Shown one piece after another: positions 1 to 64,000 of a stretch of DNA of 64,000 bases. A program made the position numbers and the translations under genes. Each line of letters opens with the position of its first letter. Positions within the stretch are counted from its first letter, which is position 1. Origin of the DNA: Bowmanella denitrificans (GTDB taxonomy: Bacteria > Pseudomonadota > Gammaproteobacteria > Enterobacterales > Alteromonadaceae); assembly GCF_002887595.1 (NCBI RefSeq), contig NZ_PEBU01000002.1, positions 434,001-498,000 of the forward strand. Reading direction: 5' to 3'. The notes under the pieces were generated by a model. The model saw only the letters and a list, made by a program, of their open reading frames with translations. It was not told where the DNA came from and made no database searches.

Positions 1-507
1 CCAATTGACTGCACTAGTGCCATGACGCCGCTGCAATGGGCAAAACTGCAACTGAATCTGGGTAATGCCGTTAATGCACTGGCCGATATCCCGGTTAAAT
101 CCATGCTGGAACAACGGGGGTACCGGCTGGTTTTGGCGGCATTGATGGATGAGCTGCTAACACTGTGCAAGGTAAAAGGCATTAAGCTTCCCAGGCTCAC
201 CCGGGTACCAGCTAGCTGGCTACCCCTGGTGCTGCGTTTGCCGGATGGGCTATTTTCGCGCCTGGCCAGGCAGATGCTGGCAATCGATCCACAAGTGCGT
301 ACTTCTATGTGGTGGGATCTGAGCCAGGGTAAGGATACCGAAATTGCTTACCTTAACGGTGCTGTGATCGAACAAGCTCTTAGTTTGGGGCTGGATTGCC
401 GGGTCAATCAGGCCATAGTGGCACTGGTTCATCAAGCCGAGCAGGGCAGGCTTAAACCGGGATTATCTGCCACCAAGCTAATGGAACGGGCGGGTATAAT
501 ACATTAG
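1..507 (+). CDS. panE: 2-dehydropantoate 2-reductase (ketopantoate reductase), C-terminal part only
   Basis: The reading frame is open from base 1, so the gene starts upstream of the window and only about 168 C-terminal residues are present. They match the all-helical C-terminal domain of the ApbA/PanE family. An early stretch, QWAKLQLNLGNAVNAL, corresponds to the conserved K-x-x-x-N-x-x-x-N segment that carries substrate-binding residues, and the chain ends in the helical tail expected for this family. The enzyme reduces ketopantoate to pantoate with NADPH in pantothenate/CoA synthesis. The N-terminal Rossmann domain lies outside the window. It converges with the next gene, with a gap of about 46 bases. 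Family assignment is fairly secure. True PanE versus a paralogue cannot be decided from half a protein. Confidence 0.72.
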   Translation, partial: PIDCTSAMTPLQWAKLQLNLGNAVNALADIPVKSMLEQRGYRLVLAALMDELLTLCKVKGIKLPRLTRVPASWLPLVLRLPDGLFSRLARQMLAIDPQVRTSMWWDLSQGKDTEIAYLNGAVIEQALSLGLDCRVNQAIVALVHQAEQGRLKPGLSATKLMERAGIIH

Positions 508-553
508 CGTGCGTTGAACTTTGCTTGTGGCTGATCAGATGTCACACATACCG

Positions 554-1405
554 TTATGGCCGGTACCATAAGTTGTCCTGTTCTAACGGCGTTTGGGCAG
601 GCAGCAAGGGGTTCCACAACGGAATAATGGTGCGCTGGTGCAGTTTGGCTTTTTCCAGATCTTCGCCATGGTATTGCATAAATAGCCGGTCAAATTCACC
701 GGTTTCCAGCAATCTGCGCAGACCTTTTTCTACCTCGTTAGCCAGCGATGTGTCAGAGGGGCGAAAGAAGTAATAGAGGGCTGTGGGGTAATACAATACC
801 AAATGCGTCTCCACCGCGAAGCGGCCCTGGTGGTAGTCATGTTCACGCCAGATTTCCAATACCGAACGGGGAAATGCGATACCCCGTTGCCGTTGCAACA
901 TGTCGAATAGGTCTTCCGTATGTGGTGTACCGGCAACCCGCACACCATTGGCTTGCAGCACATGTGTATCCGGCCAGCCACGCCCCTGGATCAGCGTCAG
1001 AGCGGTAAGATCAGACAGATTGTTAACCTGGGTAAGTTGTACCTGGGACTCGGGCTTAATCATCAGCAAACGCCAGCCATACAGGCCTTTATAAATGGGA
1101 ATACGTACGGGTTGCAGAGCACTTTCCCGCTCGGTACTGGTCATTGACCAGGCCACATCGATACCGTCTCCCAACTGCAGTTGCTTTAACGCACGACTTT
1201 GCACCAGGGTTTCCCGGGACGGTTGCAATGAATGTTTCAGCCCGGCTTCCTGTAAAGCCCTGCTGAGCAGCACCACGGCATAATCTGTATCAACTGTGTT
1301 TTCCATGGCCTGGCGGGGATATATCAAGGTTGATGAGACAGCAACGGCTGTCTTAACACCCACCATCAATCCCATCAGTATCTTCAGTAACCAAAGGTAG
1401 CGCAT
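554..1405 (-). CDS. periplasmic solute-binding-like protein (SBP family 3 type)
   Basis: A protein of about 283 residues. The start at 1405 is chosen because a GAGGGACAGG ribosome site sits just upstream and the N-terminus (MRYLWLLKILMGLMVGVKTAVA) then reads as a signal peptide; the frame is open further upstream without such support. The body resembles the periplasmic amino-acid-binding fold (PF00497-like): an early YPRQ.ENTVDTDYAVVLL segment and a late LRRLLETGEFDRLFMQYHGEDLEKA segment, the typical end helix of these proteins. No ABC permease or ATPase is adjacent, so it may be an orphan sensor or binding protein like those common in Alteromonadales. It diverges from the YfcC-type transporter, sharing a gap of about 140 bases. 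The ligand is unknown. Confidence 0.6.
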   Translation of the reverse strand: MRYLWLLKILMGLMVGVKTAVAVSSTLIYPRQAMENTVDTDYAVVLLSRALQEAGLKHSLQPSRETLVQSRALKQLQLGDGIDVAWSMTSTERESALQPVRIPIYKGLYGWRLLMIKPESQVQLTQVNNLSDLTALTLIQGRGWPDTHVLQANGVRVAGTPHTEDLFDMLQRQRGIAFPRSVLEIWREHDYHQGRFAVETHLVLYYPTALYYFFRPSDTSLANEVEKGLRRLLETGEFDRLFMQYHGEDLEKAKLHQRTIIPLWNPLLPAQTPLEQDNLWYRP

Positions 1406-1545
1406 GTCCTGTCCCTCGCATTTGGGCACGCTATATAAAGTGCCCCTTGATGGCATTTCCTGACAGTTTCCAAAGTGCTGCAATTGCCGAGCGTAACGAG
1501 TTTGCGTAGACTCCGCACACCTTTAACAAAAGCATAATTAAACGG

Positions 1546-2976
1546 ATGAAACAAGGATTCAAGGTTCCTCATACATTGGTATTGCTGCTTGGCATGATGC
1601 TGGTAGCGTTACTGGCCACCTGGGTTGTACCGCAAGGTTTCTTTGATACGGTAACCGCTGACAATGGTCGGCAGACGGTGGTGCCCGGCACCTATACGTT
1701 GAGTGAAAGCCGTCACTTTCTTACGCCCTGGGATTTTTTGACCGCCATTCCGCGCGCCTTGGCTGCGGCTCAGGATGTGATTTTCTTTGTCTTTATTGTC
1801 GGTGGTGTACTATCTGTTGCCCGTGCCACAGGCACTATTGATGCCCTGATTGGCCGTTTGCTGGAACGTTTTGGTCATAAACCCAATGTGCTGATTTTTA
1901 TGGTGGTGTTTTGCTTTGCACTGGCATCGGGAGCAATTGGCACGGCCGGCGAGTATATACCTTTTGTGCTGATTCTGGTGGCCTTGTGTAAGGCAATGCG
2001 ACTGGACGCCATGACCGCAGTGGGTATGATCATTGCCGGTTATGGCATCGGCTATGGGGTGTCGGCCTTCAATCCCTTTACCGTGCTGATCGCACAGCAA
2101 ATTGCCGGTGTGCCGGTGTACTCTGGGTTAGAATGGCGACTGGCGATTTTTGTGCCTTTTGTGCTGATTGGTTTTCATCATGTCTGGTCTTACGGCAAGA
2201 ATGTGCTGGCGGACCCGAATGCCTCTTTGACCCGCGACCTGCCTTGTCCGTTAAGCGGCACCAACCAGGGTGAATACCCAAAATTGAACGGGCGCCATCA
2301 GGTTATCCTGCTTGGATTTGTGGCGGCACTGGTTATTGCTGTATGGGGCATTGCTACCCGACATTGGTATCTGTATGAGCTGGGTGGGGTGTTTATCGCC
2401 TGGGGTATATTTACCACCCTGGTGGGTAAACTGGGCGCAGACAAAGCCGCCGGACAATTTATTGAAGGGGTGAAAGATCTCGCCACTACTGCCATGCTAA
2501 TTGGGGTGGCGCGCGGCATTGCCCTGATTCTGGAAGACGGGCAAATCCTGCATTCCCTGGTATACGGTATGTCGCTGCCGTTATCACACCTTGGTGCTGA
2601 ACTGGCGGCGGTAGGCATGCTGGTGATCCAGACCATACTTAATCTGTTTATTCCCTCTGGCAGTGGCCAGGCCTATGTAACGATGCCACTGATGGCGCCG
2701 GTTGGTGATTTGATTGGCGTCAGTCGTCAGGTGGCGGTATTGGCTTATCAGTTTGGCGATGGTTTCTCCAATATGATTGTGCCAACCAACGCGGTCTTGA
2801 TGGGGATTATTGGTATGGCCGGAGTGCCTTATCATCTGTGGTTCAGATTCTGCCTGCCATTGATGATCAAACTGATGGCCGCCGCGGCCGTGGTACTGGT
2901 ATTGGCCGTCAGTTTTGGCTACGGCGATGATGTGCAGCCCAAAGTAGCAACAGAAGTCAGCCAGGGCGCGGAGTAA
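1546..2976 (+). CDS. yfcC: YfcC/DcuC-family inner-membrane transporter
   Basis: A 476-residue polytopic membrane protein beginning MKQGFKVPHTLVLLLG, the FKVPHT opening typical of the YfcC group (PF03606). It has a periplasmic loop after TM1 (about residues 30–65), roughly 12 hydrophobic segments, and the conserved IPSGSGQAYVTMPLMAPVGDL block near residues 375–395 characteristic of this ion-transporter-like superfamily. Members are thought to move carboxylates, basic amino acids or peptides. The substrate here is not evident. The start has only a weak ribosome site. It is followed directly by a strong intrinsic terminator, so it is probably monocistronic. Family assignment is confident; the gene symbol is by similarity to the enteric relative only. 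Confidence 0.8.
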   Translation: MKQGFKVPHTLVLLLGMMLVALLATWVVPQGFFDTVTADNGRQTVVPGTYTLSESRHFLTPWDFLTAIPRALAAAQDVIFFVFIVGGVLSVARATGTIDALIGRLLERFGHKPNVLIFMVVFCFALASGAIGTAGEYIPFVLILVALCKAMRLDAMTAVGMIIAGYGIGYGVSAFNPFTVLIAQQIAGVPVYSGLEWRLAIFVPFVLIGFHHVWSYGKNVLADPNASLTRDLPCPLSGTNQGEYPKLNGRHQVILLGFVAALVIAVWGIATRHWYLYELGGVFIAWGIFTTLVGKLGADKAAGQFIEGVKDLATTAMLIGVARGIALILEDGQILHSLVYGMSLPLSHLGAELAAVGMLVIQTILNLFIPSGSGQAYVTMPLMAPVGDLIGVSRQVAVLAYQFGDGFSNMIVPTNAVLMGIIGMAGVPYHLWFRFCLPLMIKLMAAAAVVLVLAVSFGYGDDVQPKVATEVSQGAE

Positions 2977-2986
2977 AACGGCAATA

Positions 2987-3018
2987 AAAAACGGGTGGTG
3001 ACACCCGTTTTTGTTTTT
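2987..3018 (+). terminator. intrinsic terminator of the YfcC-type gene
   Basis: Perfect 8-bp stem AACGGGTG (2990–2997) and CACCCGTT (3002–3009) with a GTGA loop, followed by a T-rich run to about 3018. It begins 13 bases after the stop codon. Confidence 0.9.
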
Positions 3019-3067
3019 ATCTGGTATTTCATGCTGTTAAGTCAGCGCATTTAGTTCAAGTTTAATT

Positions 3068-3085
3068 GTTGGGCTAAAGCCCAAC
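3068..3085. repeat. REP-like palindrome 1
   Basis: GTTGGGCTAAAGCCCAAC is a perfect palindrome with 8-bp arms and an AA centre. It lies in the gap after the YfcC-type gene and resembles the short dispersed palindromes (G-rich arm, TTTAG/CTAAA core, pyrimidine arm) common in proteobacterial intergenic DNA. A second, related palindrome follows 53 bases later. Confidence 0.6.
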
Positions 3086-3138
3086 CCACAGCAATCTGAC
3101 TTGAACCCGGCGATGTCATTAAACAGCCCCTGGTGTAG

Positions 3139-3156
3139 GTCGGACTTAAGTCCGAC
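3139..3156. repeat. REP-like palindrome 2
   Basis: GTCGGACTTAAGTCCGAC is a perfect 18-bp palindrome preceded by GTAG on the left and followed by GTTT on the right. It shares architecture with the palindrome at 3068–3085, so the two look like a REP pair. Neither has a following T-tract, so they are not conventional terminators. Confidence 0.6.
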
Positions 3157-3244
3157 GTTTGAACCACAACTCTAACATGGGTTGAATCTGAGTCTGACAA
3201 TACAGCCGAAAAAGATCGCAACACAGATGAACACTTGGGCGTCA

Positions 3245-3559
3245 TTAATGTTGTTGCGGCGCAGCCTGTGGGGCGTAAGCAGCCAGTCTGGCGACTTTGG
3301 CTCTGGCGTCGGCCAGGCTCAGTTTTTCCTGCATGCTCAGCGGAAAGAAGATAAGTTTTAATGGCAATTGCCAAAGCTGAGTTAGCCAGCCGGAGTCTCG
3401 GCTATAACGTGCTTGCAATGACGCGTCATTCAGCGCACCGCGTTGCTGCAACGCCATAAAGATAGCCTGGGCCTGCTGTGGATGACGTTGGTCATCCACA
3501 TGTTCAAACATATCCAGCAGTTCTTCTGTTGATAATGATGTTAAATTGGCGTCTGTCAT
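3245..3559 (-). CDS. small protein of unknown function
   Basis: A 104-residue protein with an AAGGATAAAGG ribosome site before its ATG. The N-terminal third (STEELLDMFEHVDDQRHPQQAQAIFMALQQRGA) looks like a short helical motif seen at the start of various small proteobacterial proteins. The middle segment LWQLPLKLIFFPLSMQEKL is hydrophobic and may associate with the membrane. The C-terminus is Ala/Gln-rich. No signal peptide and no recognisable domain. It lies 76 bases downstream of the RNA helicase on the same strand and might be co-transcribed with it. I do not recognise the family. Confidence 0.6.
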   Translation of the reverse strand: MTDANLTSLSTEELLDMFEHVDDQRHPQQAQAIFMALQQRGALNDASLQARYSRDSGWLTQLWQLPLKLIFFPLSMQEKLSLADARAKVARLAAYAPQAAPQQH

Positions 3560-3635
3560 CCTTTATCCTTGTCGCTTAATTATTGCTAACACAGTTCAAC
3601 ATTAGTCTCAGTCCCTGCGCCTTTATAACAAATTT

Positions 3636-5027
3636 TTATTCAGGCTTATCATCGGCCTCGGGTTGTTGCGGCTCATGCATCACTTCGTCCTGGTCGTCAT
3701 CCAGTACTTCGTCGAGGGGTTTTCTGGGCTTGCGCTTAATTAACATCTGATCGCCTACGTCTACCCCGGTCATAGTGTTAATCCGCTTTTTCTTGGGCTG
3801 AGCCTGCTGCCAGACGCTGTCGCCACGTCCGGATTGCTGATCTTTTGGCTGTTTGCCGGGCTTGCGGGCCGGTTTAAGACCTTTGAACTTACCTTGCAAG
3901 CCTTCAATACTGGTAAAGCCGATTTGTTGTTCCAGCAACGCGCGAATTGCCACAAAGCTTTCCCAGTCTTTCGGACCGACCAGAGAAATGGCATTGCCTT
4001 TATTGCCGGCGCGCCCGGTGCGGCCAATACGATGCACATATTCTTCGGCCAGCTTAGGTAAATCAAAGTTCACCACCAAAGACACTTTCAACAAATCCAG
4101 ACCGCGAGAAGCCACATCTGTAGTCACCAGAATCTGATGATGGCCGCGTGCAAATTCATTCATTATATTGCTGCGCTGCGACTGATTCAGCTCGCCAGAC
4201 AAGGCAATACTGGTCAGTCCCCAATCCTGCATCAGCTTGGCCAGCCGCTCGGTATCGGCGCGGGTGGCAGTAAACAAAATGGCCTGGCGAAAATCCTGTT
4301 TGTCCAGCAGGGCTTTAAGCAGGGCTTCTTTGTGCTCGATATGGTCGGCCAGAATAAATTGCTGTTCTATATCCTGGTGCTGTTCCCCGGCACTGCCAAG
4401 ACTGATGCGCTGCGGTGCTTTGAGCAGGGTTTGGGTCAGGTAATGCAGCTCGGCGTTATCCAGGGTGGCAGAGAACATCATGGTCTGACGTTTACGGTGA
4501 TCGGCACGGGCATGAATATGTTTAAGTTGCGGGGCAAAGCCTAAATCCAGCATGCGGTCTGCTTCGTCCAGGATCAGCAATTCCAGCCCATTTAGGAACA
4601 ATGACTTGTCCGTCAGGTGGTCGGCAATACGGCCCGCCGTGCCCACCACAAACTGCGGATTGCGTTTCAGCGCTTTAACCTGATCATTAAAATTCTCGCC
4701 GCCCAGAATCAATGCCACATTAGCACTGGGACCATCCAGCAAGTTGCGTAACTGCAAAAATACCTGCTTGGCCAACTCCCTGGTAGGGGCCAATATCAGC
4801 ACCCGGGGATCTTTTTTCGACAACGGCCGGGTTCTGAGTACGCGCTGAATAGCCGGCACCAGATATGCCAGGGTTTTACCCGAACCTGTCTTGGACGACA
4901 CTATCAGATCCTTACCCAGCAAGGCATGAGGTACAGCCTGGGCCTGAATGTCAGTGGCCTGATTAAAGCCTTTCAGGGTCAGTTTATGGAGCAGTTTATG
5001 GTCAAGGGGCAGGTCGGAAAAAAGCAA
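3636..5027 (-). CDS. DEAD-box ATP-dependent RNA helicase
   Basis: About 463 residues with the whole DEAD-box motif set: Q-motif region near residue 20–30, SSKTGSGKT (about 44–52), PTRELA (81–86), LDEADRML (153–160), FSATLD (185–190), and HRIGRTGRAG near 330. The C-terminal 90 residues are basic and then acidic (GKQPKDQQ, DDDQDE), the usual unstructured RNA-binding tail. It would unwind RNA in ribosome assembly or mRNA turnover. Start choice: no ATG is available near the Q motif. A TTG at 5027 gives MLFSDLPLDHKLL, which fits the family's usual beginning and has a GGA eight bases upstream. A TTG at 5057 is the alternative. RhlE- or SrmB-like, but the exact class is not settled. Confidence 0.88.
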   Translation of the reverse strand: MLFSDLPLDHKLLHKLTLKGFNQATDIQAQAVPHALLGKDLIVSSKTGSGKTLAYLVPAIQRVLRTRPLSKKDPRVLILAPTRELAKQVFLQLRNLLDGPSANVALILGGENFNDQVKALKRNPQFVVGTAGRIADHLTDKSLFLNGLELLILDEADRMLDLGFAPQLKHIHARADHRKRQTMMFSATLDNAELHYLTQTLLKAPQRISLGSAGEQHQDIEQQFILADHIEHKEALLKALLDKQDFRQAILFTATRADTERLAKLMQDWGLTSIALSGELNQSQRSNIMNEFARGHHQILVTTDVASRGLDLLKVSLVVNFDLPKLAEEYVHRIGRTGRAGNKGNAISLVGPKDWESFVAIRALLEQQIGFTSIEGLQGKFKGLKPARKPGKQPKDQQSGRGDSVWQQAQPKKKRINTMTGVDVGDQMLIKRKPRKPLDEVLDDDQDEVMHEPQQPEADDKPE

Positions 5028-5057
5028 TGAAATGATCCGCTGGCAAATTTGCCGCAA

Positions 5058-5395
5058 GTATACGCTGTTGGGCCGCTTTGAGCCAGAAAAGGCCTACCTG
5101 TTTGTTTGCCACGAAAGTCACGAAAAACACGAAAATGACCAGGTCAATTCTCGCAGAGCCGCAGAGTTGGTAACAAGACAACCACAGAGTCACAGAGCAC
5201 ACAGAGTTGTTTAAGGGAAGAATCACTCTGGGTGTTTTCTTAGCGCCCCCTGTGTCTTTGCGAGAGGGATTCGGTATCAGCCGCAGGCCAGTTTGTGTTT
5301 TAGCAATAAACCAATGGCACAGAGCAATGCGTATTTATGCTTAGTCATTCTCCGTGTTCTCTGTGCCTTTGTGGTTAATATGTATTTGGCTTTGC
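5058..5395. other. 338-base intergenic region rich in CAC(A/G)(A/G)AG units
   Basis: No gene was found here. The stretch contains direct units such as CCACGAAAGTCACGAAAAAC (from about 5109), CGCAGAGCCGCAGAG (from about 5152), and the inverted arm pair listed separately at 5180–5206 and 5350–5376. A further reverse-orientation fragment, CTGTGTCTTTGCGAGAG, lies around 5250. The remaining bases show nothing recognisable. Confidence 0.6.
5180..5376. repeat. long imperfect inverted repeat, CAC-RR-AG family (copy 1)
   Basis: Arms 5180–5206 and 5350–5376 are 27 bases each and are reverse complements with four mismatches. Each arm is built from units CAC(A/G)(A/G)AG separated by one or two bases. 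Related arms occur at 19306–19398 and 22622–22688. The arms are about 145 bases apart, so any hairpin would have a large loop. All three copies lie between genes. Confidence 0.75.
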
Positions 5396-6274
5396 TTACA
5401 CCATTTCGGCTTTCAGAAAGGCCAGAAAGGCTTCGCTGACTTTCGACAGGGGGCGGTTTTCCAGATACAAGCCGTTGATTTTAAAGGTCAGAGGCGGAGC
5501 AAACGAAGCCATACCCACTTTGTCAGACAAATTGCCCAATGCAGTAAACTTATCAATAGTGCAGCAGCCAAGCCCCTGTGCCACCAGGCGGGCGGCCACA
5601 TAATAAGAAGTAACCTGCAAATTGCTCTGCACTTCCACGCCATCATTACTGAGCCTGTCATAGGCCAGTTCCCCTAATGGGCCACTGTCCCAAATCCCAA
5701 TCAGTTCGGTCTGGGCCAATTGCTCGGCGGTTAGTACGGTTGGCTCTTCGGGAAACAGCGCCTTGGGGTACAAAATGACAATCTCGCCCTCACCGCATTC
5801 AATTTTGGTTACCCCCGGCATCGGCGGAGAGGAATACAGCAATGCCAGATCGCAGCGATGCTCGGTCAATGCCTGCAAGGCCTGATCGTTATGGGTGGTT
5901 TCCAGATCAAAGCGGATATTGGGATGGTCCTGACGGAACTTCGCCAGTGCCTTAGGCACCACCTCAAATCCTAATGCCGGGGTAAAGGCCAAGTTAATCT
6001 GGCCAAAGTCATTACGTTTGATATTTTCCGACATTTTGCGGATAGAACGCAGTTGCCGATAAGTTTTATCCACCTCGGTGAACAGCATATCGGCTTCCTG
6101 GGTAGGAATTAACTGGCCCTTATTGCGGTGAAACAGCTGGAACCCCAACTGCATTTCAGCATGGGCCAACACTTTGCTGACCGAAGGCTGTGACACAAAA
6201 AGAAGTTTCGCTGCGCCAGTGATGGAACCCGTGGTGTAAACCGAGTGAAAAACTTCGATATGTCTGAGCCGCAT
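5396..6274 (-). CDS. LysR-family transcriptional regulator, divergent from the TonB receptor
   Basis: 292 residues with a GAGGAATC ribosome site. An N-terminal winged helix-turn-helix (about residues 1–60; RLRHIEVFHSVYTTGSITGAAKLLFVSQPSVSKVLAHAE) precedes a two-lobed effector-binding domain (about 90–290). It diverges from the TonB receptor/D-aminoacylase/M14 peptidase genes across a gap of about 376 bases that contains two LysR-type dyads, so it most likely controls that locus in response to a peptide or amino-acid derivative. That assignment is inferred from position. The ligand cannot be read from the sequence. Confidence 0.9.
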   Translation of the reverse strand: MRLRHIEVFHSVYTTGSITGAAKLLFVSQPSVSKVLAHAEMQLGFQLFHRNKGQLIPTQEADMLFTEVDKTYRQLRSIRKMSENIKRNDFGQINLAFTPALGFEVVPKALAKFRQDHPNIRFDLETTHNDQALQALTEHRCDLALLYSSPPMPGVTKIECGEGEIVILYPKALFPEEPTVLTAEQLAQTELIGIWDSGPLGELAYDRLSNDGVEVQSNLQVTSYYVAARLVAQGLGCCTIDKFTALGNLSDKVGMASFAPPLTFKINGLYLENRPLSKVSEAFLAFLKAEMV

Positions 6275-6364
6275 GCTGATTCCTCATTGCTTAATGCCAG
6301 TCACTGGGCGGGGCAGGCTAGCACCATTATTGTTTGTGTCGGTGTAACGAATGTATTCAGCCCT

Positions 6365-6379
6365 ATAAACCAGGGTTAT
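6365..6379. promoter_or_regulatory. candidate LysR-type box 1
   Basis: ATAAACCAGGGTTAT fits the T-N11-A interrupted-dyad pattern of LysR-family operators, with one mismatched arm position. It lies 91 bases upstream of the LysR start codon, a usual place for autoregulation. Confidence 0.45.
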
Positions 6380-6509
6380 GGGCTTACCTGATATTACCCC
6401 TTATTTCCTATGGAAAGCCTGACATTTAACCTGTTATCTCGACAGTTTGGCGCGTCAAGTGGTTGCCTGGTGTGCTCTGTGGCATAGTTCGCTGCCGCCG
6501 GATAACGGC

Positions 6510-6524
6510 ATAACCACAGGTTAT
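6510..6524. promoter_or_regulatory. candidate LysR-type box 2
   Basis: ATAACCACAGGTTAT is a perfect dyad (ATAAC-N5-GTTAT) with T-N11-A. It lies 126 bases upstream of the TonB receptor ATG and closely resembles the box at 6365–6379. Confidence 0.5.
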
Positions 6525-6650
6525 AAGATGGGTATTTTCTATCAATTGCACCCTAGCGGTTTATTCATGAATGTTTAATGGAGTGGATATAGCGACTCAA
6601 CACAACAATAAGGCCCTGGAACCGGTGGCCAAACTCAAATGGGGATAGTC

Positions 6651-9600
6651 ATGAAAACATCCAACAGCAACAAGTGTAAATTGAGCCCTGTGGCTCTGTG
6701 TATTGTCAGCGCTCTTGGCAGTAATCTGGCGCTGGCACAGCAAAACGATGTAGAGCGCCGTCAAGTGGCCGGTGCCCAGGTACAAAGCGCCGAATCCACC
6801 ACCGAGAAACTGCAAAAAGAGCAGGAACAGGATCTGGAGAAGGTCATTGTGGTGGGCTCCAGTATTAAAGGCCTGAATGTCACGGGTGCCTTGCCTGTTT
6901 CCCTGATGGATCAAAAAGATATTGATGCCATTGCGGCCACATCCGGGGCCGATTTATTTGCCGCCATCCCGTCTAACGGCAACGTGAACTTTAATGGTAA
7001 CGACGTGGTCAGCGGCGTATATGCCTCACGCGGTGATGTGGCGTCTATTAATCTGCGCAGCATTGGTACCGGCAATACCCTGGTGCTGTTAAATGGCCGC
7101 AGGCTGGTGCAGCATCCTGGCTCACAAACCGAAAACTCTGTGCCTGTTACCACAGTGAACATGAACGCCATTCCGGTGATGGGGATTCGCCGGGTGGAAG
7201 TGTTACATGACGGTGCCGCCGCCATTTATGGCTCAGATGCGGTGGCCGGGGTGGTGAACAGTGAAATGCGCAGCGACTTTGACGGCTACCGATTTGATGT
7301 GCAGTACGGTGATGCGGAAAACATCAGCCGTAATAAGCTCAATGCCAATATGCTGGGGGGCTGGTATTTGAATGATCAGGCCACCAATATCACGTTGTCG
7401 ATGAATTACTATCATGCCAGTGAAGTGATGGCCTCTGAACTGCCGTACTCTGCGTCATCTGACTTACGCCCTTATCTGCAAGGCTCCAGTTGGGAAGGTG
7501 ATACCAATTTCCGCAACACGTCCAGTACCACACCCTGGGGACGTTTTGTTGCCAGTCAAAGGGTAGCCGGCTTAACCACGGCGGCCGGCCAGTTTCATAT
7601 CGAGCCGCTGGACGGCAGTGACGCTAACCAGCAATGTGTGCTGGCCAACGGTTTGTGTGTAGACAGCGGTTCGGTGAGTGCCGATCAGTATTTTGATACC
7701 AACGGCAGCCGCACCTTGCTACCTGAAACCGAGCGGGCCAATGCCTTTATGTTTATCAACCATGAAATGGACAGCGGCACCGAGCTTTATGGTGAACTGA
7801 GTTACTACTGGGCGGAGTCTAATTCACAGCGGGCCGAAACCGCTACCCTGACGTCAGCGCCTGTGACCATTAGCAAAGATGCTTACTGGAACCCGCTGGG
7901 TTCAGGGGTGAACCGTCTGGCGGGTTATGACATCCCCACCGAAGGCCTGGATGTGACCGTGGATGCCTATCGTGTGGTGGATGCCGGTGTACGTAAGATC
8001 AATGTAGTGAACCAAACCTATCGTTTGCTGGGAGGCGCCAGGGGCAGCTTTGGAAACTGGGACTGGGACAGTGCGGCGCTGTATTCTGCGGCGAAAACCG
8101 ATGACACCACCTACAACCGTACCAGTCTGACTAAGTTCCAGCAGGCTGTAAACCGCCAGGACGACAGTGCCTATAACCCGTTTTGTGGGGCCAGTTGTAA
8201 CAGCCAGGCCAGCATCGATGCGTTTCTGATTGATGTCAGCCGGGTCGGGGAAACCGCCCTGGCGTTGGTGGACTACAAGTTGTCAAACGCCAATTTGTTT
8301 AGCTTACCTGCCGGCAATGTCGGTGTCGCCATCGGCACCGAATGGCGCTATGAAAGCTTTGAAAATGACTATGATGATCGTCTGGACGGCACCATCGCCT
8401 ATCAGGATGCCGTCACCGGGACCTTGTACGAAACCGATGTGATGGGCTCCAGTGGCCAGCCTGATGCCGACGGTTCGCGCAATGTGTTTTCAGCCTTTGT
8501 GGAATTGGCGGGCCCTTTGATTAGCCCTGATATGGCGATCCCACTGGTAGATAAACTGGACTTCCAACTGGCTGGTCGTTACGAAAAATACAACGATGTG
8601 GGTAGCGTGTTTAAGCCCAAAGCAGTGCTGTCCTGGTACCCGGTGAAGAGTCTGCAGGTGCGGGCGTCGTATGCAGAAGGCTTCCGCGCCCCGAACCTGG
8701 AGCAGTTGCACACTGCGCGCACCAACAGAGTGAACTATCCGGTGGACTACTATCGCTGTCAGGCCAGGGTGAACAAAGGCGAAATCGACAGCCTGAGCGC
8801 CTGTAGCGGCACCGACAGTATCGAGAATATCCGTCTCGGTAACCCGGACCTGAAGCCAGAGAAAGACTACAACTATGGCGTTGGTATGGTGTATACCCCG
8901 GCTTTTGTCGATAACCTGACCCTGACCGCAGATTTCTGGCGCATAGAGCAGGAAGATCTGGTGGGGATCCGCTCTTATCAGAATATTGCCGATCTGGATT
9001 ACTACTATCGTATGAATGGTTCGAGCAACCCCAATGTGATTCGGTCCGCCGCCACCGCCGACGACATAGCCTTTTTTGCCGGCTCTGGCCTGGAAGCTGT
9101 GGGCGATATGATGGATATCTACGGCCTGTTTGAAAACCTCGATTCACGCACCACCGAAGGGCTGGATCTGGGCATTTACTACAAGCTTAATCGCACCGCC
9201 TGGGGTGACTTTGATTTTAAACTCAACGGTGCCAAGCTGTTGAAAGCCTATCAAAGCGTGGACGAAGAATCTGCCAAGCTGGCCAGTCTGGGACTGGCCC
9301 TGGATGACGTGGGCGACATGATTGAAATGGATGGTCGCCCCGAGTGGCAGGCATCCGGCACTGTGACCTGGCGTTATGACAACTGGGGTGCTGGCATGCA
9401 TGCCAAGTATGTGGGGGATTTTTATGACACCAGTGCCGTGCATGACGAAACCGGCGAATACTGGCATGTATCTTCCTGGAACACCCTGAGTCTGTACGGC
9501 CAGTACAGCTTTGATGAGGGTGCGATGGACGGTATGCGGGTGCGGGTCGGAGTCAGGAATCTGTTTGACCGCGAGCCGCCACTGGCTGATGAAACCTACG

Positions 9601-9671
9601 GTTATGACGCCAGCCTGCACAGTTCCGAAGGGCGTTATTTCTACGTCTCGTTACAGGCAAACTTTTTCTAA
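6651..9671 (+). CDS. TonB-dependent outer-membrane receptor
   Basis: About 1006 residues. The ATG at 6651 is preferred over the in-frame ATG at 6639 because GGGGA lies five bases before it and no ribosome site precedes the earlier one. A signal peptide ends near ALAQQ (about residue 30). The plug domain follows (VIVVGSSIKGLNVTG, then the SINLRSIGTGNTLVLLNGRRL and VEVLHDGAAAIYGSDAVAGVVN blocks), then a long beta-barrel ending in a terminal Phe (YVSLQANFF), the outer-membrane assembly signal. The GSDAVAGVVN block is typical of Alteromonadales/Xanthomonadales receptors for peptides, glycans and other large nutrients. It imports its ligand using TonB/ExbBD energy supplied from elsewhere. The enzymes encoded next suggest a peptide or N-acyl-amino-acid ligand, which is inference. 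Confidence 0.92.
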   Translation: MKTSNSNKCKLSPVALCIVSALGSNLALAQQNDVERRQVAGAQVQSAESTTEKLQKEQEQDLEKVIVVGSSIKGLNVTGALPVSLMDQKDIDAIAATSGADLFAAIPSNGNVNFNGNDVVSGVYASRGDVASINLRSIGTGNTLVLLNGRRLVQHPGSQTENSVPVTTVNMNAIPVMGIRRVEVLHDGAAAIYGSDAVAGVVNSEMRSDFDGYRFDVQYGDAENISRNKLNANMLGGWYLNDQATNITLSMNYYHASEVMASELPYSASSDLRPYLQGSSWEGDTNFRNTSSTTPWGRFVASQRVAGLTTAAGQFHIEPLDGSDANQQCVLANGLCVDSGSVSADQYFDTNGSRTLLPETERANAFMFINHEMDSGTELYGELSYYWAESNSQRAETATLTSAPVTISKDAYWNPLGSGVNRLAGYDIPTEGLDVTVDAYRVVDAGVRKINVVNQTYRLLGGARGSFGNWDWDSAALYSAAKTDDTTYNRTSLTKFQQAVNRQDDSAYNPFCGASCNSQASIDAFLIDVSRVGETALALVDYKLSNANLFSLPAGNVGVAIGTEWRYESFENDYDDRLDGTIAYQDAVTGTLYETDVMGSSGQPDADGSRNVFSAFVELAGPLISPDMAIPLVDKLDFQLAGRYEKYNDVGSVFKPKAVLSWYPVKSLQVRASYAEGFRAPNLEQLHTARTNRVNYPVDYYRCQARVNKGEIDSLSACSGTDSIENIRLGNPDLKPEKDYNYGVGMVYTPAFVDNLTLTADFWRIEQEDLVGIRSYQNIADLDYYYRMNGSSNPNVIRSAATADDIAFFAGSGLEAVGDMMDIYGLFENLDSRTTEGLDLGIYYKLNRTAWGDFDFKLNGAKLLKAYQSVDEESAKLASLGLALDDVGDMIEMDGRPEWQASGTVTWRYDNWGAGMHAKYVGDFYDTSAVHDETGEYWHVSSWNTLSLYGQYSFDEGAMDGMRVRVGVRNLFDREPPLADETYGYDASLHSSEGRYFYVSLQANFF

Positions 9672-9687
9672 TCTGATGTTATCCGAC

Positions 9688-9714
9688 AAGGGCGAGTATT
9701 CGCCCTTTGTTTGT
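9688..9714 (+). terminator. terminator or attenuator between receptor and D-aminoacylase genes
   Basis: Perfect 8-bp stem AAGGGCGA (9688–9695) and TCGCCCTT (9700–9707) with a GTAT loop, followed by TGTTTGTTT. It sits 17 bases after the receptor stop and just before the GAGGAG ribosome site of the next gene, so it could set a lower level of the enzyme transcripts relative to the receptor. The T-run is interrupted, so read-through is likely. Confidence 0.65.
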
Positions 9715-9729
9715 TTGAGGAGTACTCCT

Positions 9730-11307
9730 ATGCTCAACAAAATTTCGCCACTTGGTGTTGCTATTAAAACAGCGCTGTGCGTGGCATGGCTGGCCGCTGG
9801 CGGTGTGGCCAGTGCCGCTAGCGTGGATTATGTGATCCACAGCAATGCTATTTATCCTGGTGATGGCAGCGGCCCCCTGGCCGGTGTGGTGCTGGTGGAT
9901 AAAGGCAAAATTGTTCAGGTGGCTAAACGGGAACCACAAAACACGCAGGCACGCCAGCGTATTGACGCCAGCGACTTAGTGGTTGCACCGGGTTTTATCG
10001 ACCCGCATACCCATGCCTGCAACGACTTTGACAAGGGCCAGCCCAATCTGAACGCCAATTACCTGACCCAGGGGGTTACCACGGTATTTTGCGGCAACGA
10101 CGGTGGTGGCAAGATTAATGTCGGTGAGGTACTTGACCGCTACGAGCAGCAGGGCATTGGCAGCAATGTGGCGTTGTACGTTGGTCATGGTGCGGTTCGC
10201 ACCGCTGTGATGGGGCGTGAAAACCGCCATGCCAGCACCGAAGAACTTAAGCAGATGCAAACCCTGGTGGCAAATGCCATGCAGCAGGGGGCGCTGGGGC
10301 TGTCTACCGGGCTTTACTATGTTCCGGGTAATTATGCCGATACCGCCGAAGTGGTGGCACTGGCCAAGGTGGCCGCACGATTTGGCGGGGTGTATGACAG
10401 CCACATTCGTGATGAAAGCAGCTACCATGTTGGCTTGGTGGCGGCAGTACAGGAAGTGCTGGATATCGCCCGCGATGCACATATTCCGGTGCATCTGGCG
10501 CATTTGAAAGCCCTGGGAGTGGATGTTTGGGGGGAAAGTAAAACCATTATTCAGATGGTGCAGCAAGCCCATGCCAATGGGCTTATTGTCACGGCTGATC
10601 AATACCCCTGGAAAGCCTCCGGCACCAGTGTGGCCGGGGCGCTGATGCCGCGCTGGGCACTGGCTGGCAGCAAGGAAGAATACCACGCCAGGCTTAAAGA
10701 CCCTGCCCAGCTACCGGGTATCAGGGTAGAAATGCTGGATAATCTGCGTCGCCGCGGTGGCGCTGACTCTTTGCTGATTAGCGACCCGACTGCCGGTGAG
10801 TTACGTGGCAAAACCCTGGCTCAGATTGCCACTGAGCGTGGTGTATCGCCCATAGATGCGGCATTGCAGATTATTCTGGGCGGTAATGCCAGGGTGGCCA
10901 GCTTCAATATGGCGGATCAGGATATTGAAGCCTTTATGCGCCAGGACTGGGTGGTGACTTCATCCGATGGCAGCCCGGGACACCCGCGCAAATACGCGTC
11001 TTTCCCGAAAAAGTACCAGGACTATGTACAGGGCAAAAAGCTGCTGAGCCTGGGGGAATTTATTCAGCGCTCCAGCAGCAAAACTGCGCAGATCTTTGGC
11101 CTGACAGGACGCGGCCAGATTGCCCCCGGCTATGCTGCAGATTTGGTGCTGTTTGATGCTAAATCTTATGCGCCTAAAGCCGATTATATGCACCCTGAAG
11201 TATTAAGTCAGGGTGTGCAGTGGCTGTTGGTGAATGGTCAGGTCGCAATTCAAGAAGGTGAACTGACCGGAAAATTGGCCGGTCAGGCGTTACGTAAAAA
11301 AATATAA
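9730..11307 (+). CDS. secreted D-aminoacylase / N-acyl-D-amino-acid deacylase family amidohydrolase
   Basis: 525 residues from the ATG at 9730, which has GAGGAG seven bases upstream. The longer open frame into the receptor gene is not used. A signal peptide (MLNKISPLGVAIKTALCVAWLAAGGVASAA) predicts export. Family signatures: PGFIDPHTHACNDF with metal ligands H93-T-H95; LGLSTGLYYVPGNYA; YDSHIRDES; HLKALG; TADQYPW; and SSDGSPGHPRKYASFP near residues 415–430. These mark the D-aminoacylase/dihydroorotase-like amidohydrolases that hydrolyse N-acyl-D-amino acids or related N-blocked dipeptides. It lies between the TonB receptor and an M14 peptidase, suggesting periplasmic processing of imported material. 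The precise substrate is not determinable. Confidence 0.87.
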   Translation: MLNKISPLGVAIKTALCVAWLAAGGVASAASVDYVIHSNAIYPGDGSGPLAGVVLVDKGKIVQVAKREPQNTQARQRIDASDLVVAPGFIDPHTHACNDFDKGQPNLNANYLTQGVTTVFCGNDGGGKINVGEVLDRYEQQGIGSNVALYVGHGAVRTAVMGRENRHASTEELKQMQTLVANAMQQGALGLSTGLYYVPGNYADTAEVVALAKVAARFGGVYDSHIRDESSYHVGLVAAVQEVLDIARDAHIPVHLAHLKALGVDVWGESKTIIQMVQQAHANGLIVTADQYPWKASGTSVAGALMPRWALAGSKEEYHARLKDPAQLPGIRVEMLDNLRRRGGADSLLISDPTAGELRGKTLAQIATERGVSPIDAALQIILGGNARVASFNMADQDIEAFMRQDWVVTSSDGSPGHPRKYASFPKKYQDYVQGKKLLSLGEFIQRSSSKTAQIFGLTGRGQIAPGYAADLVLFDAKSYAPKADYMHPEVLSQGVQWLLVNGQVAIQEGELTGKLAGQALRKKI

Positions 11308-11320
11308 CAGAAGCAGAGCA

Positions 11321-13912
11321 ATGATGTTGAAAATCCGATTTACCCGTACCCTGAAGCTGGGCCTGCTGATGGCAGGCGCGGCGTTGTGCTGGCATGTGGC
11401 AGCAGATGAACGGGACCAGCAGGCCTTTTATCCTGAGGATGTCAGTTTTAATAGCGCTATTCCCACCCCTGAGGCATTTCTGCAGCACCCCCTTGGCCAG
11501 CATATGGCCCGCAATGATCTGATGGTGGCTTACCTGAAACTGCTGGCGGAAAAATCCGACCGGGTGCAATACGAAGTGATTGCCCGTAGTCACGAAAATC
11601 GTCCCATCGTAACCCTGACTATCAGTAGTCCGGAAAATCTGGCCCGTCTTGAACAGATCCGCCAGCAGCATCTGGCCCTGCAACAGCCTGGCAGCAAACA
11701 ACCAATTAATGACGATATGCCGGTGATAAGCTGGGTGAATTATGGTGTTCACGGCGGTGAAGTCAGTTCTAACGATGCCGCAATGCCGGTGGCTTACCAT
11801 CTGGCGGCCGCCCAGGGCGGGCAAATCGAGCGTATTTTGCAGCATAGTGTGATTCTGCTCACCGCCAGCTTTAACCCGGACGGCAACAGCCGCGAATCGG
11901 CCTGGAACTGGACCTTTGCTGCCAACACGCCGGTTACCGACCGGGTCAGTGCATTGCATGGCTCACCCTGGCCGTCGGGGCGTACCAACCACTACTGGTT
12001 TGACTTAAACCGTCAGTGGATGATGCAACAGCACCCCGAGCCGGTTGGCTGGGTGGCTAAGTTTCATCAGTGGCGGCCGAACATGGTGGCCGACTTTCAT
12101 GAAATGCAGTCGCACAAGTCCTATTATTTCCATCCTGGTGCCCCTGATCGGGTCTTTCCGCTAATCGGTAAAGACGCTATGGCGCTATTGTCTGATGTGG
12201 TACAGGGGCCGCGTGATTTTATGGACAGCGAAGCGCGTCTGTATTTTAACGAAGAATCTTACGACAACTTCTATATTGGCAAGGGCGCAACCTATCCGCA
12301 TCTGTATGGCAGTCTGGGTATTTTGTTTGAACAGGCCAGCTCGGCCGGCTTACTGGATACCCCCCGTGGTTTGTTGTCGTTCAGGGACAATATTCGTACC
12401 CAGTACCGGGTGGGTATTGCGCTGCTGGACAGCGCTGTGTCAAAGCGTCAGGCATTGCTTAGTTTTCAGCGCAAGTTTGCTGATGCCACCGAACAGCTTG
12501 CCAGGGATGATAAAACCAAGGCCTATGTGTTTGCCGTGCCAGGCGATGAGGCACGCGCCTTTCACTTTCTTGAGCTGCTAAGGCGTAATCAGATTGAGGT
12601 TAAACGTCTGGCCCGCGACATAAACGTTGATGGCAAAACCTTCCTGGCAGACAACGCCTATGTGGTGGAAACCAACCAACCAACCTATCGTATGATCAAG
12701 GGCATGTTCGAGCGTATTACCCGCTTTGAAAACAATACCTTTTACGATGTGTCCGGCTGGACCATGCCACTGGCGTTTGGTGTGGATTACGCGCCGTTAA
12801 CCAGCCGTTCCTACAAGACCGCCGAAAAGGTTGAGGCCAGTTTCCCGGCCAAACCGGCCCCGGCTAACGCGCAGGTCGCCTATGTGTTTGACTGGCGTAA
12901 CTATTATGCACCGCGCGCCTTGTATCGTCTGCTGGAGGCTGGCTATCGCCCCAGAATCACCACTGAACCTTTGGGCACCAACAGTGACAAAGGCAAAGTA
13001 ACACTGGGACGTGGCAGTGTGGTCATGCCGGTGGGCTGGCAAGGCGGGGCAGAGGCAAGCGCCTTGCATCAGCTGATGACAACCATTGCCCGTGAAGACG
13101 GCATCGATGTGTATGCGGTGGGCACCTCTTATACCGATAGCGTGGGCATGGATCTGGGCAGCAATATGATGCTGGAAGTAAACCAGCCTAAGGTTTTGCT
13201 GGTGATAGGCGAGGGGGTTTCTCAGTATGACGCCGGCGAAGTCTGGCACTTGCTGGACAAGCGTATGCACATGCCGGTGGTATTACTGCATAAAGACAAG
13301 CTGGCCTGGGTCAATTTAAAGGACTACAGCCATTTGATTCTGGTGGGCGGCAGTTACAGTGATGTGGCTGACAAAACCGTGCAGAAAATTGATGGCTGGG
13401 TAAAAGACGGTGGTACCGTGGTTGGCATTCGTGACGGCGCAAAATGGGCCGGACAGAAACTACTGGATCTCAGCCCGGTCAGAATCAGTAAAGGCAAGCT
13501 GGCCAGTGCTCCGCGTATTGACTATGCGGACAAAGAACATGCCGAAGCTCAGGATATTATTGGCGGCGCCATTATGGCGGGCGATCTGGATATCAGTCAT
13601 CCCTTAGGCTACGGCTATGCGCAGCGCCTGATTGCCAGTCAGCGCAATACCCTGCTGGCCTTTGAGCCGCCGAAAAATCCCTTTGCCACGGTAGTCAAAA
13701 TCGCCGACAAGCCTTTGCTAAGCGGCTTTGCCTCCGAGGAGAATCAGCAACAATTGGCCGGTAAAGCCATGTTGGTGGCGGAGCCTAAGGGTAAAGGGGC
13801 GGTGATTCTGTTTGCCGATAACCCTAATTTCCGCGCCTATTTTTATGGCACCGAAAAATTGTTTATGAACAGTTTGTTTTTCTCCGGGGCGTTTGAGAAG
13901 CCAAGGTCCTGA
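11321..13912 (+). CDS. secreted M14-family zinc carboxypeptidase, large form
   Basis: 863 residues starting 13 bases after the D-aminoacylase stop; two adjacent ATGs (11321 and 11324) are possible starts. A signal peptide runs to about AADE (residue 30). The M14 zinc motif HGGE is near residues 144–147 (NYGVHGGEVSSNDA), with FNPDGN and FDLNRQW segments, DFHEMQSHKSYYFHPG near 255–270, and the probable catalytic glutamate in ILFEQAS near 335. The C-terminal half (from about 520) resembles the class I glutamine-amidotransferase-like domain fused to many M14 peptidases of marine bacteria (VLLVIGEGVSQYDAGEVWHLLDKR). It probably trims peptides in the periplasm or outside the cell and is likely co-transcribed with the two upstream genes. 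A terminator follows. Confidence 0.9.
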   Translation: MMLKIRFTRTLKLGLLMAGAALCWHVAADERDQQAFYPEDVSFNSAIPTPEAFLQHPLGQHMARNDLMVAYLKLLAEKSDRVQYEVIARSHENRPIVTLTISSPENLARLEQIRQQHLALQQPGSKQPINDDMPVISWVNYGVHGGEVSSNDAAMPVAYHLAAAQGGQIERILQHSVILLTASFNPDGNSRESAWNWTFAANTPVTDRVSALHGSPWPSGRTNHYWFDLNRQWMMQQHPEPVGWVAKFHQWRPNMVADFHEMQSHKSYYFHPGAPDRVFPLIGKDAMALLSDVVQGPRDFMDSEARLYFNEESYDNFYIGKGATYPHLYGSLGILFEQASSAGLLDTPRGLLSFRDNIRTQYRVGIALLDSAVSKRQALLSFQRKFADATEQLARDDKTKAYVFAVPGDEARAFHFLELLRRNQIEVKRLARDINVDGKTFLADNAYVVETNQPTYRMIKGMFERITRFENNTFYDVSGWTMPLAFGVDYAPLTSRSYKTAEKVEASFPAKPAPANAQVAYVFDWRNYYAPRALYRLLEAGYRPRITTEPLGTNSDKGKVTLGRGSVVMPVGWQGGAEASALHQLMTTIAREDGIDVYAVGTSYTDSVGMDLGSNMMLEVNQPKVLLVIGEGVSQYDAGEVWHLLDKRMHMPVVLLHKDKLAWVNLKDYSHLILVGGSYSDVADKTVQKIDGWVKDGGTVVGIRDGAKWAGQKLLDLSPVRISKGKLASAPRIDYADKEHAEAQDIIGGAIMAGDLDISHPLGYGYAQRLIASQRNTLLAFEPPKNPFATVVKIADKPLLSGFASEENQQQLAGKAMLVAEPKGKGAVILFADNPNFRAYFYGTEKLFMNSLFFSGAFEKPRS

Positions 13913-13923
13913 CGACATCCATC

Positions 13924-13948
13924 GGCCTCTGTAAATCAGGGGCCTTTT
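13924..13948 (+). terminator. intrinsic terminator after the M14 peptidase gene
   Basis: Stem GGCCTCTG (13924–13931) with CAGGGGCC (13937–13944), one G·U pair, loop TAAAT, followed by TTTTA. It probably ends the receptor/aminoacylase/peptidase transcript. Confidence 0.8.
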
Positions 13949-14125
13949 ACGTTTAAATCACACCTGTTATTCACAACATAGACATTAAGACATTCCCACC
14001 TTGCCACCGTGGTCTTCAGCATGGATACTAAACTCGGCGTAGTTAAGCAAGACTGACTGGTCTGATTTGGCAACCATGCTGAAAAAAGAATTCAGTTCAT
14101 ATATTCACCGTACAAGGAGCGTTCG

Positions 14126-14497
14126 ATGTTTAAGTATTTGTTATTTTGTGTGTTTTCCTTCTCGTTAAGTGCATCTGAAAATCAGCCTGACCCTATATCG
14201 ACAGTCAAGGCCCATCAAGATTTATTGAATAAGGGTCACAATGCCGCGGCATTGCAGTATTGGCTGCCTTCCAAACGTCATCAGCTAAGCGGCATGGGGT
14301 TTTCTGTTATTGAAGATTGGTTTTCCGGAGTGGAATTGACTGACGCTGTGTTTGAGCAAAGCTGTGAGCCAAATGAATGTGTTATTACTACCCTGGTAGC
14401 CAAAGACGGCGAGCATGTTAACCTGACATACAGATTGAAAAAGCTTGATGGTGTTTTTTACCTGTCTAATATGCAAAGTAAAAATGCAGCAAAATAA
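14126..14497 (+). CDS. small secreted protein of unknown function
   Basis: 123 residues with AAGGAG before the ATG and a signal peptide (MFKYLLFCVFSFSLSASE). The mature part reads like a compact domain: a helix with STVKAHQDLLNKGHNAAALQYW, then a beta-rich half with two cysteines close together (EQSCEPNECVITT), which could form a disulphide. The layout recalls small DUF4878/NTF2-like lipoprotein domains, but no lipobox is present and I cannot assign a family. Its base composition is more AT-rich than the flanking peptidase gene. Standing alone, its role is unknown. Confidence 0.65.
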   Translation: MFKYLLFCVFSFSLSASENQPDPISTVKAHQDLLNKGHNAAALQYWLPSKRHQLSGMGFSVIEDWFSGVELTDAVFEQSCEPNECVITTLVAKDGEHVNLTYRLKKLDGVFYLSNMQSKNAAK

Positions 14498-14610
14498 AAT
14501 TTATGCGTGCCTGTCTTTATTAGCGAAAAAAATATATTAAGGAATATATCTTGGCAGGACGAAACAGAACAGGTTACCCCGTTTTTTGCCGAACAATTTT
14601 ATACAGAAAT

Positions 14611-14640
14611 ACGGTGAGCATTGCGGGAAATACTCACCGT
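14611..14640. terminator. hairpin between convergent genes
   Basis: Perfect 8-bp arms ACGGTGAG (14611–14618) and CTCACCGT (14633–14640) with a 14-base loop, located between the end of the small secreted-protein gene and the end of the XRE regulator. T-tracts on either side are weak, so termination is plausible but not strong. Confidence 0.4.
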
Positions 14641-14675
14641 TACGGTTTGTTGGCGGAATCCTTTTTGTATTGATT

Positions 14676-14900
14676 CTACGCTGACGCTTTGTCTTCGGTT
14701 GCCGATTTTGTTATTGGGAAAAAAACCTCTTCTATACGCAGGTTAAACTGACTGGCAATATCGAATGCCAGTTGTAATGAGGGATCGTGTTTGCCTCTTT
14801 CCACCGCGTTTACCGCTTGTCTTGATACACCGAGCTTGTCTGCCAGTGTCTGCTGCGACCAATCCCGCTCAGCCCGGAGTACTTTAATTCGATTGTCCAT
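14676..14900 (-). CDS. XRE-family small HTH regulator
   Basis: 74 residues that are almost entirely a Cro/CI-type helix-turn-helix: MDNRIKVLRAERDWSQQTLADKLGVSRQAVNAVERGKHDPSLQLAFDIASQFNLRIEEVF. This compact type (YozG/ImmR-like) commonly pairs with a small membrane protein. Here its start overlaps the end of the upstream membrane-protein gene by 17 bases, so the two are translationally coupled. The palindrome at 15343–15374 upstream of the pair is its likely operator. A GGAAAG site precedes the ATG. Confidence 0.88.
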   Translation of the reverse strand: MDNRIKVLRAERDWSQQTLADKLGVSRQAVNAVERGKHDPSLQLAFDIASQFNLRIEEVFFPITKSATEDKASA

Positions 14901-15288
14901 TATCTTTCCAAATAAGAAGCTGCAGGATCAGACCATGACCACCAAAAACCACCGGTAGCACCAATGCCAAATTCACTGGGGGCAGGGTAAACTTCATGGC
15001 CAGCATACCGTAAATAAATGATGAAAAGCAGAGTATGCCAATCATCCATAAAAACGCCTCGCCGGTCAGGGCTTTCATATATTCATCGAGCGCACGGTAG
15101 CGTTCCCGGAATAAAACAAATGCCCAAATAAGTGGCGTAACAGGTAGTAAGGTGACAACCACCTGCAGCCAGGTCGGCATGTCTGCCAGTTCCAACGAAA
15201 ACGTCTGTATCGCTATCAGAACCAGAAATAGCGCCATAGCAGCCATAAAGCGCTTACTGAACGATGTATCTCGAGACTTTTCTTTCAT
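14884..15288 (-). CDS. small four-helix membrane protein paired with the XRE regulator
   Basis: 134 residues from the ATG at 15288, seven bases after AAGGA; the adjacent ATG at 15291 is equally in frame but spaced less well. Four hydrophobic segments are visible (about residues 15–35, 45–65, 80–105 and 110–130), with a charged loop containing RERYRALDEYMKALTGEAF. Proteins of this size and layout next to XRE regulators are common, and their function is not established. The gene is first in a two-gene unit with the regulator and lies behind a strong −35 element and a palindromic operator. Confidence 0.72.
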   Translation of the reverse strand: MKEKSRDTSFSKRFMAAMALFLVLIAIQTFSLELADMPTWLQVVVTLLPVTPLIWAFVLFRERYRALDEYMKALTGEAFLWMIGILCFSSFIYGMLAMKFTLPPVNLALVLPVVFGGHGLILQLLIWKDNGQSN

Positions 15289-15342
15289 CATATGTTCCTT
15301 GGTGAACTTGCTAAATTGGCATATAAAGTGACTCAATAACCT

Positions 15343-15374
15343 GACAATATGTAAGGTGTGTTTTACATATTGTC
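15343..15374 (-). promoter_or_regulatory. palindromic operator upstream of the membrane protein/XRE pair
   Basis: Perfect 12-bp arms GACAATATGTAA (15343–15354) and TTACATATTGTC (15363–15374) with an 8-base centre, 55–86 bases before the start codon. On the minus strand the right arm overlaps the likely −10 region, so XRE binding would block transcription. Confidence 0.7.
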
Positions 15375-15395
15375 GTGATAACTTGATTATGTCAA
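15367..15395 (-). promoter_or_regulatory. candidate sigma-70 promoter for the membrane protein/XRE pair
   Basis: On the minus strand, TTGACA (15390–15395) is a consensus −35 and is followed after 17 bases by CAATAT (15367–15372), a weak −10. The −10 falls within the palindromic operator. Confidence 0.5.
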
Positions 15396-15476
15396 GTCAA
15401 CCTGACAATAAATGAAAAAGTCGCCAGTAAATTAACGCCGTACTATGGGAAAGCATGTCGACCAGCGCTCTGCTGA

Positions 15477-15557
15477 GAAAAACGAAGGGCTAATAACGGG
15501 CAGCCATGGGACATGGATTTTGCATGTCCTCCAATGGTTATTTTGTCCTCAGCCCTT
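15477..15557 (-). terminator. long composite terminator hairpin of the mgtE operon
   Basis: On the minus strand the outer arms AAGGGCT (15551–15557, overlapping the mgtE stop) and AGCCCTT (15485–15491) enclose AATAAC/GTTATT and an inner GGACATG/CATGTCC hairpin. The outer arm is followed by CG and five T residues (complement of 15478–15482). Confidence 0.65.
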
Positions 15558-16883
15558 AGGCAGCATATCCGCCAGTAACAGGGCAATGCCCAGAAACGAC
15601 ATAAAACCGGCGATATCCGTGATGGTAGTCAGCACGATGGATGAGGACTGAGCCGGATCCAGCCCGGCCTTTTTCAGCACAATAGGCACCAGTGCCCCGG
15701 CGCTGCAGGCGATCACCAGTGAACTGACCATGGCCAGGGCAATGACCAGCGCCAGGCCAATGGACTGACTCCATACATATACGCCAATGGCGCAGGTTAT
15801 GGCGATCACCACCCCGTTCATGGCACCGGCGGCCATTTCCTTAAACAGCACTTTACGCCAGTGTTTGGTGGTGATTTCCCTTAACGTCAAGCCGCGCATG
15901 GTAACCGCCAGGGCCTGCGCTCCGGCATTACCGGACTGCCCGGCAGCCACCGGCAGCAAAATGGCCAGGGCGGTGACCTGGGCAATCAGGCCTTCAAACG
16001 CGCCTACTACCGCGGCCGCGGCAAAGGCGGTGAGCAGGTTAATCTGCAGCCAGGGCTGGCGTTTGCTAAAGGCAAACCAACTGCTGGACAGGGCTTTTTC
16101 TTCCTTACTCACACCCACCATGGTTTGCAGGTCGGCGGCTAAGTCTTCTTTGGTGGACTGATACACATCAAAGTAGCCAATACTGCCGATTAACTGGCCC
16201 TGTGGGTCCAGCACCGGAATATTGCGACAGCGAAAGCCCTCAAAGCGCTCTATGACCATGTCTTTGTCATCCAGGGCGCTTAAGGTGGTACGCAGCGGTT
16301 TGGCCAGGTCCATCATCTGGCTGTTGGGCGGTGCCAGGATCAGCTCCTGTATCGACAGTTCGCCACTGGGCTGCTGATTGCCATCCAGTATATACAGGGT
16401 ATCCAGGGCTTTAATCTGATTACGCCGTAAAATCGCCAGGGCATCGGATGCACTAATATCGCCGGAAAACGCCTGCACTTTGGTGGTCATCATGCGCGCG
16501 GCGGTGTCTTCCGGGTATTCGAGCAGGCTTTGGTATTCACTGACCAGGGTGGCGTGCTCGGCTTTAAGGTCTTCCATCAGAGCCTGGCGGCGTTCTGTCT
16601 CCAGGCGGCTTAACAGGCTGATGGCCAGATGGCTGTCCAGATAGGCGATCAGCCTGGCGGCCAGCGGCTGGGGCAGGGCGCTGAAAATCGCATCCGAGGT
16701 GCCGGCCGGCAGGTATTTCCATAGCCCGGCAATCACATGCAGAGGCTGGCTTTGTAACAGCTCTGCGGCTTCTTCGGCGTCCAGCGGCTCTAAATGACGG
16801 GCGCTTTTTTGCGGGTAGTTGGCCATAAAGGTTTGGCTAAGCTGCTCAGCGGCGCTGTCCAGGCGTTTTTCCAGTGCGTTCAT
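15549..16883 (-). CDS. mgtE: MgtE-family magnesium transporter
   Basis: 444 residues in the usual MgtE order: an N-terminal superhelical domain (about 1–130, including EEAAELLQSQPLHVIAGLWKYLPAG), two CBS domains (about 140–260), and a C-terminal five-helix membrane domain (about 285–440) with the pore-region signature LPVAAGQSGNAGAQALAVTMRGL. MgtE dimers pass Mg2+ (and Co2+) into the cell and are gated by cytosolic Mg2+ bound to the N/CBS domains. It is the last gene of a three-gene unit; its ATG overlaps the stop of the upstream soluble MgtE-N/CBS gene (ATGA). The assignment is secure. Confidence 0.93.
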   Translation of the reverse strand: MNALEKRLDSAAEQLSQTFMANYPQKSARHLEPLDAEEAAELLQSQPLHVIAGLWKYLPAGTSDAIFSALPQPLAARLIAYLDSHLAISLLSRLETERRQALMEDLKAEHATLVSEYQSLLEYPEDTAARMMTTKVQAFSGDISASDALAILRRNQIKALDTLYILDGNQQPSGELSIQELILAPPNSQMMDLAKPLRTTLSALDDKDMVIERFEGFRCRNIPVLDPQGQLIGSIGYFDVYQSTKEDLAADLQTMVGVSKEEKALSSSWFAFSKRQPWLQINLLTAFAAAAVVGAFEGLIAQVTALAILLPVAAGQSGNAGAQALAVTMRGLTLREITTKHWRKVLFKEMAAGAMNGVVIAITCAIGVYVWSQSIGLALVIALAMVSSLVIACSAGALVPIVLKKAGLDPAQSSSIVLTTITDIAGFMSFLGIALLLADMLPKG

Positions 16884-17710
16884 TTTGCCTCCTGTTTGGT
16901 CGCTTCAATCGGCGCAATTAAATCGAGCAGGGCATTAATTGAGGCACCATAAGCCCCCAGAATATCGCCAGGTAAAGGTTCAAGCGGGGCGCTGACCGCA
17001 GAGCGGGTTAAGGCATGGCGCAACTGGTGGTGGTGAATAATCCCCAGCAGCTCCTGTTGCTGGTTAATCACCGCTACGGTGTCCTGGCGTTGCCAGATGT
17101 CCAGTTTAAGGGCGGCAGAAAGCTCGGTAAAACCACTGACGCTTTGTTCTAACGGTTGCATCAGTCGGTGCACTGGCTGGTTATTGGCGGCGCGTAGCAG
17201 CGCATAAATCGACAGCCTGCCGCGAATCTGGCGTTTGTCATTAACCACATAAATATCGCCGGTTTCCGAAAAAGCACGTTTTTTCAGCCTGAGCATGGCA
17301 TCGGCCACATCCATCTGTTCATCCAGTACCAACAGATCGGTCTCGGTCCAGGCCCCCAGCGTGTAGTCGGGGTAACTTAACAGCAATAAACAGGCGCTTT
17401 GTTTTTTTAGTGGCAGCAGCGCCAGTTGTTTATGCCGGTCCTTCTCTGCAAGCTGGCGCAGCAGCGCAGCAATATCGGCGTTGTTCAGTACCTTTAACAA
17501 ACGCGCGGCTTCTTCCGTGTCCAGTGCCAGCAAAACCGGCGCAGCAAAGACCGGTAACATGGCAGCGAGCACCCTGGCCGCCACCTGGGCCGGGGCCTTT
17601 TCCAGCAGGGCGGCAATATAGTCGGCATCCTGCAGTTCCAGCTTACGCGCGGCGGCCTGCGGCTCTTCTTCCAGAAAATGCAGGGCCAGCGCTAATTTGG
17701 CATTATGCAT
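16880..17710 (-). CDS. soluble MgtE-N/CBS-domain protein without a membrane part
   Basis: 276 residues built like the cytosolic half of MgtE: an N-terminal helical repeat region (about 1–120, PAQVAARVLAAMLPVFAAPVLLALDTEEAARLL) followed by two CBS-like modules (about 130–240), with no hydrophobic membrane segments. Its ATG overlaps the end of the MscS-like gene by eight bases and its stop overlaps the start of mgtE by four. It could act as a separate Mg2+- or nucleotide-sensing subunit for MgtE, for the channel, or for both. That is inference; no function is established. Confidence 0.8.
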   Translation of the reverse strand: MHNAKLALALHFLEEEPQAAARKLELQDADYIAALLEKAPAQVAARVLAAMLPVFAAPVLLALDTEEAARLLKVLNNADIAALLRQLAEKDRHKQLALLPLKKQSACLLLLSYPDYTLGAWTETDLLVLDEQMDVADAMLRLKKRAFSETGDIYVVNDKRQIRGRLSIYALLRAANNQPVHRLMQPLEQSVSGFTELSAALKLDIWQRQDTVAVINQQQELLGIIHHHQLRHALTRSAVSAPLEPLPGDILGAYGASINALLDLIAPIEATKQEAK

Positions 17711-18572
17711 CCGGTTTTTCCCCCGCTGGCTGGGTGGTACGATTTTTCAGCACACAACTGGCTTGCTCCAGCCAGTGCCGGGCCGGGATCAAATGGCGGC
17801 CTTGCTCGGTTTCCAGCACCAGCATGGTGTCGGTCACTTCCACCAAAGTGCCGCGGGTTTCACCAATCTGTACCTGGTCGTGGATATGGCAATGTTTACG
17901 TGCCTGGCGTGCACCCACCACATTGGCGATAAGATCGCGACTGCCCAGGCCAAATGCCAGTGCCAGGCCAAAGCCCAGCACCCCGGCCAGTACGATCACT
18001 AAGGTGGTGATAAAGTGAATATTAATGCCAAGCTGTTCAATACCGATAACCAGCGCAGTGAAAATCACGGCAAATTTGGTTGATGCCGCTATCCACAAGG
18101 CCCGGGGCAGCCCGGCAGATTCGGCGGTGGCGCGGGCCATGGTGCTGAGCAAATTGCCCAGCAAATAGCCACCGAGAATAATCAGCAGCCCGGCCAGTAG
18201 CTTTGGCAGATAGGCCAGCAGGCCACCCAGCCAGGAAGCAAACAGATCCAGCCCCAGAATCGAGGTGGAGGCGGCGACAAAGAACAGCATCACCAGCCAG
18301 AAAATAATCTTACTGGCCAACTGTGAGTGGTGCCCCTTAATCTCCAGGCCCTTTTCGCGCAAAGAGGCCGGGGTTAATACCGTCAGCACTCTGTTAAGCA
18401 AGCGGATCAGCGACAAGGTAAAGCGTGATAGCAACCAGGCTACCAGCCAGCCCGCCAGCACCAGAAGTACAGCGCCTAGTAATTGCGGCATATAAGCCAC
18501 CAGGTAATCCAGTAGCTGGGCATACAGGCCGGTAACGGCAGATTGCAAATCAGTTGAGACGTTTTGGGTCAT
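17703..18572 (-). CDS. MscS-like small-conductance mechanosensitive channel protein
   Basis: 289 residues. The N-terminal two-thirds contains four or five membrane segments, including two of the conserved TM-helix repeat type (QLLGAVLLVLAGWLVAWLLSRF near 30–52 and KLLAGLLIILGGYLLGNLL near 120–140), then the MscS pore-like helix GVLGFGLALAFGLGSRDLIANVVG near 200–225 and a short beta domain (RETRG-type turn, VEVTDTMLVLETEQGRHLIPARHWL). It belongs to the reduced MscS group found in bacteria with extra TM repeats. It is first in a unit with the MgtE-N/CBS protein and mgtE, suggesting a link between ion or osmotic release and Mg2+ uptake. Confidence 0.85.
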   Translation of the reverse strand: MTQNVSTDLQSAVTGLYAQLLDYLVAYMPQLLGAVLLVLAGWLVAWLLSRFTLSLIRLLNRVLTVLTPASLREKGLEIKGHHSQLASKIIFWLVMLFFVAASTSILGLDLFASWLGGLLAYLPKLLAGLLIILGGYLLGNLLSTMARATAESAGLPRALWIAASTKFAVIFTALVIGIEQLGINIHFITTLVIVLAGVLGFGLALAFGLGSRDLIANVVGARQARKHCHIHDQVQIGETRGTLVEVTDTMLVLETEQGRHLIPARHWLEQASCVLKNRTTQPAGEKPDA

Positions 18573-18706
18573 AGCGGCTTCTCTGTCGTTGTCTGGTATC
18601 AGTTTATACTGCCGATACCATTTCGATTTCCATGTGTTTGTATTCTAAGTAAAGTATGTGTCAAATATGCAGCCGCAGGAAAGGTTTTCATGTTCAGGAG
18701 TGACAG

Positions 18707-19291
18707 GTGACATCGTCTAAGGTTGATTTGTGGCTGGACAGGTTGCGCCAGTCTAACCACGCATTGGTGCTACTGTTTTTTCTGTCCATGCTGGAAGCCA
18801 TTATTATTCCCATCCCCCTGGAGCTGATTCTGATCCCTTATATGCTGCTGGAGCGCGAGCGGATCTGGTTGCTGGCCACGGTGGCCCTGGCGGGTTGCAT
18901 GGCCGGAGCACTGATTGGCTATGGGGTAGGGCAATTGCTGTTTGACTCGGTGGGCCACTGGTTTATTGCCCAGCTTGGCGCGGCAGAGGAATTTGAAGCC
19001 TTTAAACAAACCTTGCAGGACGACGGCTTTTTAGCGGTGTTTATGGTGGGGGTCACGCCGGTGCCTTTTCAGGTGGCAATGTTGGCCGCCGGAGTCACCG
19101 GCTATTCGCTGAGTATGTTTATACTGGCGTCCATGCTGTCGCGTGGCATTCGGTATTATGGGCTGGCGGTACTGGTATTGCTGTTTGGCGAACGGGCCAG
19201 CCGCTTATGGCAGCGCCATGCCCGTACGGTGGGCGCGTCATTGCTGGCGCTGGCACTATTAGTTGTGGGCTGGCAGTACTTCGGCTCGTGA
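18707..19291 (+). CDS. YqaA/DedA-type (VTT domain) inner-membrane protein
   Basis: 194 residues starting at a GTG with AGGAG six bases upstream. Four to five hydrophobic segments are visible, with the SNARE-associated/VTT pattern: EAIIIPIPLELILIP, a GYGVGQLLFDSVGHW re-entrant region, the charged FEAFKQTLQDDGF loop, and GVTPVPFQVAMLAAGVTGYS (G-x-x-P-x-P/G). DedA-like proteins are linked to phospholipid flipping and membrane homeostasis. The exact job of YqaA-type members is unclear. It diverges from the MscS operon and is followed by an inverted repeat. Confidence 0.85.
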   Translation: MTSSKVDLWLDRLRQSNHALVLLFFLSMLEAIIIPIPLELILIPYMLLERERIWLLATVALAGCMAGALIGYGVGQLLFDSVGHWFIAQLGAAEEFEAFKQTLQDDGFLAVFMVGVTPVPFQVAMLAAGVTGYSLSMFILASMLSRGIRYYGLAVLVLLFGERASRLWQRHARTVGASLLALALLVVGWQYFGS

Positions 19292-19305
19292 AGAAATAGC
19301 AGAAA

Positions 19306-19398
19306 AACCACAGAGGCACGAAGTACACAGAGAAGTTAAAAGCGTAGAGCCACTTGCCCTAGTTATAAACGCTCCGTGCGCTCTGTGTCTCTGTGGTG
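19306..19398. repeat. imperfect inverted repeat, CAC-RR-AG family (copy 2)
   Basis: Arms 19306–19332 and 19372–19398 are built from CAC(A/G)(A/G)AG units and are close reverse complements, differing mainly at linker bases. They match the arms at 5180–5206 and 5350–5376. The copy lies between the YqaA-type gene and a GNAT gene; the spacer is about 39 bases and shows no T-tract expected of a terminator. Confidence 0.8.
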
Positions 19399-19420
19399 AA
19401 GTAAGATTAAAGGAAGTGAA

Positions 19421-19891
19421 ATGGAGCTGAAGATTCGCGGCTTTACAGCAGAGGATGCCAAGGCATTAACAGATATTTTTTATGATGCAGTGCATGGTCC
19501 GGCGCTACAGTATTACAGCCAGGAGCAGGTCAATGCCTGGGCGCCGCTACCCAGGGACTACCCAGCCTGGCAAGCCCGTTTAACTGCCAAACCGCCTTTT
19601 GTGGCGCTGTTTAAGCAAACCCCGGTTGGCTTTATTACCCTGGAAGCTGACGGCCATATTGACTGGACTTACACCCACAAAGATTATCAACGCCGCGGGA
19701 TTGCCGGGGCGCTGTATACACATCTTGAAAAGCAGGCAAGGGCGCAGGGTATTGCACAGTTATATGTGGAAGCGTCTTATCTGGCCAGGCCCTTTTTTGC
19801 CAAACAGGGCTTTGTACAATCCAGTGAAAATCAGGTTGAGCGCCATGGTCAGATACTGGTGAACTTTTCCATGTATAAATCGCTGGAATAA
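19421..19891 (+). CDS. GNAT-family N-acetyltransferase
   Basis: 156 residues with AAAGGAAG before the ATG. The acetyl-CoA-binding segment is YQRRGIAGALYTHLEKQAR near residues 90–108, preceded by the beta-strand PVGFITLEADGHIDW. The C-terminal SYLARPFFAKQGF motif is shared with the YafP-like subgroup. It would transfer an acetyl group to a small-molecule or protein amine. The acceptor is not predictable. It is the first of a series of small same-strand accessory genes. Confidence 0.88.
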   Translation: MELKIRGFTAEDAKALTDIFYDAVHGPALQYYSQEQVNAWAPLPRDYPAWQARLTAKPPFVALFKQTPVGFITLEADGHIDWTYTHKDYQRRGIAGALYTHLEKQARAQGIAQLYVEASYLARPFFAKQGFVQSSENQVERHGQILVNFSMYKSLE

Positions 19892-19999
19892 CTCTGGATG
19901 GCAGAGAAGCCTATACCCAGGCAAAAGGGGATTTTATTCAACAGGTCTTGGCGCAATATAGATAACCGTCACCCCATAAAATTAAAAATGGAGACAGCT

Positions 20000-20248
20000 A
20001 TGCAAAGGAAATTCATCACAACAGCTGCATTATTACTGGTATTGGTATTAGGCGGTTGCACCACTAATAATGCCAGGCAATTTGCCTGTGATGTGGCAGA
20101 AGGCACAGTAGAAAGTGCCAAAGATAAGCGTCATGAATCGGACGAGGGCATCAACGATAATGATCTTGCCAACGGGCTGTTTACTGCCACCTTACGCGGT
20201 TTAATTGGGCTGCTGTCATCAGAAAAGCCGAAACGGGCCTGTACATGA
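20000..20248 (+). CDS. small lipoprotein of unknown function
   Basis: 82 residues from the ATG at 20000, chosen because GGAG lies six bases upstream and the protein then opens with a lipoprotein signal (MQRKFITTAALLLVLVLGGC) whose lipobox is LGGC. The longer open frame from 19898 lacks such signals. After the cysteine the mature part is about 60 residues, hydrophilic, with a second cysteine at ACDVAEG and one near the C-terminus, and a segment NDLANGLFTATLRGLIGLL. It would be anchored to a membrane. I do not recognise the family. Confidence 0.7.
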   Translation: MQRKFITTAALLLVLVLGGCTTNNARQFACDVAEGTVESAKDKRHESDEGINDNDLANGLFTATLRGLIGLLSSEKPKRACT

Positions 20249-20312
20249 ATAGCAAGGCGCCAAACCTGGACAACTCAGGCGTGTCATTTTTCACAAATAG
20301 TTAAGGTAGTTT

Positions 20313-20750
20313 ATGTCAGAACTGCATTATGTGGGTTTTTGGGCGCGCTTACTGGCCGCCCTGGTAGATAGCGTGATTATTATGGCCATTACCTGGCCGA
20401 TTCTGGTGTATTTATTCGGCTGGCAGGCCTTGCTACAAGGTGGCCAGACTATGCTGGCACAATCGGTCAACTTCCTGTTGTCCTGGGTGCTGCCTATTCT
20501 GGCCATTCTCCTGTTCTGGGTTTATCGCCAGGCCACCCCCGGTAAAATGCTGCTAAATGCCCGGATTGTCGACGCCAACACCCTGCAAAAGCCGTCTAAG
20601 TCGCAGTGTATTATTCGCTACCTGGGCTATTACGTTTCCACTATCCCACTGGGGCTGGGCCTGATTTGGGTGGGCATAGATGCCAAAAAACAAGGCTGGC
20701 ATGACAAACTGGCCGGTACGCTGGTGATTTATACCAACAAGCCCGAATGA
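20313..20750 (+). CDS. RDD-family membrane protein
   Basis: 145 residues with the RDD signature: GFWARLLAALVDSVIIMAITWPI (Arg near 11, Asp near 17), a second membrane segment around 55–75, and the second signature block YRQATPGKMLLNARIVDA followed by SKSQCIIRYLGYYVSTIPLGLGLIW and DKLAGTLVI. RDD proteins are short integral membrane proteins, some proposed as ion exchangers. The function of this one is unknown. It lies 64 bases after the lipoprotein gene. Confidence 0.88.
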   Translation: MSELHYVGFWARLLAALVDSVIIMAITWPILVYLFGWQALLQGGQTMLAQSVNFLLSWVLPILAILLFWVYRQATPGKMLLNARIVDANTLQKPSKSQCIIRYLGYYVSTIPLGLGLIWVGIDAKKQGWHDKLAGTLVIYTNKPE

Positions 20751-20912
20751 TACTGCCGCTTTATGTTAGCAGCCATACAGTTAATATGGGCAACGGGCAA
20801 AAGCGGTAAAGCGATATAGAAGATAATTCTGACAGGCTCCGTTCTTTAACTGTTTATTTGTACAGTGTTTTTGTGTATGTTCTGCCAATCTGAACAGGAG
20901 TCACACAACATT

Positions 20913-21320
20913 ATGCTAACGATTAAAGAACAGCCGCCCAACGCGCAGCAATATTGTGATTTGCGCATTGTCGCCGGTTTATCCGCCAAGTCCCTGCAAG
21001 CCGCCCTGATTGGGCTGCCCAATTCCTTATATGCGGTGTGTATTTATGACCACCAGCAGTTGATCGCCATGGGCCGGGTGGTAGGGGATGGCGCCTGCAA
21101 TTTTGAAGTGGTGGATATTGCGGTGGATCCGCATTACCAGGGGCAGGGGCTGGGCAAACAGGTAATGACCTATATAGACCGCTATCTGGCAAAGGCAGCG
21201 CTGGCCGGCTCTTATGTCTCGATGATTGCCGATAAACCGGAGTTTTATCAAAAACTCGGCTACCGGCTGGTGGCCCCCAACAGTCAGGGCATGACTAAAA
21301 AGTTTATACCCAGGGCTTAG
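20913..21320 (+). CDS. GNAT-family N-acetyltransferase
   Basis: 135 residues from the ATG at 20913; CAGGAG lies about 12 bases upstream, further than ideal, and no better start is seen although the frame is open to 20865. The acetyl-CoA loop is VDPHYQGQGLGKQVMTYIDRYL near residues 70–90, followed by SYVSMIADKPEFYQKLGYRLV, a standard GNAT C-terminal half. It resembles short YhbS/AttT-like acetyltransferases. The substrate is unknown. Confidence 0.85.
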   Translation: MLTIKEQPPNAQQYCDLRIVAGLSAKSLQAALIGLPNSLYAVCIYDHQQLIAMGRVVGDGACNFEVVDIAVDPHYQGQGLGKQVMTYIDRYLAKAALAGSYVSMIADKPEFYQKLGYRLVAPNSQGMTKKFIPRA

Positions 21321-21369
21321 GTGCCAAGCGCCCGCAACTGGCTATAGTCTAAGCGGGCTTGAAAGCCAA

Positions 21370-21585
21370 AAATGGAGATTCGCTATTGCCTTTGACTTTG
21401 TTGACGGCAGCCGCGGCCGCTTATCGGTGGAAGAAATCCTGCTACATTTATTAACTCACGGCAGCAATCATCGCGGTATGGCATCCAGGGTGCTAGCCAG
21501 TAACGGCCTGGATCGCCCCGGTGATACTTTTACCCGTTATTTGCACCAAGTTGAGCCGGATAGACGGGAGGTATCAGTTGGCTGA
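21370..21585 (+). pseudogene. remnant of a DinB/DUF664-family gene (C-terminal fragment)
   Basis: The frame ending at TGA 21583–21585 encodes AFDFVDGSRGRLSVEEIL, then LLHLLTHGSNHRGMASRVLA and RPGDTFTRYL. The HLLTHGSNHRG block matches the conserved C-terminal metal-binding helix of DinB-family proteins (H-x-x-T-H-x-x-x-H-R-G). Only about 65–70 residues survive. The N-terminal half and any sensible start codon are missing; the only nearby ATG is out of frame. This looks like a decayed gene in the accessory stretch. Confidence 0.65.
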
Positions 21586-21636
21586 TGGCAGTAAACAGAT
21601 GCTGAATTAGCCAGTGCCTCCGCTTAACATCAATAG

Positions 21637-21734
21637 TGCACAACCAATCCACCTTTCACCAACAAAAAGTTAGTGCAATAGAGAAAACTCTTGCTAGGCA
21701 AGGGGTTAGAAGCGTGCTACAAAATGGTTGTGCA
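21637..21734. repeat. 98-base structure bounded by a perfect 10-bp inverted repeat
   Basis: TGCACAACCA at 21637–21646 and TGGTTGTGCA at 21725–21734 are exact reverse complements. Inside is a smaller stem, GCAATAGAG with CTCTTGC around an AAAA loop. It sits between the DinB remnant and the AT-rich gene. The size resembles an integron attC, but the arm sequences do not fit the attC core consensus well. Confidence 0.4.
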
Positions 21735-21807
21735 GGAGTAAGGGCAGCCGCCTTGTTCAAACACGACTCTTCGTCATCTAATAATATTGTTAAGCATCAG
21801 GATGAAC

Positions 21808-22350
21808 ATGGATACTTCTCAATTGGAAAATGAAGCAGAAAGTTATATTAGTAGCAGGTTGGCAAATGCAGGATTATTAGTGGCGAAGCCAAAATTTGAT
21901 CATTTGGGAACTGACTTGTTAGTATTTTCGGAAATGAACGACGGCCTAAAATTCTGCAGAATTCAGTGTAAGGGGCGTTCTTTTAAAGCTAGTGATAGTA
22001 CAAATATCTCAATACCAACTTCATACATATCGGATGCTTTCATAGTGTTCTTATATATTGGTGAGCCCAAAAATGAACCGCTTTTATATTTGTTCTTTCC
22101 CAACGAAATAAAAAAATGGAATATAAAGAAAGGTAGCTATCAACTTAATCTTTCAAAGAATCATTACGAAGAAAAGCTAAGTCAGTTTAAGGTCACAAGT
22201 CTTAAAATGACTGCACTCAAGAAAGTTATTGAAGCTGCTAACGTAACAGGTGAGTTTAAACAGATGATCGTTTCTGAAGTGAATTTTAGTATACCGGGCC
22301 CTAAGTTCTCGATTCATGCATCAGTGTCTACAGGGAAAAATGATGATTAG
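21808..22350 (+). CDS. AT-rich gene with PD-(D/E)XK nuclease-like motif, function unknown
   Basis: 180 residues from the ATG at 21808, which has AGGA five bases upstream; an ATG at 21802 is an alternative. The N-terminal part shows a restriction-endonuclease-fold pattern: an early helix with E10 and E12 (LENEAESYISSRLANAG), then GTD36LLVF and IQ53CK55GRSF, matching D-x(n)-(E/Q)-x-K. This recalls DUF4365-like proteins. The C-terminal half has no recognisable domain. The gene is clearly more AT-rich than neighbours, suggesting recent transfer. Without partner genes a defence role is only a guess. Confidence 0.6.
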   Translation: MDTSQLENEAESYISSRLANAGLLVAKPKFDHLGTDLLVFSEMNDGLKFCRIQCKGRSFKASDSTNISIPTSYISDAFIVFLYIGEPKNEPLLYLFFPNEIKKWNIKKGSYQLNLSKNHYEEKLSQFKVTSLKMTALKKVIEAANVTGEFKQMIVSEVNFSIPGPKFSIHASVSTGKNDD

Positions 22351-22900
22351 ATACGCAGATCAGGACCAAATTAAACGTAAGTTGTTAGACAGCACACAGT
22401 ATCAACCATACAACCGCAAAATCCCACCCCTAAGCGGCCCAGCCGCTTTGACCCCGCTTAAAATTCCCGGTCGGTTCAGGGCGCTGCTAAAAGGTGGGCA
22501 ATTTGCTGGTAGAAAATTGACTGGAAGACGCGTCTGGGATGGCCTCGTTAGGAATCAGATGTCTATTGTTGCGTATCTGATTTCAAAAACTAATCCGTTT
22601 TTTCTCAAGCAATTTTATTTCTACCACGAAGGACACGAAGCACACTAAGAGTGGACGGTTTTTATCGCCCTTCGTGTCCTTCGTGGTAATACTATCGTTC
22701 GATCTAATTAGCCTGGATGAACAGCTTTAGCTGGCCCGCAGGGCAACAGACAGGATGCTTGTTGGAAATGGGACTGGCGCGCAATGGACGGCGTGTAATA
22801 AAAACAGGGAAGTTATGTATTTTATACAAAATTTGCAAGATACTTGGTGACTTGTCATTTAGGAAAAGCTAAATCATTTTTTTCAAAAAAAGGATAATTT
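22351..22900. other. 550-base intergenic region
   Basis: No credible gene was found; an open frame that overlaps the end of the upstream gene and runs to about 22648 has no domain or ribosome site. The only clear structure is the perfect inverted repeat at 22622–22688. The last 80 bases are AT-rich and presumably hold the promoter of the following secreted protein. Confidence 0.5.
22622..22688. repeat. perfect inverted repeat, CAC-RR-AG family (copy 3)
   Basis: Arms TACCACGAAGGACACGAAG (22622–22640) and its exact complement (22670–22688) form a 19-bp stem with a 29-base loop. Units are CACGAAG. It belongs with the copies at 5180–5376 and 19306–19398. Confidence 0.85.
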
Positions 22901-23749
22901 GTGAAAAAGGTCAGTATTCAAACAACACTACTCTTATCCACAGTTCTTATATCCGCCATTAGTCAAGCCAAAGATATAAGCCCAGTCTCTAAAGCCCTCT
23001 ATTTAGGCCAAACACCCCCAGGCCTAACCCCACAACTATTTGCCCCCGGTATAGTCGCTACCGAAGACTATCTGGAAACCGAAGTGCTGTTTCTACCCGA
23101 TATGAGCGAGCTGTCGTTTACCCGCTCCGGTGGGGACTATAAAGAGTCCAAATGGATTGTAATGCAATACCAGGATAATCAATGGCGCGAGAAGCAGATT
23201 GCCTCTGAAGATATTCGACAGTATAAGCAGCGCTTTAGCCCCAGTGTAGCAGCGCTTAAAAGTCTTGAACCTTTTCAGGACATTCCGGTTATTGGTTACA
23301 CCACCGCAGCTAACGCAACCCAGTATTTTTATGTATTGGACTTTAAGGATGGTAGCGGGCATTTAAGCTATTCGAGGCTGATTGATGGCAAATATGAAAC
23401 GCCGGTTAAAATGAGCGCGGCGGTAAACCAGGGAAAATATATTGCCCATCCCTTTGTTGCCCCGGATGAATCCTATTTAATGTGGGATGCCGAGATGGAG
23501 GGCGAAAGCACCCCGGATATCTATATCAGCTTTCGCCAGCAAGATGGCTCCTGGGGCGAGGCGATTAATATGGGGGATACCATCAACACCTCATTGTATG
23601 AACAGCGCCCCAAAGTCACGCCTGATGGCAAATATCTGTTTTTCTGGAAGGGCGATGTGAAGACCCGCGACGATGGTAGCCGCTATGTGGTGGGCAGCCC
23701 CTATTGGGTAGATGCAAAAATTATTGAAACGCTTAGGCCCAAAGACTAA
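22901..23749 (+). CDS. secreted beta-propeller-like (PD40/TolB-type) protein
   Basis: 282 residues starting at a GTG with AAGGA about six bases upstream. A signal peptide (MKKVSIQTTLLLSTVLISAISQAK) is followed by repeats of the PD40 type: ETEVLFLPDMSELSFTRSGG, GKYIAHPFVAPDESYLMWDAE with PDIYISFRQQDGSWGEAINMG, and YEQRPKVTPDGKYLFFWKGD. Such proteins form partial beta-propellers in the periplasm or outside the cell. No catalytic motif is visible. The role is unknown; the neighbours give no clue. Confidence 0.75.
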   Translation: MKKVSIQTTLLLSTVLISAISQAKDISPVSKALYLGQTPPGLTPQLFAPGIVATEDYLETEVLFLPDMSELSFTRSGGDYKESKWIVMQYQDNQWREKQIASEDIRQYKQRFSPSVAALKSLEPFQDIPVIGYTTAANATQYFYVLDFKDGSGHLSYSRLIDGKYETPVKMSAAVNQGKYIAHPFVAPDESYLMWDAEMEGESTPDIYISFRQQDGSWGEAINMGDTINTSLYEQRPKVTPDGKYLFFWKGDVKTRDDGSRYVVGSPYWVDAKIIETLRPKD

Positions 23750-23814
23750 CGGTTTAGCCCAAACCGGGACTCAGCACTAAATCCTTAGCCGTAATAAAGG
23801 ACAAAGAGAAGTAT

Positions 23815-24180
23815 ATGCAAACAGTAAAAGGTACCTGCCACTGCCAGGCCGTGGAGTTTGAGGTGGATTTGATTGACGGGCATCAGAATATCCGTCGTTG
23901 TAACTGCTCTATTTGCAGTAAAAAAGGCGCGATTATGGCGGGGGTGACCTTGGATCGTCTGCGTGTTACCCGCGGCGAGGATAAGTTAAGCCTGTATCAA
24001 TGGAATACCAAAATCGCCAAACACTATTTTTGCAGTCTGTGCGGCATCTATACCCATCATCAGCGCCGCAGCGTGCCCACCGAATACGGCTATAACCTGG
24101 CCTGTATTGAAGGGATAGACCTGGCATCTTTTGAAGTCGGCGCCAGTAATGGTGCAGCGCAATCACTGGTGGAAGCATAA
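23815..24180 (+). CDS. GFA-family (glutathione-dependent formaldehyde-activating-like) zinc protein
   Basis: 121 residues with the GFA/CENP-V cysteine pattern: GTCHCQAVEFEV near residues 5–16, RRCNCSICSKKGAI near 28–41 and HYFCSLCGIYTHH near 74–86, which bind zinc. The family includes glutathione–formaldehyde-activating enzyme relatives, but most members are uncharacterised and catalysis here is not established. The protein is stand-alone, 65 bases after the secreted propeller gene. Confidence 0.87.
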   Translation: MQTVKGTCHCQAVEFEVDLIDGHQNIRRCNCSICSKKGAIMAGVTLDRLRVTRGEDKLSLYQWNTKIAKHYFCSLCGIYTHHQRRSVPTEYGYNLACIEGIDLASFEVGASNGAAQSLVEA

Positions 24181-24288
24181 AGGTTACGAGGGAATGGCGC
24201 GGAGGACCTGTTATAGCCAGTTGCCCGGAACCTCGTTGTTACAACCTTATGGTGCTACAATGCTATAGCGTTAATTTAGAGGTGGTTT

Positions 24289-24522
24289 ATGAGCACGTTA
24301 TCCAAGCGTTCAACGATTTATTTTGAACCTTCTATTCATAAGGCGCTTAAACTTCGGGCAGCATCATCCGAAACCTCGATATCGGAATTGGTTGATGAGG
24401 CCGTCAGATTGCTGATGCGTGAAGATCAGGCAGATCTGGCGGCGGTCAGACAAAGGGTGAATGAGCCAGAAATATCGTACGAAGCATTACTAAGCAGCTT
24501 AGAAGCTGATGGAAAAATATAG
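24289..24522 (+). CDS. ribbon-helix-helix antitoxin
   Basis: 77 residues. The N-terminus (LSKRSTIYFEPSIHKALKLRAASSETSISELVDEAVRLLM) is a ribbon-helix-helix DNA-binding domain of the CopG/ParD type, and the C-terminal tail (SYEALLSSLEADGKI) would wrap the toxin. Its stop overlaps the start of the toxin gene by 14 bases, the typical antitoxin-first arrangement. It should repress its own promoter and neutralise the toxin. GAGGTGG precedes the ATG. Confidence 0.9.
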   Translation: MSTLSKRSTIYFEPSIHKALKLRAASSETSISELVDEAVRLLMREDQADLAAVRQRVNEPEISYEALLSSLEADGKI

Positions 24523-24778
24523 AATCAGCTTTAAGAAGTCCGTTATTAAGGACTTTAAGACAATTTCAAAATCTGATGTCAAAAAAATACTTGCCAGGAT
24601 TGATAGCCTTGCTGACGACCCTCGTCAGGACGGTGCTATCAAGTTAAGTGGTCACGATTTGTATCGGGTACGGCAGGGGCTGTACAGAATCATCTATGCA
24701 ATTAGAGACAATGAACTGATTGTTCAGGTGATAAAAGTTGGGCATCGGTCAGACGTTTATCGGGGTAGCACAAGGTAG
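24509..24778 (+). CDS. RelE/ParE-superfamily toxin
   Basis: 89 residues with the short RelE/ParE fold: YRISFKKSVIKDFKTISKSDVKKILARIDSLADDPRQDG followed by IKLSGHDLYRVRQGLYRIIYAIRDNELIVQVIKVGHRSDVY. The LYRVRQGLYRIIY and VIKVGHRSDVY strands carry the basic and aromatic residues of ribosome-dependent RelE mRNA interferases. The spacing fits RelE better than gyrase-targeting ParE, but this cannot be settled by eye. It forms a two-gene module with the upstream RHH antitoxin. Confidence 0.9.
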   Translation: MEKYRISFKKSVIKDFKTISKSDVKKILARIDSLADDPRQDGAIKLSGHDLYRVRQGLYRIIYAIRDNELIVQVIKVGHRSDVYRGSTR

Positions 24779-24843
24779 AATTCAACAGCATAATCCAGTC
24801 ACCTGTTTGTTTACCCATTTGTAGTAGGAAGTAAGAGATCTAA

Positions 24844-25710
24844 ATGGAAGTTAACGCCTTTTTAGTCAATGCCTTTACCGCTAATGACCGCGGCGGTAAC
24901 CCGGCCGGGGTGGTACTTAACGCCGATAATTTATCTGACCAGGATAAACTGAAAATCGCCCAGGCTGTGGGGTTTTCCGAAACCGCCTTTGTCTGCCAGG
25001 ATGAGGAAGTGGATTTTGCCCTGTCCTTTTTTACCGTTACCGATGAAGTGGATTTTTGTGGCCATGCCACGTTAGCGACTTTTTCAACGCTCTATCAACA
25101 AGGCCTGATTAGTGAAGGGCGCTATATACAGCGAACCAAAGCCGGTTTATTGGGCGTAACGGTGACAGCTGATGGCCAGGTTGTGATGGAGCAAAAGTTA
25201 CCTGATTACCTTGGCCTGATCGACTTCCAGCCCATCGCCGCAATGATTGGCCTGGATGCCGCAGTGCTGGCCTTGACCGGACTACCTGTTGAGATTATTT
25301 CAACCGGCTTACCGGATATTATTGTGCCTGTGCCTTATGGGTATTTGGATAAGATCCAGGTAAACAACGCGCTACTCAGTGACTATTGTAAACAGCATAA
25401 CCTTGTTGGTATTCATGCCTTTGAGCTTTGCGATAAGGGCAGCGGGCTGACCGCCAGTTGCCGGAATTTTGCACCGTTATTTGGTATTCCCGAAGAGTCG
25501 GCTACCGGCAGCGCCAATGGTGCTTTGGCCTGTTATTTAACCAAGCATTTGGGCGATAAGCTTGGCAAGGCTTTTACCTTTGAACAGGGCAGGGCCATGG
25601 GCTGTGTATCTAGCATTACTGCCTCAGTAGAGTCAAACGAGCAGGGTATAGCAAAAGTCAGCGTTGGCGGCTTTGCCCGCGAGATAGGGCAGCAATCAGT
25701 ATCTTTATAA
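24844..25710 (+). CDS. PhzF-family isomerase (first paralogue)
   Basis: 288 residues with the PhzF hallmarks: NPAGVVL (about 19–25), GFSETAFV with the catalytic-type Glu46, DFCGHATLA, and EESATGSANGALACYL near 215–230. The fold is a two-domain diaminopimelate-epimerase-like structure. PhzF enzymes catalyse proton-shift isomerisations in phenazine synthesis, but most family members, and this one outside any phenazine cluster, have unknown substrates. A second, distinct PhzF gene lies at 46199–47047. Confidence 0.88.
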   Translation: MEVNAFLVNAFTANDRGGNPAGVVLNADNLSDQDKLKIAQAVGFSETAFVCQDEEVDFALSFFTVTDEVDFCGHATLATFSTLYQQGLISEGRYIQRTKAGLLGVTVTADGQVVMEQKLPDYLGLIDFQPIAAMIGLDAAVLALTGLPVEIISTGLPDIIVPVPYGYLDKIQVNNALLSDYCKQHNLVGIHAFELCDKGSGLTASCRNFAPLFGIPEESATGSANGALACYLTKHLGDKLGKAFTFEQGRAMGCVSSITASVESNEQGIAKVSVGGFAREIGQQSVSL

Positions 25711-25753
25711 TTGTAGTAGCTATTATTGCCACCTATTTAACACCTGACATGCA

Positions 25754-26437
25754 ATGAAGATGGAGAGAAGTTTGAGCTTAAAGGAAGATGGATTTGAGAT
25801 TCATACTGACTTTCTACGCAGAGACTATATCAATGAGATTCTAGCTGAAATTGAAGCGTTAGGTTCCGCGCTTGCAAAACACGGAATTCGTAATGCAGAG
25901 AAAAAGCTTGTCTCGGTAAACAATCTTGTTAAATCAAATTTGCTTTTGGAAAAGGCCAGTCGCTACTTGCCTGGTAAACCAGAAGTTGTTCGGGTTATCG
26001 TTTTTGATAAAACCCCGGATAAAAACTGGCTTGTTAGCTGGCATCAAGATAAGACCGTTTCAGTTAGCGATAGAAAAGAGGTGGAAGGCTGGGGTCCCTG
26101 GACGTTGAAGGAAGGTATTCATCATGTTCAACCTGAATTAAAAGTCTTGGAGGAGATGGTGACTTTCCGCATTCACCTAGATGATGCAGATGAGACTAAT
26201 GGCTGCTTAAAAGTGATACCTAAAAGCCACCAGTTGGGGATTCTGAGCAAAGAACAACAAGAACGCATTGTAAGGGAATCGCAAGAACATATCTGCTTAG
26301 CTAAATCCGGGGATTTACTGGTGATGCGACCATATTTACTGCATTCTTCAAATAAAGGCACAGAGCCAAAGCACCGTCGCGTTGTTCATATTGAGTACAG
26401 CTGCTTTCAACTGCCCCAAGGTTTGGTTTGGGCGTAA
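25754..26437 (+). CDS. phytanoyl-CoA dioxygenase (PhyH) family oxygenase
   Basis: 227 residues. The Fe(II)/2-oxoglutarate facial triad is visible: H-x-D in SWHQDKTVSVS near residues 96–99 and the distal His in YLLHSSNKGTEPKHRRVVHIEY, whose Arg would bind 2-oxoglutarate. FRIHLDDADETNGCLKVIPKSHQLG is the typical PhyH core. Such enzymes hydroxylate diverse small molecules. Start: the ATG at 25754 has no ribosome site, whereas a TTG at 25772 has GGAG six bases before it and may be the real start. The substrate is unknown. Confidence 0.85.
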   Translation: MKMERSLSLKEDGFEIHTDFLRRDYINEILAEIEALGSALAKHGIRNAEKKLVSVNNLVKSNLLLEKASRYLPGKPEVVRVIVFDKTPDKNWLVSWHQDKTVSVSDRKEVEGWGPWTLKEGIHHVQPELKVLEEMVTFRIHLDDADETNGCLKVIPKSHQLGILSKEQQERIVRESQEHICLAKSGDLLVMRPYLLHSSNKGTEPKHRRVVHIEYSCFQLPQGLVWA

Positions 26438-26478
26438 CGTTGCAGGTTGCAGGTGCTGGCAAATAACGCCCATTACTG

Positions 26479-28224
26479 TCAGCTAAACCTGGCCTGAAAG
26501 CCAATCAATACCGCTAAGCCAGGATCTTTTCTAACCACCCGAATATCGCCGCCCTGTGCCAGTACCAGCTCTTTTACCAGAGCTAAGCCAATACCGGTGC
26601 CGTTGGTGGTGCGGGTCAGCTCATCGCCACCACGATAAAACAGTTCAAATATGTGCTTTTGCTGCTCGTTGCTAATGCCCTGGCCATAGTCGCGGATCTC
26701 CAGCTCAATCATCTGGCTGTGTTTGGCATGGGGCTTGAAGATAAAATCAAGCTGCTGTCTTTGTGGATTGGCGATGCAGGCTTTATCAAAGAACTTAATC
26801 GCATTGTCGGTAAGGTTAAACAGAATTTGCACAAAGGCGTCGGGGTCGATAAACACGCAAGTACCGGCGCTATCTGCAAGCTCAATCTTGCTGTTTAGCC
26901 TGAACTGACTTTTTTCCAGCATGGCCGCCACTTTGTTATCAATCATTTCTTCCAGTCGGGCCAGCTTGGTATACGCCGGGCGCACAAATTGCTGCTGATG
27001 GCTGATTTGGCTTAACTGCAAGATATTGTTGATTAGGCGGGTAAGGCGCTCACTTTCTGCAAAAATAAAACCGTAGTAATCCTGCCTGTGGGCTTTTTCT
27101 GTGATCATGCCGTCTTTAAGCATCTCCGAATACATACGAATGGAAGTGAGTGGGGTTTTAAGCTCATGGCTGACCGATGAGACAAAATTCAGTTGCTGGC
27201 CGGCAAGCGCCAATTGCTTAATACCTAAACGATAAAAGCCGTAACAGGCCATAAAAATAGCCGCCACCAGGCCAAGCATTAAGATGCCGCTATACAGCAT
27301 ATTAGTGGTAAGGGGCAGATTGGCGGTACTCAGCGACACCGAATAATCCTGATAGGGATAATGCAATCTGCTGGTTAAGATGGGTTGCTGTATAAAGCGC
27401 GGGTTCGCCGCGCCCGGGTAGCTGACCTGTGACTGACCATTGGCTAATTTTTCATACAAAAGATGCAGGGCGTTGTCAGGCTGCTGGGTGTCAGTTATCT
27501 CAATCAACACTGAGCTTCTAAATGATTTCAGCTCCAGAATGTCGCTAAATGCCTGTTGCAGATAGGCTTGGCGTTTGACCAGGTAACCCTGAATACGCTT
27601 TTGCCCGGCTATATCCACGCGGCGGGAAAAAATAAAATAGTCCGGGCTGTGCAGGCTAAGAGTAAATAACCCACTCTCGTTGTTTTGATGTGCCCGCTCC
27701 AGCGTGCTGAAGCTGTCTGAGGCGCTAAGAATGTCAAAGATATGGCTGGCGATGTTTTTGCGGGTGATAAGTTCTGCGGATAGTTGCGTGTTGTCTGACG
27801 GTTCAGGCGCTTGGGGCAGCCTGTAGGGCCAGATAGGGCTGTTGAAGCGGCCCTGCTGATCCAGTTGAAAATAGCCTACCAGGCCTGGGCTGTCCTGCAG
27901 GCTTTGCAACTGTGCAAGGGGCGACAACAACTGCTGGGGCGAGTTGGTCAGCGGGTTATAAACCTGCTGATAATAGTCAAAGGCGCCTTTGTCCAGAGTG
28001 TTGGTTAAGGTGAGCTTTTTAAACAATTTGCGGTTAATGGATTGCATCAACTCCGTGGCGTCGCGCTGATAATCAGCCAAATGCTGACGATCTAGCTGCT
28101 GATACGCCAAGGCCAGTAAAATACCCACGGGAATCAGCAGGGCCAAGAGGCCGAGCATGGCCACCATACGTAAACGGTGCAGTCTTTGCTGGTAATTCAG
28201 CAGCGGCTTGGTGGAAAACAGCAT
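26479..28224 (-). CDS. membrane sensor histidine kinase
   Basis: 581 residues: TM1 about 18–40, a long periplasmic sensor region (about 45–305), TM2 about 310–332, HisKA with the phospho-acceptor H near 351 in SHELKTPLTSIRMYSEML, then the ATP-binding domain with N-box NLTDNAIKF (about 470), DYGQGIS, and GTGIGLALVKEL (about 541). No HAMP domain is obvious between TM2 and HisKA. It lies nine bases after the response regulator and is divergent from an adaptor/ABC operon, so the pair probably controls that operon. The signal could be envelope or antimicrobial stress; that is inference. Confidence 0.92.
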   Translation of the reverse strand: MLFSTKPLLNYQQRLHRLRMVAMLGLLALLIPVGILLALAYQQLDRQHLADYQRDATELMQSINRKLFKKLTLTNTLDKGAFDYYQQVYNPLTNSPQQLLSPLAQLQSLQDSPGLVGYFQLDQQGRFNSPIWPYRLPQAPEPSDNTQLSAELITRKNIASHIFDILSASDSFSTLERAHQNNESGLFTLSLHSPDYFIFSRRVDIAGQKRIQGYLVKRQAYLQQAFSDILELKSFRSSVLIEITDTQQPDNALHLLYEKLANGQSQVSYPGAANPRFIQQPILTSRLHYPYQDYSVSLSTANLPLTTNMLYSGILMLGLVAAIFMACYGFYRLGIKQLALAGQQLNFVSSVSHELKTPLTSIRMYSEMLKDGMITEKAHRQDYYGFIFAESERLTRLINNILQLSQISHQQQFVRPAYTKLARLEEMIDNKVAAMLEKSQFRLNSKIELADSAGTCVFIDPDAFVQILFNLTDNAIKFFDKACIANPQRQQLDFIFKPHAKHSQMIELEIRDYGQGISNEQQKHIFELFYRGGDELTRTTNGTGIGLALVKELVLAQGGDIRVVRKDPGLAVLIGFQARFS

Positions 28225-28233
28225 AATGTACTT

Positions 28234-28929
28234 TTACTGACAATACAGCTGGTAGCCTTCACCACGATGCGTGGTTAAATGCTGAGGTGATTTAGGATCG
28301 CGCTCAATCTTCTTACGTATCTTGGCAATATGAATATCCACGGTGCGGGTGTCTACCTCATCGGTGGTTTTATACCCCCAGACTTCTCTTAGCAGTTCCT
28401 CGCGGGAGACCGGCTGGTTTTGCCTGTGCAGGTAGCTCAGTATCTGTACCTCGCGGCGGGTGTATTTTACCTCTTGTTGATAGGAGATGCCGGTCAGGGT
28501 TTTGCTGCAAATCGTTACCTGACTACTTAGGATGATACTCAGATCGGTGCCAATCCAGCCAGCGCGACGCACTAGTGCATTAACCCGCAACACCAGTTCT
28601 GAAGTGGAAAAGGGTTTGCCCAGGTAATCATCTGCGCCCAGGGTTAAACCGTTGATAATATCCAGTTCGCTGTTTTTGGCGGTCAGCATCAAGATGGGCT
28701 GGGTGCGGGAGCGTTGCCTAAGCGTGCTGCAGATATCAAAACCACTGACAGAAGGCAGCATCACGTCCAGAATAATACAGGCAAACTGGCCTTCAAGGGC
28801 GCGATTCAGGCCTTGCTGGCCGTCACTTTCGCTTTCCACCTCATAGCCATGAAACACAAACAAATCGGTTAAACCACGCAAAATACCGGGTTCATCTTCC
28901 ACTATCAGTAGTTTTGGCTTAATACTCAC
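28234..28929 (-). CDS. OmpR-family response regulator
   Basis: 231 residues starting at a GTG behind AAGGAAG. Receiver domain (about 1–120): acidic pocket EDE at 11–13, phospho-acceptor D55 in IILDVMLPS, and K105 in YLGKPF. C-terminal winged-helix DNA-binding domain (about 135–230) with RREVQILSYLHRQNQPVSREELLREVWGY and DTRTVDIHIAKIRKKI. It is first in a unit with the histidine kinase. The nested palindrome at 28981–29020 in the divergent gap is a candidate binding site. Confidence 0.93.
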   Translation of the reverse strand: MSIKPKLLIVEDEPGILRGLTDLFVFHGYEVESESDGQQGLNRALEGQFACIILDVMLPSVSGFDICSTLRQRSRTQPILMLTAKNSELDIINGLTLGADDYLGKPFSTSELVLRVNALVRRAGWIGTDLSIILSSQVTICSKTLTGISYQQEVKYTRREVQILSYLHRQNQPVSREELLREVWGYKTTDEVDTRTVDIHIAKIRKKIERDPKSPQHLTTHRGEGYQLYCQ

Positions 28930-28980
28930 AGGCTTCCTTCAGGCCACTAAACCAGACGTGGCACTATACCAACAACCTCA

Positions 28981-29020
28981 GCCAGGGAAATGCAAACTTT
29001 TGTAAAGTTTTACCCCTGGC
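28981..29020. promoter_or_regulatory. nested palindrome in the divergent control region
   Basis: Inner dyad AAACTTT-TGT-AAAGTTT (28994–29010) is enclosed by GCCAGGG (28981–28987) and CCCTGGC (29014–29020). It lies about 50 bases upstream of the regulator start and 95 upstream of the adaptor start, suitable for regulating both. Confidence 0.5.
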
Positions 29021-29114
29021 ATTTTTACCTTGCCTGTCTGTTTGCAGCCGCCAGCCACTTTTACAGTATCGCCATATTCACCCGCAGCAAGTCTGCGCAT
29101 TTATCAGGTTGTGT

Positions 29115-30371
29115 ATGGATATTGTTCAGTCAAAAAAAGCCCGGCGTATGAGTCGCAAAACCACCTTAAGTCTGGTGGCCTTATCGGCATTGGTGGCAGC
29201 TGCGCTGCTGCTGTTTAATACCGACAGCGCCGCCTACCTTGCCGATCGGAACAGCCTGTTGATTGATACCGTGCAGCGCGGTGATTTGCATGTAAGGGTG
29301 CGGGGTAACGGCGTGCTGGTACCCAAAGATATTCGTTGGATCACCACCGATGTGCCGGCACGGGTGGAGCGGATAGTAAAGAGAGCCGGCGCTAAGGTGC
29401 AGCAAGGTGACGTATTGATGGAACTGGCTAACCCACAACTGCAACAGCAATTGCTGGAAGCGCAGTGGGAGCTGCAGGCGCTTGAGGCTGAAACTCTGGC
29501 GCGCAGAGTGTCGCTGGAGTCGGACTTGCTCGATCAGGAAATTGCCGTCGTTAATGAAAGCCTGAATCACCAGCGTGCTCGCTTAACTCTGGAAGCGCAG
29601 GAAGCGCTGTTAGGGCAGGGGATTGTGGCCATTTCTAAAATTGACTACGAAGAAGTCAGGATCAATGTGGCGCAATACAAGCAACAGTGGGAGTTGGAAC
29701 AGAAACGGCTGCAAAAGCGTCAGGAAAACCTGCAGGCGCATATGCTGGCCAACGAAGCCAGGCTGAGCAGAATGCGCAAGGTGGTGCAACGTATTCAGGA
29801 ACAGGTAGACGGCTTACGGGTTAAAGCCAGTATGGACAGCATAGTGCAGGATATGCCGCTGGAGCTGGGCCAGCAGGTCAGCGCAGGCAGTAATCTGGCG
29901 CTGCTGGCCAGAAGCGATCTGTTTATTGCCCAGCTCAGGATCCCGGAAAAACAAATCAAAGATGTGCTTATCGGCCAGCCCGTCACCCTGGATACCCGCA
30001 CCAGCCAAATTCAGGGCAAGGTACTGCGTATCGACCCGGCAGTGGTCAATAGCTCAGTGCAGATTGATGTTGAGTTATCGGGCGAGCTACCCAAAGAAGT
30101 GCGCCCGGAACTGACCGTAGACGGTGAAATAAACATTGCCACCATACCCGACACCTTATTTGTACGCCGCCCCATGTACGCCAGCAGTTTCAGCCAATCC
30201 ACCGTCTATCGGCTCGACCCACAGGGCCAAAACGCTAACCAACAACCGGTGACCTTTGGCCATATGTCCAGCCAGTTTATTCAGGTGCAAGCGGGCTTAA
30301 ACGAAGGGGACAGCATTATTGTGTCGGATGCCTCTGGCTGGGCGCAGCATCAACAGATCGGCATTAACTAG
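29115..30371 (+). CDS. HlyD/MacA-type periplasmic adaptor
   Basis: 418 residues from the ATG at 29115 (AGG about six bases upstream; a TTG six bases earlier is less likely). A membrane anchor (TTLSLVALSALVAAALLLF near residues 17–35) is followed by a biotinyl-lipoyl-like half (RVRGNGVLVPKDIRWITTDVPARVERIVKRAGAKV), a long coiled coil (about 100–235; ELQALEAETLARRVSLESDL and onward), the second lipoyl half and a beta-barrel (LDTRTSQIQGKVLRID). It links an inner-membrane ABC transporter to an outer-membrane channel. The ABC ATPase gene follows nine bases later. No TolC-like gene is present here. Confidence 0.9.
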   Translation: MDIVQSKKARRMSRKTTLSLVALSALVAAALLLFNTDSAAYLADRNSLLIDTVQRGDLHVRVRGNGVLVPKDIRWITTDVPARVERIVKRAGAKVQQGDVLMELANPQLQQQLLEAQWELQALEAETLARRVSLESDLLDQEIAVVNESLNHQRARLTLEAQEALLGQGIVAISKIDYEEVRINVAQYKQQWELEQKRLQKRQENLQAHMLANEARLSRMRKVVQRIQEQVDGLRVKASMDSIVQDMPLELGQQVSAGSNLALLARSDLFIAQLRIPEKQIKDVLIGQPVTLDTRTSQIQGKVLRIDPAVVNSSVQIDVELSGELPKEVRPELTVDGEINIATIPDTLFVRRPMYASSFSQSTVYRLDPQGQNANQQPVTFGHMSSQFIQVQAGLNEGDSIIVSDASGWAQHQQIGIN

Positions 30372-30380
30372 GAAGCCACT

Positions 30381-31082
30381 ATGCAACCAACAAATAACCA
30401 TAAAAACGCCATTATCGAACTACAGGGGCTGAGCAAGGTGTTTGCTACCGATAAGGTACAAACCCATGCACTGAATCACATCGGACTGCGCATTTATCCA
30501 GGCGAATTTGTTGCCATTACCGGCCCTTCGGGCTGTGGTAAATCCACTCTGCTGTCGTTACTAGGCTTACTGGATGCGCCAAGCAGTGGCCAATATCGGC
30601 TGGCCGGTCACGACGCTTCCAGCATTGATACTGATGAAAGGGCCAGGATCAGAAACAAGGAAATCGGCTTTGTGTTTCAGTCTTTTAACCTGATCAGCAA
30701 TTTAACCGTAGCGGAAAATATTGAACTGCCACTGACCTACCGGGGGAATTTAAGCAAAGCCGAGCGGCACAGTATGACGCTCTCTGCCCTTGCACAGGTG
30801 GATATGGCCCATAGGCAACAGCATTACCCTGCCCAGCTTTCTGGTGGTCAGCAGCAGCGTGTGGCGGTGGCCCGTGCCATTGCCGGCAACCCGGCCATTA
30901 TTCTGGCCGATGAGCCGACCGGTAATCTGGACTCTAAAAATGCCGAAGCCGTTATGGCGCTGCTGGAGCAGTTAAACCGGGGCGGTACCACCATCTGCAT
31001 GGTGACCCACGACAGCGCTTCGGCGGCCCGTACCAAACGTATCGTGGAAGTGTTTGACGGGCAGATCGTTGCCGATAGGTAG
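30381..31082 (+). CDS. ABC transporter ATP-binding protein (LolD/MacB type)
   Basis: 233 residues with Walker A GPSGCGKSTLL (about 50–60), Q-loop FVFQSFNLI, signature LSGGQQQRVAVARA (about 153–166), Walker B IILADEPTGNLD and H-loop MVTHD. The short linker and GNLDSKN sequence place it with the LolD/MacB/FtsE group that works with FtsX/MacB-fold permeases. It energises the permease encoded next (45 bases downstream) together with the upstream adaptor. Confidence 0.94.
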   Translation: MQPTNNHKNAIIELQGLSKVFATDKVQTHALNHIGLRIYPGEFVAITGPSGCGKSTLLSLLGLLDAPSSGQYRLAGHDASSIDTDERARIRNKEIGFVFQSFNLISNLTVAENIELPLTYRGNLSKAERHSMTLSALAQVDMAHRQQHYPAQLSGGQQQRVAVARAIAGNPAIILADEPTGNLDSKNAEAVMALLEQLNRGGTTICMVTHDSASAARTKRIVEVFDGQIVADR

Positions 31083-31127
31083 GTTACCCCGCTTTGCGGC
31101 ATGACTGCCTGATATTAAGGAACGCAT

Positions 31128-33641
31128 ATGTCTTACGCCATTGAAATCAAATATGCAGCCCGGCTGCTGCTTAGCAAGCCCTTATTCAGTGTGACCGCCA
31201 TGTTGATTGTGGCGGTGGGCTTGGGGCTGACCATTTACACCTTCTTGCTACTTAATCAGCTGATTTTTAAGCCCATGACCCTTAACGGTGATACCCCGCT
31301 GGTGGCCATTGAGGGGGAGTTTCAAACCAGCCAAGGGCGTGGGCAACGCGCCGATATTTATCACCTTAATCAGATAAGTGCCGATTCGCGACTGTTGCAG
31401 GGCATGAGCCTGTACAGGCCGGGTGTTCAGACTATTGCTGGGGTAGGGGAACTGGGCAATGCCAAGATGCTCAGTGCTGCCCACAGCCAATGGAATCTGT
31501 TTGAAGTATTGGGCGTTCAGCCTGTGCTGGGGCGTGGCTTTGGTCCGCAGGATCAGGACCAGGGCGCACCGCCGGTCAGCGTGATTAGCCATGCACTGTG
31601 GCAGAAGCATTTTGCTGCTGATCCGCAGATCATAGGCAAAGCTGTGCGTATTGATGGTCAGTCCCGCACTATTATTGGGGTGATGCCGGCGGGCTTTGCG
31701 TTCCCTGTCACGGCCCAGATTTGGCAGCCCATTCCCCTTACAGGGTTATCGCCTAGCGAGCCTTCCACGGCGTATGCCGACAGTTTGTATGCGGTTGCAC
31801 GCCTTAAGCCTGAGGTATCTTTAGCGCAATTTCAGCAGGAATTAAAACACATACTGCAGCGTCACTTTCAGGCCTTACCTGCAGAGTTAGCCTGGCGGGC
31901 CGCATCACCCGGCGGGCATATCCGGGCCTTTCCTTTTAAGCTGAGTCACGACAGCGTTGCGCAGCATTATGCGGTGTTTATGGCCATGCTGATGGTGGTG
32001 CTGTTGATCCTGCTGTTAACCGGCATCAATGTGGGTAATTTGTTGCTGGTACGGGTAAATGAACGTATCAAGGAAGTGGCCATCCGTATTTCTCTGGGCG
32101 TGCCAAGAAAGCGCCTGATTGTGCAAATGCTGCTGGAAAGCACCTTGATATGCGCCTTGGGCGGGCTTGTGGCACTTGCCCTGGCGGGCGGCGGCGTGCA
32201 TCTGACCAACCTGGTGTTTGAAGAGATTTTTGCGGTAACTCAGCAACGGCCTTTCTGGTGGTATGTGCAGCTCGACCTTGAGGCGATTTTGCTGCTGCTG
32301 GCTATGCTGGTGGTAATGGTCATTGTCACCGGTTTAATCCCTGCCTTACGTGCCCTGAGCAGTGATGTTAATGCGCTGCTTAGGGATGGTACCCGCGGAG
32401 CGCTGAGTAAAAGAGCCCAGTGGACCAACAAAGCCCTGGTGGTGGCTGAAATCAGTCTGTCCTGTGTGGTATTAAGCGTGGCTACCATGTTGCTCAGTAC
32501 CAGTTATGCATCGCAGCAGGCAGATTATGGCGTCACCACCGACAAGCGCATCACCGCAGATATTGTACTGCCGTCGGGCACCTATCCCTGGCAGGCAGGT
32601 GATTTAGAAAGCAAGCTAAAGCGCAATCACTTTTACTATCGGCTGAAAGACGAGCTGGAAGCCTTGCCGCATATTCACAGTGTGGCGTATTTCACCAGCC
32701 CACCGGGTACCGGCGGCGGGGTTTCTCACTTTGAGATCCGGGGCCGCGCCGCACAGGTATATAACGAAAATCCGCAGTGGAATTTTGAAACCGTTAGCAG
32801 AGATGCCTGGCATACAGTGGGCATCACCCTGATTGACGGGCGCAGTTTTACTCTTGATGATGCGGCCATCGAGCGGGTTGAAGCGGGTGAACAGACGCCG
32901 CCGGTGGTGATTAATGCCGCCATCGCCAGAGATTTGTTTCCTGACGGCGATGCCATCGGCCAGCAGGTGCGCACGGTGACAGAGGATTGGCACAGTGAGT
33001 GGCGCACTATTATCGGGGTGGTGTCAGATACCGTACACGGCCCGACTATGCAGGCCACCAGTGCCCGGCATACCGGCTATGGGTTGATGGACCTGCGTCC
33101 CTGGCTGATGACCATAATCATTCATTATTCAGGCCCGCAGGGACAGGCTGAAGCGGCGCTGCGACAAGCGATTAATCGTATCGATGCAGATGTAACGCCG
33201 CACAATGTGCAAAGTTACGACAATCTGGTTAAACAACCCATGAAACTGGTGGATGCAGTGAACCGCATCTTCCTGTTAGCGGGATTGGTGGCCCTGGTGC
33301 TGGCCGGTTCCGGGATTTATGCGGTGTCGGCCAATACCATTATGCTGCAAAGCCAAGAGATTGCTACGCGCCGGGCGTTAGGAGCACGCAACGGTCAAAT
33401 TGTCGCGCTGTTTTTAAAGCAAGCTGCAGGGCAATTACTGCTGGGTGTTAGCGCAGGGCTGCTGATATCGCTTTGGCTGGTCGGCCAGATTACTCAGTCC
33501 ATTGTGTTACTGGGCAACAGTTACCTGATGGGTTTATTGGGGATCCCGGCATTTATTGCCATGCTGGTACTGCTTGCCACCTATTTGCCAACCCGCAAGC
33601 TATTGCAAGATGAACCGGCTGCGGCGCTGCATCAGGTGTGA
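31128..33641 (+). CDS. MacB/FtsX-fold ABC permease of the duplicated (ADOP-like) type
   Basis: 837 residues with two repeated units, each having a membrane helix, a large periplasmic MacB-PCD domain and three FtsX helices: first unit LIVAVGLGLTIYTFLLLNQL and the 275–400 helix group; second unit beginning at TNKALVVAEISLSCVVLSVATML near 437 and ending in the C-terminal helix group after LAGLVALVLAGSGIYAVSANTI. Lengths around 800 with two FtsX modules fit the duplicated-permease family. It probably exports or mechanically handles an envelope substrate such as an antimicrobial compound. Operon with the HlyD adaptor and ATPase. Confidence 0.9.
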   Translation: MSYAIEIKYAARLLLSKPLFSVTAMLIVAVGLGLTIYTFLLLNQLIFKPMTLNGDTPLVAIEGEFQTSQGRGQRADIYHLNQISADSRLLQGMSLYRPGVQTIAGVGELGNAKMLSAAHSQWNLFEVLGVQPVLGRGFGPQDQDQGAPPVSVISHALWQKHFAADPQIIGKAVRIDGQSRTIIGVMPAGFAFPVTAQIWQPIPLTGLSPSEPSTAYADSLYAVARLKPEVSLAQFQQELKHILQRHFQALPAELAWRAASPGGHIRAFPFKLSHDSVAQHYAVFMAMLMVVLLILLLTGINVGNLLLVRVNERIKEVAIRISLGVPRKRLIVQMLLESTLICALGGLVALALAGGGVHLTNLVFEEIFAVTQQRPFWWYVQLDLEAILLLLAMLVVMVIVTGLIPALRALSSDVNALLRDGTRGALSKRAQWTNKALVVAEISLSCVVLSVATMLLSTSYASQQADYGVTTDKRITADIVLPSGTYPWQAGDLESKLKRNHFYYRLKDELEALPHIHSVAYFTSPPGTGGGVSHFEIRGRAAQVYNENPQWNFETVSRDAWHTVGITLIDGRSFTLDDAAIERVEAGEQTPPVVINAAIARDLFPDGDAIGQQVRTVTEDWHSEWRTIIGVVSDTVHGPTMQATSARHTGYGLMDLRPWLMTIIIHYSGPQGQAEAALRQAINRIDADVTPHNVQSYDNLVKQPMKLVDAVNRIFLLAGLVALVLAGSGIYAVSANTIMLQSQEIATRRALGARNGQIVALFLKQAAGQLLLGVSAGLLISLWLVGQITQSIVLLGNSYLMGLLGIPAFIAMLVLLATYLPTRKLLQDEPAAALHQV

Positions 33642-33681
33642 GCTTTTTAGCGAGGATTGTTGGTTTATAGGTATATCCCAT

Positions 33682-33714
33682 ACTGGTGGCAGTGGCCTTG
33701 CCATTGTTACCAGT
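33682..33714 (+). other. strong RNA hairpin downstream of the ABC permease
   Basis: ACTGGTGGCAGTGGC (33682–33696) pairs with GCCATTGTTACCAGT (33700–33714) over 15 positions including three G·U pairs, with a CTT loop. No U-tract follows; instead AGGAGG begins at once. It may stabilise the 3' end of the ABC mRNA or occlude the following ribosome site. Confidence 0.5.
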
Positions 33715-33728
33715 AGGAGGCGGAAACT

Positions 33729-33791
33729 GTGCTAACACAACGTATCAGATTGCCGGTTAAGGCAGGCATCAGAGTCAGTTGTTACATTTAG
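33729..33791 (+). CDS. possible 20-residue peptide with perfect Shine–Dalgarno
   Basis: GTG at 33729 opens MLTQRIRLPVKAGIRVSCYI and stops at TAG 33789–33791. AGGAGG lies at 33715–33720, eight bases before the start and immediately after a stable hairpin. The peptide is basic with no membrane segment. This could be chance. Confidence 0.22.
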   Translation: MLTQRIRLPVKAGIRVSCYI

Positions 33792-33994
33792 ATCAATATT
33801 GTTCCAATTGTTGGCCTTGTCATGACAATGCTCAGGCGGCACAATCGCCTGCTTACCTGATAAAAAACGGCGGTAGAATCGAGGCCCTTCCTCAAAAATC
33901 TCTCCAGGTGTACTGCAAAGCAATACCAGCAACAATCGCCGGTCAGCCACTTTTCATCCCACGCTAACGCCAGACCAAACAAAGAGGTGTCACT

Positions 33995-34456
33995 ATGACT
34001 CAAGACGACATTCGCAATTACTTAAGTGCTAATCAATCTGTGTATATTCAGGTGGCAAGTCTACAAGACGGCTCGCCTGAAGCAGCATGGGGAGACACCT
34101 TTGTCTTTTTAAAGCGCAAGAATGGCGAACTAGGCAAAATGCCTTTTATCACCATAGTGACCAGTGACTACGAAGGATTTGACTACGAATCAAATCTTGA
34201 TCGTCCGGATATCTTTCGCCTTAATATGGATGTTGGCAGGGAAAAATTTGCTGAACTCTTTGGCTTCACTCCCAAAGAGTTCAGCGCAAATCGCAGTAAA
34301 TTTGATTTCTCCGCCAGCGATGTATTGTTTCCTCACCCAGTGTATGGGGAATATGGATGGGCATCGGTGATTAGCCCTCGGCCTGGCTCGGTTGCCATGG
34401 TGAAATCACTTTTAGACTATTCATTACACCGGGCTGGCGCTGATACGGCAGTATAA
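33995..34456 (+). CDS. DUF6194-like protein
   Basis: 153 residues. The pattern GDTFVFLKRKNGELGKMPFITIVTSDYEGFDYESNLDRPDIFRLNMDVGREKFAELFG, then DFSASDVLFPHPVYGEYGWASVISPRP, matches the DUF6194 family (small soluble proteins with a conserved R-x-N-[IM]-x-x-[GS] strand and D-x-x-x-P-H-P-x-Y block). The function of the family is not known. It has no signal peptide and sits alone. Confidence 0.75.
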   Translation: MTQDDIRNYLSANQSVYIQVASLQDGSPEAAWGDTFVFLKRKNGELGKMPFITIVTSDYEGFDYESNLDRPDIFRLNMDVGREKFAELFGFTPKEFSANRSKFDFSASDVLFPHPVYGEYGWASVISPRPGSVAMVKSLLDYSLHRAGADTAV

Positions 34457-34710
34457 CGTTGCGCTTGCATAGCTTTCATACCTGTGTCTGTCATGGCTCA
34501 TGTTGTTGAACGTGGCCTGAGGTTTGAAAACGTCAGATCGAGATTAATTTGCCAGACAGGGTTCTGTTTTAAGACAAGGTAGAGATTTAATACAAAGGGC
34601 TGGTCATCGCTTTCTGGCGATGGCCTTCAGTATAGCTATGCAGCATCGCATCGACTAAGAACGAACCATTTTGGCCAAGAACTGCGTAGATGGCCTGCGT
34701 TTATAAGGAT
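34457..34710. other. 254-base intergenic stretch
   Basis: No gene is seen. One hairpin, GGTCATCGC with GGCGATGGCC around TTTCT (about 34602–34624), lacks a T-tract. Confidence 0.35.
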
Positions 34711-34797
34711 ATGACCATGGATGTGACCGATATCAAAGCCTTTATTCCCAGTAAGGATTATAAGGTTTCCCAGTCTTTTTATACCGATATCGATTAA
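34711..34797 (+). pseudogene. truncated glyoxalase/VOC-family N-terminal fragment
   Basis: A 28-codon frame (MTMDVTDIKAFIPSKDYKVSQSFYTDID, then stop) with AAGGAT just upstream. The IKAFIPSKDYKVSQSFYTDI stretch matches the opening beta-strand and helix of glyoxalase/bleomycin-resistance (VOC) proteins, which normally run 120–130 residues. The rest of the gene is absent; its stop codon overlaps the stop of the opposing DUF2845-like gene, suggesting that a deletion or replacement joined the two. Confidence 0.55.
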
Positions 34798-35096
34798 CTG
34801 CGGGGACCGGTAATAATTTTGTTAAGTACGCCGTTGTGAAATTCCAGGATTTTTAAAAACCTACCTTCACCCGGGTCATACATATACCGCACAACATTAA
34901 TGTAGGCGTCATCAATCTTTACATATCCAACGGTTTCTTCTTCATCGGGCCCCCCACACTTTTGTTTCACTTCCAGGGTAGTGTCACCCTCCATAACTAA
35001 CTTTTGATTGCATCTAAAACTATCTGCTTTTGCTGGAGTACCGGATAGTAAGAAGCATACCAGCGCCAGTGCTTTCGAATTAGATTTACGTTCCAT
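34794..35096 (-). CDS. secreted DUF2845-like protein
   Basis: 100 residues with a signal peptide (MERKSNSKALALVCFLLSGTPAKA) followed by DSFRCNQKLVMEGDTTLEVKQKCGGPDEEE, the cysteine-bearing start of DUF2845 proteins (the C-x(n)-L-V-x-x-G-D-x-x-x-E-V-x-x-x-C-G-x-P pattern), and WxYDPGEGRFLKILEFHNGVLNKI-like strands at the end. The family is periplasmic and functionally unassigned. Two cysteines about 20 residues apart may form a disulphide. Confidence 0.72.
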   Translation of the reverse strand: MERKSNSKALALVCFLLSGTPAKADSFRCNQKLVMEGDTTLEVKQKCGGPDEEETVGYVKIDDAYINVVRYMYDPGEGRFLKILEFHNGVLNKIITGPRS

Positions 35097-35207
35097 TGCA
35101 TTTCCCTAATGAGTCCAGTTGCCATCCACCAGTAACAGCTTATGCCAATAGGCCACGAATATCATTGGCCTTATCTATGTGCTGATGACATTTCTGATAA
35201 TCCTATT

Positions 35208-35285
35208 AACTTTCCATTGTGGAAAATAATAACTTGCCATATTGGAAAGTTACTGTCTAAACTTACTTTCCATGGTGGAAAGTAA
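35208..35285. promoter_or_regulatory. three-copy palindromic operator upstream of the membrane protein/winged-helix pair
   Basis: Three copies of CTTTCCA-N3-TGGAAAG: 35210–35226 (one mismatch), 35233–35249 (one mismatch) and 35266–35282 (perfect). Centres are 23 and 33 bases apart. The last copy abuts the ribosome site of the gene starting at 35295, so binding would block transcription or translation start. The likely ligand is the winged-helix protein encoded second in the operon. Confidence 0.8.
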
Positions 35286-35294
35286 GGATGAGAA

Positions 35295-35765
35295 ATGAAA
35301 CAACGAAATACGTCTACGGCCAGCGCGAAAGGGGCGTTGGATACAATGCGCAGCAGTCAACAGGCTCTGCTGGAAGGTTTTGTGCCGTCAGTGTGGATAA
35401 GACTGGTTATGAGTCTAAGCCTGGGGGCGATACTCTTTGGCTATGGTATGACGGAACATGAAAATAACTGGGCGCTGGCCATCTGGGTTGGCGCGTTAGG
35501 CTTTGGCTTGTCATCGGCCCTGTACGCCTATACTTATCGGTTACAAGGGATCCGAATTCGATTTTTTCCGCGCTTTTATCAGTCTGAAAAAATCCATATT
35601 TACACCGGTGTTGGTTTTGCCACGCTGGGCTTTGGCAGCCGCTTTTTGCGCACCGAACTGGGTATGGAGTTTGGGCCTTATCTATGCGCCACTGCTGCGG
35701 CTGTGTTGTTTTTCTGGCTACAAAGACGATTCCCAACAGGAGAAGTCGGGATTAAGGGCGTTTAA
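35295..35765 (+). CDS. small integral membrane protein, autoregulated pair with winged-helix regulator
   Basis: 156 residues with AAGGATGAG before the ATG. A hydrophilic N-terminus of about 30 residues is followed by roughly four membrane segments (about 35–50, 58–78, 100–120 and 125–142); a basic loop RIRFFPRFYQSEK separates the pairs. No catalytic motif. Its stop codon is immediately followed by the ATG of the regulator (TAAATG), so the two are co-translated. Function unknown; the operator array indicates tight repression. Confidence 0.75.
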   Translation: MKQRNTSTASAKGALDTMRSSQQALLEGFVPSVWIRLVMSLSLGAILFGYGMTEHENNWALAIWVGALGFGLSSALYAYTYRLQGIRIRFFPRFYQSEKIHIYTGVGFATLGFGSRFLRTELGMEFGPYLCATAAAVLFFWLQRRFPTGEVGIKGV

Positions 35766-36062
35766 ATGGCTGAGCTGGATCTTGTTATTCATGCACCCAA
35801 CAGGCTACAGATTTGTGCCATGCTGGCGACCAGCGCAGAGCTGGATTTCAGGCTGATTCGCGAACAACTGGGGGTGACTGACTCGGTGCTGTCCAAGCAC
35901 CTTAAAGCGCTGGAGAATGCGCAGTATATTCAGTTGAGAAAGCGCAATCACAATGGCCGCCCCCGCACCTGGATTGCCTTAACCCGTCAGGGCCAACAAG
36001 CATTTGAACACCATGTGCAGGCGTTAGAAGCCATTATCAATACGGCGGGGCAAGCTGATTAA
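35766..36062 (+). CDS. winged-helix transcriptional regulator (HTH_34/MarR-like)
   Basis: 98 residues forming a single winged helix: DLVIHAPNRLQICAMLATSAELDFRLIREQLGVTDSVLSKHLKALENAQYIQLRKRNHNGRPRTWIALTRQGQQAFEHHVQAL. This compact type (PF13601) usually represses its own operon with a membrane protein. No metal-binding cysteines are present, so it is not a classical ArsR. The three TTTCCA-N3-TGGAAA dyads upstream of the operon are its probable sites. Confidence 0.88.
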   Translation: MAELDLVIHAPNRLQICAMLATSAELDFRLIREQLGVTDSVLSKHLKALENAQYIQLRKRNHNGRPRTWIALTRQGQQAFEHHVQALEAIINTAGQAD

Positions 36063-36135
36063 GCTTTGTTGGCAGCAAAGCTGCCTTAGTGGCTATAGGC
36101 GGTTAAGCAAACGGCAGTCGCTAAGGCGTGGGTCT

Positions 36136-37089
36136 TTAATCCATTATCTTCAGCACCTCGTTCTGATATATATCATCGGCTAGTTCCGGGTAGGGGTTAC
36201 GTACGCCCCAGCGTTTGGTCAGCGTCTGAAAAAAGGGCTTGGGCCGGTCTCTTATTAACAAGTGATTGATATCGGCTATGACTTTCTGCATCGCTTGCTG
36301 GCAGCGAATGGCCGCCAGGCCATATTGTCCGGCGGTTTCAGATAATGACAGCATACGGAAACTGTCGTGCGCTAAGCCCAGGGTTTTTGTGGCGAAGGCC
36401 ATTTGCGGGTAATAGTCAATCAGATAGTCCAGGTTGCCTCGCTGCAACATGCTGTACAGGCCATTAAAATTCTCGGCTGAGCGTTCAATGAAGTTCACCG
36501 GTTGACCGTTTTTTCCTCTGAATGCGCTGTTTTTATGATGCTCTTGCAATAACTGATCGAGCTTTTGCCCCAGCGGCCGGCCGGCCTGAATACCGAGTTT
36601 CAGTTGTGGCTGTTGCAACAGTTCCGCCAGGGACTCCTGTTCGGCAAAGGCATATTTGCTATGTTTGGCAACCACCAGACTGTGCATAAAAAACACCGTA
36701 TGCGGGGCACTTAGCAGCCACGGTGTATCTTCGCGCAGCTCTGGTGGTTGATAGAATGCTGCCGCATCGCAGATAGGGACACCATTGGCCGCTTCGCGCT
36801 CCATTCTTAAATAGTTGGGAAACACCACTCGCTGATGCTGATAGGTCGGCAGTGCGGATTCCTGGTAATCAATTAATTTGTCGGTGTAACCCTGGCCCTG
36901 AAGCTCGCCTTTAAGGATATATAAAGGCGGAAAGTCAAAGTTAGCCCAGATGATCTTTTGTGGCGGCTGTGCTTGGGCTGGGAAAAGTACCAAGCACAGT
37001 AGCCAGCCACTTAGGAACAACCAGATGCTATGTGTTGTTGCCTTCTGTACTCGCCTGACCATCGGCAAAAACCGCCCGCAGTTTATCAT
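36136..37089 (-). CDS. periplasmic binding-protein-like gene (TIGR02285-like)
   Basis: 317 residues if the ATG nine bases after the amidohydrolase stop is used; an ATG at 37062 would shorten it. Neither has a good ribosome site. A hydrophobic signal segment (SIWLFLSGWLLCLVLFPAQAQ) precedes a periplasmic-binding fold: IIWANFDFPPLYILKGELQGQGYTDKL near the start is typical of SBP family 3 relatives, and a C-terminal RWGVRNPYPELADDIYQ segment ends it. It is probably co-transcribed with the upstream secreted amidohydrolase. There are no transporter partners; ligand unknown. Confidence 0.65.
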   Translation of the reverse strand: MINCGRFLPMVRRVQKATTHSIWLFLSGWLLCLVLFPAQAQPPQKIIWANFDFPPLYILKGELQGQGYTDKLIDYQESALPTYQHQRVVFPNYLRMEREAANGVPICDAAAFYQPPELREDTPWLLSAPHTVFFMHSLVVAKHSKYAFAEQESLAELLQQPQLKLGIQAGRPLGQKLDQLLQEHHKNSAFRGKNGQPVNFIERSAENFNGLYSMLQRGNLDYLIDYYPQMAFATKTLGLAHDSFRMLSLSETAGQYGLAAIRCQQAMQKVIADINHLLIRDRPKPFFQTLTKRWGVRNPYPELADDIYQNEVLKIMD

Positions 37090-37098
37090 GCTGTCATA

Positions 37099-38667
37099 CT
37101 ATTGCTGCGCCGCTTTGGCAGCAACGACCATTTCACGTACATCAGCCAGCAAGGCTTTGGCGTCATACACAATGCCGTCTTTAATGCTGTATTTTACCCC
37201 ACCGACACGGGTGGGACGATTATTGTCGTCCAGCTTAAAATGGCCGGTGCCATACAATACTTTAAAGTTGGCCAGTGGGTTTTCCTCTACAATCACCAAA
37301 TCGGCCAGTTTACCAACGCTGACGGAGCCTATCTCGTCTTCCAACCCCAGTGCCTGTGCACCATTTAAGGTGGCGGCTTGAATCACTTCCAGGGCGTTAA
37401 AACCGGCTTCGCGCAACAGTTCCAACTCGCGGATATAACCAAAACCGTAGATTTTATAGATGTAGCCTGAGTCTGAGCCGGTAGTCACCCGGCCGCCCTG
37501 GTTTTTATAGTCGTTTAAAAACGCCATCCACAGCTGGTAGTTTTGTTTCCAGGCAATTTCATCGTCTGTGGTCCAGTCAAACCAATAACTGCCATGGGCA
37601 TAGCGATTGGGCTGAAAAAATTCCCACAGGGTCGGCAGCGTGTAATCCTGATGCCAGATAGCCTGCTGTTCGCGCATCAGGTCGCGGCTGGCTTCGTAGA
37701 TGGTCAGGGTGGGGTTGAGGGTAAAATCCAGTGCAAGTAATTCGTCGCGCACCTGACGCCATTTTTCGCTGCCGGGTTTGGCGGCCTGTTGCCATAAGCG
37801 ACCGGCTTCGGCAAAACGATGCTGCTCATTATTGTAATTGTAGTTGGCCGGGTAGTTCTGAATTCGCTGTCCTTCAAACAGTGCTTCGGGTAAACCATAC
37901 CAGTGTTCCATGGTGGTCAGACCCAGTCGGGCGGAGTCCAGTACATTCATGCTCATTACGTTGAGCTGGGCATGGTGCATGGCGCTGCCAAGCCCTTGTT
38001 TTTTGGCTTCTTGCAATGCGGCCTGCATGATTTTTGGCGCCGCACCAAAGAACTTAATGCCTTTGGCACCGTGTTTTGCCGCCCATTTTACCCAGTCCCG
38101 TGCCTGCTCGGCGGTATAAATGGGGGATTCACTGCCCAGACCAAAACCAAAATAAGGGATGATTCGGGGCGCAACCACCTGGTTCTTGTCGCTGCGCCTG
38201 ACATGGTCCAGTACCCAGTCCACGCCGTTAAAGCTGCCGGGTTCGCGCACAGTGGTAATGCCATGAGCCAGCCATAGCTTAAATACGTACTCGGCTGGAA
38301 TATTGTCAGCCGAGCCACCAATATGGCCGTGCAAATCAATAAAACCGGGCAACACGTAATGGCCTTCAAGAGCTAGTTGCTGGTCACCTGGCTGTGCTTT
38401 GGGACGCCCTTCGGCCAGAATCGGCACACCGGGATTGCCGACATTGTAGATGCCGGCGATGCGATTTTTTTCGATAACAATGTCAACCGGACCACGGGCT
38501 GGCGCGCCTTCGCCATTGATCAGAGTAACACCGCGCAAAATCAAGCGGGAGTACGGGCCTTGGCCTTCATCTGCGGCCCGCTCGGGGGCACTGGCACCGG
38601 GTTTGGCCCAGGTATGCAAACTCAACAAGGTGCCTAACAGCAATGCTTGGAATTGGCGTATTTTCAT
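37099..38667 (-). CDS. secreted amidohydrolase-family metal-dependent hydrolase
   Basis: 522 residues from the ATG at 38667, which has AAAGGA seven bases upstream; the longer open frame is not used. A signal peptide (MKIRQFQALLLGTLLSLHTWA) predicts export. Amidohydrolase hallmarks: GHYVLPGFIDLHGHIGG (H-G-H metal motif near residues 105–110), HGAKGIKFFGAAP with a candidate carboxylated or metal-site Lys, and TTGSDSGYIYKIYGFGYIRELELL near the end with the late Asp. The relatives include imidazolonepropionase- and prolidase-like periplasmic enzymes; the substrate is not assignable. It overlaps no neighbour and precedes the binding-protein-like gene. Confidence 0.85.
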   Translation of the reverse strand: MKIRQFQALLLGTLLSLHTWAKPGASAPERAADEGQGPYSRLILRGVTLINGEGAPARGPVDIVIEKNRIAGIYNVGNPGVPILAEGRPKAQPGDQQLALEGHYVLPGFIDLHGHIGGSADNIPAEYVFKLWLAHGITTVREPGSFNGVDWVLDHVRRSDKNQVVAPRIIPYFGFGLGSESPIYTAEQARDWVKWAAKHGAKGIKFFGAAPKIMQAALQEAKKQGLGSAMHHAQLNVMSMNVLDSARLGLTTMEHWYGLPEALFEGQRIQNYPANYNYNNEQHRFAEAGRLWQQAAKPGSEKWRQVRDELLALDFTLNPTLTIYEASRDLMREQQAIWHQDYTLPTLWEFFQPNRYAHGSYWFDWTTDDEIAWKQNYQLWMAFLNDYKNQGGRVTTGSDSGYIYKIYGFGYIRELELLREAGFNALEVIQAATLNGAQALGLEDEIGSVSVGKLADLVIVEENPLANFKVLYGTGHFKLDDNNRPTRVGGVKYSIKDGIVYDAKALLADVREMVVAAKAAQQ

Positions 38668-38802
38668 TATTTTTCCTTTACTTATTTTCGTGGCGCGCAG
38701 TTGCCCGGGCAAAAAGGTCAGCAGCCTGCAGTAAAAGCCCTGTGAAAAGTTAAGCATATGTTATAAAAATACTTTGTGGCGTTGGAATTTAGGGAGAACA
38801 AC

Positions 38803-39336
38803 ATGGGAATCATAAAAAAAATTGCTCTTGGGTTGGTGTTGCTGGTTGTACTGTTTTTTGCGGTGGGCTTTATGTTGCCCTCTGAGTTCAGGGTGGAGCG
38901 CTCTATTACCATTGACGCCCCCGCTGAAAAAATTTACCCCCAGGTGGCGGACTTACAAAAGTGGCAGGACTGGGGCGTGTGGTTTAAGCGCGATCCCGCC
39001 ATGCAAGTCCATTACGATGGCCCTACAGCTGAGGTGGGAATGCGTTCAGAGTGGATAAGTGCACAGGAAGGCAGCGGTGTGATGGAGATTATCGCCGCCG
39101 ATCCGGACAAGCGCCTGGTGTACAGCCTGTATTTCCCCGAATTTGAAATGGGTAGCACCGGTGAAATTATTTTGACCGACGAAGAAGGCAAAACCCGTGT
39201 GCAATGGGTGGATTATGGTGATGTGGGCAGCAATCCCATCAATCATTATTTTGCGGTGATGATGGACTCCATGGTCGGGCCGGATTTTGAAATGGGCCTG
39301 GCCAACCTTAAGACCCTGGTTGAGAACAGCCGTTAG
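38803..39336 (+). CDS. membrane-anchored SRPBCC-fold protein
   Basis: 177 residues from the ATG at 38803, six bases after AGGGAG. An N-terminal membrane anchor (IIKKIALGLVLLVVLFFAVGFML) is followed by a START/Polyketide-cyclase-like fold: FRVERSITIDAPAEKIYPQVADLQKWQDWGVWFKRDP and TRVQWVDYGDVGSNPINHYFAVMMDSMVGPDFEMGLANLK. SRPBCC domains bind hydrophobic ligands. The function is not known. The last part, MDSMVGPDFEMGLANLKTLVE, is the family's usual C-terminal helix. Confidence 0.88.
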   Translation: MGIIKKIALGLVLLVVLFFAVGFMLPSEFRVERSITIDAPAEKIYPQVADLQKWQDWGVWFKRDPAMQVHYDGPTAEVGMRSEWISAQEGSGVMEIIAADPDKRLVYSLYFPEFEMGSTGEIILTDEEGKTRVQWVDYGDVGSNPINHYFAVMMDSMVGPDFEMGLANLKTLVENSR

Positions 39337-39437
39337 TGGGGTCCGTTGGTCTTATGAAAATAGAATTTGGTCCCGTGCCGGTTGATTCGTTGCACTATGA
39401 CTGATGCACTAGCGGAAGTTACAGCGAGTTAACATCT

Positions 39438-40448
39438 ATGTCGAATCAGTTAAGTCGAATGCTGGCCCATTGGCAGGCACAAAAAGACCAAATGCAATGG
39501 GTGCTGGCCACCATTATTGAAACCGCGGGCTCCAGCTATCGTAAAGCCGGTGCCATGATGCTAATCAACAGTCTGGGCCAGTATCGTGGTCTGCTCAGCG
39601 GCGGTTGCCTGGAAGCGGATATTCTGCGTCAGGCCAGGCGCTGCTGGGACAGCGGCCATAGTCGGATTATTCAATATGACCAGCGGGACGAGGACGACTG
39701 GGCCTGGCAACTGGGCATCGGCTGTGGCGGTATGGTGCGCATACTGCTTCAGCCCATTGATGCACAAAATCAGTACTTGCACCTGGATGCCTTGCTGGAT
39801 GAACTGAACCAGCAGCGCGGCGGGTATTATTCACAGTCTTTGGACGATGGGCGGCCCGATAATCAATTGCTCACAGCGCGCCCCCAATGGTTAGATGACA
39901 AGGCTTGCTGCGGCCAGTTTGATCTACCCCAGGGGCGGATCTTTACCCAGTATATAAAACCCGCTCCGCATATTGGTGTATTCGGTGGTGGCCTGGACGC
40001 CAAACCGCTGGTGGCGATGGCCAATGAACTGGGCTGGCGTATCAGTTTGGTGGACCCGCGTCCAGCCAATGCCAGGGCTGAGTGGTTTCCTGCGGCCAAC
40101 TGTATACGTGAACCCATTAGCCAGCTTGATCAACAGCCCTGGCTGGATAGTCTGGATGCCGTGGTGTTAATGGCTCATCATGTGGAGCTGGACGCCCAGG
40201 CGCTGTCTGTGTGTCGGAATTTGCCTCTGAAGTATCTGGGCATCCTCGGACCTGCACATCGCACCGAGCGGGTATTGAAAGTTGCCGGCTTAAGTCAGCG
40301 AGACATTGTTGCTCCGCTATTCAGCCCTATAGGACTACGCCTTGGCGGTGAACTGCCAGAGTCCATTGCGCTGGCCACGCTGGCAGAGATCCATGCGGTG
40401 CTGGAAGGCAAAGATGGTCTGTCCATCAGTGGTGAACTGGCTCAATGA
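39438..40448 (+). CDS. XdhC/CoxI-family molybdoenzyme maturation factor
   Basis: 336 residues. The N-terminal CoxI domain (WVLATIIETAGSSYRKAGAMMLINSLGQYRGLLSGGCLEADI) and the C-terminal Rossmann-like XdhC domain (IGVFGGGLDAKPLVAMANELGWRISLVDPRPANAR, near 170–205) are both present. XdhC binds molybdenum cofactor and helps insert the sulphurated form into xanthine-dehydrogenase-family enzymes. It opens a four-gene unit with a MocA-like cytidylyltransferase and two oxidoreductase subunits, each overlapping the next. No strong ribosome site was seen. Confidence 0.88.
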   Translation: MSNQLSRMLAHWQAQKDQMQWVLATIIETAGSSYRKAGAMMLINSLGQYRGLLSGGCLEADILRQARRCWDSGHSRIIQYDQRDEDDWAWQLGIGCGGMVRILLQPIDAQNQYLHLDALLDELNQQRGGYYSQSLDDGRPDNQLLTARPQWLDDKACCGQFDLPQGRIFTQYIKPAPHIGVFGGGLDAKPLVAMANELGWRISLVDPRPANARAEWFPAANCIREPISQLDQQPWLDSLDAVVLMAHHVELDAQALSVCRNLPLKYLGILGPAHRTERVLKVAGLSQRDIVAPLFSPIGLRLGGELPESIALATLAEIHAVLEGKDGLSISGELAQ

Positions 40449-41035
40449 AAGTGGCGGGCGTGATCTTAGCGGCTGGCAACGCCAGTCGCTATGGCGGTAT
40501 TAAACAGCTTGCTGCCCTTGATGGGCGGCCGATGCTATTGCATTGCTTGTCTGCTTATCAAGACCTTGGTCTGGCACAGACCGTGGTGGTGCTGGGTGCT
40601 TATGCAGACAAAATTGAACCCATCATGCCTGATTGGGTGGATATGGTGGTGAATCCGGATTGGCAACAGGGCATGGGCAGCAGTCTGGCCAGTGCCATAA
40701 AGTGGCTGCATTCAGATATCAGCCATGTGTTGGTGGGGCTGGCTGATCAGCCCGATATTAGCGCCTTGCAACTGGCGGCGTTATTAAAACGGGCCAAACA
40801 GTACAAAGATTGTCGTATTGCCGCAGAGTATGCTCAAGGACCTGGTGTGCCAGCGATATTTCCAAGCATTGATTTTGCTGCGCTGGCAAAACTTAACGGT
40901 GACAAGGGGGCAAAAGCACTGCTATTGGCAGAACCGTCCCGACTCAAAACCCTGCCAATGGTGCAGGCTGCAACAGATATTGATACCCAAGATGAATTAA
41001 AACAATGGCAACAAGCCAGGGGAAAAAGACCATGA
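40445..41035 (+). CDS. MocA-family molybdenum cofactor nucleotidyltransferase
   Basis: 196 residues beginning [36 protein letters not shown], the NTP-transferase motif L-A-A-G-x-S/A-x-R-x-G-x-x-K-x-L, with GLADQPDI as the metal-binding region. MocA joins CMP to molybdopterin to make the cytosine dinucleotide cofactor of bacterial xanthine-dehydrogenase relatives. Its ATG overlaps the XdhC stop (ATGA) and its stop overlaps the next start in the same way. Cofactor type (MCD) follows from the family. Confidence 0.88.
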
Positions 41036-41493
41036 TGAATTTCACCTTAAACGGCAAGGTCGTGTCAGTGGATGCCGAGGGCGACATGCCGCTGTTATGG
41101 GCATTGCGGGATATGCTGGGCATGACCGGCACTAAGTACGGTTGTGGGATGGCCTTATGTGGCGCCTGTACCGTGCATCTTGACGGCCAGGCGGTAAGAG
41201 CCTGTACCTTGCCCATGTCGTTAGTGCAGGGCAAAAAAGTGACCACCATTGAAGGCCTGGCGGTGGATGCATCTCATCCGGTGCAGCAGGCCTGGAAAGA
41301 GCATAATGTGCCGCAGTGCGGCTATTGTCAGTCCGGGCAGATGATGAGCGCAGCGGCCCTTCTGGCTAAACACCCTAATCCTGATGACAACACCATTGAT
41401 GAGCAGATGCAGGGCAATATCTGCCGCTGTGGTACTTATCCGCGGATTAAGGCCGCGATTAAAACGGCCGCTAAGCTAGGGGGCAAATCATGA
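41032..41493 (+). CDS. (2Fe-2S) subunit of a xanthine-dehydrogenase-family oxidoreductase
   Basis: 153 residues; the ATG at 41032 overlaps the upstream stop (ATGA). Two iron–sulphur clusters are visible: the plant-type set [25 protein letters not shown] near residues 38–62 and the second set [12 protein letters not shown] with [16 protein letters not shown] near 95–140. This matches IorA-like small subunits, which pass electrons from the molybdenum site. Partner: the large subunit encoded next. Confidence 0.92.
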
Positions 41494-43730
41494 GCCAGAT
41501 AGCCAACGTCAGCCGCAGACAGTTTTTAAAAATAACCGGCATGGGTGCCACCGGCCTGGTGCTGGGTGGATTGCTGCCCGGATTCAGACCGGCCTGGGCC
41601 AAGGCCGGGGATGCCGTTAGTGAACTGAATTTGTTTGTTAGTATCGGCAGTGATGATCTGGTGCATATCATTTGCCATCGCAGTGAAATGGGTCAGGGGA
41701 TCCGCACCGGCTTGCCACAAGTGGTGGCCGATGAGCTGATGGCTGACTGGCAAAAAGTGCAGGTGGTGCAGGGGCTGGCCAATGCCGAATACGGCAGCCA
41801 GAATACCGACGGCTCGCGCTCGGTCAGACGTTTTTACCAGATTATGCGCGAAATGGGGGCGTCAGCCCGGGCGATGCTGGAACAGGCTGCCGCCAATCAG
41901 TGGCAGGTCCCACTGGAAGAAGTACAGGCCAGGGATCATCAGGTCTGGCACCAGAAGTCGGGCCGCAGTTTGCGTTTTGGCGAGCTGGCAGAAGCGGCCG
42001 CCGGGTTAACCCCACCGGCCAAAGACCAGCTTAAGCTTAAGTCCCCTGATGACTTTAACTACATAGGTAAAGACGTTCCGATTGTGGATATGCCCGCCAT
42101 TCTGAGTGGCCAGACGGTATTTGGTCAGGACGTGCAACTGCCTGACATGTTATACGCCAGTATTGAGCGTACTCCGGTGGTGGGGGCCAATGTCAAATCA
42201 GTAGACAACAGCGCGGCATTGAAAGTTAAAGGCGTGGTCGACACCTTTGTGATGCCAGAGCAAAGTGAACCTGTGCTGTTTAAACCTTTACCCGGCGTTG
42301 CCGTACTGGCGACCAATAGCTGGGCAGCGATGCAGGGGCGTAAGCAACTGCGTATTGAATGGACCGACAGTACCCACAGCCAGCACGACTCGGACGCCTA
42401 CCTGGACGTGCTGAAAGGCCGGGTAAAACAACAAGGTAAAGTGATACGCAGTATCGGTGATGCCTATGCCGGTATGATGAACGCGGTGGACACTTTTGAA
42501 GCGGGCTACAGCGTACCTTATCTGATTCATGCCCCGATGGAGCCGCCTGCAGCAACGGCAGTATTTAAAGACGGCACCTGTGAAATCTGGGCTTGTACCC
42601 AGACACCACAAAGCACCCAGCAAAATGTGGCGGGCGCGCTTGGCATTGAGCCTGACAAAGTCAAAGTCAATGTGACCTTGCTGGGCGGTGGCTTTGGCCG
42701 TAAATCCAAACCGGATTTCTCGGTAGAAGCGGCTATTCTGGCTAAGCAGACAGGTAAGCCGGTTAAGGTCAGTTGGAGCCGTGAGGATGAAATTCGTCAC
42801 GGCTACTATCACGCCGCCGCCGCGATGCATTTTGCGGCGGGCATGGACGACACCGGCCGGGTGGTCAGTTGGTTACAGCGTACCGCGTTTCCCAGTATCA
42901 GCTGGACCTTTAATGGCACCTCAGATGAGCCATCCGGCTCGGAGCTGGATTTGGGCTTTGGTGACTTGCCTTTTGCGCTGGATAATTTGTCCTGTGAGGT
43001 CCAAAAGGCGGAAGCGCATTTGCGTATCGGTTGGGTGCGTTCGGTCAGCAATATCCAGCATGGCTTCGCCATTGGTTCTTTTGTGGATGAACTGGCGCAT
43101 AAACTAGACCGCCGACCACGGGAACTGTGGCTGGAGCTGCTGGGCAGTGATCGCCTGGTCGACCCTGAGCCTGAAGGCTTTAAATACGGCAATTATGGCG
43201 AATCCAAAGCGGTTTTCCCCATTGATACGGCCCGCATTAAAGGGGTACTGAATCTGGTGGCGGATAAAGCCGGGGTCGACAAACCCACGGCTAAAAATGA
43301 AGCCTGGGGACTGAGTGTGCATCGCAGTTTTGTCAGCTATGTGGCGGTGGCCACCAAAGTCCGGGTGGATGGAAATAAAGTGCAGGTACTGGAAATGCAC
43401 AGCGCCATTGATGCTGGCACCGTGGTGAACCCCGACAGGGTCAGGTCGCAAATGGAAGGGGCCATGATCTTTGGTCTGTCGCTGGCGATGATGGGGGAAA
43501 TCAGCGTAAAAGACGGTGCGGTGGTGCAGTCTAACTTCCATGACTACCCGCTGCTACGCATTAATCAGTCACCGCAAATTCACAGTTATATTGTCGAGTC
43601 CAGCCAAGCGCCTGGTGGGGTGGGTGAGCCCGGTGTACCGCCGGTGGCTGCCAGCCTGTGCAACGCTATATTTCGCGCAGGCGGCAAACGCATTCGCGAC
43701 TTGCCTATAAGCAAGCATATGCAGGTGTAG
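41490..43730 (+). CDS. molybdopterin-binding large subunit, IorB/aldehyde-oxidase type, Tat-exported
   Basis: 746 residues overlapping the small-subunit stop by four bases. The Tat motif SRRQFLK opens a signal ([31 protein letters not shown]), so the complex should be exported folded. Molybdopterin family segments include [19 protein letters not shown] near 70–90, [17 protein letters not shown] near 395–410, and a late [30 protein letters not shown] with [19 protein letters not shown] near 710–730. It is most like isoquinoline 1-oxidoreductase/aldehyde-oxidoreductase beta subunits. No FAD or cytochrome subunit is adjacent; substrate unknown. Confidence 0.9.
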
Positions 43731-43737
43731 ATGACAG

Positions 43738-43759
43738 GGCGGCTCAGGCCGCCTTTTTT
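43738..43759 (+). terminator. intrinsic terminator of the molybdoenzyme operon
   Basis: GGCGGC (43738–43743) and GCCGCC (43748–43753) with a TCAG loop, followed by six T residues. Confidence 0.88.
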
Positions 43760-43783
43760 ATGCGCAGATAATGTGAAGCAAGA

Positions 43784-44986
43784 TCAGGTGGGCGGAGTGT
43801 GCTCAACCAGTTCAGATTGAATAACGACCGGGCCACTTATGGTGCGATGCAGGGGGCATTTGTTGGCAATCTCCAGCAAACGCTGGCGCTGTGCGTCGGT
43901 TAAATTGCCGCTCAGCTCAATGCGTCGCTGAATTGTTTCCTGCTGGGTGTGATTTGCCCCATGATTGTCAGACTCGCGATGCAGAGAAAGGGCAACCTTG
44001 ATATGGTCCAGTGGCAGCGCTTTACGCGTTGCGTACATACGCAGTGTGATGGCAGTGCAAGCGCCCAGCGCCGCCAGTAAATGCTGGTAAGGATCGGGCC
44101 CCAGATCGTCACCGCCCAGGTTTTTGGGTTCATCGGCCAGCCAATGGTGATGGGCGCTACTGATCCTGACGGTAAACCTGTGATTATGTTCCTCCACCCA
44201 AATCTGTCCGGCCGGTGCCCCAGGTTGTTTATCCACTTCCGGCAGGTAACGGCTTGCCCAACCAGCAATGGTCTCTGCCACATACTGAGCATCGCAGTGC
44301 GCTGTGAGCAGATGGTCAGCCTGGTCCAGACTGATAAAACTTTTAGGATGACGGGCATCCTGATAAATCTTTTCTGCCTCGTTTATGGCCACCGTGCTAT
44401 CCAGCGGTGCATGCATAATCAGCAAGGCTTTATTCAGTTCACTTAGATAGGCGCCCTGATAGGCATTGATATCATCCAGAAACTGCTTCTTAATCAGGAA
44501 CTCTCGTTCGCCCAAACTCACACTGGCCTGACCCTGCTGATGTATATCCAGCAGCGAGCTGCCAAAGTGCTGCACTACATGGGCGGCACTGTGCGGCGCA
44601 CCAATGGTGATGACGGCTTTAGCCTCTTTAACCTGCCCGGCCATGGCCAGTACTGCCGCAGCGCCAAGACTATGGCCAATCAGCAGGGCGGGGGCCTGAT
44701 ACCTTTGGCGCAAAAAACTGGCGGCCGCCAGTAAGTCATCCAGATTGGCGCAAAAGTGATGGTTGGTTAAATCACCGTCATTGCTGCCAAGTCCGGTAAA
44801 GTCAAACCTGAGCACGGCAATGCCGCTAGCCGTTAAGGCCGATGCAATGCTGGATGCGGCCACGTTGTTGTTTGCGCAGGAAAAACAATGGGCGAACAAG
44901 GCAAAACAGCGAATGGGCTGCTCTGGCCATTCCATTAGCCCCCTGAGCTGATGTCCCAGTCCCGGAAAATTAATTTCTTCTCGCAT
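43784..44986 (-). CDS. alpha/beta-hydrolase–OsmC fusion protein
   Basis: 400 residues from the ATG at 44986, seven bases after CTGGAG; upstream in-frame starts have no such site. N-terminal alpha/beta hydrolase (about 1–250) with the nucleophile elbow LLIGHSLGAAAVLAMAGQ near residue 110. C-terminal OsmC/Ohr domain (about 260–400) with a redox Cys in LLAALGACTAITLRMYA and a second Cys in NKCPLHRTISGPV, the pair that reduces organic hydroperoxides. The fusion is a known architecture in proteobacteria and might cleave and detoxify peroxide-bearing esters; that is inference. It converges with the molybdoenzyme operon. Confidence 0.9.
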   Translation of the reverse strand: MREEINFPGLGHQLRGLMEWPEQPIRCFALFAHCFSCANNNVAASSIASALTASGIAVLRFDFTGLGSNDGDLTNHHFCANLDDLLAAASFLRQRYQAPALLIGHSLGAAAVLAMAGQVKEAKAVITIGAPHSAAHVVQHFGSSLLDIHQQGQASVSLGEREFLIKKQFLDDINAYQGAYLSELNKALLIMHAPLDSTVAINEAEKIYQDARHPKSFISLDQADHLLTAHCDAQYVAETIAGWASRYLPEVDKQPGAPAGQIWVEEHNHRFTVRISSAHHHWLADEPKNLGGDDLGPDPYQHLLAALGACTAITLRMYATRKALPLDHIKVALSLHRESDNHGANHTQQETIQRRIELSGNLTDAQRQRLLEIANKCPLHRTISGPVVIQSELVEHTPPT

Positions 44987-45155
44987 AACAGACTCCAGTG
45001 TATTCATCCTTAACCATGCATGGTCAGTTGTGCCGGGCCGAAACTGGCAGCGATTCACCGATACGGTGAATAAACGTTACAAGTGAATGACACTTAGTGC
45101 AATAAACTCCCATTGGGTCAACCCGGTGGCATATACGAGTTTTTTGAGATGACCT

Positions 45156-46097
45156 TTAATTGTTGTTCAGGGCAATGTCACAGAGAACTTTTGTACTGCT
45201 TGTAAACTCCCTGATTTCCTCCTGTAGCCATTGGCTGAAGGCTTGGATCCTGGGATTGCTAATGTTGACGTTGCTGCACAGCAGGTAATAGCCGTAGTCA
45301 GTAATGCGCCAAGGCATAAGAATACTCAGCTGCTGCCGCTTAATTGCCTCAAATGCAAGGCTCAAACGTCCAATACACAGACCATTTCCGGCTAAACAAG
45401 CCGATAGCGCTAGTGCACTGTCTGATACCGATAGGGTATTGTGCTTTGCCTTATTGACTCTGGCTTCTCGTAACCATGGCGACCAACCCATCCAGGGTTC
45501 GTCCGGATTCAAATTATGCTCGGCAAGCAGCAGTTCAGTTTGTAGCAAGGTTTTGCGATCAACAGCGGCATACTCAAGTTTGCTGGTGGACACTAGTGGC
45601 GCGGCAGCATCTGACATTAAAAAAACACTGTGCAGTCCGGGATATTGCCCCATCCCAAATCGCACGGCGACCTGTGCTTTGTCTGTACGCATATCGCAAA
45701 TATTATTGTCTGCCTTAACCGTCAAGCGCAGCTGCGGCATTGCCGCCCGCAGTTTTTGCAATCTTGGCGCCAACCAGAATTGACAAAATGCGTGCGGTGC
45801 TGACAATTCAAGGGGACCGGCGATATCAACGTTTTGCAATGAAAGTGTTGCCTGCCCAAGTAGCCTGAACACTTCTGCCACATCTTTATAGTAGCGGTTA
45901 CCCGTTTCACTCAATATGACCCCTCTGGGTCGACGTAAGAACAATTTTAGATTGAGCGTTTGTTCTAACTCACGTACCTGATGACTAATGGCGGCAGCGG
46001 TAACGTGCAATTCTGCAGCGGCTTTTACAAAACTACCGTGACGGGCAGCGGCCTCAAAGGCTCGTAAACTATTCATTGGAGGAAGACGCTGTGACAT
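45156..46097 (-). CDS. LysR-family regulator of the GcvA-like group
   Basis: 313 residues. Winged HTH LPPMNSLRAFEAAARHGSFVKAAAELHVTAAAISHQVRELEQTLNLKLFLRRPRGVILSETG at 4–66, in the GcvA/AmpR-like subgroup (the NSLRAFEAAARHGSF and AAISHQVR signatures), followed by the effector domain. It is divergent from the PhzF gene at 46199 with a gap of about 100 bases, so it may control it. Confidence 0.9.
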   Translation of the reverse strand: MSQRLPPMNSLRAFEAAARHGSFVKAAAELHVTAAAISHQVRELEQTLNLKLFLRRPRGVILSETGNRYYKDVAEVFRLLGQATLSLQNVDIAGPLELSAPHAFCQFWLAPRLQKLRAAMPQLRLTVKADNNICDMRTDKAQVAVRFGMGQYPGLHSVFLMSDAAAPLVSTSKLEYAAVDRKTLLQTELLLAEHNLNPDEPWMGWSPWLREARVNKAKHNTLSVSDSALALSACLAGNGLCIGRLSLAFEAIKRQQLSILMPWRITDYGYYLLCSNVNISNPRIQAFSQWLQEEIREFTSSTKVLCDIALNNN

Positions 46098-46198
46098 ATT
46101 GGCTTAATATTTTTTGGTCATAGGCTAAGAATAACTCCGTTGTGACAAATTATTCTACTGCTCATACTGGACACTTCAAAGCAACAGGGGGATGTCCC

Positions 46199-47047
46199 AT
46201 GTATAAAGCAGAGCAATTATTTCGTCTTAGCGCATTCAGCGATAGTCCGCACGGGGGCAATCCGGCCGGCGTCTGGATAGGTGAACAATTACCTGATGCC
46301 GAAACCATGCAGCGCATTGCCGCTGAAGTGGGCTATTCGGAAACAGCCTTTATTGCGCCAGGCACAGGGGCAGAGCGACAGATTCGTTACTACAGCCCGT
46401 TGGCCGAGGTATCATTTTGTGGTCATGCTACGATTGCCACTGGCGTGGTGCTGGCAAAAACCAGCGGAGCAGGAACCTACAGACTGCATACCTCAGTTGG
46501 AGAGGTCACCTTGGAAACCGAGGAACGGGATGGTAAGGGCTTCGCCAAATTAACCTCGGTCGCCACAGAGCAGCGGCCGATTCCAGCGGCCAGGCTTGCA
46601 CAATATCTGGATGTTATCGGTTGGCATTCTGATGAGTTGGATATGTCGCTTCCTGCAATCTTCGCTTTTGCTGGGGCCTGGCATCTGGTCCTGGCATGTC
46701 AAAGCCAGAGCAGACTGGACAATCTAGCTTATGATTTTAATCGCTTACAGACCCTGATGCTGGAAGATGGTTTGGCTACCCTGCAATTGATCTGGCGTGA
46801 ACACAGTGGCTTATACCACAGTCGGAATCCTTTTCCGGTTGGTGGGGTGGTGGAAGATCCCGCCACAGGTGCAGCAGCAGCGGCGCTGGGGGGCTATTTG
46901 CGCGATCACGGACTGATTAAGGCGCCCATGCAATTTGAAATTCAGCAGGGGGTTAGGATGGGGCGTCCCAGCCAGCTTAATGTCAGTGTTCCGGTTACCG
47001 GAGGGGTGTCGGTTACCGGCACCGCGGTGGAATTGGCCGGGGATTAA
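46199..47047 (+). CDS. PhzF-family isomerase (second paralogue)
   Basis: 282 residues from the ATG at 46199, with GGGGGA about seven bases upstream; the frame is open earlier but without a ribosome site. Motifs: NPAGVWIG, GYSETAFIAP (Glu48), SFCGHATIATG and DPATGAAAAALGGYL near 225–240. It differs clearly from the paralogue at 24844–25710. The divergent LysR gene suggests regulated expression. Substrate unknown. Confidence 0.88.
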   Translation: MYKAEQLFRLSAFSDSPHGGNPAGVWIGEQLPDAETMQRIAAEVGYSETAFIAPGTGAERQIRYYSPLAEVSFCGHATIATGVVLAKTSGAGTYRLHTSVGEVTLETEERDGKGFAKLTSVATEQRPIPAARLAQYLDVIGWHSDELDMSLPAIFAFAGAWHLVLACQSQSRLDNLAYDFNRLQTLMLEDGLATLQLIWREHSGLYHSRNPFPVGGVVEDPATGAAAAALGGYLRDHGLIKAPMQFEIQQGVRMGRPSQLNVSVPVTGGVSVTGTAVELAGD

Positions 47048-47063
47048 ACCGGCCATTGACCTG

Positions 47064-47621
47064 TTATAGCAGTGCTACCAGTTGTTTCAGCATGGCAGGA
47101 TGAGCGGGCCATGCCGGGGCGGTAACCAGCTTGCCATCGGTGATGGCTTCATCCATCTGTAATTCTACATACTCGGCACCTGCCAGTCTGACTTCTGGTG
47201 CGCAGGCTGGATAAGCCGACACCTTTTTACCTTCAATCACATTGGCGGCGGTTAACAGCTGGGCACCATGACAGATTGCTGCCACTGGCTTGTTGCTGGC
47301 CATAAAGGCTTTGACAATGGCCAGTACCTTGCTATCCAGTCGTAAATACTCTGGCGCACGGCCCCCCGGTAAATACAGAGCGTCATAATCTGAGGCAGCC
47401 ACATCGTCGAAGTTGGCATTCAAGGTAAAGTTATGGCCGCGTTTCTCGGTGTAAGTTTGCTGACCTTCAAAATCGTGAATACAGGTGGCAATCGTTTCAT
47501 TTTTGCGCTTACCCGGGCACACAGCATCCACTTCATGGCCCATAGCCAACAGTGCTTGAAACGGTACCATATTTTCGTAATCTTCGACAAAGTCACCGGT
47601 AATCATCAGTATCTTAGCCAT
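47064..47621 (-). CDS. DJ-1/PfpI-family protein
   Basis: 185 residues with AGGAGG before the ATG. The fold signature includes [24 protein letters not shown] (acidic residue that would activate the Cys), [18 protein letters not shown] and the nucleophile elbow [10 protein letters not shown] with Cys near residue 114. Relatives include deglycase- and protease-like stress proteins. It ends 17 bases from the convergent PhzF gene. Confidence 0.9.
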
Positions 47622-47724
47622 CAGTTCCTCCTGGAGTGCGATTAATAAGCTAAGAGTACGCTGCTATCCACCAACTGAAAAGTCTCTTTGCCTAACCTGA
47701 TAGAAAACCAGACATTCTATCGGT

Positions 47725-48510
47725 TCAGGATTGTTCCTCGGCAAAGGATTGATCCATGGTTTCAGCTGGGCATTCGCAGTTGGTGCGGCCCACTACTTTG
47801 GCAGGTACACCCACCACTGTGGTATGCTCTGGGACGGCGTGCAGTACCACAGAGCCAGCCCCTATCTTAGCACCTTTGCCCACTTCGATATTGCCCAGTA
47901 CCTTGGCGCCCGCGCCTATCATCACGCCTTCACGGATCTTGGGATGGCGGTCGCCACTTTCATTACCTGTGCCACCCAGGGTGACGCCCTGAAGAATTGA
48001 CACATTGTCTTCAATCACGGCTGTTTCACCAATCACAATCCCGGTGGCGTGGTCAAACATGACTCCTTTGCCAATTTTACAGGCGGGATGGATATCGATA
48101 CCAAACACTTCGGAGTTGCGACTTTGAATAAAGCGGGCCAGATCGCGACGATTCTGTTGCCACAAACAATGGGCCAGACGGTGTACCTGAATGGCCTGAA
48201 AACCTTTGAGGTTAAGTAGCACGGTCAGGTATTTATCAACGGCGGGGTCGCGGTCAATCACCGCTTTAATGTCGCAACTGACATGGGTGAGCATATTGTC
48301 ACAATTAACAAAAGCCTGATCGAACAGCTCCCGAAAGGTAAAGGCAGACACCACACCATCCGTCAGCTTGTTAGCAACAATAAAGCTCAACGCACTACCC
48401 AGACAGCTGTGATTTAAAATGCACGAGTAGACATGACTCGCCAGCAGGGGTTCAGTGCGGATCAGATCTTCCGCTTCCAGTCGAAGTTGTTGCCAGATTT
48501 GGTGACGCAT
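47725..48510 (-). CDS. cysE: serine O-acetyltransferase
   Basis: 261 residues from the ATG at 48510 (HQIWQQLRLEAEDLIRTEPLLAS aligns with the start of enteric CysE); the open frame extends upstream without support. The N-terminal helical domain holds ANKLTDGVVSAFTFRELFDQAF; the C-terminal left-handed beta-helix holds FGIDIHPACKIGKGVMFDHATGIVIGETAVIEDNVSILQGVTLGGTG with catalytic His and Asp, then DRHPKIREGVMIGAGAKVLGNIEVG. It makes O-acetylserine for cysteine synthesis and is expected to be feedback-inhibited. Length and order fit CysE. Confidence 0.93.
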   Translation of the reverse strand: MRHQIWQQLRLEAEDLIRTEPLLASHVYSCILNHSCLGSALSFIVANKLTDGVVSAFTFRELFDQAFVNCDNMLTHVSCDIKAVIDRDPAVDKYLTVLLNLKGFQAIQVHRLAHCLWQQNRRDLARFIQSRNSEVFGIDIHPACKIGKGVMFDHATGIVIGETAVIEDNVSILQGVTLGGTGNESGDRHPKIREGVMIGAGAKVLGNIEVGKGAKIGAGSVVLHAVPEHTTVVGVPAKVVGRTNCECPAETMDQSFAEEQS

Positions 48511-48628
48511 GAAAAAGCCCGGATATTCAAGGGTGCCGGCTATTGTACGCATCAACGCCCTAAAGGTCTTGTAATTAAGGGGAATGGCTCATTGCAAAAG
48601 CGTATTAACCGATTTAATACTGACCTTT

Positions 48629-48650
48629 GAAAAACGCCCCTTTCGGGGCG
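48629..48650 (-). terminator. intrinsic terminator of the RND operon
   Basis: On the minus strand CGCCCC-GAAA-GGGGCG (48635–48650) is followed by TTTTTC (48629–48634). It lies just below the stop of the downstream RND permease gene. Confidence 0.9.
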
Positions 48651-48656
48651 ATGTGA

Positions 48657-51600
48657 TTATTCAGGGATAATGCGGCCGACCAGGCGTTTACTGTCAGTAA
48701 TCATATTAACCGTGGCACGGCGCAACTTAAGCAGCCCTAAGTATGTCAGGGGTAATAAGAATAAGCTGGTCAGGGTGGAAAACAGCAGGCCGCCAATGAT
48801 GGCAATGGCCATCGGAGCATAAGGCGGGCCGTCACCGCCAATTTGGGTGCCGCCCAGCGCCAGGGGAATCAGTCCCAGTACCGTGGTGGCGACGGTCATC
48901 AGTATCGGCCGGGCACGGCTTAAACAACCATCCAGTATGGCCTGATGAACGCTTTCCCCCTCGCCAATAAGCTGATTAATTCTGTCAACCAGTACGATAC
49001 CGTTGTTGACCACTATCCCCATCAGAATCAACATGCCAATCATACCAATCACTGACATATTGGTGCCGGTGACCAAAAAGGCCCAGAATACGCCCGTGAA
49101 GGAAAATAGCAGTGACGTGATAACGGCGGTAGGCAGCAGCAGGGATTCAAACAGTGCAGCCATGACCAGATAAATCATGCATACCGCCAATAGCATATTA
49201 ATTTGCATGACGGCTTCTGATTCATTTTGGTTACGGAAACTGCCATCCAGTGTCCAGCTGTAGCCGCTCGGTAGCGCGATATTGGCCATGACCGTTTCTA
49301 TCCGCTCGCGGGCCTGCTCCAGAGTGGTGCCTTCTTGCAGGTTAGCTCCCACGCCCAATGCCGTTTGCCGGTAATAGCGACGGATCTGCGACAAACGCGG
49401 TTTAATGCTGATGTCGGCCACCATATCCAGAGTGATATTCTGTTTGTCATCGCGCTTGATGGTCAACCGTTTCAACTCGTCCAGTGAATGTTGCAATGAT
49501 TCGTCAAACATCAGGCGAATATCCATTTCACCGCTATCCCCGTGGCGGAAGGTACGCAAATTGGCGCCTCGCAATGCGGTTGCAACGGTATTGGCAACGG
49601 TTTCGGCAGACAAGCCAAAGCGGAAGGCTTTTTGTCTGTCTACGCGGATTTGCAACTCTTCCTTCTGGCCATTGATATCTGCTCTGACGTCGGTCAGTCC
49701 TTCGACCCGTTCCAGCACCGGAACAATTTGATCGGCAATACGCATCAATGTCTCTGACGATTGCCCAAGCAAGGTCAGGCGCACACCACCTTTACTCTCG
49801 TTCCAGCGAAAGCTGGGCTGGCTGCGTACAAAGCTGGGCATATCCTTTTTAATCATGTCTTTCAGTTCTGCCTGGCTGATGGGCAGGTCTTCATTCAGGG
49901 TCAGCCCGGACACGGCATGACCGGGGTTGTAATAGCTGTACACCTGTTTAATGTGGAAGCGCTCCTGATTGGCATACAAATACTGCTCCATCCGATTGAC
50001 TTCTTTTTCAACCTCATCAAGGCTGTAATTACCGTCAATATTGTAGTTAAGCCAAAGTTGATTGTTTGGGTTGTCGTTGTCCCCGTCATTGGTTACCACA
50101 CCCATAGGAATCGCAGTGGACAGCAGGATAAGGATGGCAATTAACGCGGTTTTGCCCTGATGAGCCAGGGTCCAGCTCAGCACACGCTGATACCAGTTGG
50201 CAAACTTACCAGCTTGGCTCCTGGGTTTGCTGGCCTGGTATTTAAGACGAGTGGTCAGTAACGGGATCAGCGTCTGGGCAATCAATAGTGAGGCAAACAG
50301 TGAAATGCAGATGGCGATGGCCACATGCTCAAGGAACACCGTGACTTCCTGTTTTTCGCCAACAATGTTAGGTAAAAACACAATGGCGGTGGTGGCCGTA
50401 CCGGCTATAACTGCCAGACTGACCTTACTGACACCGGCTTTAGTGGCTTTGATCGCATCCGGCTGGGTTTCACGCTCGTGGCTGATACTTTCGGTGACTA
50501 CCACGGCATTGTCCACCAACATGCCAATGGCGAGCATTAAGCCCATCATGGACAGAATATTCAGGCTATATCCCATAAAGTACATGAAGCCTAAGGTAAT
50601 GCAGATGGCAAAGGGCACAGACAACACCACAATCAGGGTAGGGGCCCATTGGCGCAAAAACGCATAAAGCACAATAACCGACAGCAGTGCCCCCAGCATA
50701 CCGGCGCTGAGCAGGTCACTCAGTGATTGAGTTACGCTGGTGGCCTCATCCTGCATGATATACAGATTAATACCATTGAATGCCGGGCTTTCATTAGCTT
50801 CGTCCACTACCTTTAGCACCGCCTGGGAGACTTCCACCAGATTACTGCCGGATTCACGATAAATATTCAACCCAACTGCGTAAGTTCTATCCAGATGACG
50901 GCCTTCAGTGCGTCTGGGTGTTTCATAGCGAACCTCGGCTAAATCCTTCAGGCGAATACCTTGCTGAACGATCAGATCTTCTATTTCCTCTTTGCTACGA
51001 AATTCCCCTTGCGGGTTCACGGTGATTTTCTGGTCCAGCTCAAAGAAATGACCGGCTGTCATGGAAAAGTTAGCGTCTTGCAGCACATTGTACAGTTTGG
51101 TCAGGTCGATATGCAGTGCAGCGATACGTTGTGCATCCAGGCGAATGGCAATCTGTTTTTTCATCACCCCATAAAGCTCTACCTTGGACACGCCGGCGAC
51201 CCGTTCTATGGGCATCTTCAGATTACGTTCCAGAAGATCATAGGCATTAGACAAATCCCGATCACTGGAAACCCGCAACTGAAAAATGGGTAAATCGGCG
51301 GTATTAAACTGATACACCATAATGCGCTGCACATCCGAAGGCAGCAGGTGGCGGATGGCATCGATTTTCTCTCTGGCTTCGATGCTTTTGGCGTTTAAGT
51401 TTTCACCCCAGTTAAATTCCAGCTCTATCTCCGCGCTGTCCTCGTTGGAACGCGATGACAGGCGTTTAACGTCTGACATAGTGGCGAGCGCTTCTTCCAC
51501 TGGCTTGGTGATCATCTTTTCCACTTCGGCGGGCGTGGCATCCTGATAGGGCACCACTACCACCATTTGTGGGATGTCGATACCCGGAAATTTCTCCAGG

Positions 51601-51722
51601 GGCAGCAACCGGCTGGCCATCAGGCCAAGCAGCAACATGGAAAAAAACAGCATGCAAACGGTAACCGGTTTGCGAATGGCAAAGTCCGTCAGGGCCACGC
51701 TCATATTATCGAGCTTGTTCAT
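48657..51722 (-). CDS. RND-family efflux permease (second of a pair)
   Basis: About 1021 residues. The ATG at 51722 is chosen because GGAGGTGGG precedes it, and it overlaps the end of the upstream permease gene. Twelve membrane helices and two large periplasmic loops are seen, with the RND starting block ALTDFAIRKPVTVCMLFFSMLLLG, the TM4 relay IGMLVDNAVVVTESI (one Asp then Asn instead of the AcrB Asp-Asp) and GDGPPYAPMAIAIIGGLLFSTLTSLFLLPLTYL at the end. It acts in the inner membrane as a proton-driven exporter with the adaptor and partner permease. Confidence 0.92.
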   Translation of the reverse strand: MNKLDNMSVALTDFAIRKPVTVCMLFFSMLLLGLMASRLLPLEKFPGIDIPQMVVVVPYQDATPAEVEKMITKPVEEALATMSDVKRLSSRSNEDSAEIELEFNWGENLNAKSIEAREKIDAIRHLLPSDVQRIMVYQFNTADLPIFQLRVSSDRDLSNAYDLLERNLKMPIERVAGVSKVELYGVMKKQIAIRLDAQRIAALHIDLTKLYNVLQDANFSMTAGHFFELDQKITVNPQGEFRSKEEIEDLIVQQGIRLKDLAEVRYETPRRTEGRHLDRTYAVGLNIYRESGSNLVEVSQAVLKVVDEANESPAFNGINLYIMQDEATSVTQSLSDLLSAGMLGALLSVIVLYAFLRQWAPTLIVVLSVPFAICITLGFMYFMGYSLNILSMMGLMLAIGMLVDNAVVVTESISHERETQPDAIKATKAGVSKVSLAVIAGTATTAIVFLPNIVGEKQEVTVFLEHVAIAICISLFASLLIAQTLIPLLTTRLKYQASKPRSQAGKFANWYQRVLSWTLAHQGKTALIAILILLSTAIPMGVVTNDGDNDNPNNQLWLNYNIDGNYSLDEVEKEVNRMEQYLYANQERFHIKQVYSYYNPGHAVSGLTLNEDLPISQAELKDMIKKDMPSFVRSQPSFRWNESKGGVRLTLLGQSSETLMRIADQIVPVLERVEGLTDVRADINGQKEELQIRVDRQKAFRFGLSAETVANTVATALRGANLRTFRHGDSGEMDIRLMFDESLQHSLDELKRLTIKRDDKQNITLDMVADISIKPRLSQIRRYYRQTALGVGANLQEGTTLEQARERIETVMANIALPSGYSWTLDGSFRNQNESEAVMQINMLLAVCMIYLVMAALFESLLLPTAVITSLLFSFTGVFWAFLVTGTNMSVIGMIGMLILMGIVVNNGIVLVDRINQLIGEGESVHQAILDGCLSRARPILMTVATTVLGLIPLALGGTQIGGDGPPYAPMAIAIIGGLLFSTLTSLFLLPLTYLGLLKLRRATVNMITDSKRLVGRIIPE

Positions 51723-54700
51723 GACCCACCTCCAACGCTGTCTGACTGGTTTGAGTAAACTGCTTACGATCAAACAGGCTATACAGCACCGGGATCAGCA
51801 GCAAAGTCAGTACGGTGGCAAACAATAATCCACAGATAACAGTGACAGCCATGGGAGTACGGATTTCCGCCCCTTCACCCAGGCCAATGGCCATTGGCAA
51901 TAAACCTAGGGTGGTGGTTAATGTCGTCATCAAAATCGGGCGCAGGCGGCTGCTTGCTGCGGCAAATATGGCGTCATGTTTGTCACTGCCGCTTTCACGC
52001 AATTGGTTTATACGGTCCACCAATACGATGGCGTTGTTAACGACGATACCTGCCAGCATAATCAGGCCGATAAACACCACTACGCTGATATTGGTGCCGG
52101 TAATATACAGCCCGTAAATAGAGCCGGCACAAGCCAGGGGGACGGTGAACAGGATCAGGAAGGGATGCAGCAGCGATTCAAACTGGGAAGCCATGACCAG
52201 GTACACCATAAACACCGCCAGTAGCAGAGCAAACTTCAGCGAATCAAAGGAAACCTGCATTTCTTCATTTTGACCAGCAATACGGGCCTGCATGCTGAGC
52301 GGTAAATCCAGTTTAGCCAGCAGCTGTTTAACGTCAGTCACGGCTTCGCCTAAGTCACCATAGGCCAGGTTAGCACTTATCAGGGCCACACGCTCCTGAC
52401 CTACCCGGGTAATCTCACTTGGGCCAACCGACATCTGGATATCGGCAACCGCTTCCAGGGGAATCGCCGGACTGCCCCCTGGGTTGACTGTGATACCGGC
52501 AATATCCTGTACTGAATCGCGCTGTTGCTCCTGGGTGCGCACCAGAATGTCGACTTTGCGATCATCAATGGCATAACGGCTTGCCACTTCACCACCAATT
52601 TTGGCCGCTATCAGTTTTGATACGTCGGCGGCACTCAGCCCCAGCTGTGCTAACTTGGCATGGTTAAAGTAGATTTTCAGTTCGGGGTGACCGGCACGCA
52701 AGGTGGATTTAACATCAGCGAATCGGTTATTTGCCTCAAGTAAACTCACCAACTCATTGGCATAACGGCTCAGCAGACTCAGATCATAACCGCTAAGCTG
52801 GATCTCCATTGGTGTAGAGAAACTAAACATTTCGGGTTTGCCAAATTTGGCGGTGATACCTGCCTGGGTACGCAGGTAGTCACGCATGGCGTCCATGGTG
52901 TTGGACTCGTCAGTGGCGCTGCTGCCAGGTTTCATCACCACATTCAGTTTGCCCCAGTAATCGCCTCCCTGGCTGGGGGATGCGTTCATTAAGCTACCGG
53001 TGCCCGCCAGTGAATAGGTGCGTTGCACGTTGGGTAATTGCTGGGTGAACAGGGCCAGCTTTTCCAGTACCTGGTCTGTATCTTCCAAACGCGCCCCGGT
53101 AGAGAGGTTTACTTCCACATGGAATTCGCCCTGGGACATAGGTGGAATCAGCTCCATCCCCAGACGTGGGATCAGCGCCAGTGAAAGCAGCGACACAGCC
53201 AGGATTCCACTTAAGGTCAGCATTCGTTGCCGCATGGCCGCGCGTAGCATCACCTGATAAGCATGTTCAAGGATATTAAAACCCTTCTCAAAGCCCCACA
53301 GAAAAGGTCGCAGCAGCAAACCGAACAGTCTGCGTAGCAAACGGGTCAACATCACGACCGCACTACTAATGAACAGCGACAGCGCATAGATCAGCTTACC
53401 GACTGCTTTGATCAGCATCCTGAACGGCCAGGCCAAGACATACAGCGTTCTAGCCGCTATGCCGCTGGGCGGTGCAACAGCATCATCCGGTGCCGAATCA
53501 AGCTCCATAGACGGCGAAGTCTGACCCGGCTGCTTTTCTCTGGCCGCCAACATAGGGATCAGTGTCAGTGCGACAACCAATGAAGCCGCCAGAGCAAACG
53601 TCACGGTCAGGGCCTGGTCGCTGAACAACTGACCGGCTATGCCTTCAACAAAAACCAGCGGGAAGAAGACTGCCATGGTGGTCAACGTCGAGGCGATGAT
53701 GGCGTTACTCACTTCTTTGGTGCCTTTAGCGGCCGCATCGTGAGGATGGCTGCCCAGTTTTTTGTGGCGGTCAATGTTTTCCAGCACCACAATACTGTTA
53801 TCCACTAACAAGCCGATGGCCAGTGCGATGCCACCCAAACTCATGATATTCAGACTGATGTCGTTACCATACATAAGGTTAAAAGTGGCAATGATGGACA
53901 CCGGAATGCTGATGGAAATAATCAGGGTGGGCCAAATGTTTTTGAGGAACAGATAGAGTACCAACATGGCCAGAATACCGCCAATAATGGCCGCTGATTT
54001 GACTTCGTCAATGGCGCTGGCGATAAACAGAGATTGGTCATACACCAGTTGTAACTGATACTGGGCGGGAATGTCTTTTTTGATCTGCTCCAGACGTCGT
54101 TTAACATTCTGCGCGACTTGTACGGTATTGGCGTCACCTTCTTTGTAAATGGCGACTTCCACGCCTTCCAAACCGGCGAAGCGGGTAATAGCATCTCTTT
54201 CCTTATGGCTGTCCAGCACCTCAGCGATGTCGCCTAATCGGATATTGCGGCCTTCTCGACTGGCAATAAAGAGATCGCGCATTTGCTCAAGATTCTGAAA
54301 TTGATTGAGTGTGCGCACCAGATACTCACGACTGCCGTCTTCCACCCGGCCTCCTGAGGTATTCACGTTTTCAGCCTTAAGACGGGCGATCACTTCTTCC
54401 AGTTTAATATTAAGCTGACTGGCTTTGTCCTGATTGATCAGAACCTGGATTTCATTTTCCAGGCCACCGCCGACTTTGACTGAAGCAACACCTTGCACGG
54501 ACTCCAGCTTACGTTTGAATTCCTCCTCGGCATAGGTCCGCAGTCGTTTGGTTGCATTGGCATCCATATTACCCTGTGTAGCCCCCAGCCCCATGCGCAG
54601 TATGGGATCCATATTGGGGTTAAAACGCAGCAGTAGCGGCTTTTTCACATCCAGTGGTAACCAGATCACATCCAGCTTTTCGCGTACATCCAGGCTGGCC

Positions 54701-55008
54701 AGATCCATTCTGGTGCCCCATTCAAATTCCAGCACCACATCAGACTGACCGGCTTTTGAGGTAGATGTCACGGTGCGTACACCCTTCACCACACCAACGG
54801 CTTCTTCTACCGGTTTACTCACCAGCTGCTCGACTTCACCTGGGGCTGCACCGGGATAGTCGGTGCGAATGGTCAGGGTAGGGTAGGACAACTCGGGTAG
54901 CAGATTGAGTGCCAGTCGAGACAGTGACACCATGCCAAATAAGATAATGGCAAAGGTGAACATCCACACAGTAACCGGCCTTTTAACAGCCACATCAACT
55001 AAGCTCAT
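51706..55008 (-). CDS. RND-family efflux permease (first of a pair) with enlarged central loop
   Basis: 1100 residues, about 50 more than AcrB. Standard blocks: SLVDVAVKRPVTVWMFTFAIILFG at the start; TM4 region IALAIGLLVDNSIVVLENIDRH; and FVLFTVPLACAGSIYGLYITG-like segments near the end. The extra length is between TM6 and TM7 (about residues 485–595), where a Pro/Ser/Asp-rich stretch is followed by hydrophobic, Arg-rich helices (YVLAWPFRMLIKAVGKLIYA). AAGGAAG precedes the ATG. It is the second gene after the adaptor and overlaps the partner permease. Confidence 0.92.
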   Translation of the reverse strand: MSLVDVAVKRPVTVWMFTFAIILFGMVSLSRLALNLLPELSYPTLTIRTDYPGAAPGEVEQLVSKPVEEAVGVVKGVRTVTSTSKAGQSDVVLEFEWGTRMDLASLDVREKLDVIWLPLDVKKPLLLRFNPNMDPILRMGLGATQGNMDANATKRLRTYAEEEFKRKLESVQGVASVKVGGGLENEIQVLINQDKASQLNIKLEEVIARLKAENVNTSGGRVEDGSREYLVRTLNQFQNLEQMRDLFIASREGRNIRLGDIAEVLDSHKERDAITRFAGLEGVEVAIYKEGDANTVQVAQNVKRRLEQIKKDIPAQYQLQLVYDQSLFIASAIDEVKSAAIIGGILAMLVLYLFLKNIWPTLIISISIPVSIIATFNLMYGNDISLNIMSLGGIALAIGLLVDNSIVVLENIDRHKKLGSHPHDAAAKGTKEVSNAIIASTLTTMAVFFPLVFVEGIAGQLFSDQALTVTFALAASLVVALTLIPMLAAREKQPGQTSPSMELDSAPDDAVAPPSGIAARTLYVLAWPFRMLIKAVGKLIYALSLFISSAVVMLTRLLRRLFGLLLRPFLWGFEKGFNILEHAYQVMLRAAMRQRMLTLSGILAVSLLSLALIPRLGMELIPPMSQGEFHVEVNLSTGARLEDTDQVLEKLALFTQQLPNVQRTYSLAGTGSLMNASPSQGGDYWGKLNVVMKPGSSATDESNTMDAMRDYLRTQAGITAKFGKPEMFSFSTPMEIQLSGYDLSLLSRYANELVSLLEANNRFADVKSTLRAGHPELKIYFNHAKLAQLGLSAADVSKLIAAKIGGEVASRYAIDDRKVDILVRTQEQQRDSVQDIAGITVNPGGSPAIPLEAVADIQMSVGPSEITRVGQERVALISANLAYGDLGEAVTDVKQLLAKLDLPLSMQARIAGQNEEMQVSFDSLKFALLLAVFMVYLVMASQFESLLHPFLILFTVPLACAGSIYGLYITGTNISVVVFIGLIMLAGIVVNNAIVLVDRINQLRESGSDKHDAIFAAASSRLRPILMTTLTTTLGLLPMAIGLGEGAEIRTPMAVTVICGLLFATVLTLLLIPVLYSLFDRKQFTQTSQTALEVGHEQAR

Positions 55009-55025
55009 GATAATCTTCCTTCTGC

Positions 55026-56111
55026 TTAGCGCTTGGCCAGTTCGAGGGTATTGACGATTTCTACTGGTGCCTTGTCTTTTAAATTGTGATGGCCTGTGAC
55101 GACCACCTGTTCGGTGCCAGAGAGCCCGTTAAGCACTTCTACCTTATCGCCTTCGGTATAGCCGGTTTGCACCTTGATTTTTTCTGCCACACCATCGCGA
55201 ACCACAAATACGCTGCTTGTATCGTCAATATTGATAATGGCCTGACGGGGTAGAAGAGTGGCATTTTGATGCGTGTCGTAGTTGAGTTTCACCTGAGCAA
55301 ACATCCCGGTTTTTAAGCGGTTATCTTCATTGGGTACACGCAAGGTAACTTTGAAAGTACCGGTTTTGGCATCTATAACCGGGCTGATGCGTTCCACAAA
55401 GGCTTTCACCTGGTTGTCATTGGCTGCGGTAATATCCAACTGTGCAGCTTGGTCGACATGCACTTTGGACAGCTCTTTTTCAGGCAGGTGCACAACACCG
55501 TAAAGTTGTTTCTGTTGCACAATATGGAACATGCGTTCACGCTGGAATGACTCTGTCAGGTTACCTACTTTGGCATTACGTTCAGCGATAAAGCCGGCAA
55601 TGGGCGCTTTGATGGTGGTTTCTGCCAGGTCCAGCTTAGCGAGCTCCAACTCCGCTTTGGCTGCATCATAAGAGGCGCTGAGTTTGTCAAATGCATCATC
55701 GCTGACCAATTTCTTGGCGTACATGTCACGAACTTTATTCAGTTCCTTTTCTATTCCGGTCAGATTGGCTTCTGCGCGTCTGAGGTTAAGGATATAGCGT
55801 TCGGTTTCCAATCTGGCCAGAACCTGGCCTTTTTCCACATAATCGCCTTCTTCCACCAGGATCTCATGAATAATGCCGGATGCTCTGGCTACCACAAACG
55901 CTTCTTCTTTGGCTTCGAGAATGGCTGTGGTGGCGTAATTAGAAGAAATATCTCCCTGACTCAATGCGGCGACTTCAACCGGAATGGCGATAACCTCGGC
56001 TTTTTTTTGCGCGCTATCAACGGTTGCTTCGGCACCGCCACAGCCACTTAACAGAGCGCTGGCAGCGAATATGGAACTGGCGATGAGTGTTTTTACGAAC
56101 CTGGATTGCAT
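55026..56111 (-). CDS. RND periplasmic adaptor lipoprotein
   Basis: 361 residues. The N-terminus is a lipoprotein signal (SSIFAASALLSGCGGAEA, lipobox LSGC near residue 24). It continues with the lipoyl half (ASGIIHEILVEEGDYVEKGQVLARL), an alpha-helical hairpin (about 100–165), the second lipoyl half (IKAPIAGFIAERNAKVGNLTE) and a membrane-proximal barrel (VKVQTGYTEGDKVEVLNGLSGTEQVVV). It bridges the two RND permeases to an outer-membrane channel encoded elsewhere. GGGGAA precedes the ATG. First gene of the operon. Confidence 0.93.
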   Translation of the reverse strand: MQSRFVKTLIASSIFAASALLSGCGGAEATVDSAQKKAEVIAIPVEVAALSQGDISSNYATTAILEAKEEAFVVARASGIIHEILVEEGDYVEKGQVLARLETERYILNLRRAEANLTGIEKELNKVRDMYAKKLVSDDAFDKLSASYDAAKAELELAKLDLAETTIKAPIAGFIAERNAKVGNLTESFQRERMFHIVQQKQLYGVVHLPEKELSKVHVDQAAQLDITAANDNQVKAFVERISPVIDAKTGTFKVTLRVPNEDNRLKTGMFAQVKLNYDTHQNATLLPRQAIINIDDTSSVFVVRDGVAEKIKVQTGYTEGDKVEVLNGLSGTEQVVVTGHHNLKDKAPVEIVNTLELAKR

Positions 56112-56442
56112 GGATTTTCCCCGGAAGTTTATCGTGTGGTCACAATGTCCTGTGTTATTGCACTATGAAGCACTCACCGTGCCAGTGTAATAAGTTCAAT
56201 AAAAACAAATAGATATCTTTTTTCTTATGTTCGAGGTTTGTTGGTTTGCGTATAAGTTGGCGATTTCGACCAATTGTTGGTTACTTGTGTCAAAAGTTAA
56301 TGTTGCGTCAACCCTGATCACTTAATGTTAGTGGTTTAGCAAAGGCTACCGAGATGAAATTTGTAAGTAAGTGTGCTGAGGTTGTTTGAAAAGAGAACCA
56401 TGCGGGTAGGCTTGAAAGGGAGGGGGATACAAAAGTAGCAGA
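56112..56442. other. 331-base intergenic region upstream of the RND operon
   Basis: No gene and no regulator palindrome was found. The promoter of the adaptor/RND operon should lie here on the minus strand; an AT-rich tract around 56190–56230 is compatible, but I could not pick reliable −35 and −10 elements. Confidence 0.4.
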
Positions 56443-56916
56443 TCAATTTTTACCGCAGCATTGCTTAAACTTTTTATTACTACCGCAAAAACAGCTGTCA
56501 TTCCGACCTAACCTGAGTTTGCCACAGTCATCTAACATCTGCCCATCCACATAACGCCAATGACCTTCTTCAATAATAAAGCGGGATAGCTCATGTAGTT
56601 TATACAATTGGCCATCGTAACGATAAAAGGCACTAAATTGTACGGTGGCCCCTGGCTCGGTTAGCTGATGAGACTCTACCTGCAATGCCAGCCATTGTGT
56701 TTCATTGGCATCTTGTTGCAACACTGCCAAAGACAAGTCCCGGCGTTTAGCCTGACTATAAGTGTTCAAAATATATTGGAAATCACCCAATACATAGGCG
56801 CAATAACGTGAACGCATCAAGGCTTCGGCGGTTGGGGCCAAAAGCTTACCTTTAAGCAGTGGCTCACAGCAGCGTGCGAAGGCAAGTTTACTATCGCAAT
56901 AACAAAGTGTTGTCAT
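56443..56916 (-). CDS. ychJ: YchJ-family SEC-C motif protein
   Basis: 157 residues from the ATG at 56916, where MTTLCYCDSKLAFARCCEPLL aligns with the start of enteric YchJ; the frame is open to 56955 without support. An N-terminal Cys-rich motif, APTAEALMRSRYCAYVLGDFQYI (the conserved MRSRY block), and a C-terminal zinc-binding SEC-C motif RNDSCFCGSNKKFKQCCGK are present. The family is uncharacterised, perhaps translation- or protein-quality-related. It lies 32 bases after the SulA-like gene and may share its SOS control. Confidence 0.92.
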   Translation of the reverse strand: MTTLCYCDSKLAFARCCEPLLKGKLLAPTAEALMRSRYCAYVLGDFQYILNTYSQAKRRDLSLAVLQQDANETQWLALQVESHQLTEPGATVQFSAFYRYDGQLYKLHELSRFIIEEGHWRYVDGQMLDDCGKLRLGRNDSCFCGSNKKFKQCCGKN

Positions 56917-56948
56917 GGAAAAAGTCGAGATCGGCAGCAGTAAGCCCA

Positions 56949-57332
56949 TTACCATGGCCCAAAGACAAGATTGTTGTCCAGGCCTTTTTCTTTACTTAAG
57001 CTTACCACTGTAACGCCAAACTGACGACAGAGCTGTTCCAGGCGCTTACGGTTTAATTCATCCAGTACTAACTCTTCTACAAACAGTGCGCAGGTTTTTC
57101 CGGCACTCATCAGCTTTTCCAGCCATTCCAGAGTCTGTTCTGCTTCAGGACGAGGTAACTGCTGGCTATGGTGTTCTGTCCGCTTAAATCGCAGGTTGTT
57201 GGCCAGCAAATAAATCCATTTATTCTGTTGCGTAAAGTGTTGCATCAGGCTGCGAAGTTGCGACCCCTGGTAAATGGACAATTCCATTAAGCCTGGTTGG
57301 TGGCGAGACGGAAGCAATGCGTTAACGGCCAT
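56949..57332 (-). CDS. sulA: SulA-like SOS cell-division inhibitor
   Basis: 127 residues from the ATG at 57332 (AACAAGG upstream). The pattern PGLMELSIYQGSQLRSLMQHFTQQNKWIYLLANNLRF, then a C-terminal RecA-like half TLEWLEKLMSAGKTCALFVEELVLDELNRKRLEQLCRQFGVTVV, resembles the SulA fold that blocks FtsZ polymerisation. Two LexA-like boxes lie directly upstream. It is somewhat shorter than enteric SulA (169). Degradation by Lon would need a C-terminal His-containing tail, which is not obvious here. Confidence 0.82.
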   Translation of the reverse strand: MAVNALLPSRHQPGLMELSIYQGSQLRSLMQHFTQQNKWIYLLANNLRFKRTEHHSQQLPRPEAEQTLEWLEKLMSAGKTCALFVEELVLDELNRKRLEQLCRQFGVTVVSLSKEKGLDNNLVFGPW

Positions 57333-57339
57333 AACAAAA

Positions 57340-57395
57340 CCTTGTTTATTTATACAGTAGTTATGCAAACAGTAGTACTGTATAAATAAACATGC
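57340..57395. promoter_or_regulatory. paired LexA (SOS) boxes forming an inverted repeat
   Basis: GTTTATTTATACAGTA (57344–57359) and TACTGTATAAATAAAC (57376–57391) are exact reverse complements. Each reads as CTGT-N8-ACAN, one base short of the LexA consensus. The first box is 12–27 bases upstream of the SulA-like start, the second 44–59 bases. Confidence 0.82.
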
Positions 57396-57498
57396 AAGTG
57401 TTTTTTTTAAACAATTTTTAGTGGATGCATCTGTTTAGCATGCTGACTTTAGTTAACCCTTGTTCGTTACTGCTTTTGCTTTATGTCTGGTTCCTTTC

Positions 57499-58677
57499 CT
57501 AGCGCAACAGGTTTGCCGCTATCATGGCCTGAATCTGTTCGGGTTGCAGACCAAACTCTATAAGCACGTCACGGCTGTGTTGGCCTAAGCCAGGTGCGGA
57601 GCTAAAAGGCGGGGGGAGATGGGCACTCATTTTAATCACTTGCCCTAAATGAACATGTTGCTTGTGATCGGCCGAAGTATCTTTTTTTAGTGCGCCTCTG
57701 GCCATGACTTGCGGGTCTTCCAATGCTTGTTGCAGACTGTTTACCGCGCTAAGACAATATTCCTGTTGGTCAAACTCCTGAAGCCAGGCACTTCTGCTTC
57801 GGCTTAAAAATAACGTTTCCAGCGCTTTACATTGATCCTGGTAGTTAACTAGCTCAGCGATAAAGCCGTGCCCGGTCTTATGCAAAAAAGCCTGAAAGTA
57901 GCGTTGCTCACCTGCGCCAAAGTACAGGAAGTTGCCACAGGCACAGGCATAGATACGGTTTCTTGGCCAATTACCCTGTAAAAATGCCTGTCCTTGTCTG
58001 GGTAACGTGGTATCTAGCAACTCACCAGCACTTGGCGCTTGCATGGCCATTAAGGCATCCAGTACAGCTACATCAACCAATTGCCCTTGTTGACTTTGTT
58101 GCCTGTGATACAGCGCAGCCAAGATGCCACTAAGTGCGGTATAACCGCCAACCAATGATAGTCCGGGTGCCAGTGAGGGTCGGTTGTTTTCTGTACTAAA
58201 GCTGTCCAGCAGACCGCTGAGTGCGCCAATATTGCCTTCATGTTGCATCTGGCTGGCACGCGGTCCCGTCAGGCCATATCCGGATATGTGACAATAGATA
58301 AGCCGTGGATTGATTTTGTGTAAGTCGGCATAGCCCAGCCCCCACGAGTCCATGCGGCCAGGCTTAAATCCTTCAATCAATACATCGGCCTGTTTAAGCA
58401 TGTCTAACAAAGCACTTTTGCCTAATCCTTTGCGAAAATTCATAGCCAGCGAGCGTTTATTATTGTTGATGGCCTGGAATGCGGCATTGACCTTCTCACC
58501 CTGTTCTTCGGTCTGACCAAATGGGGGCATAAACCTGAACATATCGCCGCCTTTAATCGGCTCTATCTTAATCACGTTGGCGCCAAGGCTTGCCAGTAGA
58601 GCACCGCAAAAAGGCCCGCTGCCCATAAAGGCCAGTTCAATAACCAGTATGTCCTTAAGTATCGGGAATTTTTGCAT
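57499..58677 (-). CDS. family III CoA-transferase / AMACR-like enzyme
   Basis: 392 residues with the CaiB/BaiF family layout: LKDILVIELAFMGSGPFCGALLASLGANVIKIEPIKGGD at the start, NNNKRSLAMNFRKG, FKPGRMDSWGLGYADLHKINPRLIYCHISGYGLTGP near 105–140, and QHEGNIGALSGLL at 145–157. It either moves CoA between acids or racemises 2-methylacyl-CoA. At the position where racemases have GHD and many transferases have the catalytic Asp, this protein has H146-E147. It is one base after the ThDP-enzyme gene. Confidence 0.88.
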   Translation of the reverse strand: MQKFPILKDILVIELAFMGSGPFCGALLASLGANVIKIEPIKGGDMFRFMPPFGQTEEQGEKVNAAFQAINNNKRSLAMNFRKGLGKSALLDMLKQADVLIEGFKPGRMDSWGLGYADLHKINPRLIYCHISGYGLTGPRASQMQHEGNIGALSGLLDSFSTENNRPSLAPGLSLVGGYTALSGILAALYHRQQSQQGQLVDVAVLDALMAMQAPSAGELLDTTLPRQGQAFLQGNWPRNRIYACACGNFLYFGAGEQRYFQAFLHKTGHGFIAELVNYQDQCKALETLFLSRSRSAWLQEFDQQEYCLSAVNSLQQALEDPQVMARGALKKDTSADHKQHVHLGQVIKMSAHLPPPFSSAPGLGQHSRDVLIEFGLQPEQIQAMIAANLLR

Positions 58678-58678
58678 G

Positions 58679-61090
58679 TCAGTAATACCAATCGGTGCTG
58701 AAGTGGCGATACATATCTCCTTGATTATTATGCGCTGTCATAACCTGAATAATATTGATGCTATTTTTGCTTGTGAGCCATTCATGCATTTGCTCCGGGT
58801 CGAACTCTATGATGCTGTGCTGGGTGATCTTTACACCAGCATGGTAAAAAACAGCCGGTGACTGATAAAGGCTCAGGCTATTCATTTGTTCACCGGCATG
58901 ACCCAACAAGGCTCGTTCCTGATAAGTACGCACCATGGACAGGCTGTTATTGACGAAGATAAACAATGTGGCACTGCCGCGTACGGTGGATTTGACGCCA
59001 CGTAGGTTTTTAAGTAGAAAAGGCAATATATCCGGTGCCAGATTACGGGCTCCATCGCCAACAAAGGCCACTGTGTTGCCTGGATTTTTCAGTGCCACTA
59101 AAGGAAAGGCCATAAGCGCATCCCCCATGCAACCTCGGCCATAGATGCTGGAAAAACCTGGGCCGGTGCGAGGCAGGCTACCCAGAGCGCTAAATCCGCA
59201 CCGCCCAGCATCAAATAACCCGGTGTAGCGGTATGCCTGTTTTTGGATCAGGGCTTTGAGCAATTCGCTGAAGCGGTAGAAAAAATAATCCGGACTCATT
59301 GGACAGCTTGGCAATTGACTTAACAATCCCGCCGACAGTGATTTGGCCCTGGCAATTTGTGTTTGGCGGTATGCCAGTACTTGAGGATCGACGGCTAACT
59401 TTGCTTTTATCTGCAGTAGAAAATCAACCAGCTTCATACACAGCCCCTGGCTGGCATGGGGAGCGATATGCGCGGCATTTTCTGTAACTTGTATGGTTTC
59501 GAGCCGGTGTTTGAAATTACCAGGTGGAAATGGGCTGGAAGGTTGCCCAAGTCGGCTTTTTAAAAAAAAGATAACCTGATCTTGTTTCGGGTTAAGCTCG
59601 CCGTCCTGGTAAAGATAACTCAGTAGTTCCCGACTGGTACCATATACTCCAAGCGTCCCCAGATATTGTGCATTGTAGTTACCCTCAGGATAGGCACTCA
59701 CACAGCCTGGGCGTTGTACCGAATCTGCCAGTGCGATTCCTGCTTGCCTGGCAATATCCATCAGCAGGGTACGCTCCTGCGCCGACAACGGGCTGTCTAC
59801 TACCCAAAGGAGTTTGCGACTGTGTTGGTTTAACAGCGCCATAATATTATCCGGTAGTGACGGTATGGCTTGTGAAGCGGATTTTTTAACCGGTATGGGC
59901 GCAATGACTGCACTGGGTAATGAACGGCAGCTATCCAATACTCTGGGCGTCGCTAATAGCACCACCGGGCCTTGATCTCTGTCATACAGGTTTTGGGCCT
60001 CAATCAGGTCATGCTCCATCTGTTGTGGATCACACATATACACCCAGGCTATAGCCATGCCATCAAGAATGCGGCGGATATCTTCCTCAGCATTCATCAT
60101 GCCCTGTGCGGCAAACCAGTGGTTCGGTTCACCTTCGCCACAGACGATAAAGCCTCTGGCGCGACTGCGTTTGAGGTTGAGCAGCGTCCCTTTGAACTCC
60201 AGCATCATGCCGCAGGTGACAGTGAGCAGAAATGGTGACCGATATAACTGCCAGTTGGCCAGTGCACTGCAAGCCAGACTGTGCTCATTACAACCATTGA
60301 TGATTGTGATCTGGCGCTGCGCCAATCCCTGCTCTAAGGCATCAATGAACGGTGCAATGACCGACCCTGTGTAATAGCCAAATAGCCAGTTATCATCCGC
60401 ACGCGCCGTGAAAAATTCCAGCATAAAGGTGGCAAGACTGATAAACCGCCTGCCGTACTCTGTAACGCCCTGAATACGGCCGGCATGTGGTAGCGAACGT
60501 AGTTTTCTTGCCAGTAGCGGATTGCAGTAATAACGCAGCAGAAACTCCATGGTGTCCACTATGGATTGGCTGGCGATGATGGCCTGCCAATGGCTTTGTT
60601 GTTTGTGCACATAGTGTTCGACACTATTGGCAAGGCTAAACACTAAGCCATGGCTTGGTGGTGAGGTGAAGTAAACCAAAGATAATGGACTGCGAAGTCC
60701 GCTAATTTTGCGCTTTGACAGAGCTGAGTAAAAACTGTCGAGACGTTCCTGTAATTGCTGTGCCGATATGCCAAGCTGATTGTCATAGAACAGCAGATCC
60801 AGTGAATCTTGTTGCTGCTCAGTGAGTTGATGACAGAGTTGTTCAAGACTGTCAGCCACATACAGGCTGACATTAAACGTCTTTTCCAGTCGCCCTATCT
60901 GGTTGACGGCTTTGTTAAGCAATTGCTGATGCAGTGGCAACACAGAAACCGGACTGAGAGGTATCGCCGATTCATTGCGAATACGCAGGGTGGTTACCGA
61001 CAAAGGTTGAAAAAGCTGCTGTATTCCAAAAACAATTGCAGAGGTTAACGCAGGGTCTTTGCTGACGATACCGATCCCTGGACAATACAT
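58679..61090 (-). CDS. unusual ThDP-dependent enzyme with extra N-terminal domain
   Basis: 803 residues from the ATG at 61090 (AAAGGGAT about eight bases upstream); a TTG at 61144 that overlaps the dgt stop is the alternative. The ThDP-enzyme PYR domain holds the activating Glu in INGCNEHSLACSALANW near residue 267. The PP domain holds VAFVGDGARNLAPDIL with NNSLSM about 30 residues later (GDG–NN motif, near 676–710), preceded by FSSIYGRGCMGDALMAFPLVAL. Residues 1–220 form an extra domain I do not recognise. It could be a decarboxylase or carboligase of the PigD/oxalyl-CoA-decarboxylase type. Pairing with a CoA-transferase suggests an acyl-CoA or acid substrate; this is inference. Confidence 0.8.
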   Translation of the reverse strand: MYCPGIGIVSKDPALTSAIVFGIQQLFQPLSVTTLRIRNESAIPLSPVSVLPLHQQLLNKAVNQIGRLEKTFNVSLYVADSLEQLCHQLTEQQQDSLDLLFYDNQLGISAQQLQERLDSFYSALSKRKISGLRSPLSLVYFTSPPSHGLVFSLANSVEHYVHKQQSHWQAIIASQSIVDTMEFLLRYYCNPLLARKLRSLPHAGRIQGVTEYGRRFISLATFMLEFFTARADDNWLFGYYTGSVIAPFIDALEQGLAQRQITIINGCNEHSLACSALANWQLYRSPFLLTVTCGMMLEFKGTLLNLKRSRARGFIVCGEGEPNHWFAAQGMMNAEEDIRRILDGMAIAWVYMCDPQQMEHDLIEAQNLYDRDQGPVVLLATPRVLDSCRSLPSAVIAPIPVKKSASQAIPSLPDNIMALLNQHSRKLLWVVDSPLSAQERTLLMDIARQAGIALADSVQRPGCVSAYPEGNYNAQYLGTLGVYGTSRELLSYLYQDGELNPKQDQVIFFLKSRLGQPSSPFPPGNFKHRLETIQVTENAAHIAPHASQGLCMKLVDFLLQIKAKLAVDPQVLAYRQTQIARAKSLSAGLLSQLPSCPMSPDYFFYRFSELLKALIQKQAYRYTGLFDAGRCGFSALGSLPRTGPGFSSIYGRGCMGDALMAFPLVALKNPGNTVAFVGDGARNLAPDILPFLLKNLRGVKSTVRGSATLFIFVNNSLSMVRTYQERALLGHAGEQMNSLSLYQSPAVFYHAGVKITQHSIIEFDPEQMHEWLTSKNSINIIQVMTAHNNQGDMYRHFSTDWYY

Positions 61091-61140
61091 AGATGTATCC
61101 CTTTGATGAATTATTGATTGTCCGTATTTTAGCCACTGGT

Positions 61141-62424
61141 TCAAGTCTGAATATTGCGTGGAAGGAATAGTTGTCCATACAGTCTGGAAGCAAATTCGTC
61201 CGTCATCCCTGAGATATAATCAGCGATAACCCGTTGTTCCTGCCCCTGAGCCTGTCCTTTCAGCCAGCGCTGCTTGGTGTTTTCCGGTAACAAACGCATA
61301 GGGTCGGAACTGAATGCTTCAAATAAGGCCATCACCAGTTGCTGGCCTTTAAACTCCATACGCTGTACGTCGCTTTGACGAATGACCCATCGGTATACAT
61401 AAGCTTTAAATTCGTCCAGGGCCTGACTAAAGCCTGATGGAAGCTGGGCGTTATTGGCGAGCAGAGGGTGTTTGAATTGGTTATCCGTAGTGCCAATTTC
61501 AACGGCAGTAATAAAGGCGTTAACCAGAGCACCAATGGCGTCTTTACGATCATAGTGGGCCTGGCTGAACAATTTGATCGCAAGGTGCTGTATGTTCTGG
61601 CTAAGCCAGACAATGTCGAGTTGGCTGATGGGGTTGGCGACTTCTTCAATAAAACTATCCTGACTGACAATACCTGTCACTATGGCATCTTCCAGATCGT
61701 GAATGCTGTAAGCAATGTCGTCGGCAAGCTCCATAATAGAGCAATCAAAGGACTTAAAACGGGTTTTGGCAAGCTGCGCATTGTGTGGGGCAAAGCTACA
61801 AAATAGCGCTTTGTCTTCGGCTTCCAATGGTGACAGCAACCAGTCAAATACGTCTTTGTCGTCATCAAACAAACCTTTAGCCGGTTGCCAATCCTGTAAA
61901 CGCTCTGTTGTCGGACGGGTGATTAATAACTGACTTTGATAGTTCGGGTATTTCACCAGGCCCAACAAAGTTCGGCGGCATAAGTTCATACCTGCGTCGG
62001 GTGTATAGGGCTCAAGCTTGGTGACAATGCGAAAAGTCTGCCCATTGCCTTCAAAACCCCCATGCTTGCGCATCATATAGTTCAGTGCCATTTCGCCCCC
62101 GTGGCCGAAGGGCGGGTGACCTATATCATGGGCCAGACAGAGTGTTTCGATCAGATTATCGTTAAGGTCCAACGCATGACTTTGCTGTGGGTACTTCTGC
62201 CGCAGTTGGGATGCAATGCCATGGCCAATTTGTGCGGCCTCCAGCGAATGTGTTAAGCGGGTGCGATGAAAATCATTCACACCCACGCCAAGTACCTGCG
62301 TTTTGGCCTGCAAACGGCGAAAAGCGGCAGAGTGCAACACCCGGGCTTTATCGCGCTGGAAGGCTGAGCGGTGGTCCCCCTGTCGTTCGGGTTGCATCTG
62401 CTGTCTTGCAAGCCAGGGGGACAT
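61141..62424 (-). CDS. dgt: dGTPase-like HD-domain dNTP triphosphohydrolase
   Basis: 427 residues with AGGAG six bases before the ATG. The HD metal set is clear: [17 protein letters not shown] (first His), [18 protein letters not shown] (HD with extra His) and [21 protein letters not shown] (Asp). It hydrolyses dNTPs to deoxynucleoside and triphosphate. The length fits the shorter Dgt-like class rather than the 505-residue enteric enzyme. It starts three bases after the YfbR stop. Confidence 0.92.
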
Positions 62425-62427
62425 AGA

Positions 62428-63024
62428 TTACTCCTGCGTGATTTCGTCCAGACTCAAAGAGAAACTGGGTACATAGGCCTCAAGGAAATAATTAACTTCC
62501 TCTGATTGGTATTCCTGCAGAATTTTATCCAACCGTCGTTTTGCCAGTTCAAACTCATGGTTGCCGGCGGATAGCTCTTCAAGGGTTTTAAGGTAGGCGC
62601 AAATAATATCGGCGGCCTTAATAATAAATCGCTCATCGTCGGTGTGATATTGCCCGTCAATTAACTGCGCGTAATCCTGGCGGAATGCATCGGGGGCCAT
62701 TTCTATCAGCTTTTGCTCGGCGATTTGCTCAATCTTTTTGTATTCCTGCTGAATCGCCGGATTGTAATATTTCACCGGGGTAGGTAAGTCACCGGTCAGA
62801 ACCTCCGATACATCGTGGAACATGGCCAGGGTGGCAATGCGAAAAGGGTCCAACTGGCCGCCATAAAACTTATTGCGGATCATGGCCAGGGCGTGGGCAA
62901 CCATGGCCACCTGCAAGCTGTGCTCCTGCACATTTTCGGTACTGACATTGCGCATCAGCGGCCAGCGGTTAATCAGTTTCATGCGTGCTAAATGGGCGAA
63001 GAAGTGACTTTGCGGCACACTCAT
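62428..63024 (-). CDS. yfbR: 5'-deoxynucleotidase YfbR
   Basis: 198 residues. HD-domain pattern: [28 protein letters not shown] (first His), [24 protein letters not shown] (HD) and late [13 protein letters not shown] (Asp). It dephosphorylates deoxynucleoside 5'-monophosphates. Its ATG overlaps the aminotransferase stop (ATGA). The same alaA–yfbR order occurs in enterics. Confidence 0.95.
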
Positions 63025-64000
63025 TGACCATTTTCCTGACGATAACCAGCGAAGAAGCGTTCCACCTTGCCAAGGGCCGTTTGCAACTGGTCGGCGTGAG
63101 GTAAAAAGACCAGCCGGAAGTAGCAGCCCTCTTTAAGGTTAAAGGCGCTGCCGTGCACCAGCAATACTTTTTCCTGGCGCAGCAGGTCAAGAATCATTAA
63201 TTCATCATTGCTGATATTAAAACGCGTGGCATCCACCCTGGCGAAGCAGTACATGGCCCCCTTGGGTTTCACACAGGATATGCCGGGGATCTGCTCCAGT
63301 AAGCGCCAGGCCGTGTCCCTTTGCAGACGTAAACGGCCGTCGGCCTGTACCAGGTCATTAATACTCTGATATCCGCCAAGGGCAGTTTGTATGGCGTGCT
63401 GGCACGGCACATTGGCACACATCCGCATAGAGGCCAGCAAGTTCAGGCCTTCCATATAACTGCGCCCTAGCTTTTTATTGCCACTTAACAGCATCCAGCC
63501 GGCGCGAAAACCGGCCACCCGATAATTTTTCGACAGGCCGCTGAAGGTCACAAACAATAAATCGTCCGCTAAGGAGGCAATGCAGGTATGTCTGGCTTCG
63601 TCGTAAAGGATCTTGTCATAGATCTCGTCGCTGAAAATCACCAGACCGTGCGTACGGGCCAGTTCAATCACTTCCAGCAGCAGTTCTTTGCTGTATACCG
63701 CACCGGTAGGATTATTCGGGTTGATCATGACGATAGCCCGGGTATTCGGTGTGATTTTACTCTTTATATCCTGAATATCCGGAAACCAGCCGGCCTGCTC
63801 GTCGCAGCGATAATGTACTGGTGTGCCGGAAGAAAGCGTTACAGCGGCCGTCCAAAGTGGATAATCCGGAGAAGGCAGCAGAACTTCATCGCCGACATTC
63901 AGCAAAGCCTGCATGGCCATCACAATCAGTTCGCTGACGCCATTACCGATAAACACATCTTCAATATCAATGTTTTTGATATTCTGCTGCTGATAATACT
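63021..64000 (-). CDS. alaA: alanine transaminase AlaA-type, 3' part only
   Basis: The frame is open to the window edge, so the N-terminus is missing; about 326 residues are present. Aminotransferase class I motifs: [64 protein letters not shown] and the PLP-lysine site [17 protein letters not shown]. It is close to enteric AlaA (YfbQ), which makes alanine from pyruvate and glutamate. It is the first gene of the unit seen here. Confidence 0.93.

Follow-up and report, generated by a model that had tools for sequence, protein, structure and literature searches.

The locus described here lies in a 64,000-nucleotide stretch (the window) of the genome of the marine bacterium Bowmanella denitrificans and consists of two adjoining genes on the reverse strand. 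The first is a stop-free open reading frame (58679..61090) encoding a putative ThDP enzyme of 803 aa from an ATG at 61090. Translation could in principle begin at a TTG (61144), but we favour the ATG because the ThDP proteins of both Bowmanella relatives begin at that position (MYQPGIGI) and AAAGGGA lies just 5′ of it. As claimed in an earlier reading of this DNA (the original prediction), a single base separates the TGA stop codon (58681–58679) from the ATG (58677) of a family III CoA-transferase gene.

58679..61090, (−) strand: PigD-like ThDP-dependent carboligase, 803 aa, ATG at 61090
60452..61090, (−) strand: N-terminal domain, residues ~1–213; receiver/flavodoxin-like alpha/beta fold predicted (residues 1–198 modelled alone)
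60284..60286, (−) strand: codon of Glu269 in the PYR domain; invariant in 52/52 aligned sequences and aligned with the Glu of the host AHAS
58946..59059, (−) strand: ThDP/Mg-binding motif of the PP domain, GDG 678–680 to NN 714–715; from the alignment of 52 and mapping onto the host AHAS
57499..58677, (−) strand: family III CoA-transferase, 392 aa, with His146–Glu147 and Gly178; PF02515 (E 6.7e-82) and motif alignments

The PYR and PP motifs that had been called from the sequence were clear, with the Glu at residue 269 (it had been placed near 267). In an alignment of 52 PigD-family sequences, comprising the window protein and those of 51 of the 75 named loci surveyed below (near-copies and fragments were left out), GDG 678–680 was, like Glu269, invariant, and N714 was kept in at least 90%. 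Mapping by alignment onto the host’s own AHAS found the Glu, GDG and Asn, together with the AHAS Gln, all preserved, and Glu269 is the residue that would activate ThDP. Residues 214–803 are an ordinary AHAS/pyruvate-oxidase-type core with its catalytic residues in place; the nearest solved folds were AHAS, glyoxylate carboligase and JanthE, and the predicted core fold is that of pyruvate-using carboligases.

The whole protein gave no Pfam match and no phmmer match in the PDB, each at E ≤ 1, so it is understandable that its N-terminus had seemed unlike any known domain. The N-terminal region indeed matched no Pfam family in the window protein (0 at E ≤ 0.1), and across the 52 family members no Pfam family was found in more than 2. 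It does not set the enzyme apart, however: judged by sequence comparison, it is a domain common to the PigD family, and structure prediction for residues 1–198, a check proposed at the outset, gave the receiver/flavodoxin-like fold listed above. With an N-terminal domain followed by PYR, central and PP domains, and with the Glu and GDG...N in place, the protein has the make-up of the PigD-like ThDP family in its broad sense.

Relationship to PigD

The PigD model NF053552 matched residues 32–792 of the ThDP enzyme (E 2e-195), far beyond chance, with a score of 651.5 bits that lies below the equivalog cut-off of 950. Identity was 29–36% to 48 other PigDs and 31% to the PigD of a Leptospirales metagenome-assembled genome (MAG). 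These comparisons make the enzyme a PigD-like carboligase, placed in a two-gene setting and distantly related to PigD itself, the prodigiosin enzyme that attaches an acetyl unit to unsaturated acyl chains. The hint of a PigD-like enzyme in the original prediction thus proved apt. The same prediction held that its idea would fall if the protein aligned end to end with a characterized enzyme; PigD nearly does so, at a score under the equivalog cut-off.

At 18 positions the residue common to the three Bowmanella proteins differs from one that is at least 90% conserved in the 48 others. These changes include D297L, F328A, W649I, L654C and G715N (common residue first); the Leptospirales PigD has the usual residue at 17 of the 18. 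Residue 328 adjoins the Gln that aligns with the AHAS Gln, and the AHAS Phe matching it is, we assume, one that lines the active site. The replacement of Phe328 by Ala and of Trp649 by Ile suggests a larger pocket, and the 18 changes as a group suggest a substrate different from that of PigD. Since the acceptor side is probably altered relative to the other PigDs examined (for example, at residues 328 and 649), the substrate is probably not the 2-octenoyl thioester.

A tree of 73 PigDs, from which six were left out as lying at a contig end, split or fragmentary (L035, L036, L053, L056, L077 and L085), joined the three Bowmanella proteins in a single clade (SH-aLRT 100) whose stem measures 1.85 and whose joining point is not fixed. 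The long stem and the 18 changes at conserved positions mean that the reaction itself could differ. The Leptospirales PigD (locus L039) clustered not with Bowmanella but with the prodigiosin PigDs (98), and its branch (1.35) is flagged as long.

Gene neighbourhoods and the Bowmanella cassette

Our survey of ThDP/CoA-transferase neighbourhoods, which the original prediction had proposed, took in 79 loci (blastp at 1e-8): the window, three plasmid records and 75 named contigs, among them those of Bowmanella pacifica (L014) and B. yangjiangensis (L064). Four loci (L010–L013) duplicate the contigs of L064, L014, L049 and L058 and were dropped from counts where both exist; as the flanks fetched are of unequal length, counts of CoA-transferase genes are lower bounds. 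Just 4 of the 79 had a CoA-transferase III gene on the same strand as PigD and no more than 60 bases from it (the three Bowmanella and L039, in which PigD is followed by a CoA-transferase gene with a 4-base overlap and then by an SDR gene). A match lay farther away in 31 loci, 22 of them with the match 4.5–6.1 kb downstream, and the fetched stretches of the other 44 had none. In 29 of the 73 tree rows the locus had a CoA-transferase III match with PigE also present; the fetched stretches of 27 prodigiosin clusters contained no such match. Adjacency of PigD and CoA-transferase may have arisen twice, or one of the two cases may be accidental; arising twice would favour a functional link.

Other arrangements were seen in the same survey. 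One PigD–PigE cluster (L012:12690-16565) carries a ThiF-rhodanese, a ThiS-like carrier and a 646-aa protein with a C-terminal CoA-transferase III domain, and another (L051:1129-7011) a JAB protease and an AMP-ligase (all by Pfam); similar orders recur in other PigD–PigE loci, and loci of this type look like a natural-product pathway with sulfur transfer that draws on the PigD/PigE step. In Photobacterium lipolyticum and Microbulbifer halophilus (L022 and L076), prodigiosin-type PigD and PigE genes adjoin, and the fetched stretch gave no match to any further pig gene. Three Jiangella loci (L047, L052 and L088; Pfam check on L047) have an acyl-CoA dehydrogenase-like gene just downstream of PigD and no PigE match, possibly another PigE-free PigD pathway. 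The prodigiosin cluster of Serratia rubidaea NCTC12971 (L077) is split into many open reading frames, through decay or assembly error.

Among 98 genomes of relatives, the ThDP gene was found in three, all of the genus Bowmanella (five genomes searched). It always lay beside the CoA-transferase gene (3/3), so the coupling, whose lack of conservation the original prediction had named as a refutation, is conserved among the carriers. Genomes drawn from the phylum gave matches to the PigD model in 3 of 398, none above the cut-off, and genomes from the order in 4 of 394, one of them weak. All three carriers have the pair in the same position, flanked by a dGTPase-like gene on one side and a small SulA-like gene on the other (we assigned both labels by reading the sequences). 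In the remaining two Bowmanella genomes, 205 and 118 bases lie between the dGTPase-like gene and the SulA-like gene that comes next; the site is empty there. The SulA-like gene of the window (56949-57368) has no Pfam match, and no exact CTGTN8ACAG box lies near it; the sole match in the window, at 20850, is at chance level.

The window pair shares 59–66% amino-acid identity with the pairs of the other two carriers, while four flanking genes share 76–93%; a fifth (56443-56955) shares 60–63%, so the divergence of the pair is not unique. The G+C content of the pair, 0.49, is near the 0.51 of the window. Both genes have dN of 0.13–0.35 against pS of 0.67–0.82 (dS is saturated or 1.7–2.2), and this low dN relative to pS argues for purifying selection on both.

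These data bear on whether the ThDP gene is a decayed remnant of a prodigiosin cluster, as its PigD homology and sporadic distribution across the phylum might suggest. We find this scarcely credible, since the gene is intact and of low dN in three species, its proteins form a deep branch of their own outside the prodigiosin PigDs (though the placement of that branch is not fixed) and prodigiosin clusters gave no CoA-transferase match. No prodigiosin cluster was found, either at the locus or as PigE and PigC in the genome-wide search, which covered those two proteins. The PigE query returned 10 matches in the host genome, all within residues 387–745 of 849, the aminotransferase half, and none to the reductase half; the PigC query gave partial matches only, the best being an 840-aa frame over residues 20–302 and 791–875.

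The CoA-transferase partner

The partner protein is a member of PF02515 (276 bits against a gathering threshold of 23.3). Its best sequence match in the PDB was the mycobacterial racemase MCR, followed by CaiB/BaiF and YfdE proteins. In the alignment with MCR, His126 corresponds to His146, Asp127 to Glu147 and Asp156 to Gly178; the last position is Ala in the other three PigD-paired CoA-transferases. The His126/Asp156 pair of AMACR-type enzymes is therefore only half kept. An excerpt of PMC12246613 ascribes MCR catalysis to His126/Glu241 and Asp156; as Asp156 is absent from the paired proteins, the sequences make a racemase unlikely.

Alignment with 4ed9 brought the Asp of the GYDF motif to Glu147, a position that we take to be that of the nucleophilic Asp of family III CoA-transferases. 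The Frc-type catalytic Asp is thus replaced by Glu. All four distinct PigD-adjacent proteins (three Bowmanella and the Leptospirales one) have His-Glu here, whereas Asp is found in 31 of the other 32 distinct homologues from the fetched loci (25 in register and 6 shifted by gaps in pairwise alignment); the remaining one is a fragment without the site. The single CoA-transferase paralogue of the host also has Asp (GYDFMVQA). According to a passage of PMC9813914, the nucleophile is Asp in family III CoA-transferases, where it forms an anhydride and an aspartyl-CoA, and Glu in family I. By analogy, Glu147 may do the job of the Asp.

The homologue might instead not be a transferase here at all, and serve as an isomerase, a hydrolase-like enzyme or an acyl-CoA-binding scaffold for the PigD-like enzyme. 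The split between His-Glu in PigD-adjacent proteins and Asp elsewhere, and the Gly or Ala in place of MCR Asp156, are what one would expect of this explanation. We consider it unlikely, given that the Glu may act as it does in family I enzymes (same passage) and that our counts of His-Glu within PF02515 cover only the fetched loci and the host.

The original prediction had likened the pair to the oxalate couple Frc/Oxc. As a family assignment this fails on both sides, because the ThDP enzyme had no NCBIfam match to Oxc at E ≤ 1 and the CoA-transferase scored 141.3 bits against the Frc model, far under its cut-off of 504.2. An oxalate-type couple of acyl-CoA decarboxylase and CoA-transferase is very improbable, as the ThDP enzyme is also far nearer to PigD, with an extra N-terminal domain, and its partner lacks the family III Asp.

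Possible chemistry and comparison with known systems

Carboligation, one of the two chemistries first suggested for the pair, is the likely one. Couturier et al. 2021 (PMC8341465) found that prodigiosin formation in a pigD mutant was restored by the 3-acetyloctanoyl thioester and not by the free acid; they also relate that, given unsaturated ketones and thioesters, PigD acts preferentially at the beta position. Lysate containing PigE converted the thioester to the next intermediate, while purified PigE was inactive; whether the PigD thioester is carried by CoA or ACP was left open. As PigD is published as acting on an alpha,beta-unsaturated thioester, we favour a reading, at a probability of about one in two, in which the pair combines a PigD-type (Stetter) carboligase with a CoA-thioester partner that supplies the enoyl-CoA acceptor or recycles CoA from the product. 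A CoA-transferase in the place of PigE would fit either role, with a free 4-oxo acid as product.

We infer the donor, the acceptor and the direction of CoA transfer as follows. ThDP would be bound and activated by Glu269 and the GDG...N site, and a 2-oxo acid, most likely pyruvate by comparison with PigD and the AHAS/POX-like core, would be decarboxylated to an acyl-anion equivalent. Following the published PigD reaction, this anion would attack an alpha,beta-unsaturated acyl-CoA at its beta carbon and yield a 3-acetyl-acyl (4-oxo) thioester. The order of the genes and the lack of PigE suggest that the CoA-transferase might make the enoyl-CoA from a free enoic acid or, in the Frc/Oxc manner, transfer the CoA of the 4-oxoacyl product onto the next enoic acid; the product would leave as a free keto acid, with no reduction by PigE. 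As the cassette comes without a pigment pathway, its product is probably a different keto acid.

In favour of this main reading are the PigD homology over almost the full length, the carboligase-type core with its preserved residues, the joint presence or absence of the two genes in Bowmanella and the adjacent pair in the Leptospirales MAG. Against it, the cassette encodes nothing that would make an enoic acid or enoyl-CoA, its CoA-transferase lacks the CoA-carrying Asp of known family III enzymes, PMC8341465 does not settle the carrier of the PigD thioester, the Bowmanella proteins depart from conserved positions on their long stem, and direct adjacency occurs in so few loci, with the Leptospirales PigD apart from Bowmanella in the tree. 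A bolder form, possible though doubtful, is a self-contained two-gene Stetter cycle, in which a Glu-using family III CoA-transferase recycles CoA, and neither a reductase nor a ligase is needed to release free branched 4-oxo acids. From a partial search of the literature, we know of no description of such a cycle.

The enzyme could also be a 1,2 (benzoin/acetolactate) carboligase acting on an aldehyde, 2-oxo acid or ketone, with the CoA-transferase serving a separate acid or a later product. Its nearest solved folds and its altered conserved residues point that way, and PigD itself attacks the carbonyl carbon of 2-octenal (PMC8341465). We judge this improbable, because PigD, the closest characterized relative, uses a thioester Michael acceptor and the CoA-transferase is a constant partner in the gene-bearing Bowmanella genomes.

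The finding holds up and can mostly be accounted for, as a PigD-like carboligase that occurs with an unusual CoA-transferase in a new two-gene arrangement. The cassette places a PigD-type enzyme, changed at conserved positions, outside prodigiosin biosynthesis and gives it a CoA partner that fits the revised view of PigD as acting on thioesters. It offers a simple two-protein system for testing that view, and possibly a Glu-based family III CoA-transferase. Natural Stetter enzymes for 1,4-dicarbonyls are described as few and limited in substrate scope in an excerpt of PMC11533139.

Among known systems, the nearest is PigD, the ThDP-dependent Stetter enzyme of the MAP branch of prodigiosin biosynthesis, which has the same domain order (N-terminal domain included), a near full-length alignment and the same catalytic residues; the Bowmanella enzyme differs in its score below the equivalog cut-off, its clade-specific changes, its CoA-transferase partner and the lack of any PigE or pig cluster found. 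The PigD-like class (SeAAS, HapD) extends beyond prodigiosin makers, and Kasparyan 2014 is said to have described SeAAS and HapD as PigD homologues with Stetter activity; we liken them to the Bowmanella enzyme as the same enzyme class by description, not by sequence. PMC12247030 lists ‘PigD-like proteins’ as one subclass of the ThDP decarboxylases. The PigD–PigE clusters of Pseudomonas, Brenneria, Pectobacterium, Xenorhabdus and others belong to the same PigD family; theirs include PigE, and their CoA-transferase match lies mostly in an open reading frame of ~550–720 aa, with the usual Asp, kilobases away. AMACR/MCR, the nearest PDB sequence match of the partner, shares the His126 equivalent, whereas the partner has Glu at Asp127 and, across the paired proteins, Gly or Ala at Asp156. 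The Frc/Oxc couple fails to match the pair at the level of curated family models, but it likewise joins a ThDP enzyme to a family III CoA-transferase, and its catalytic-CoA logic may apply here.
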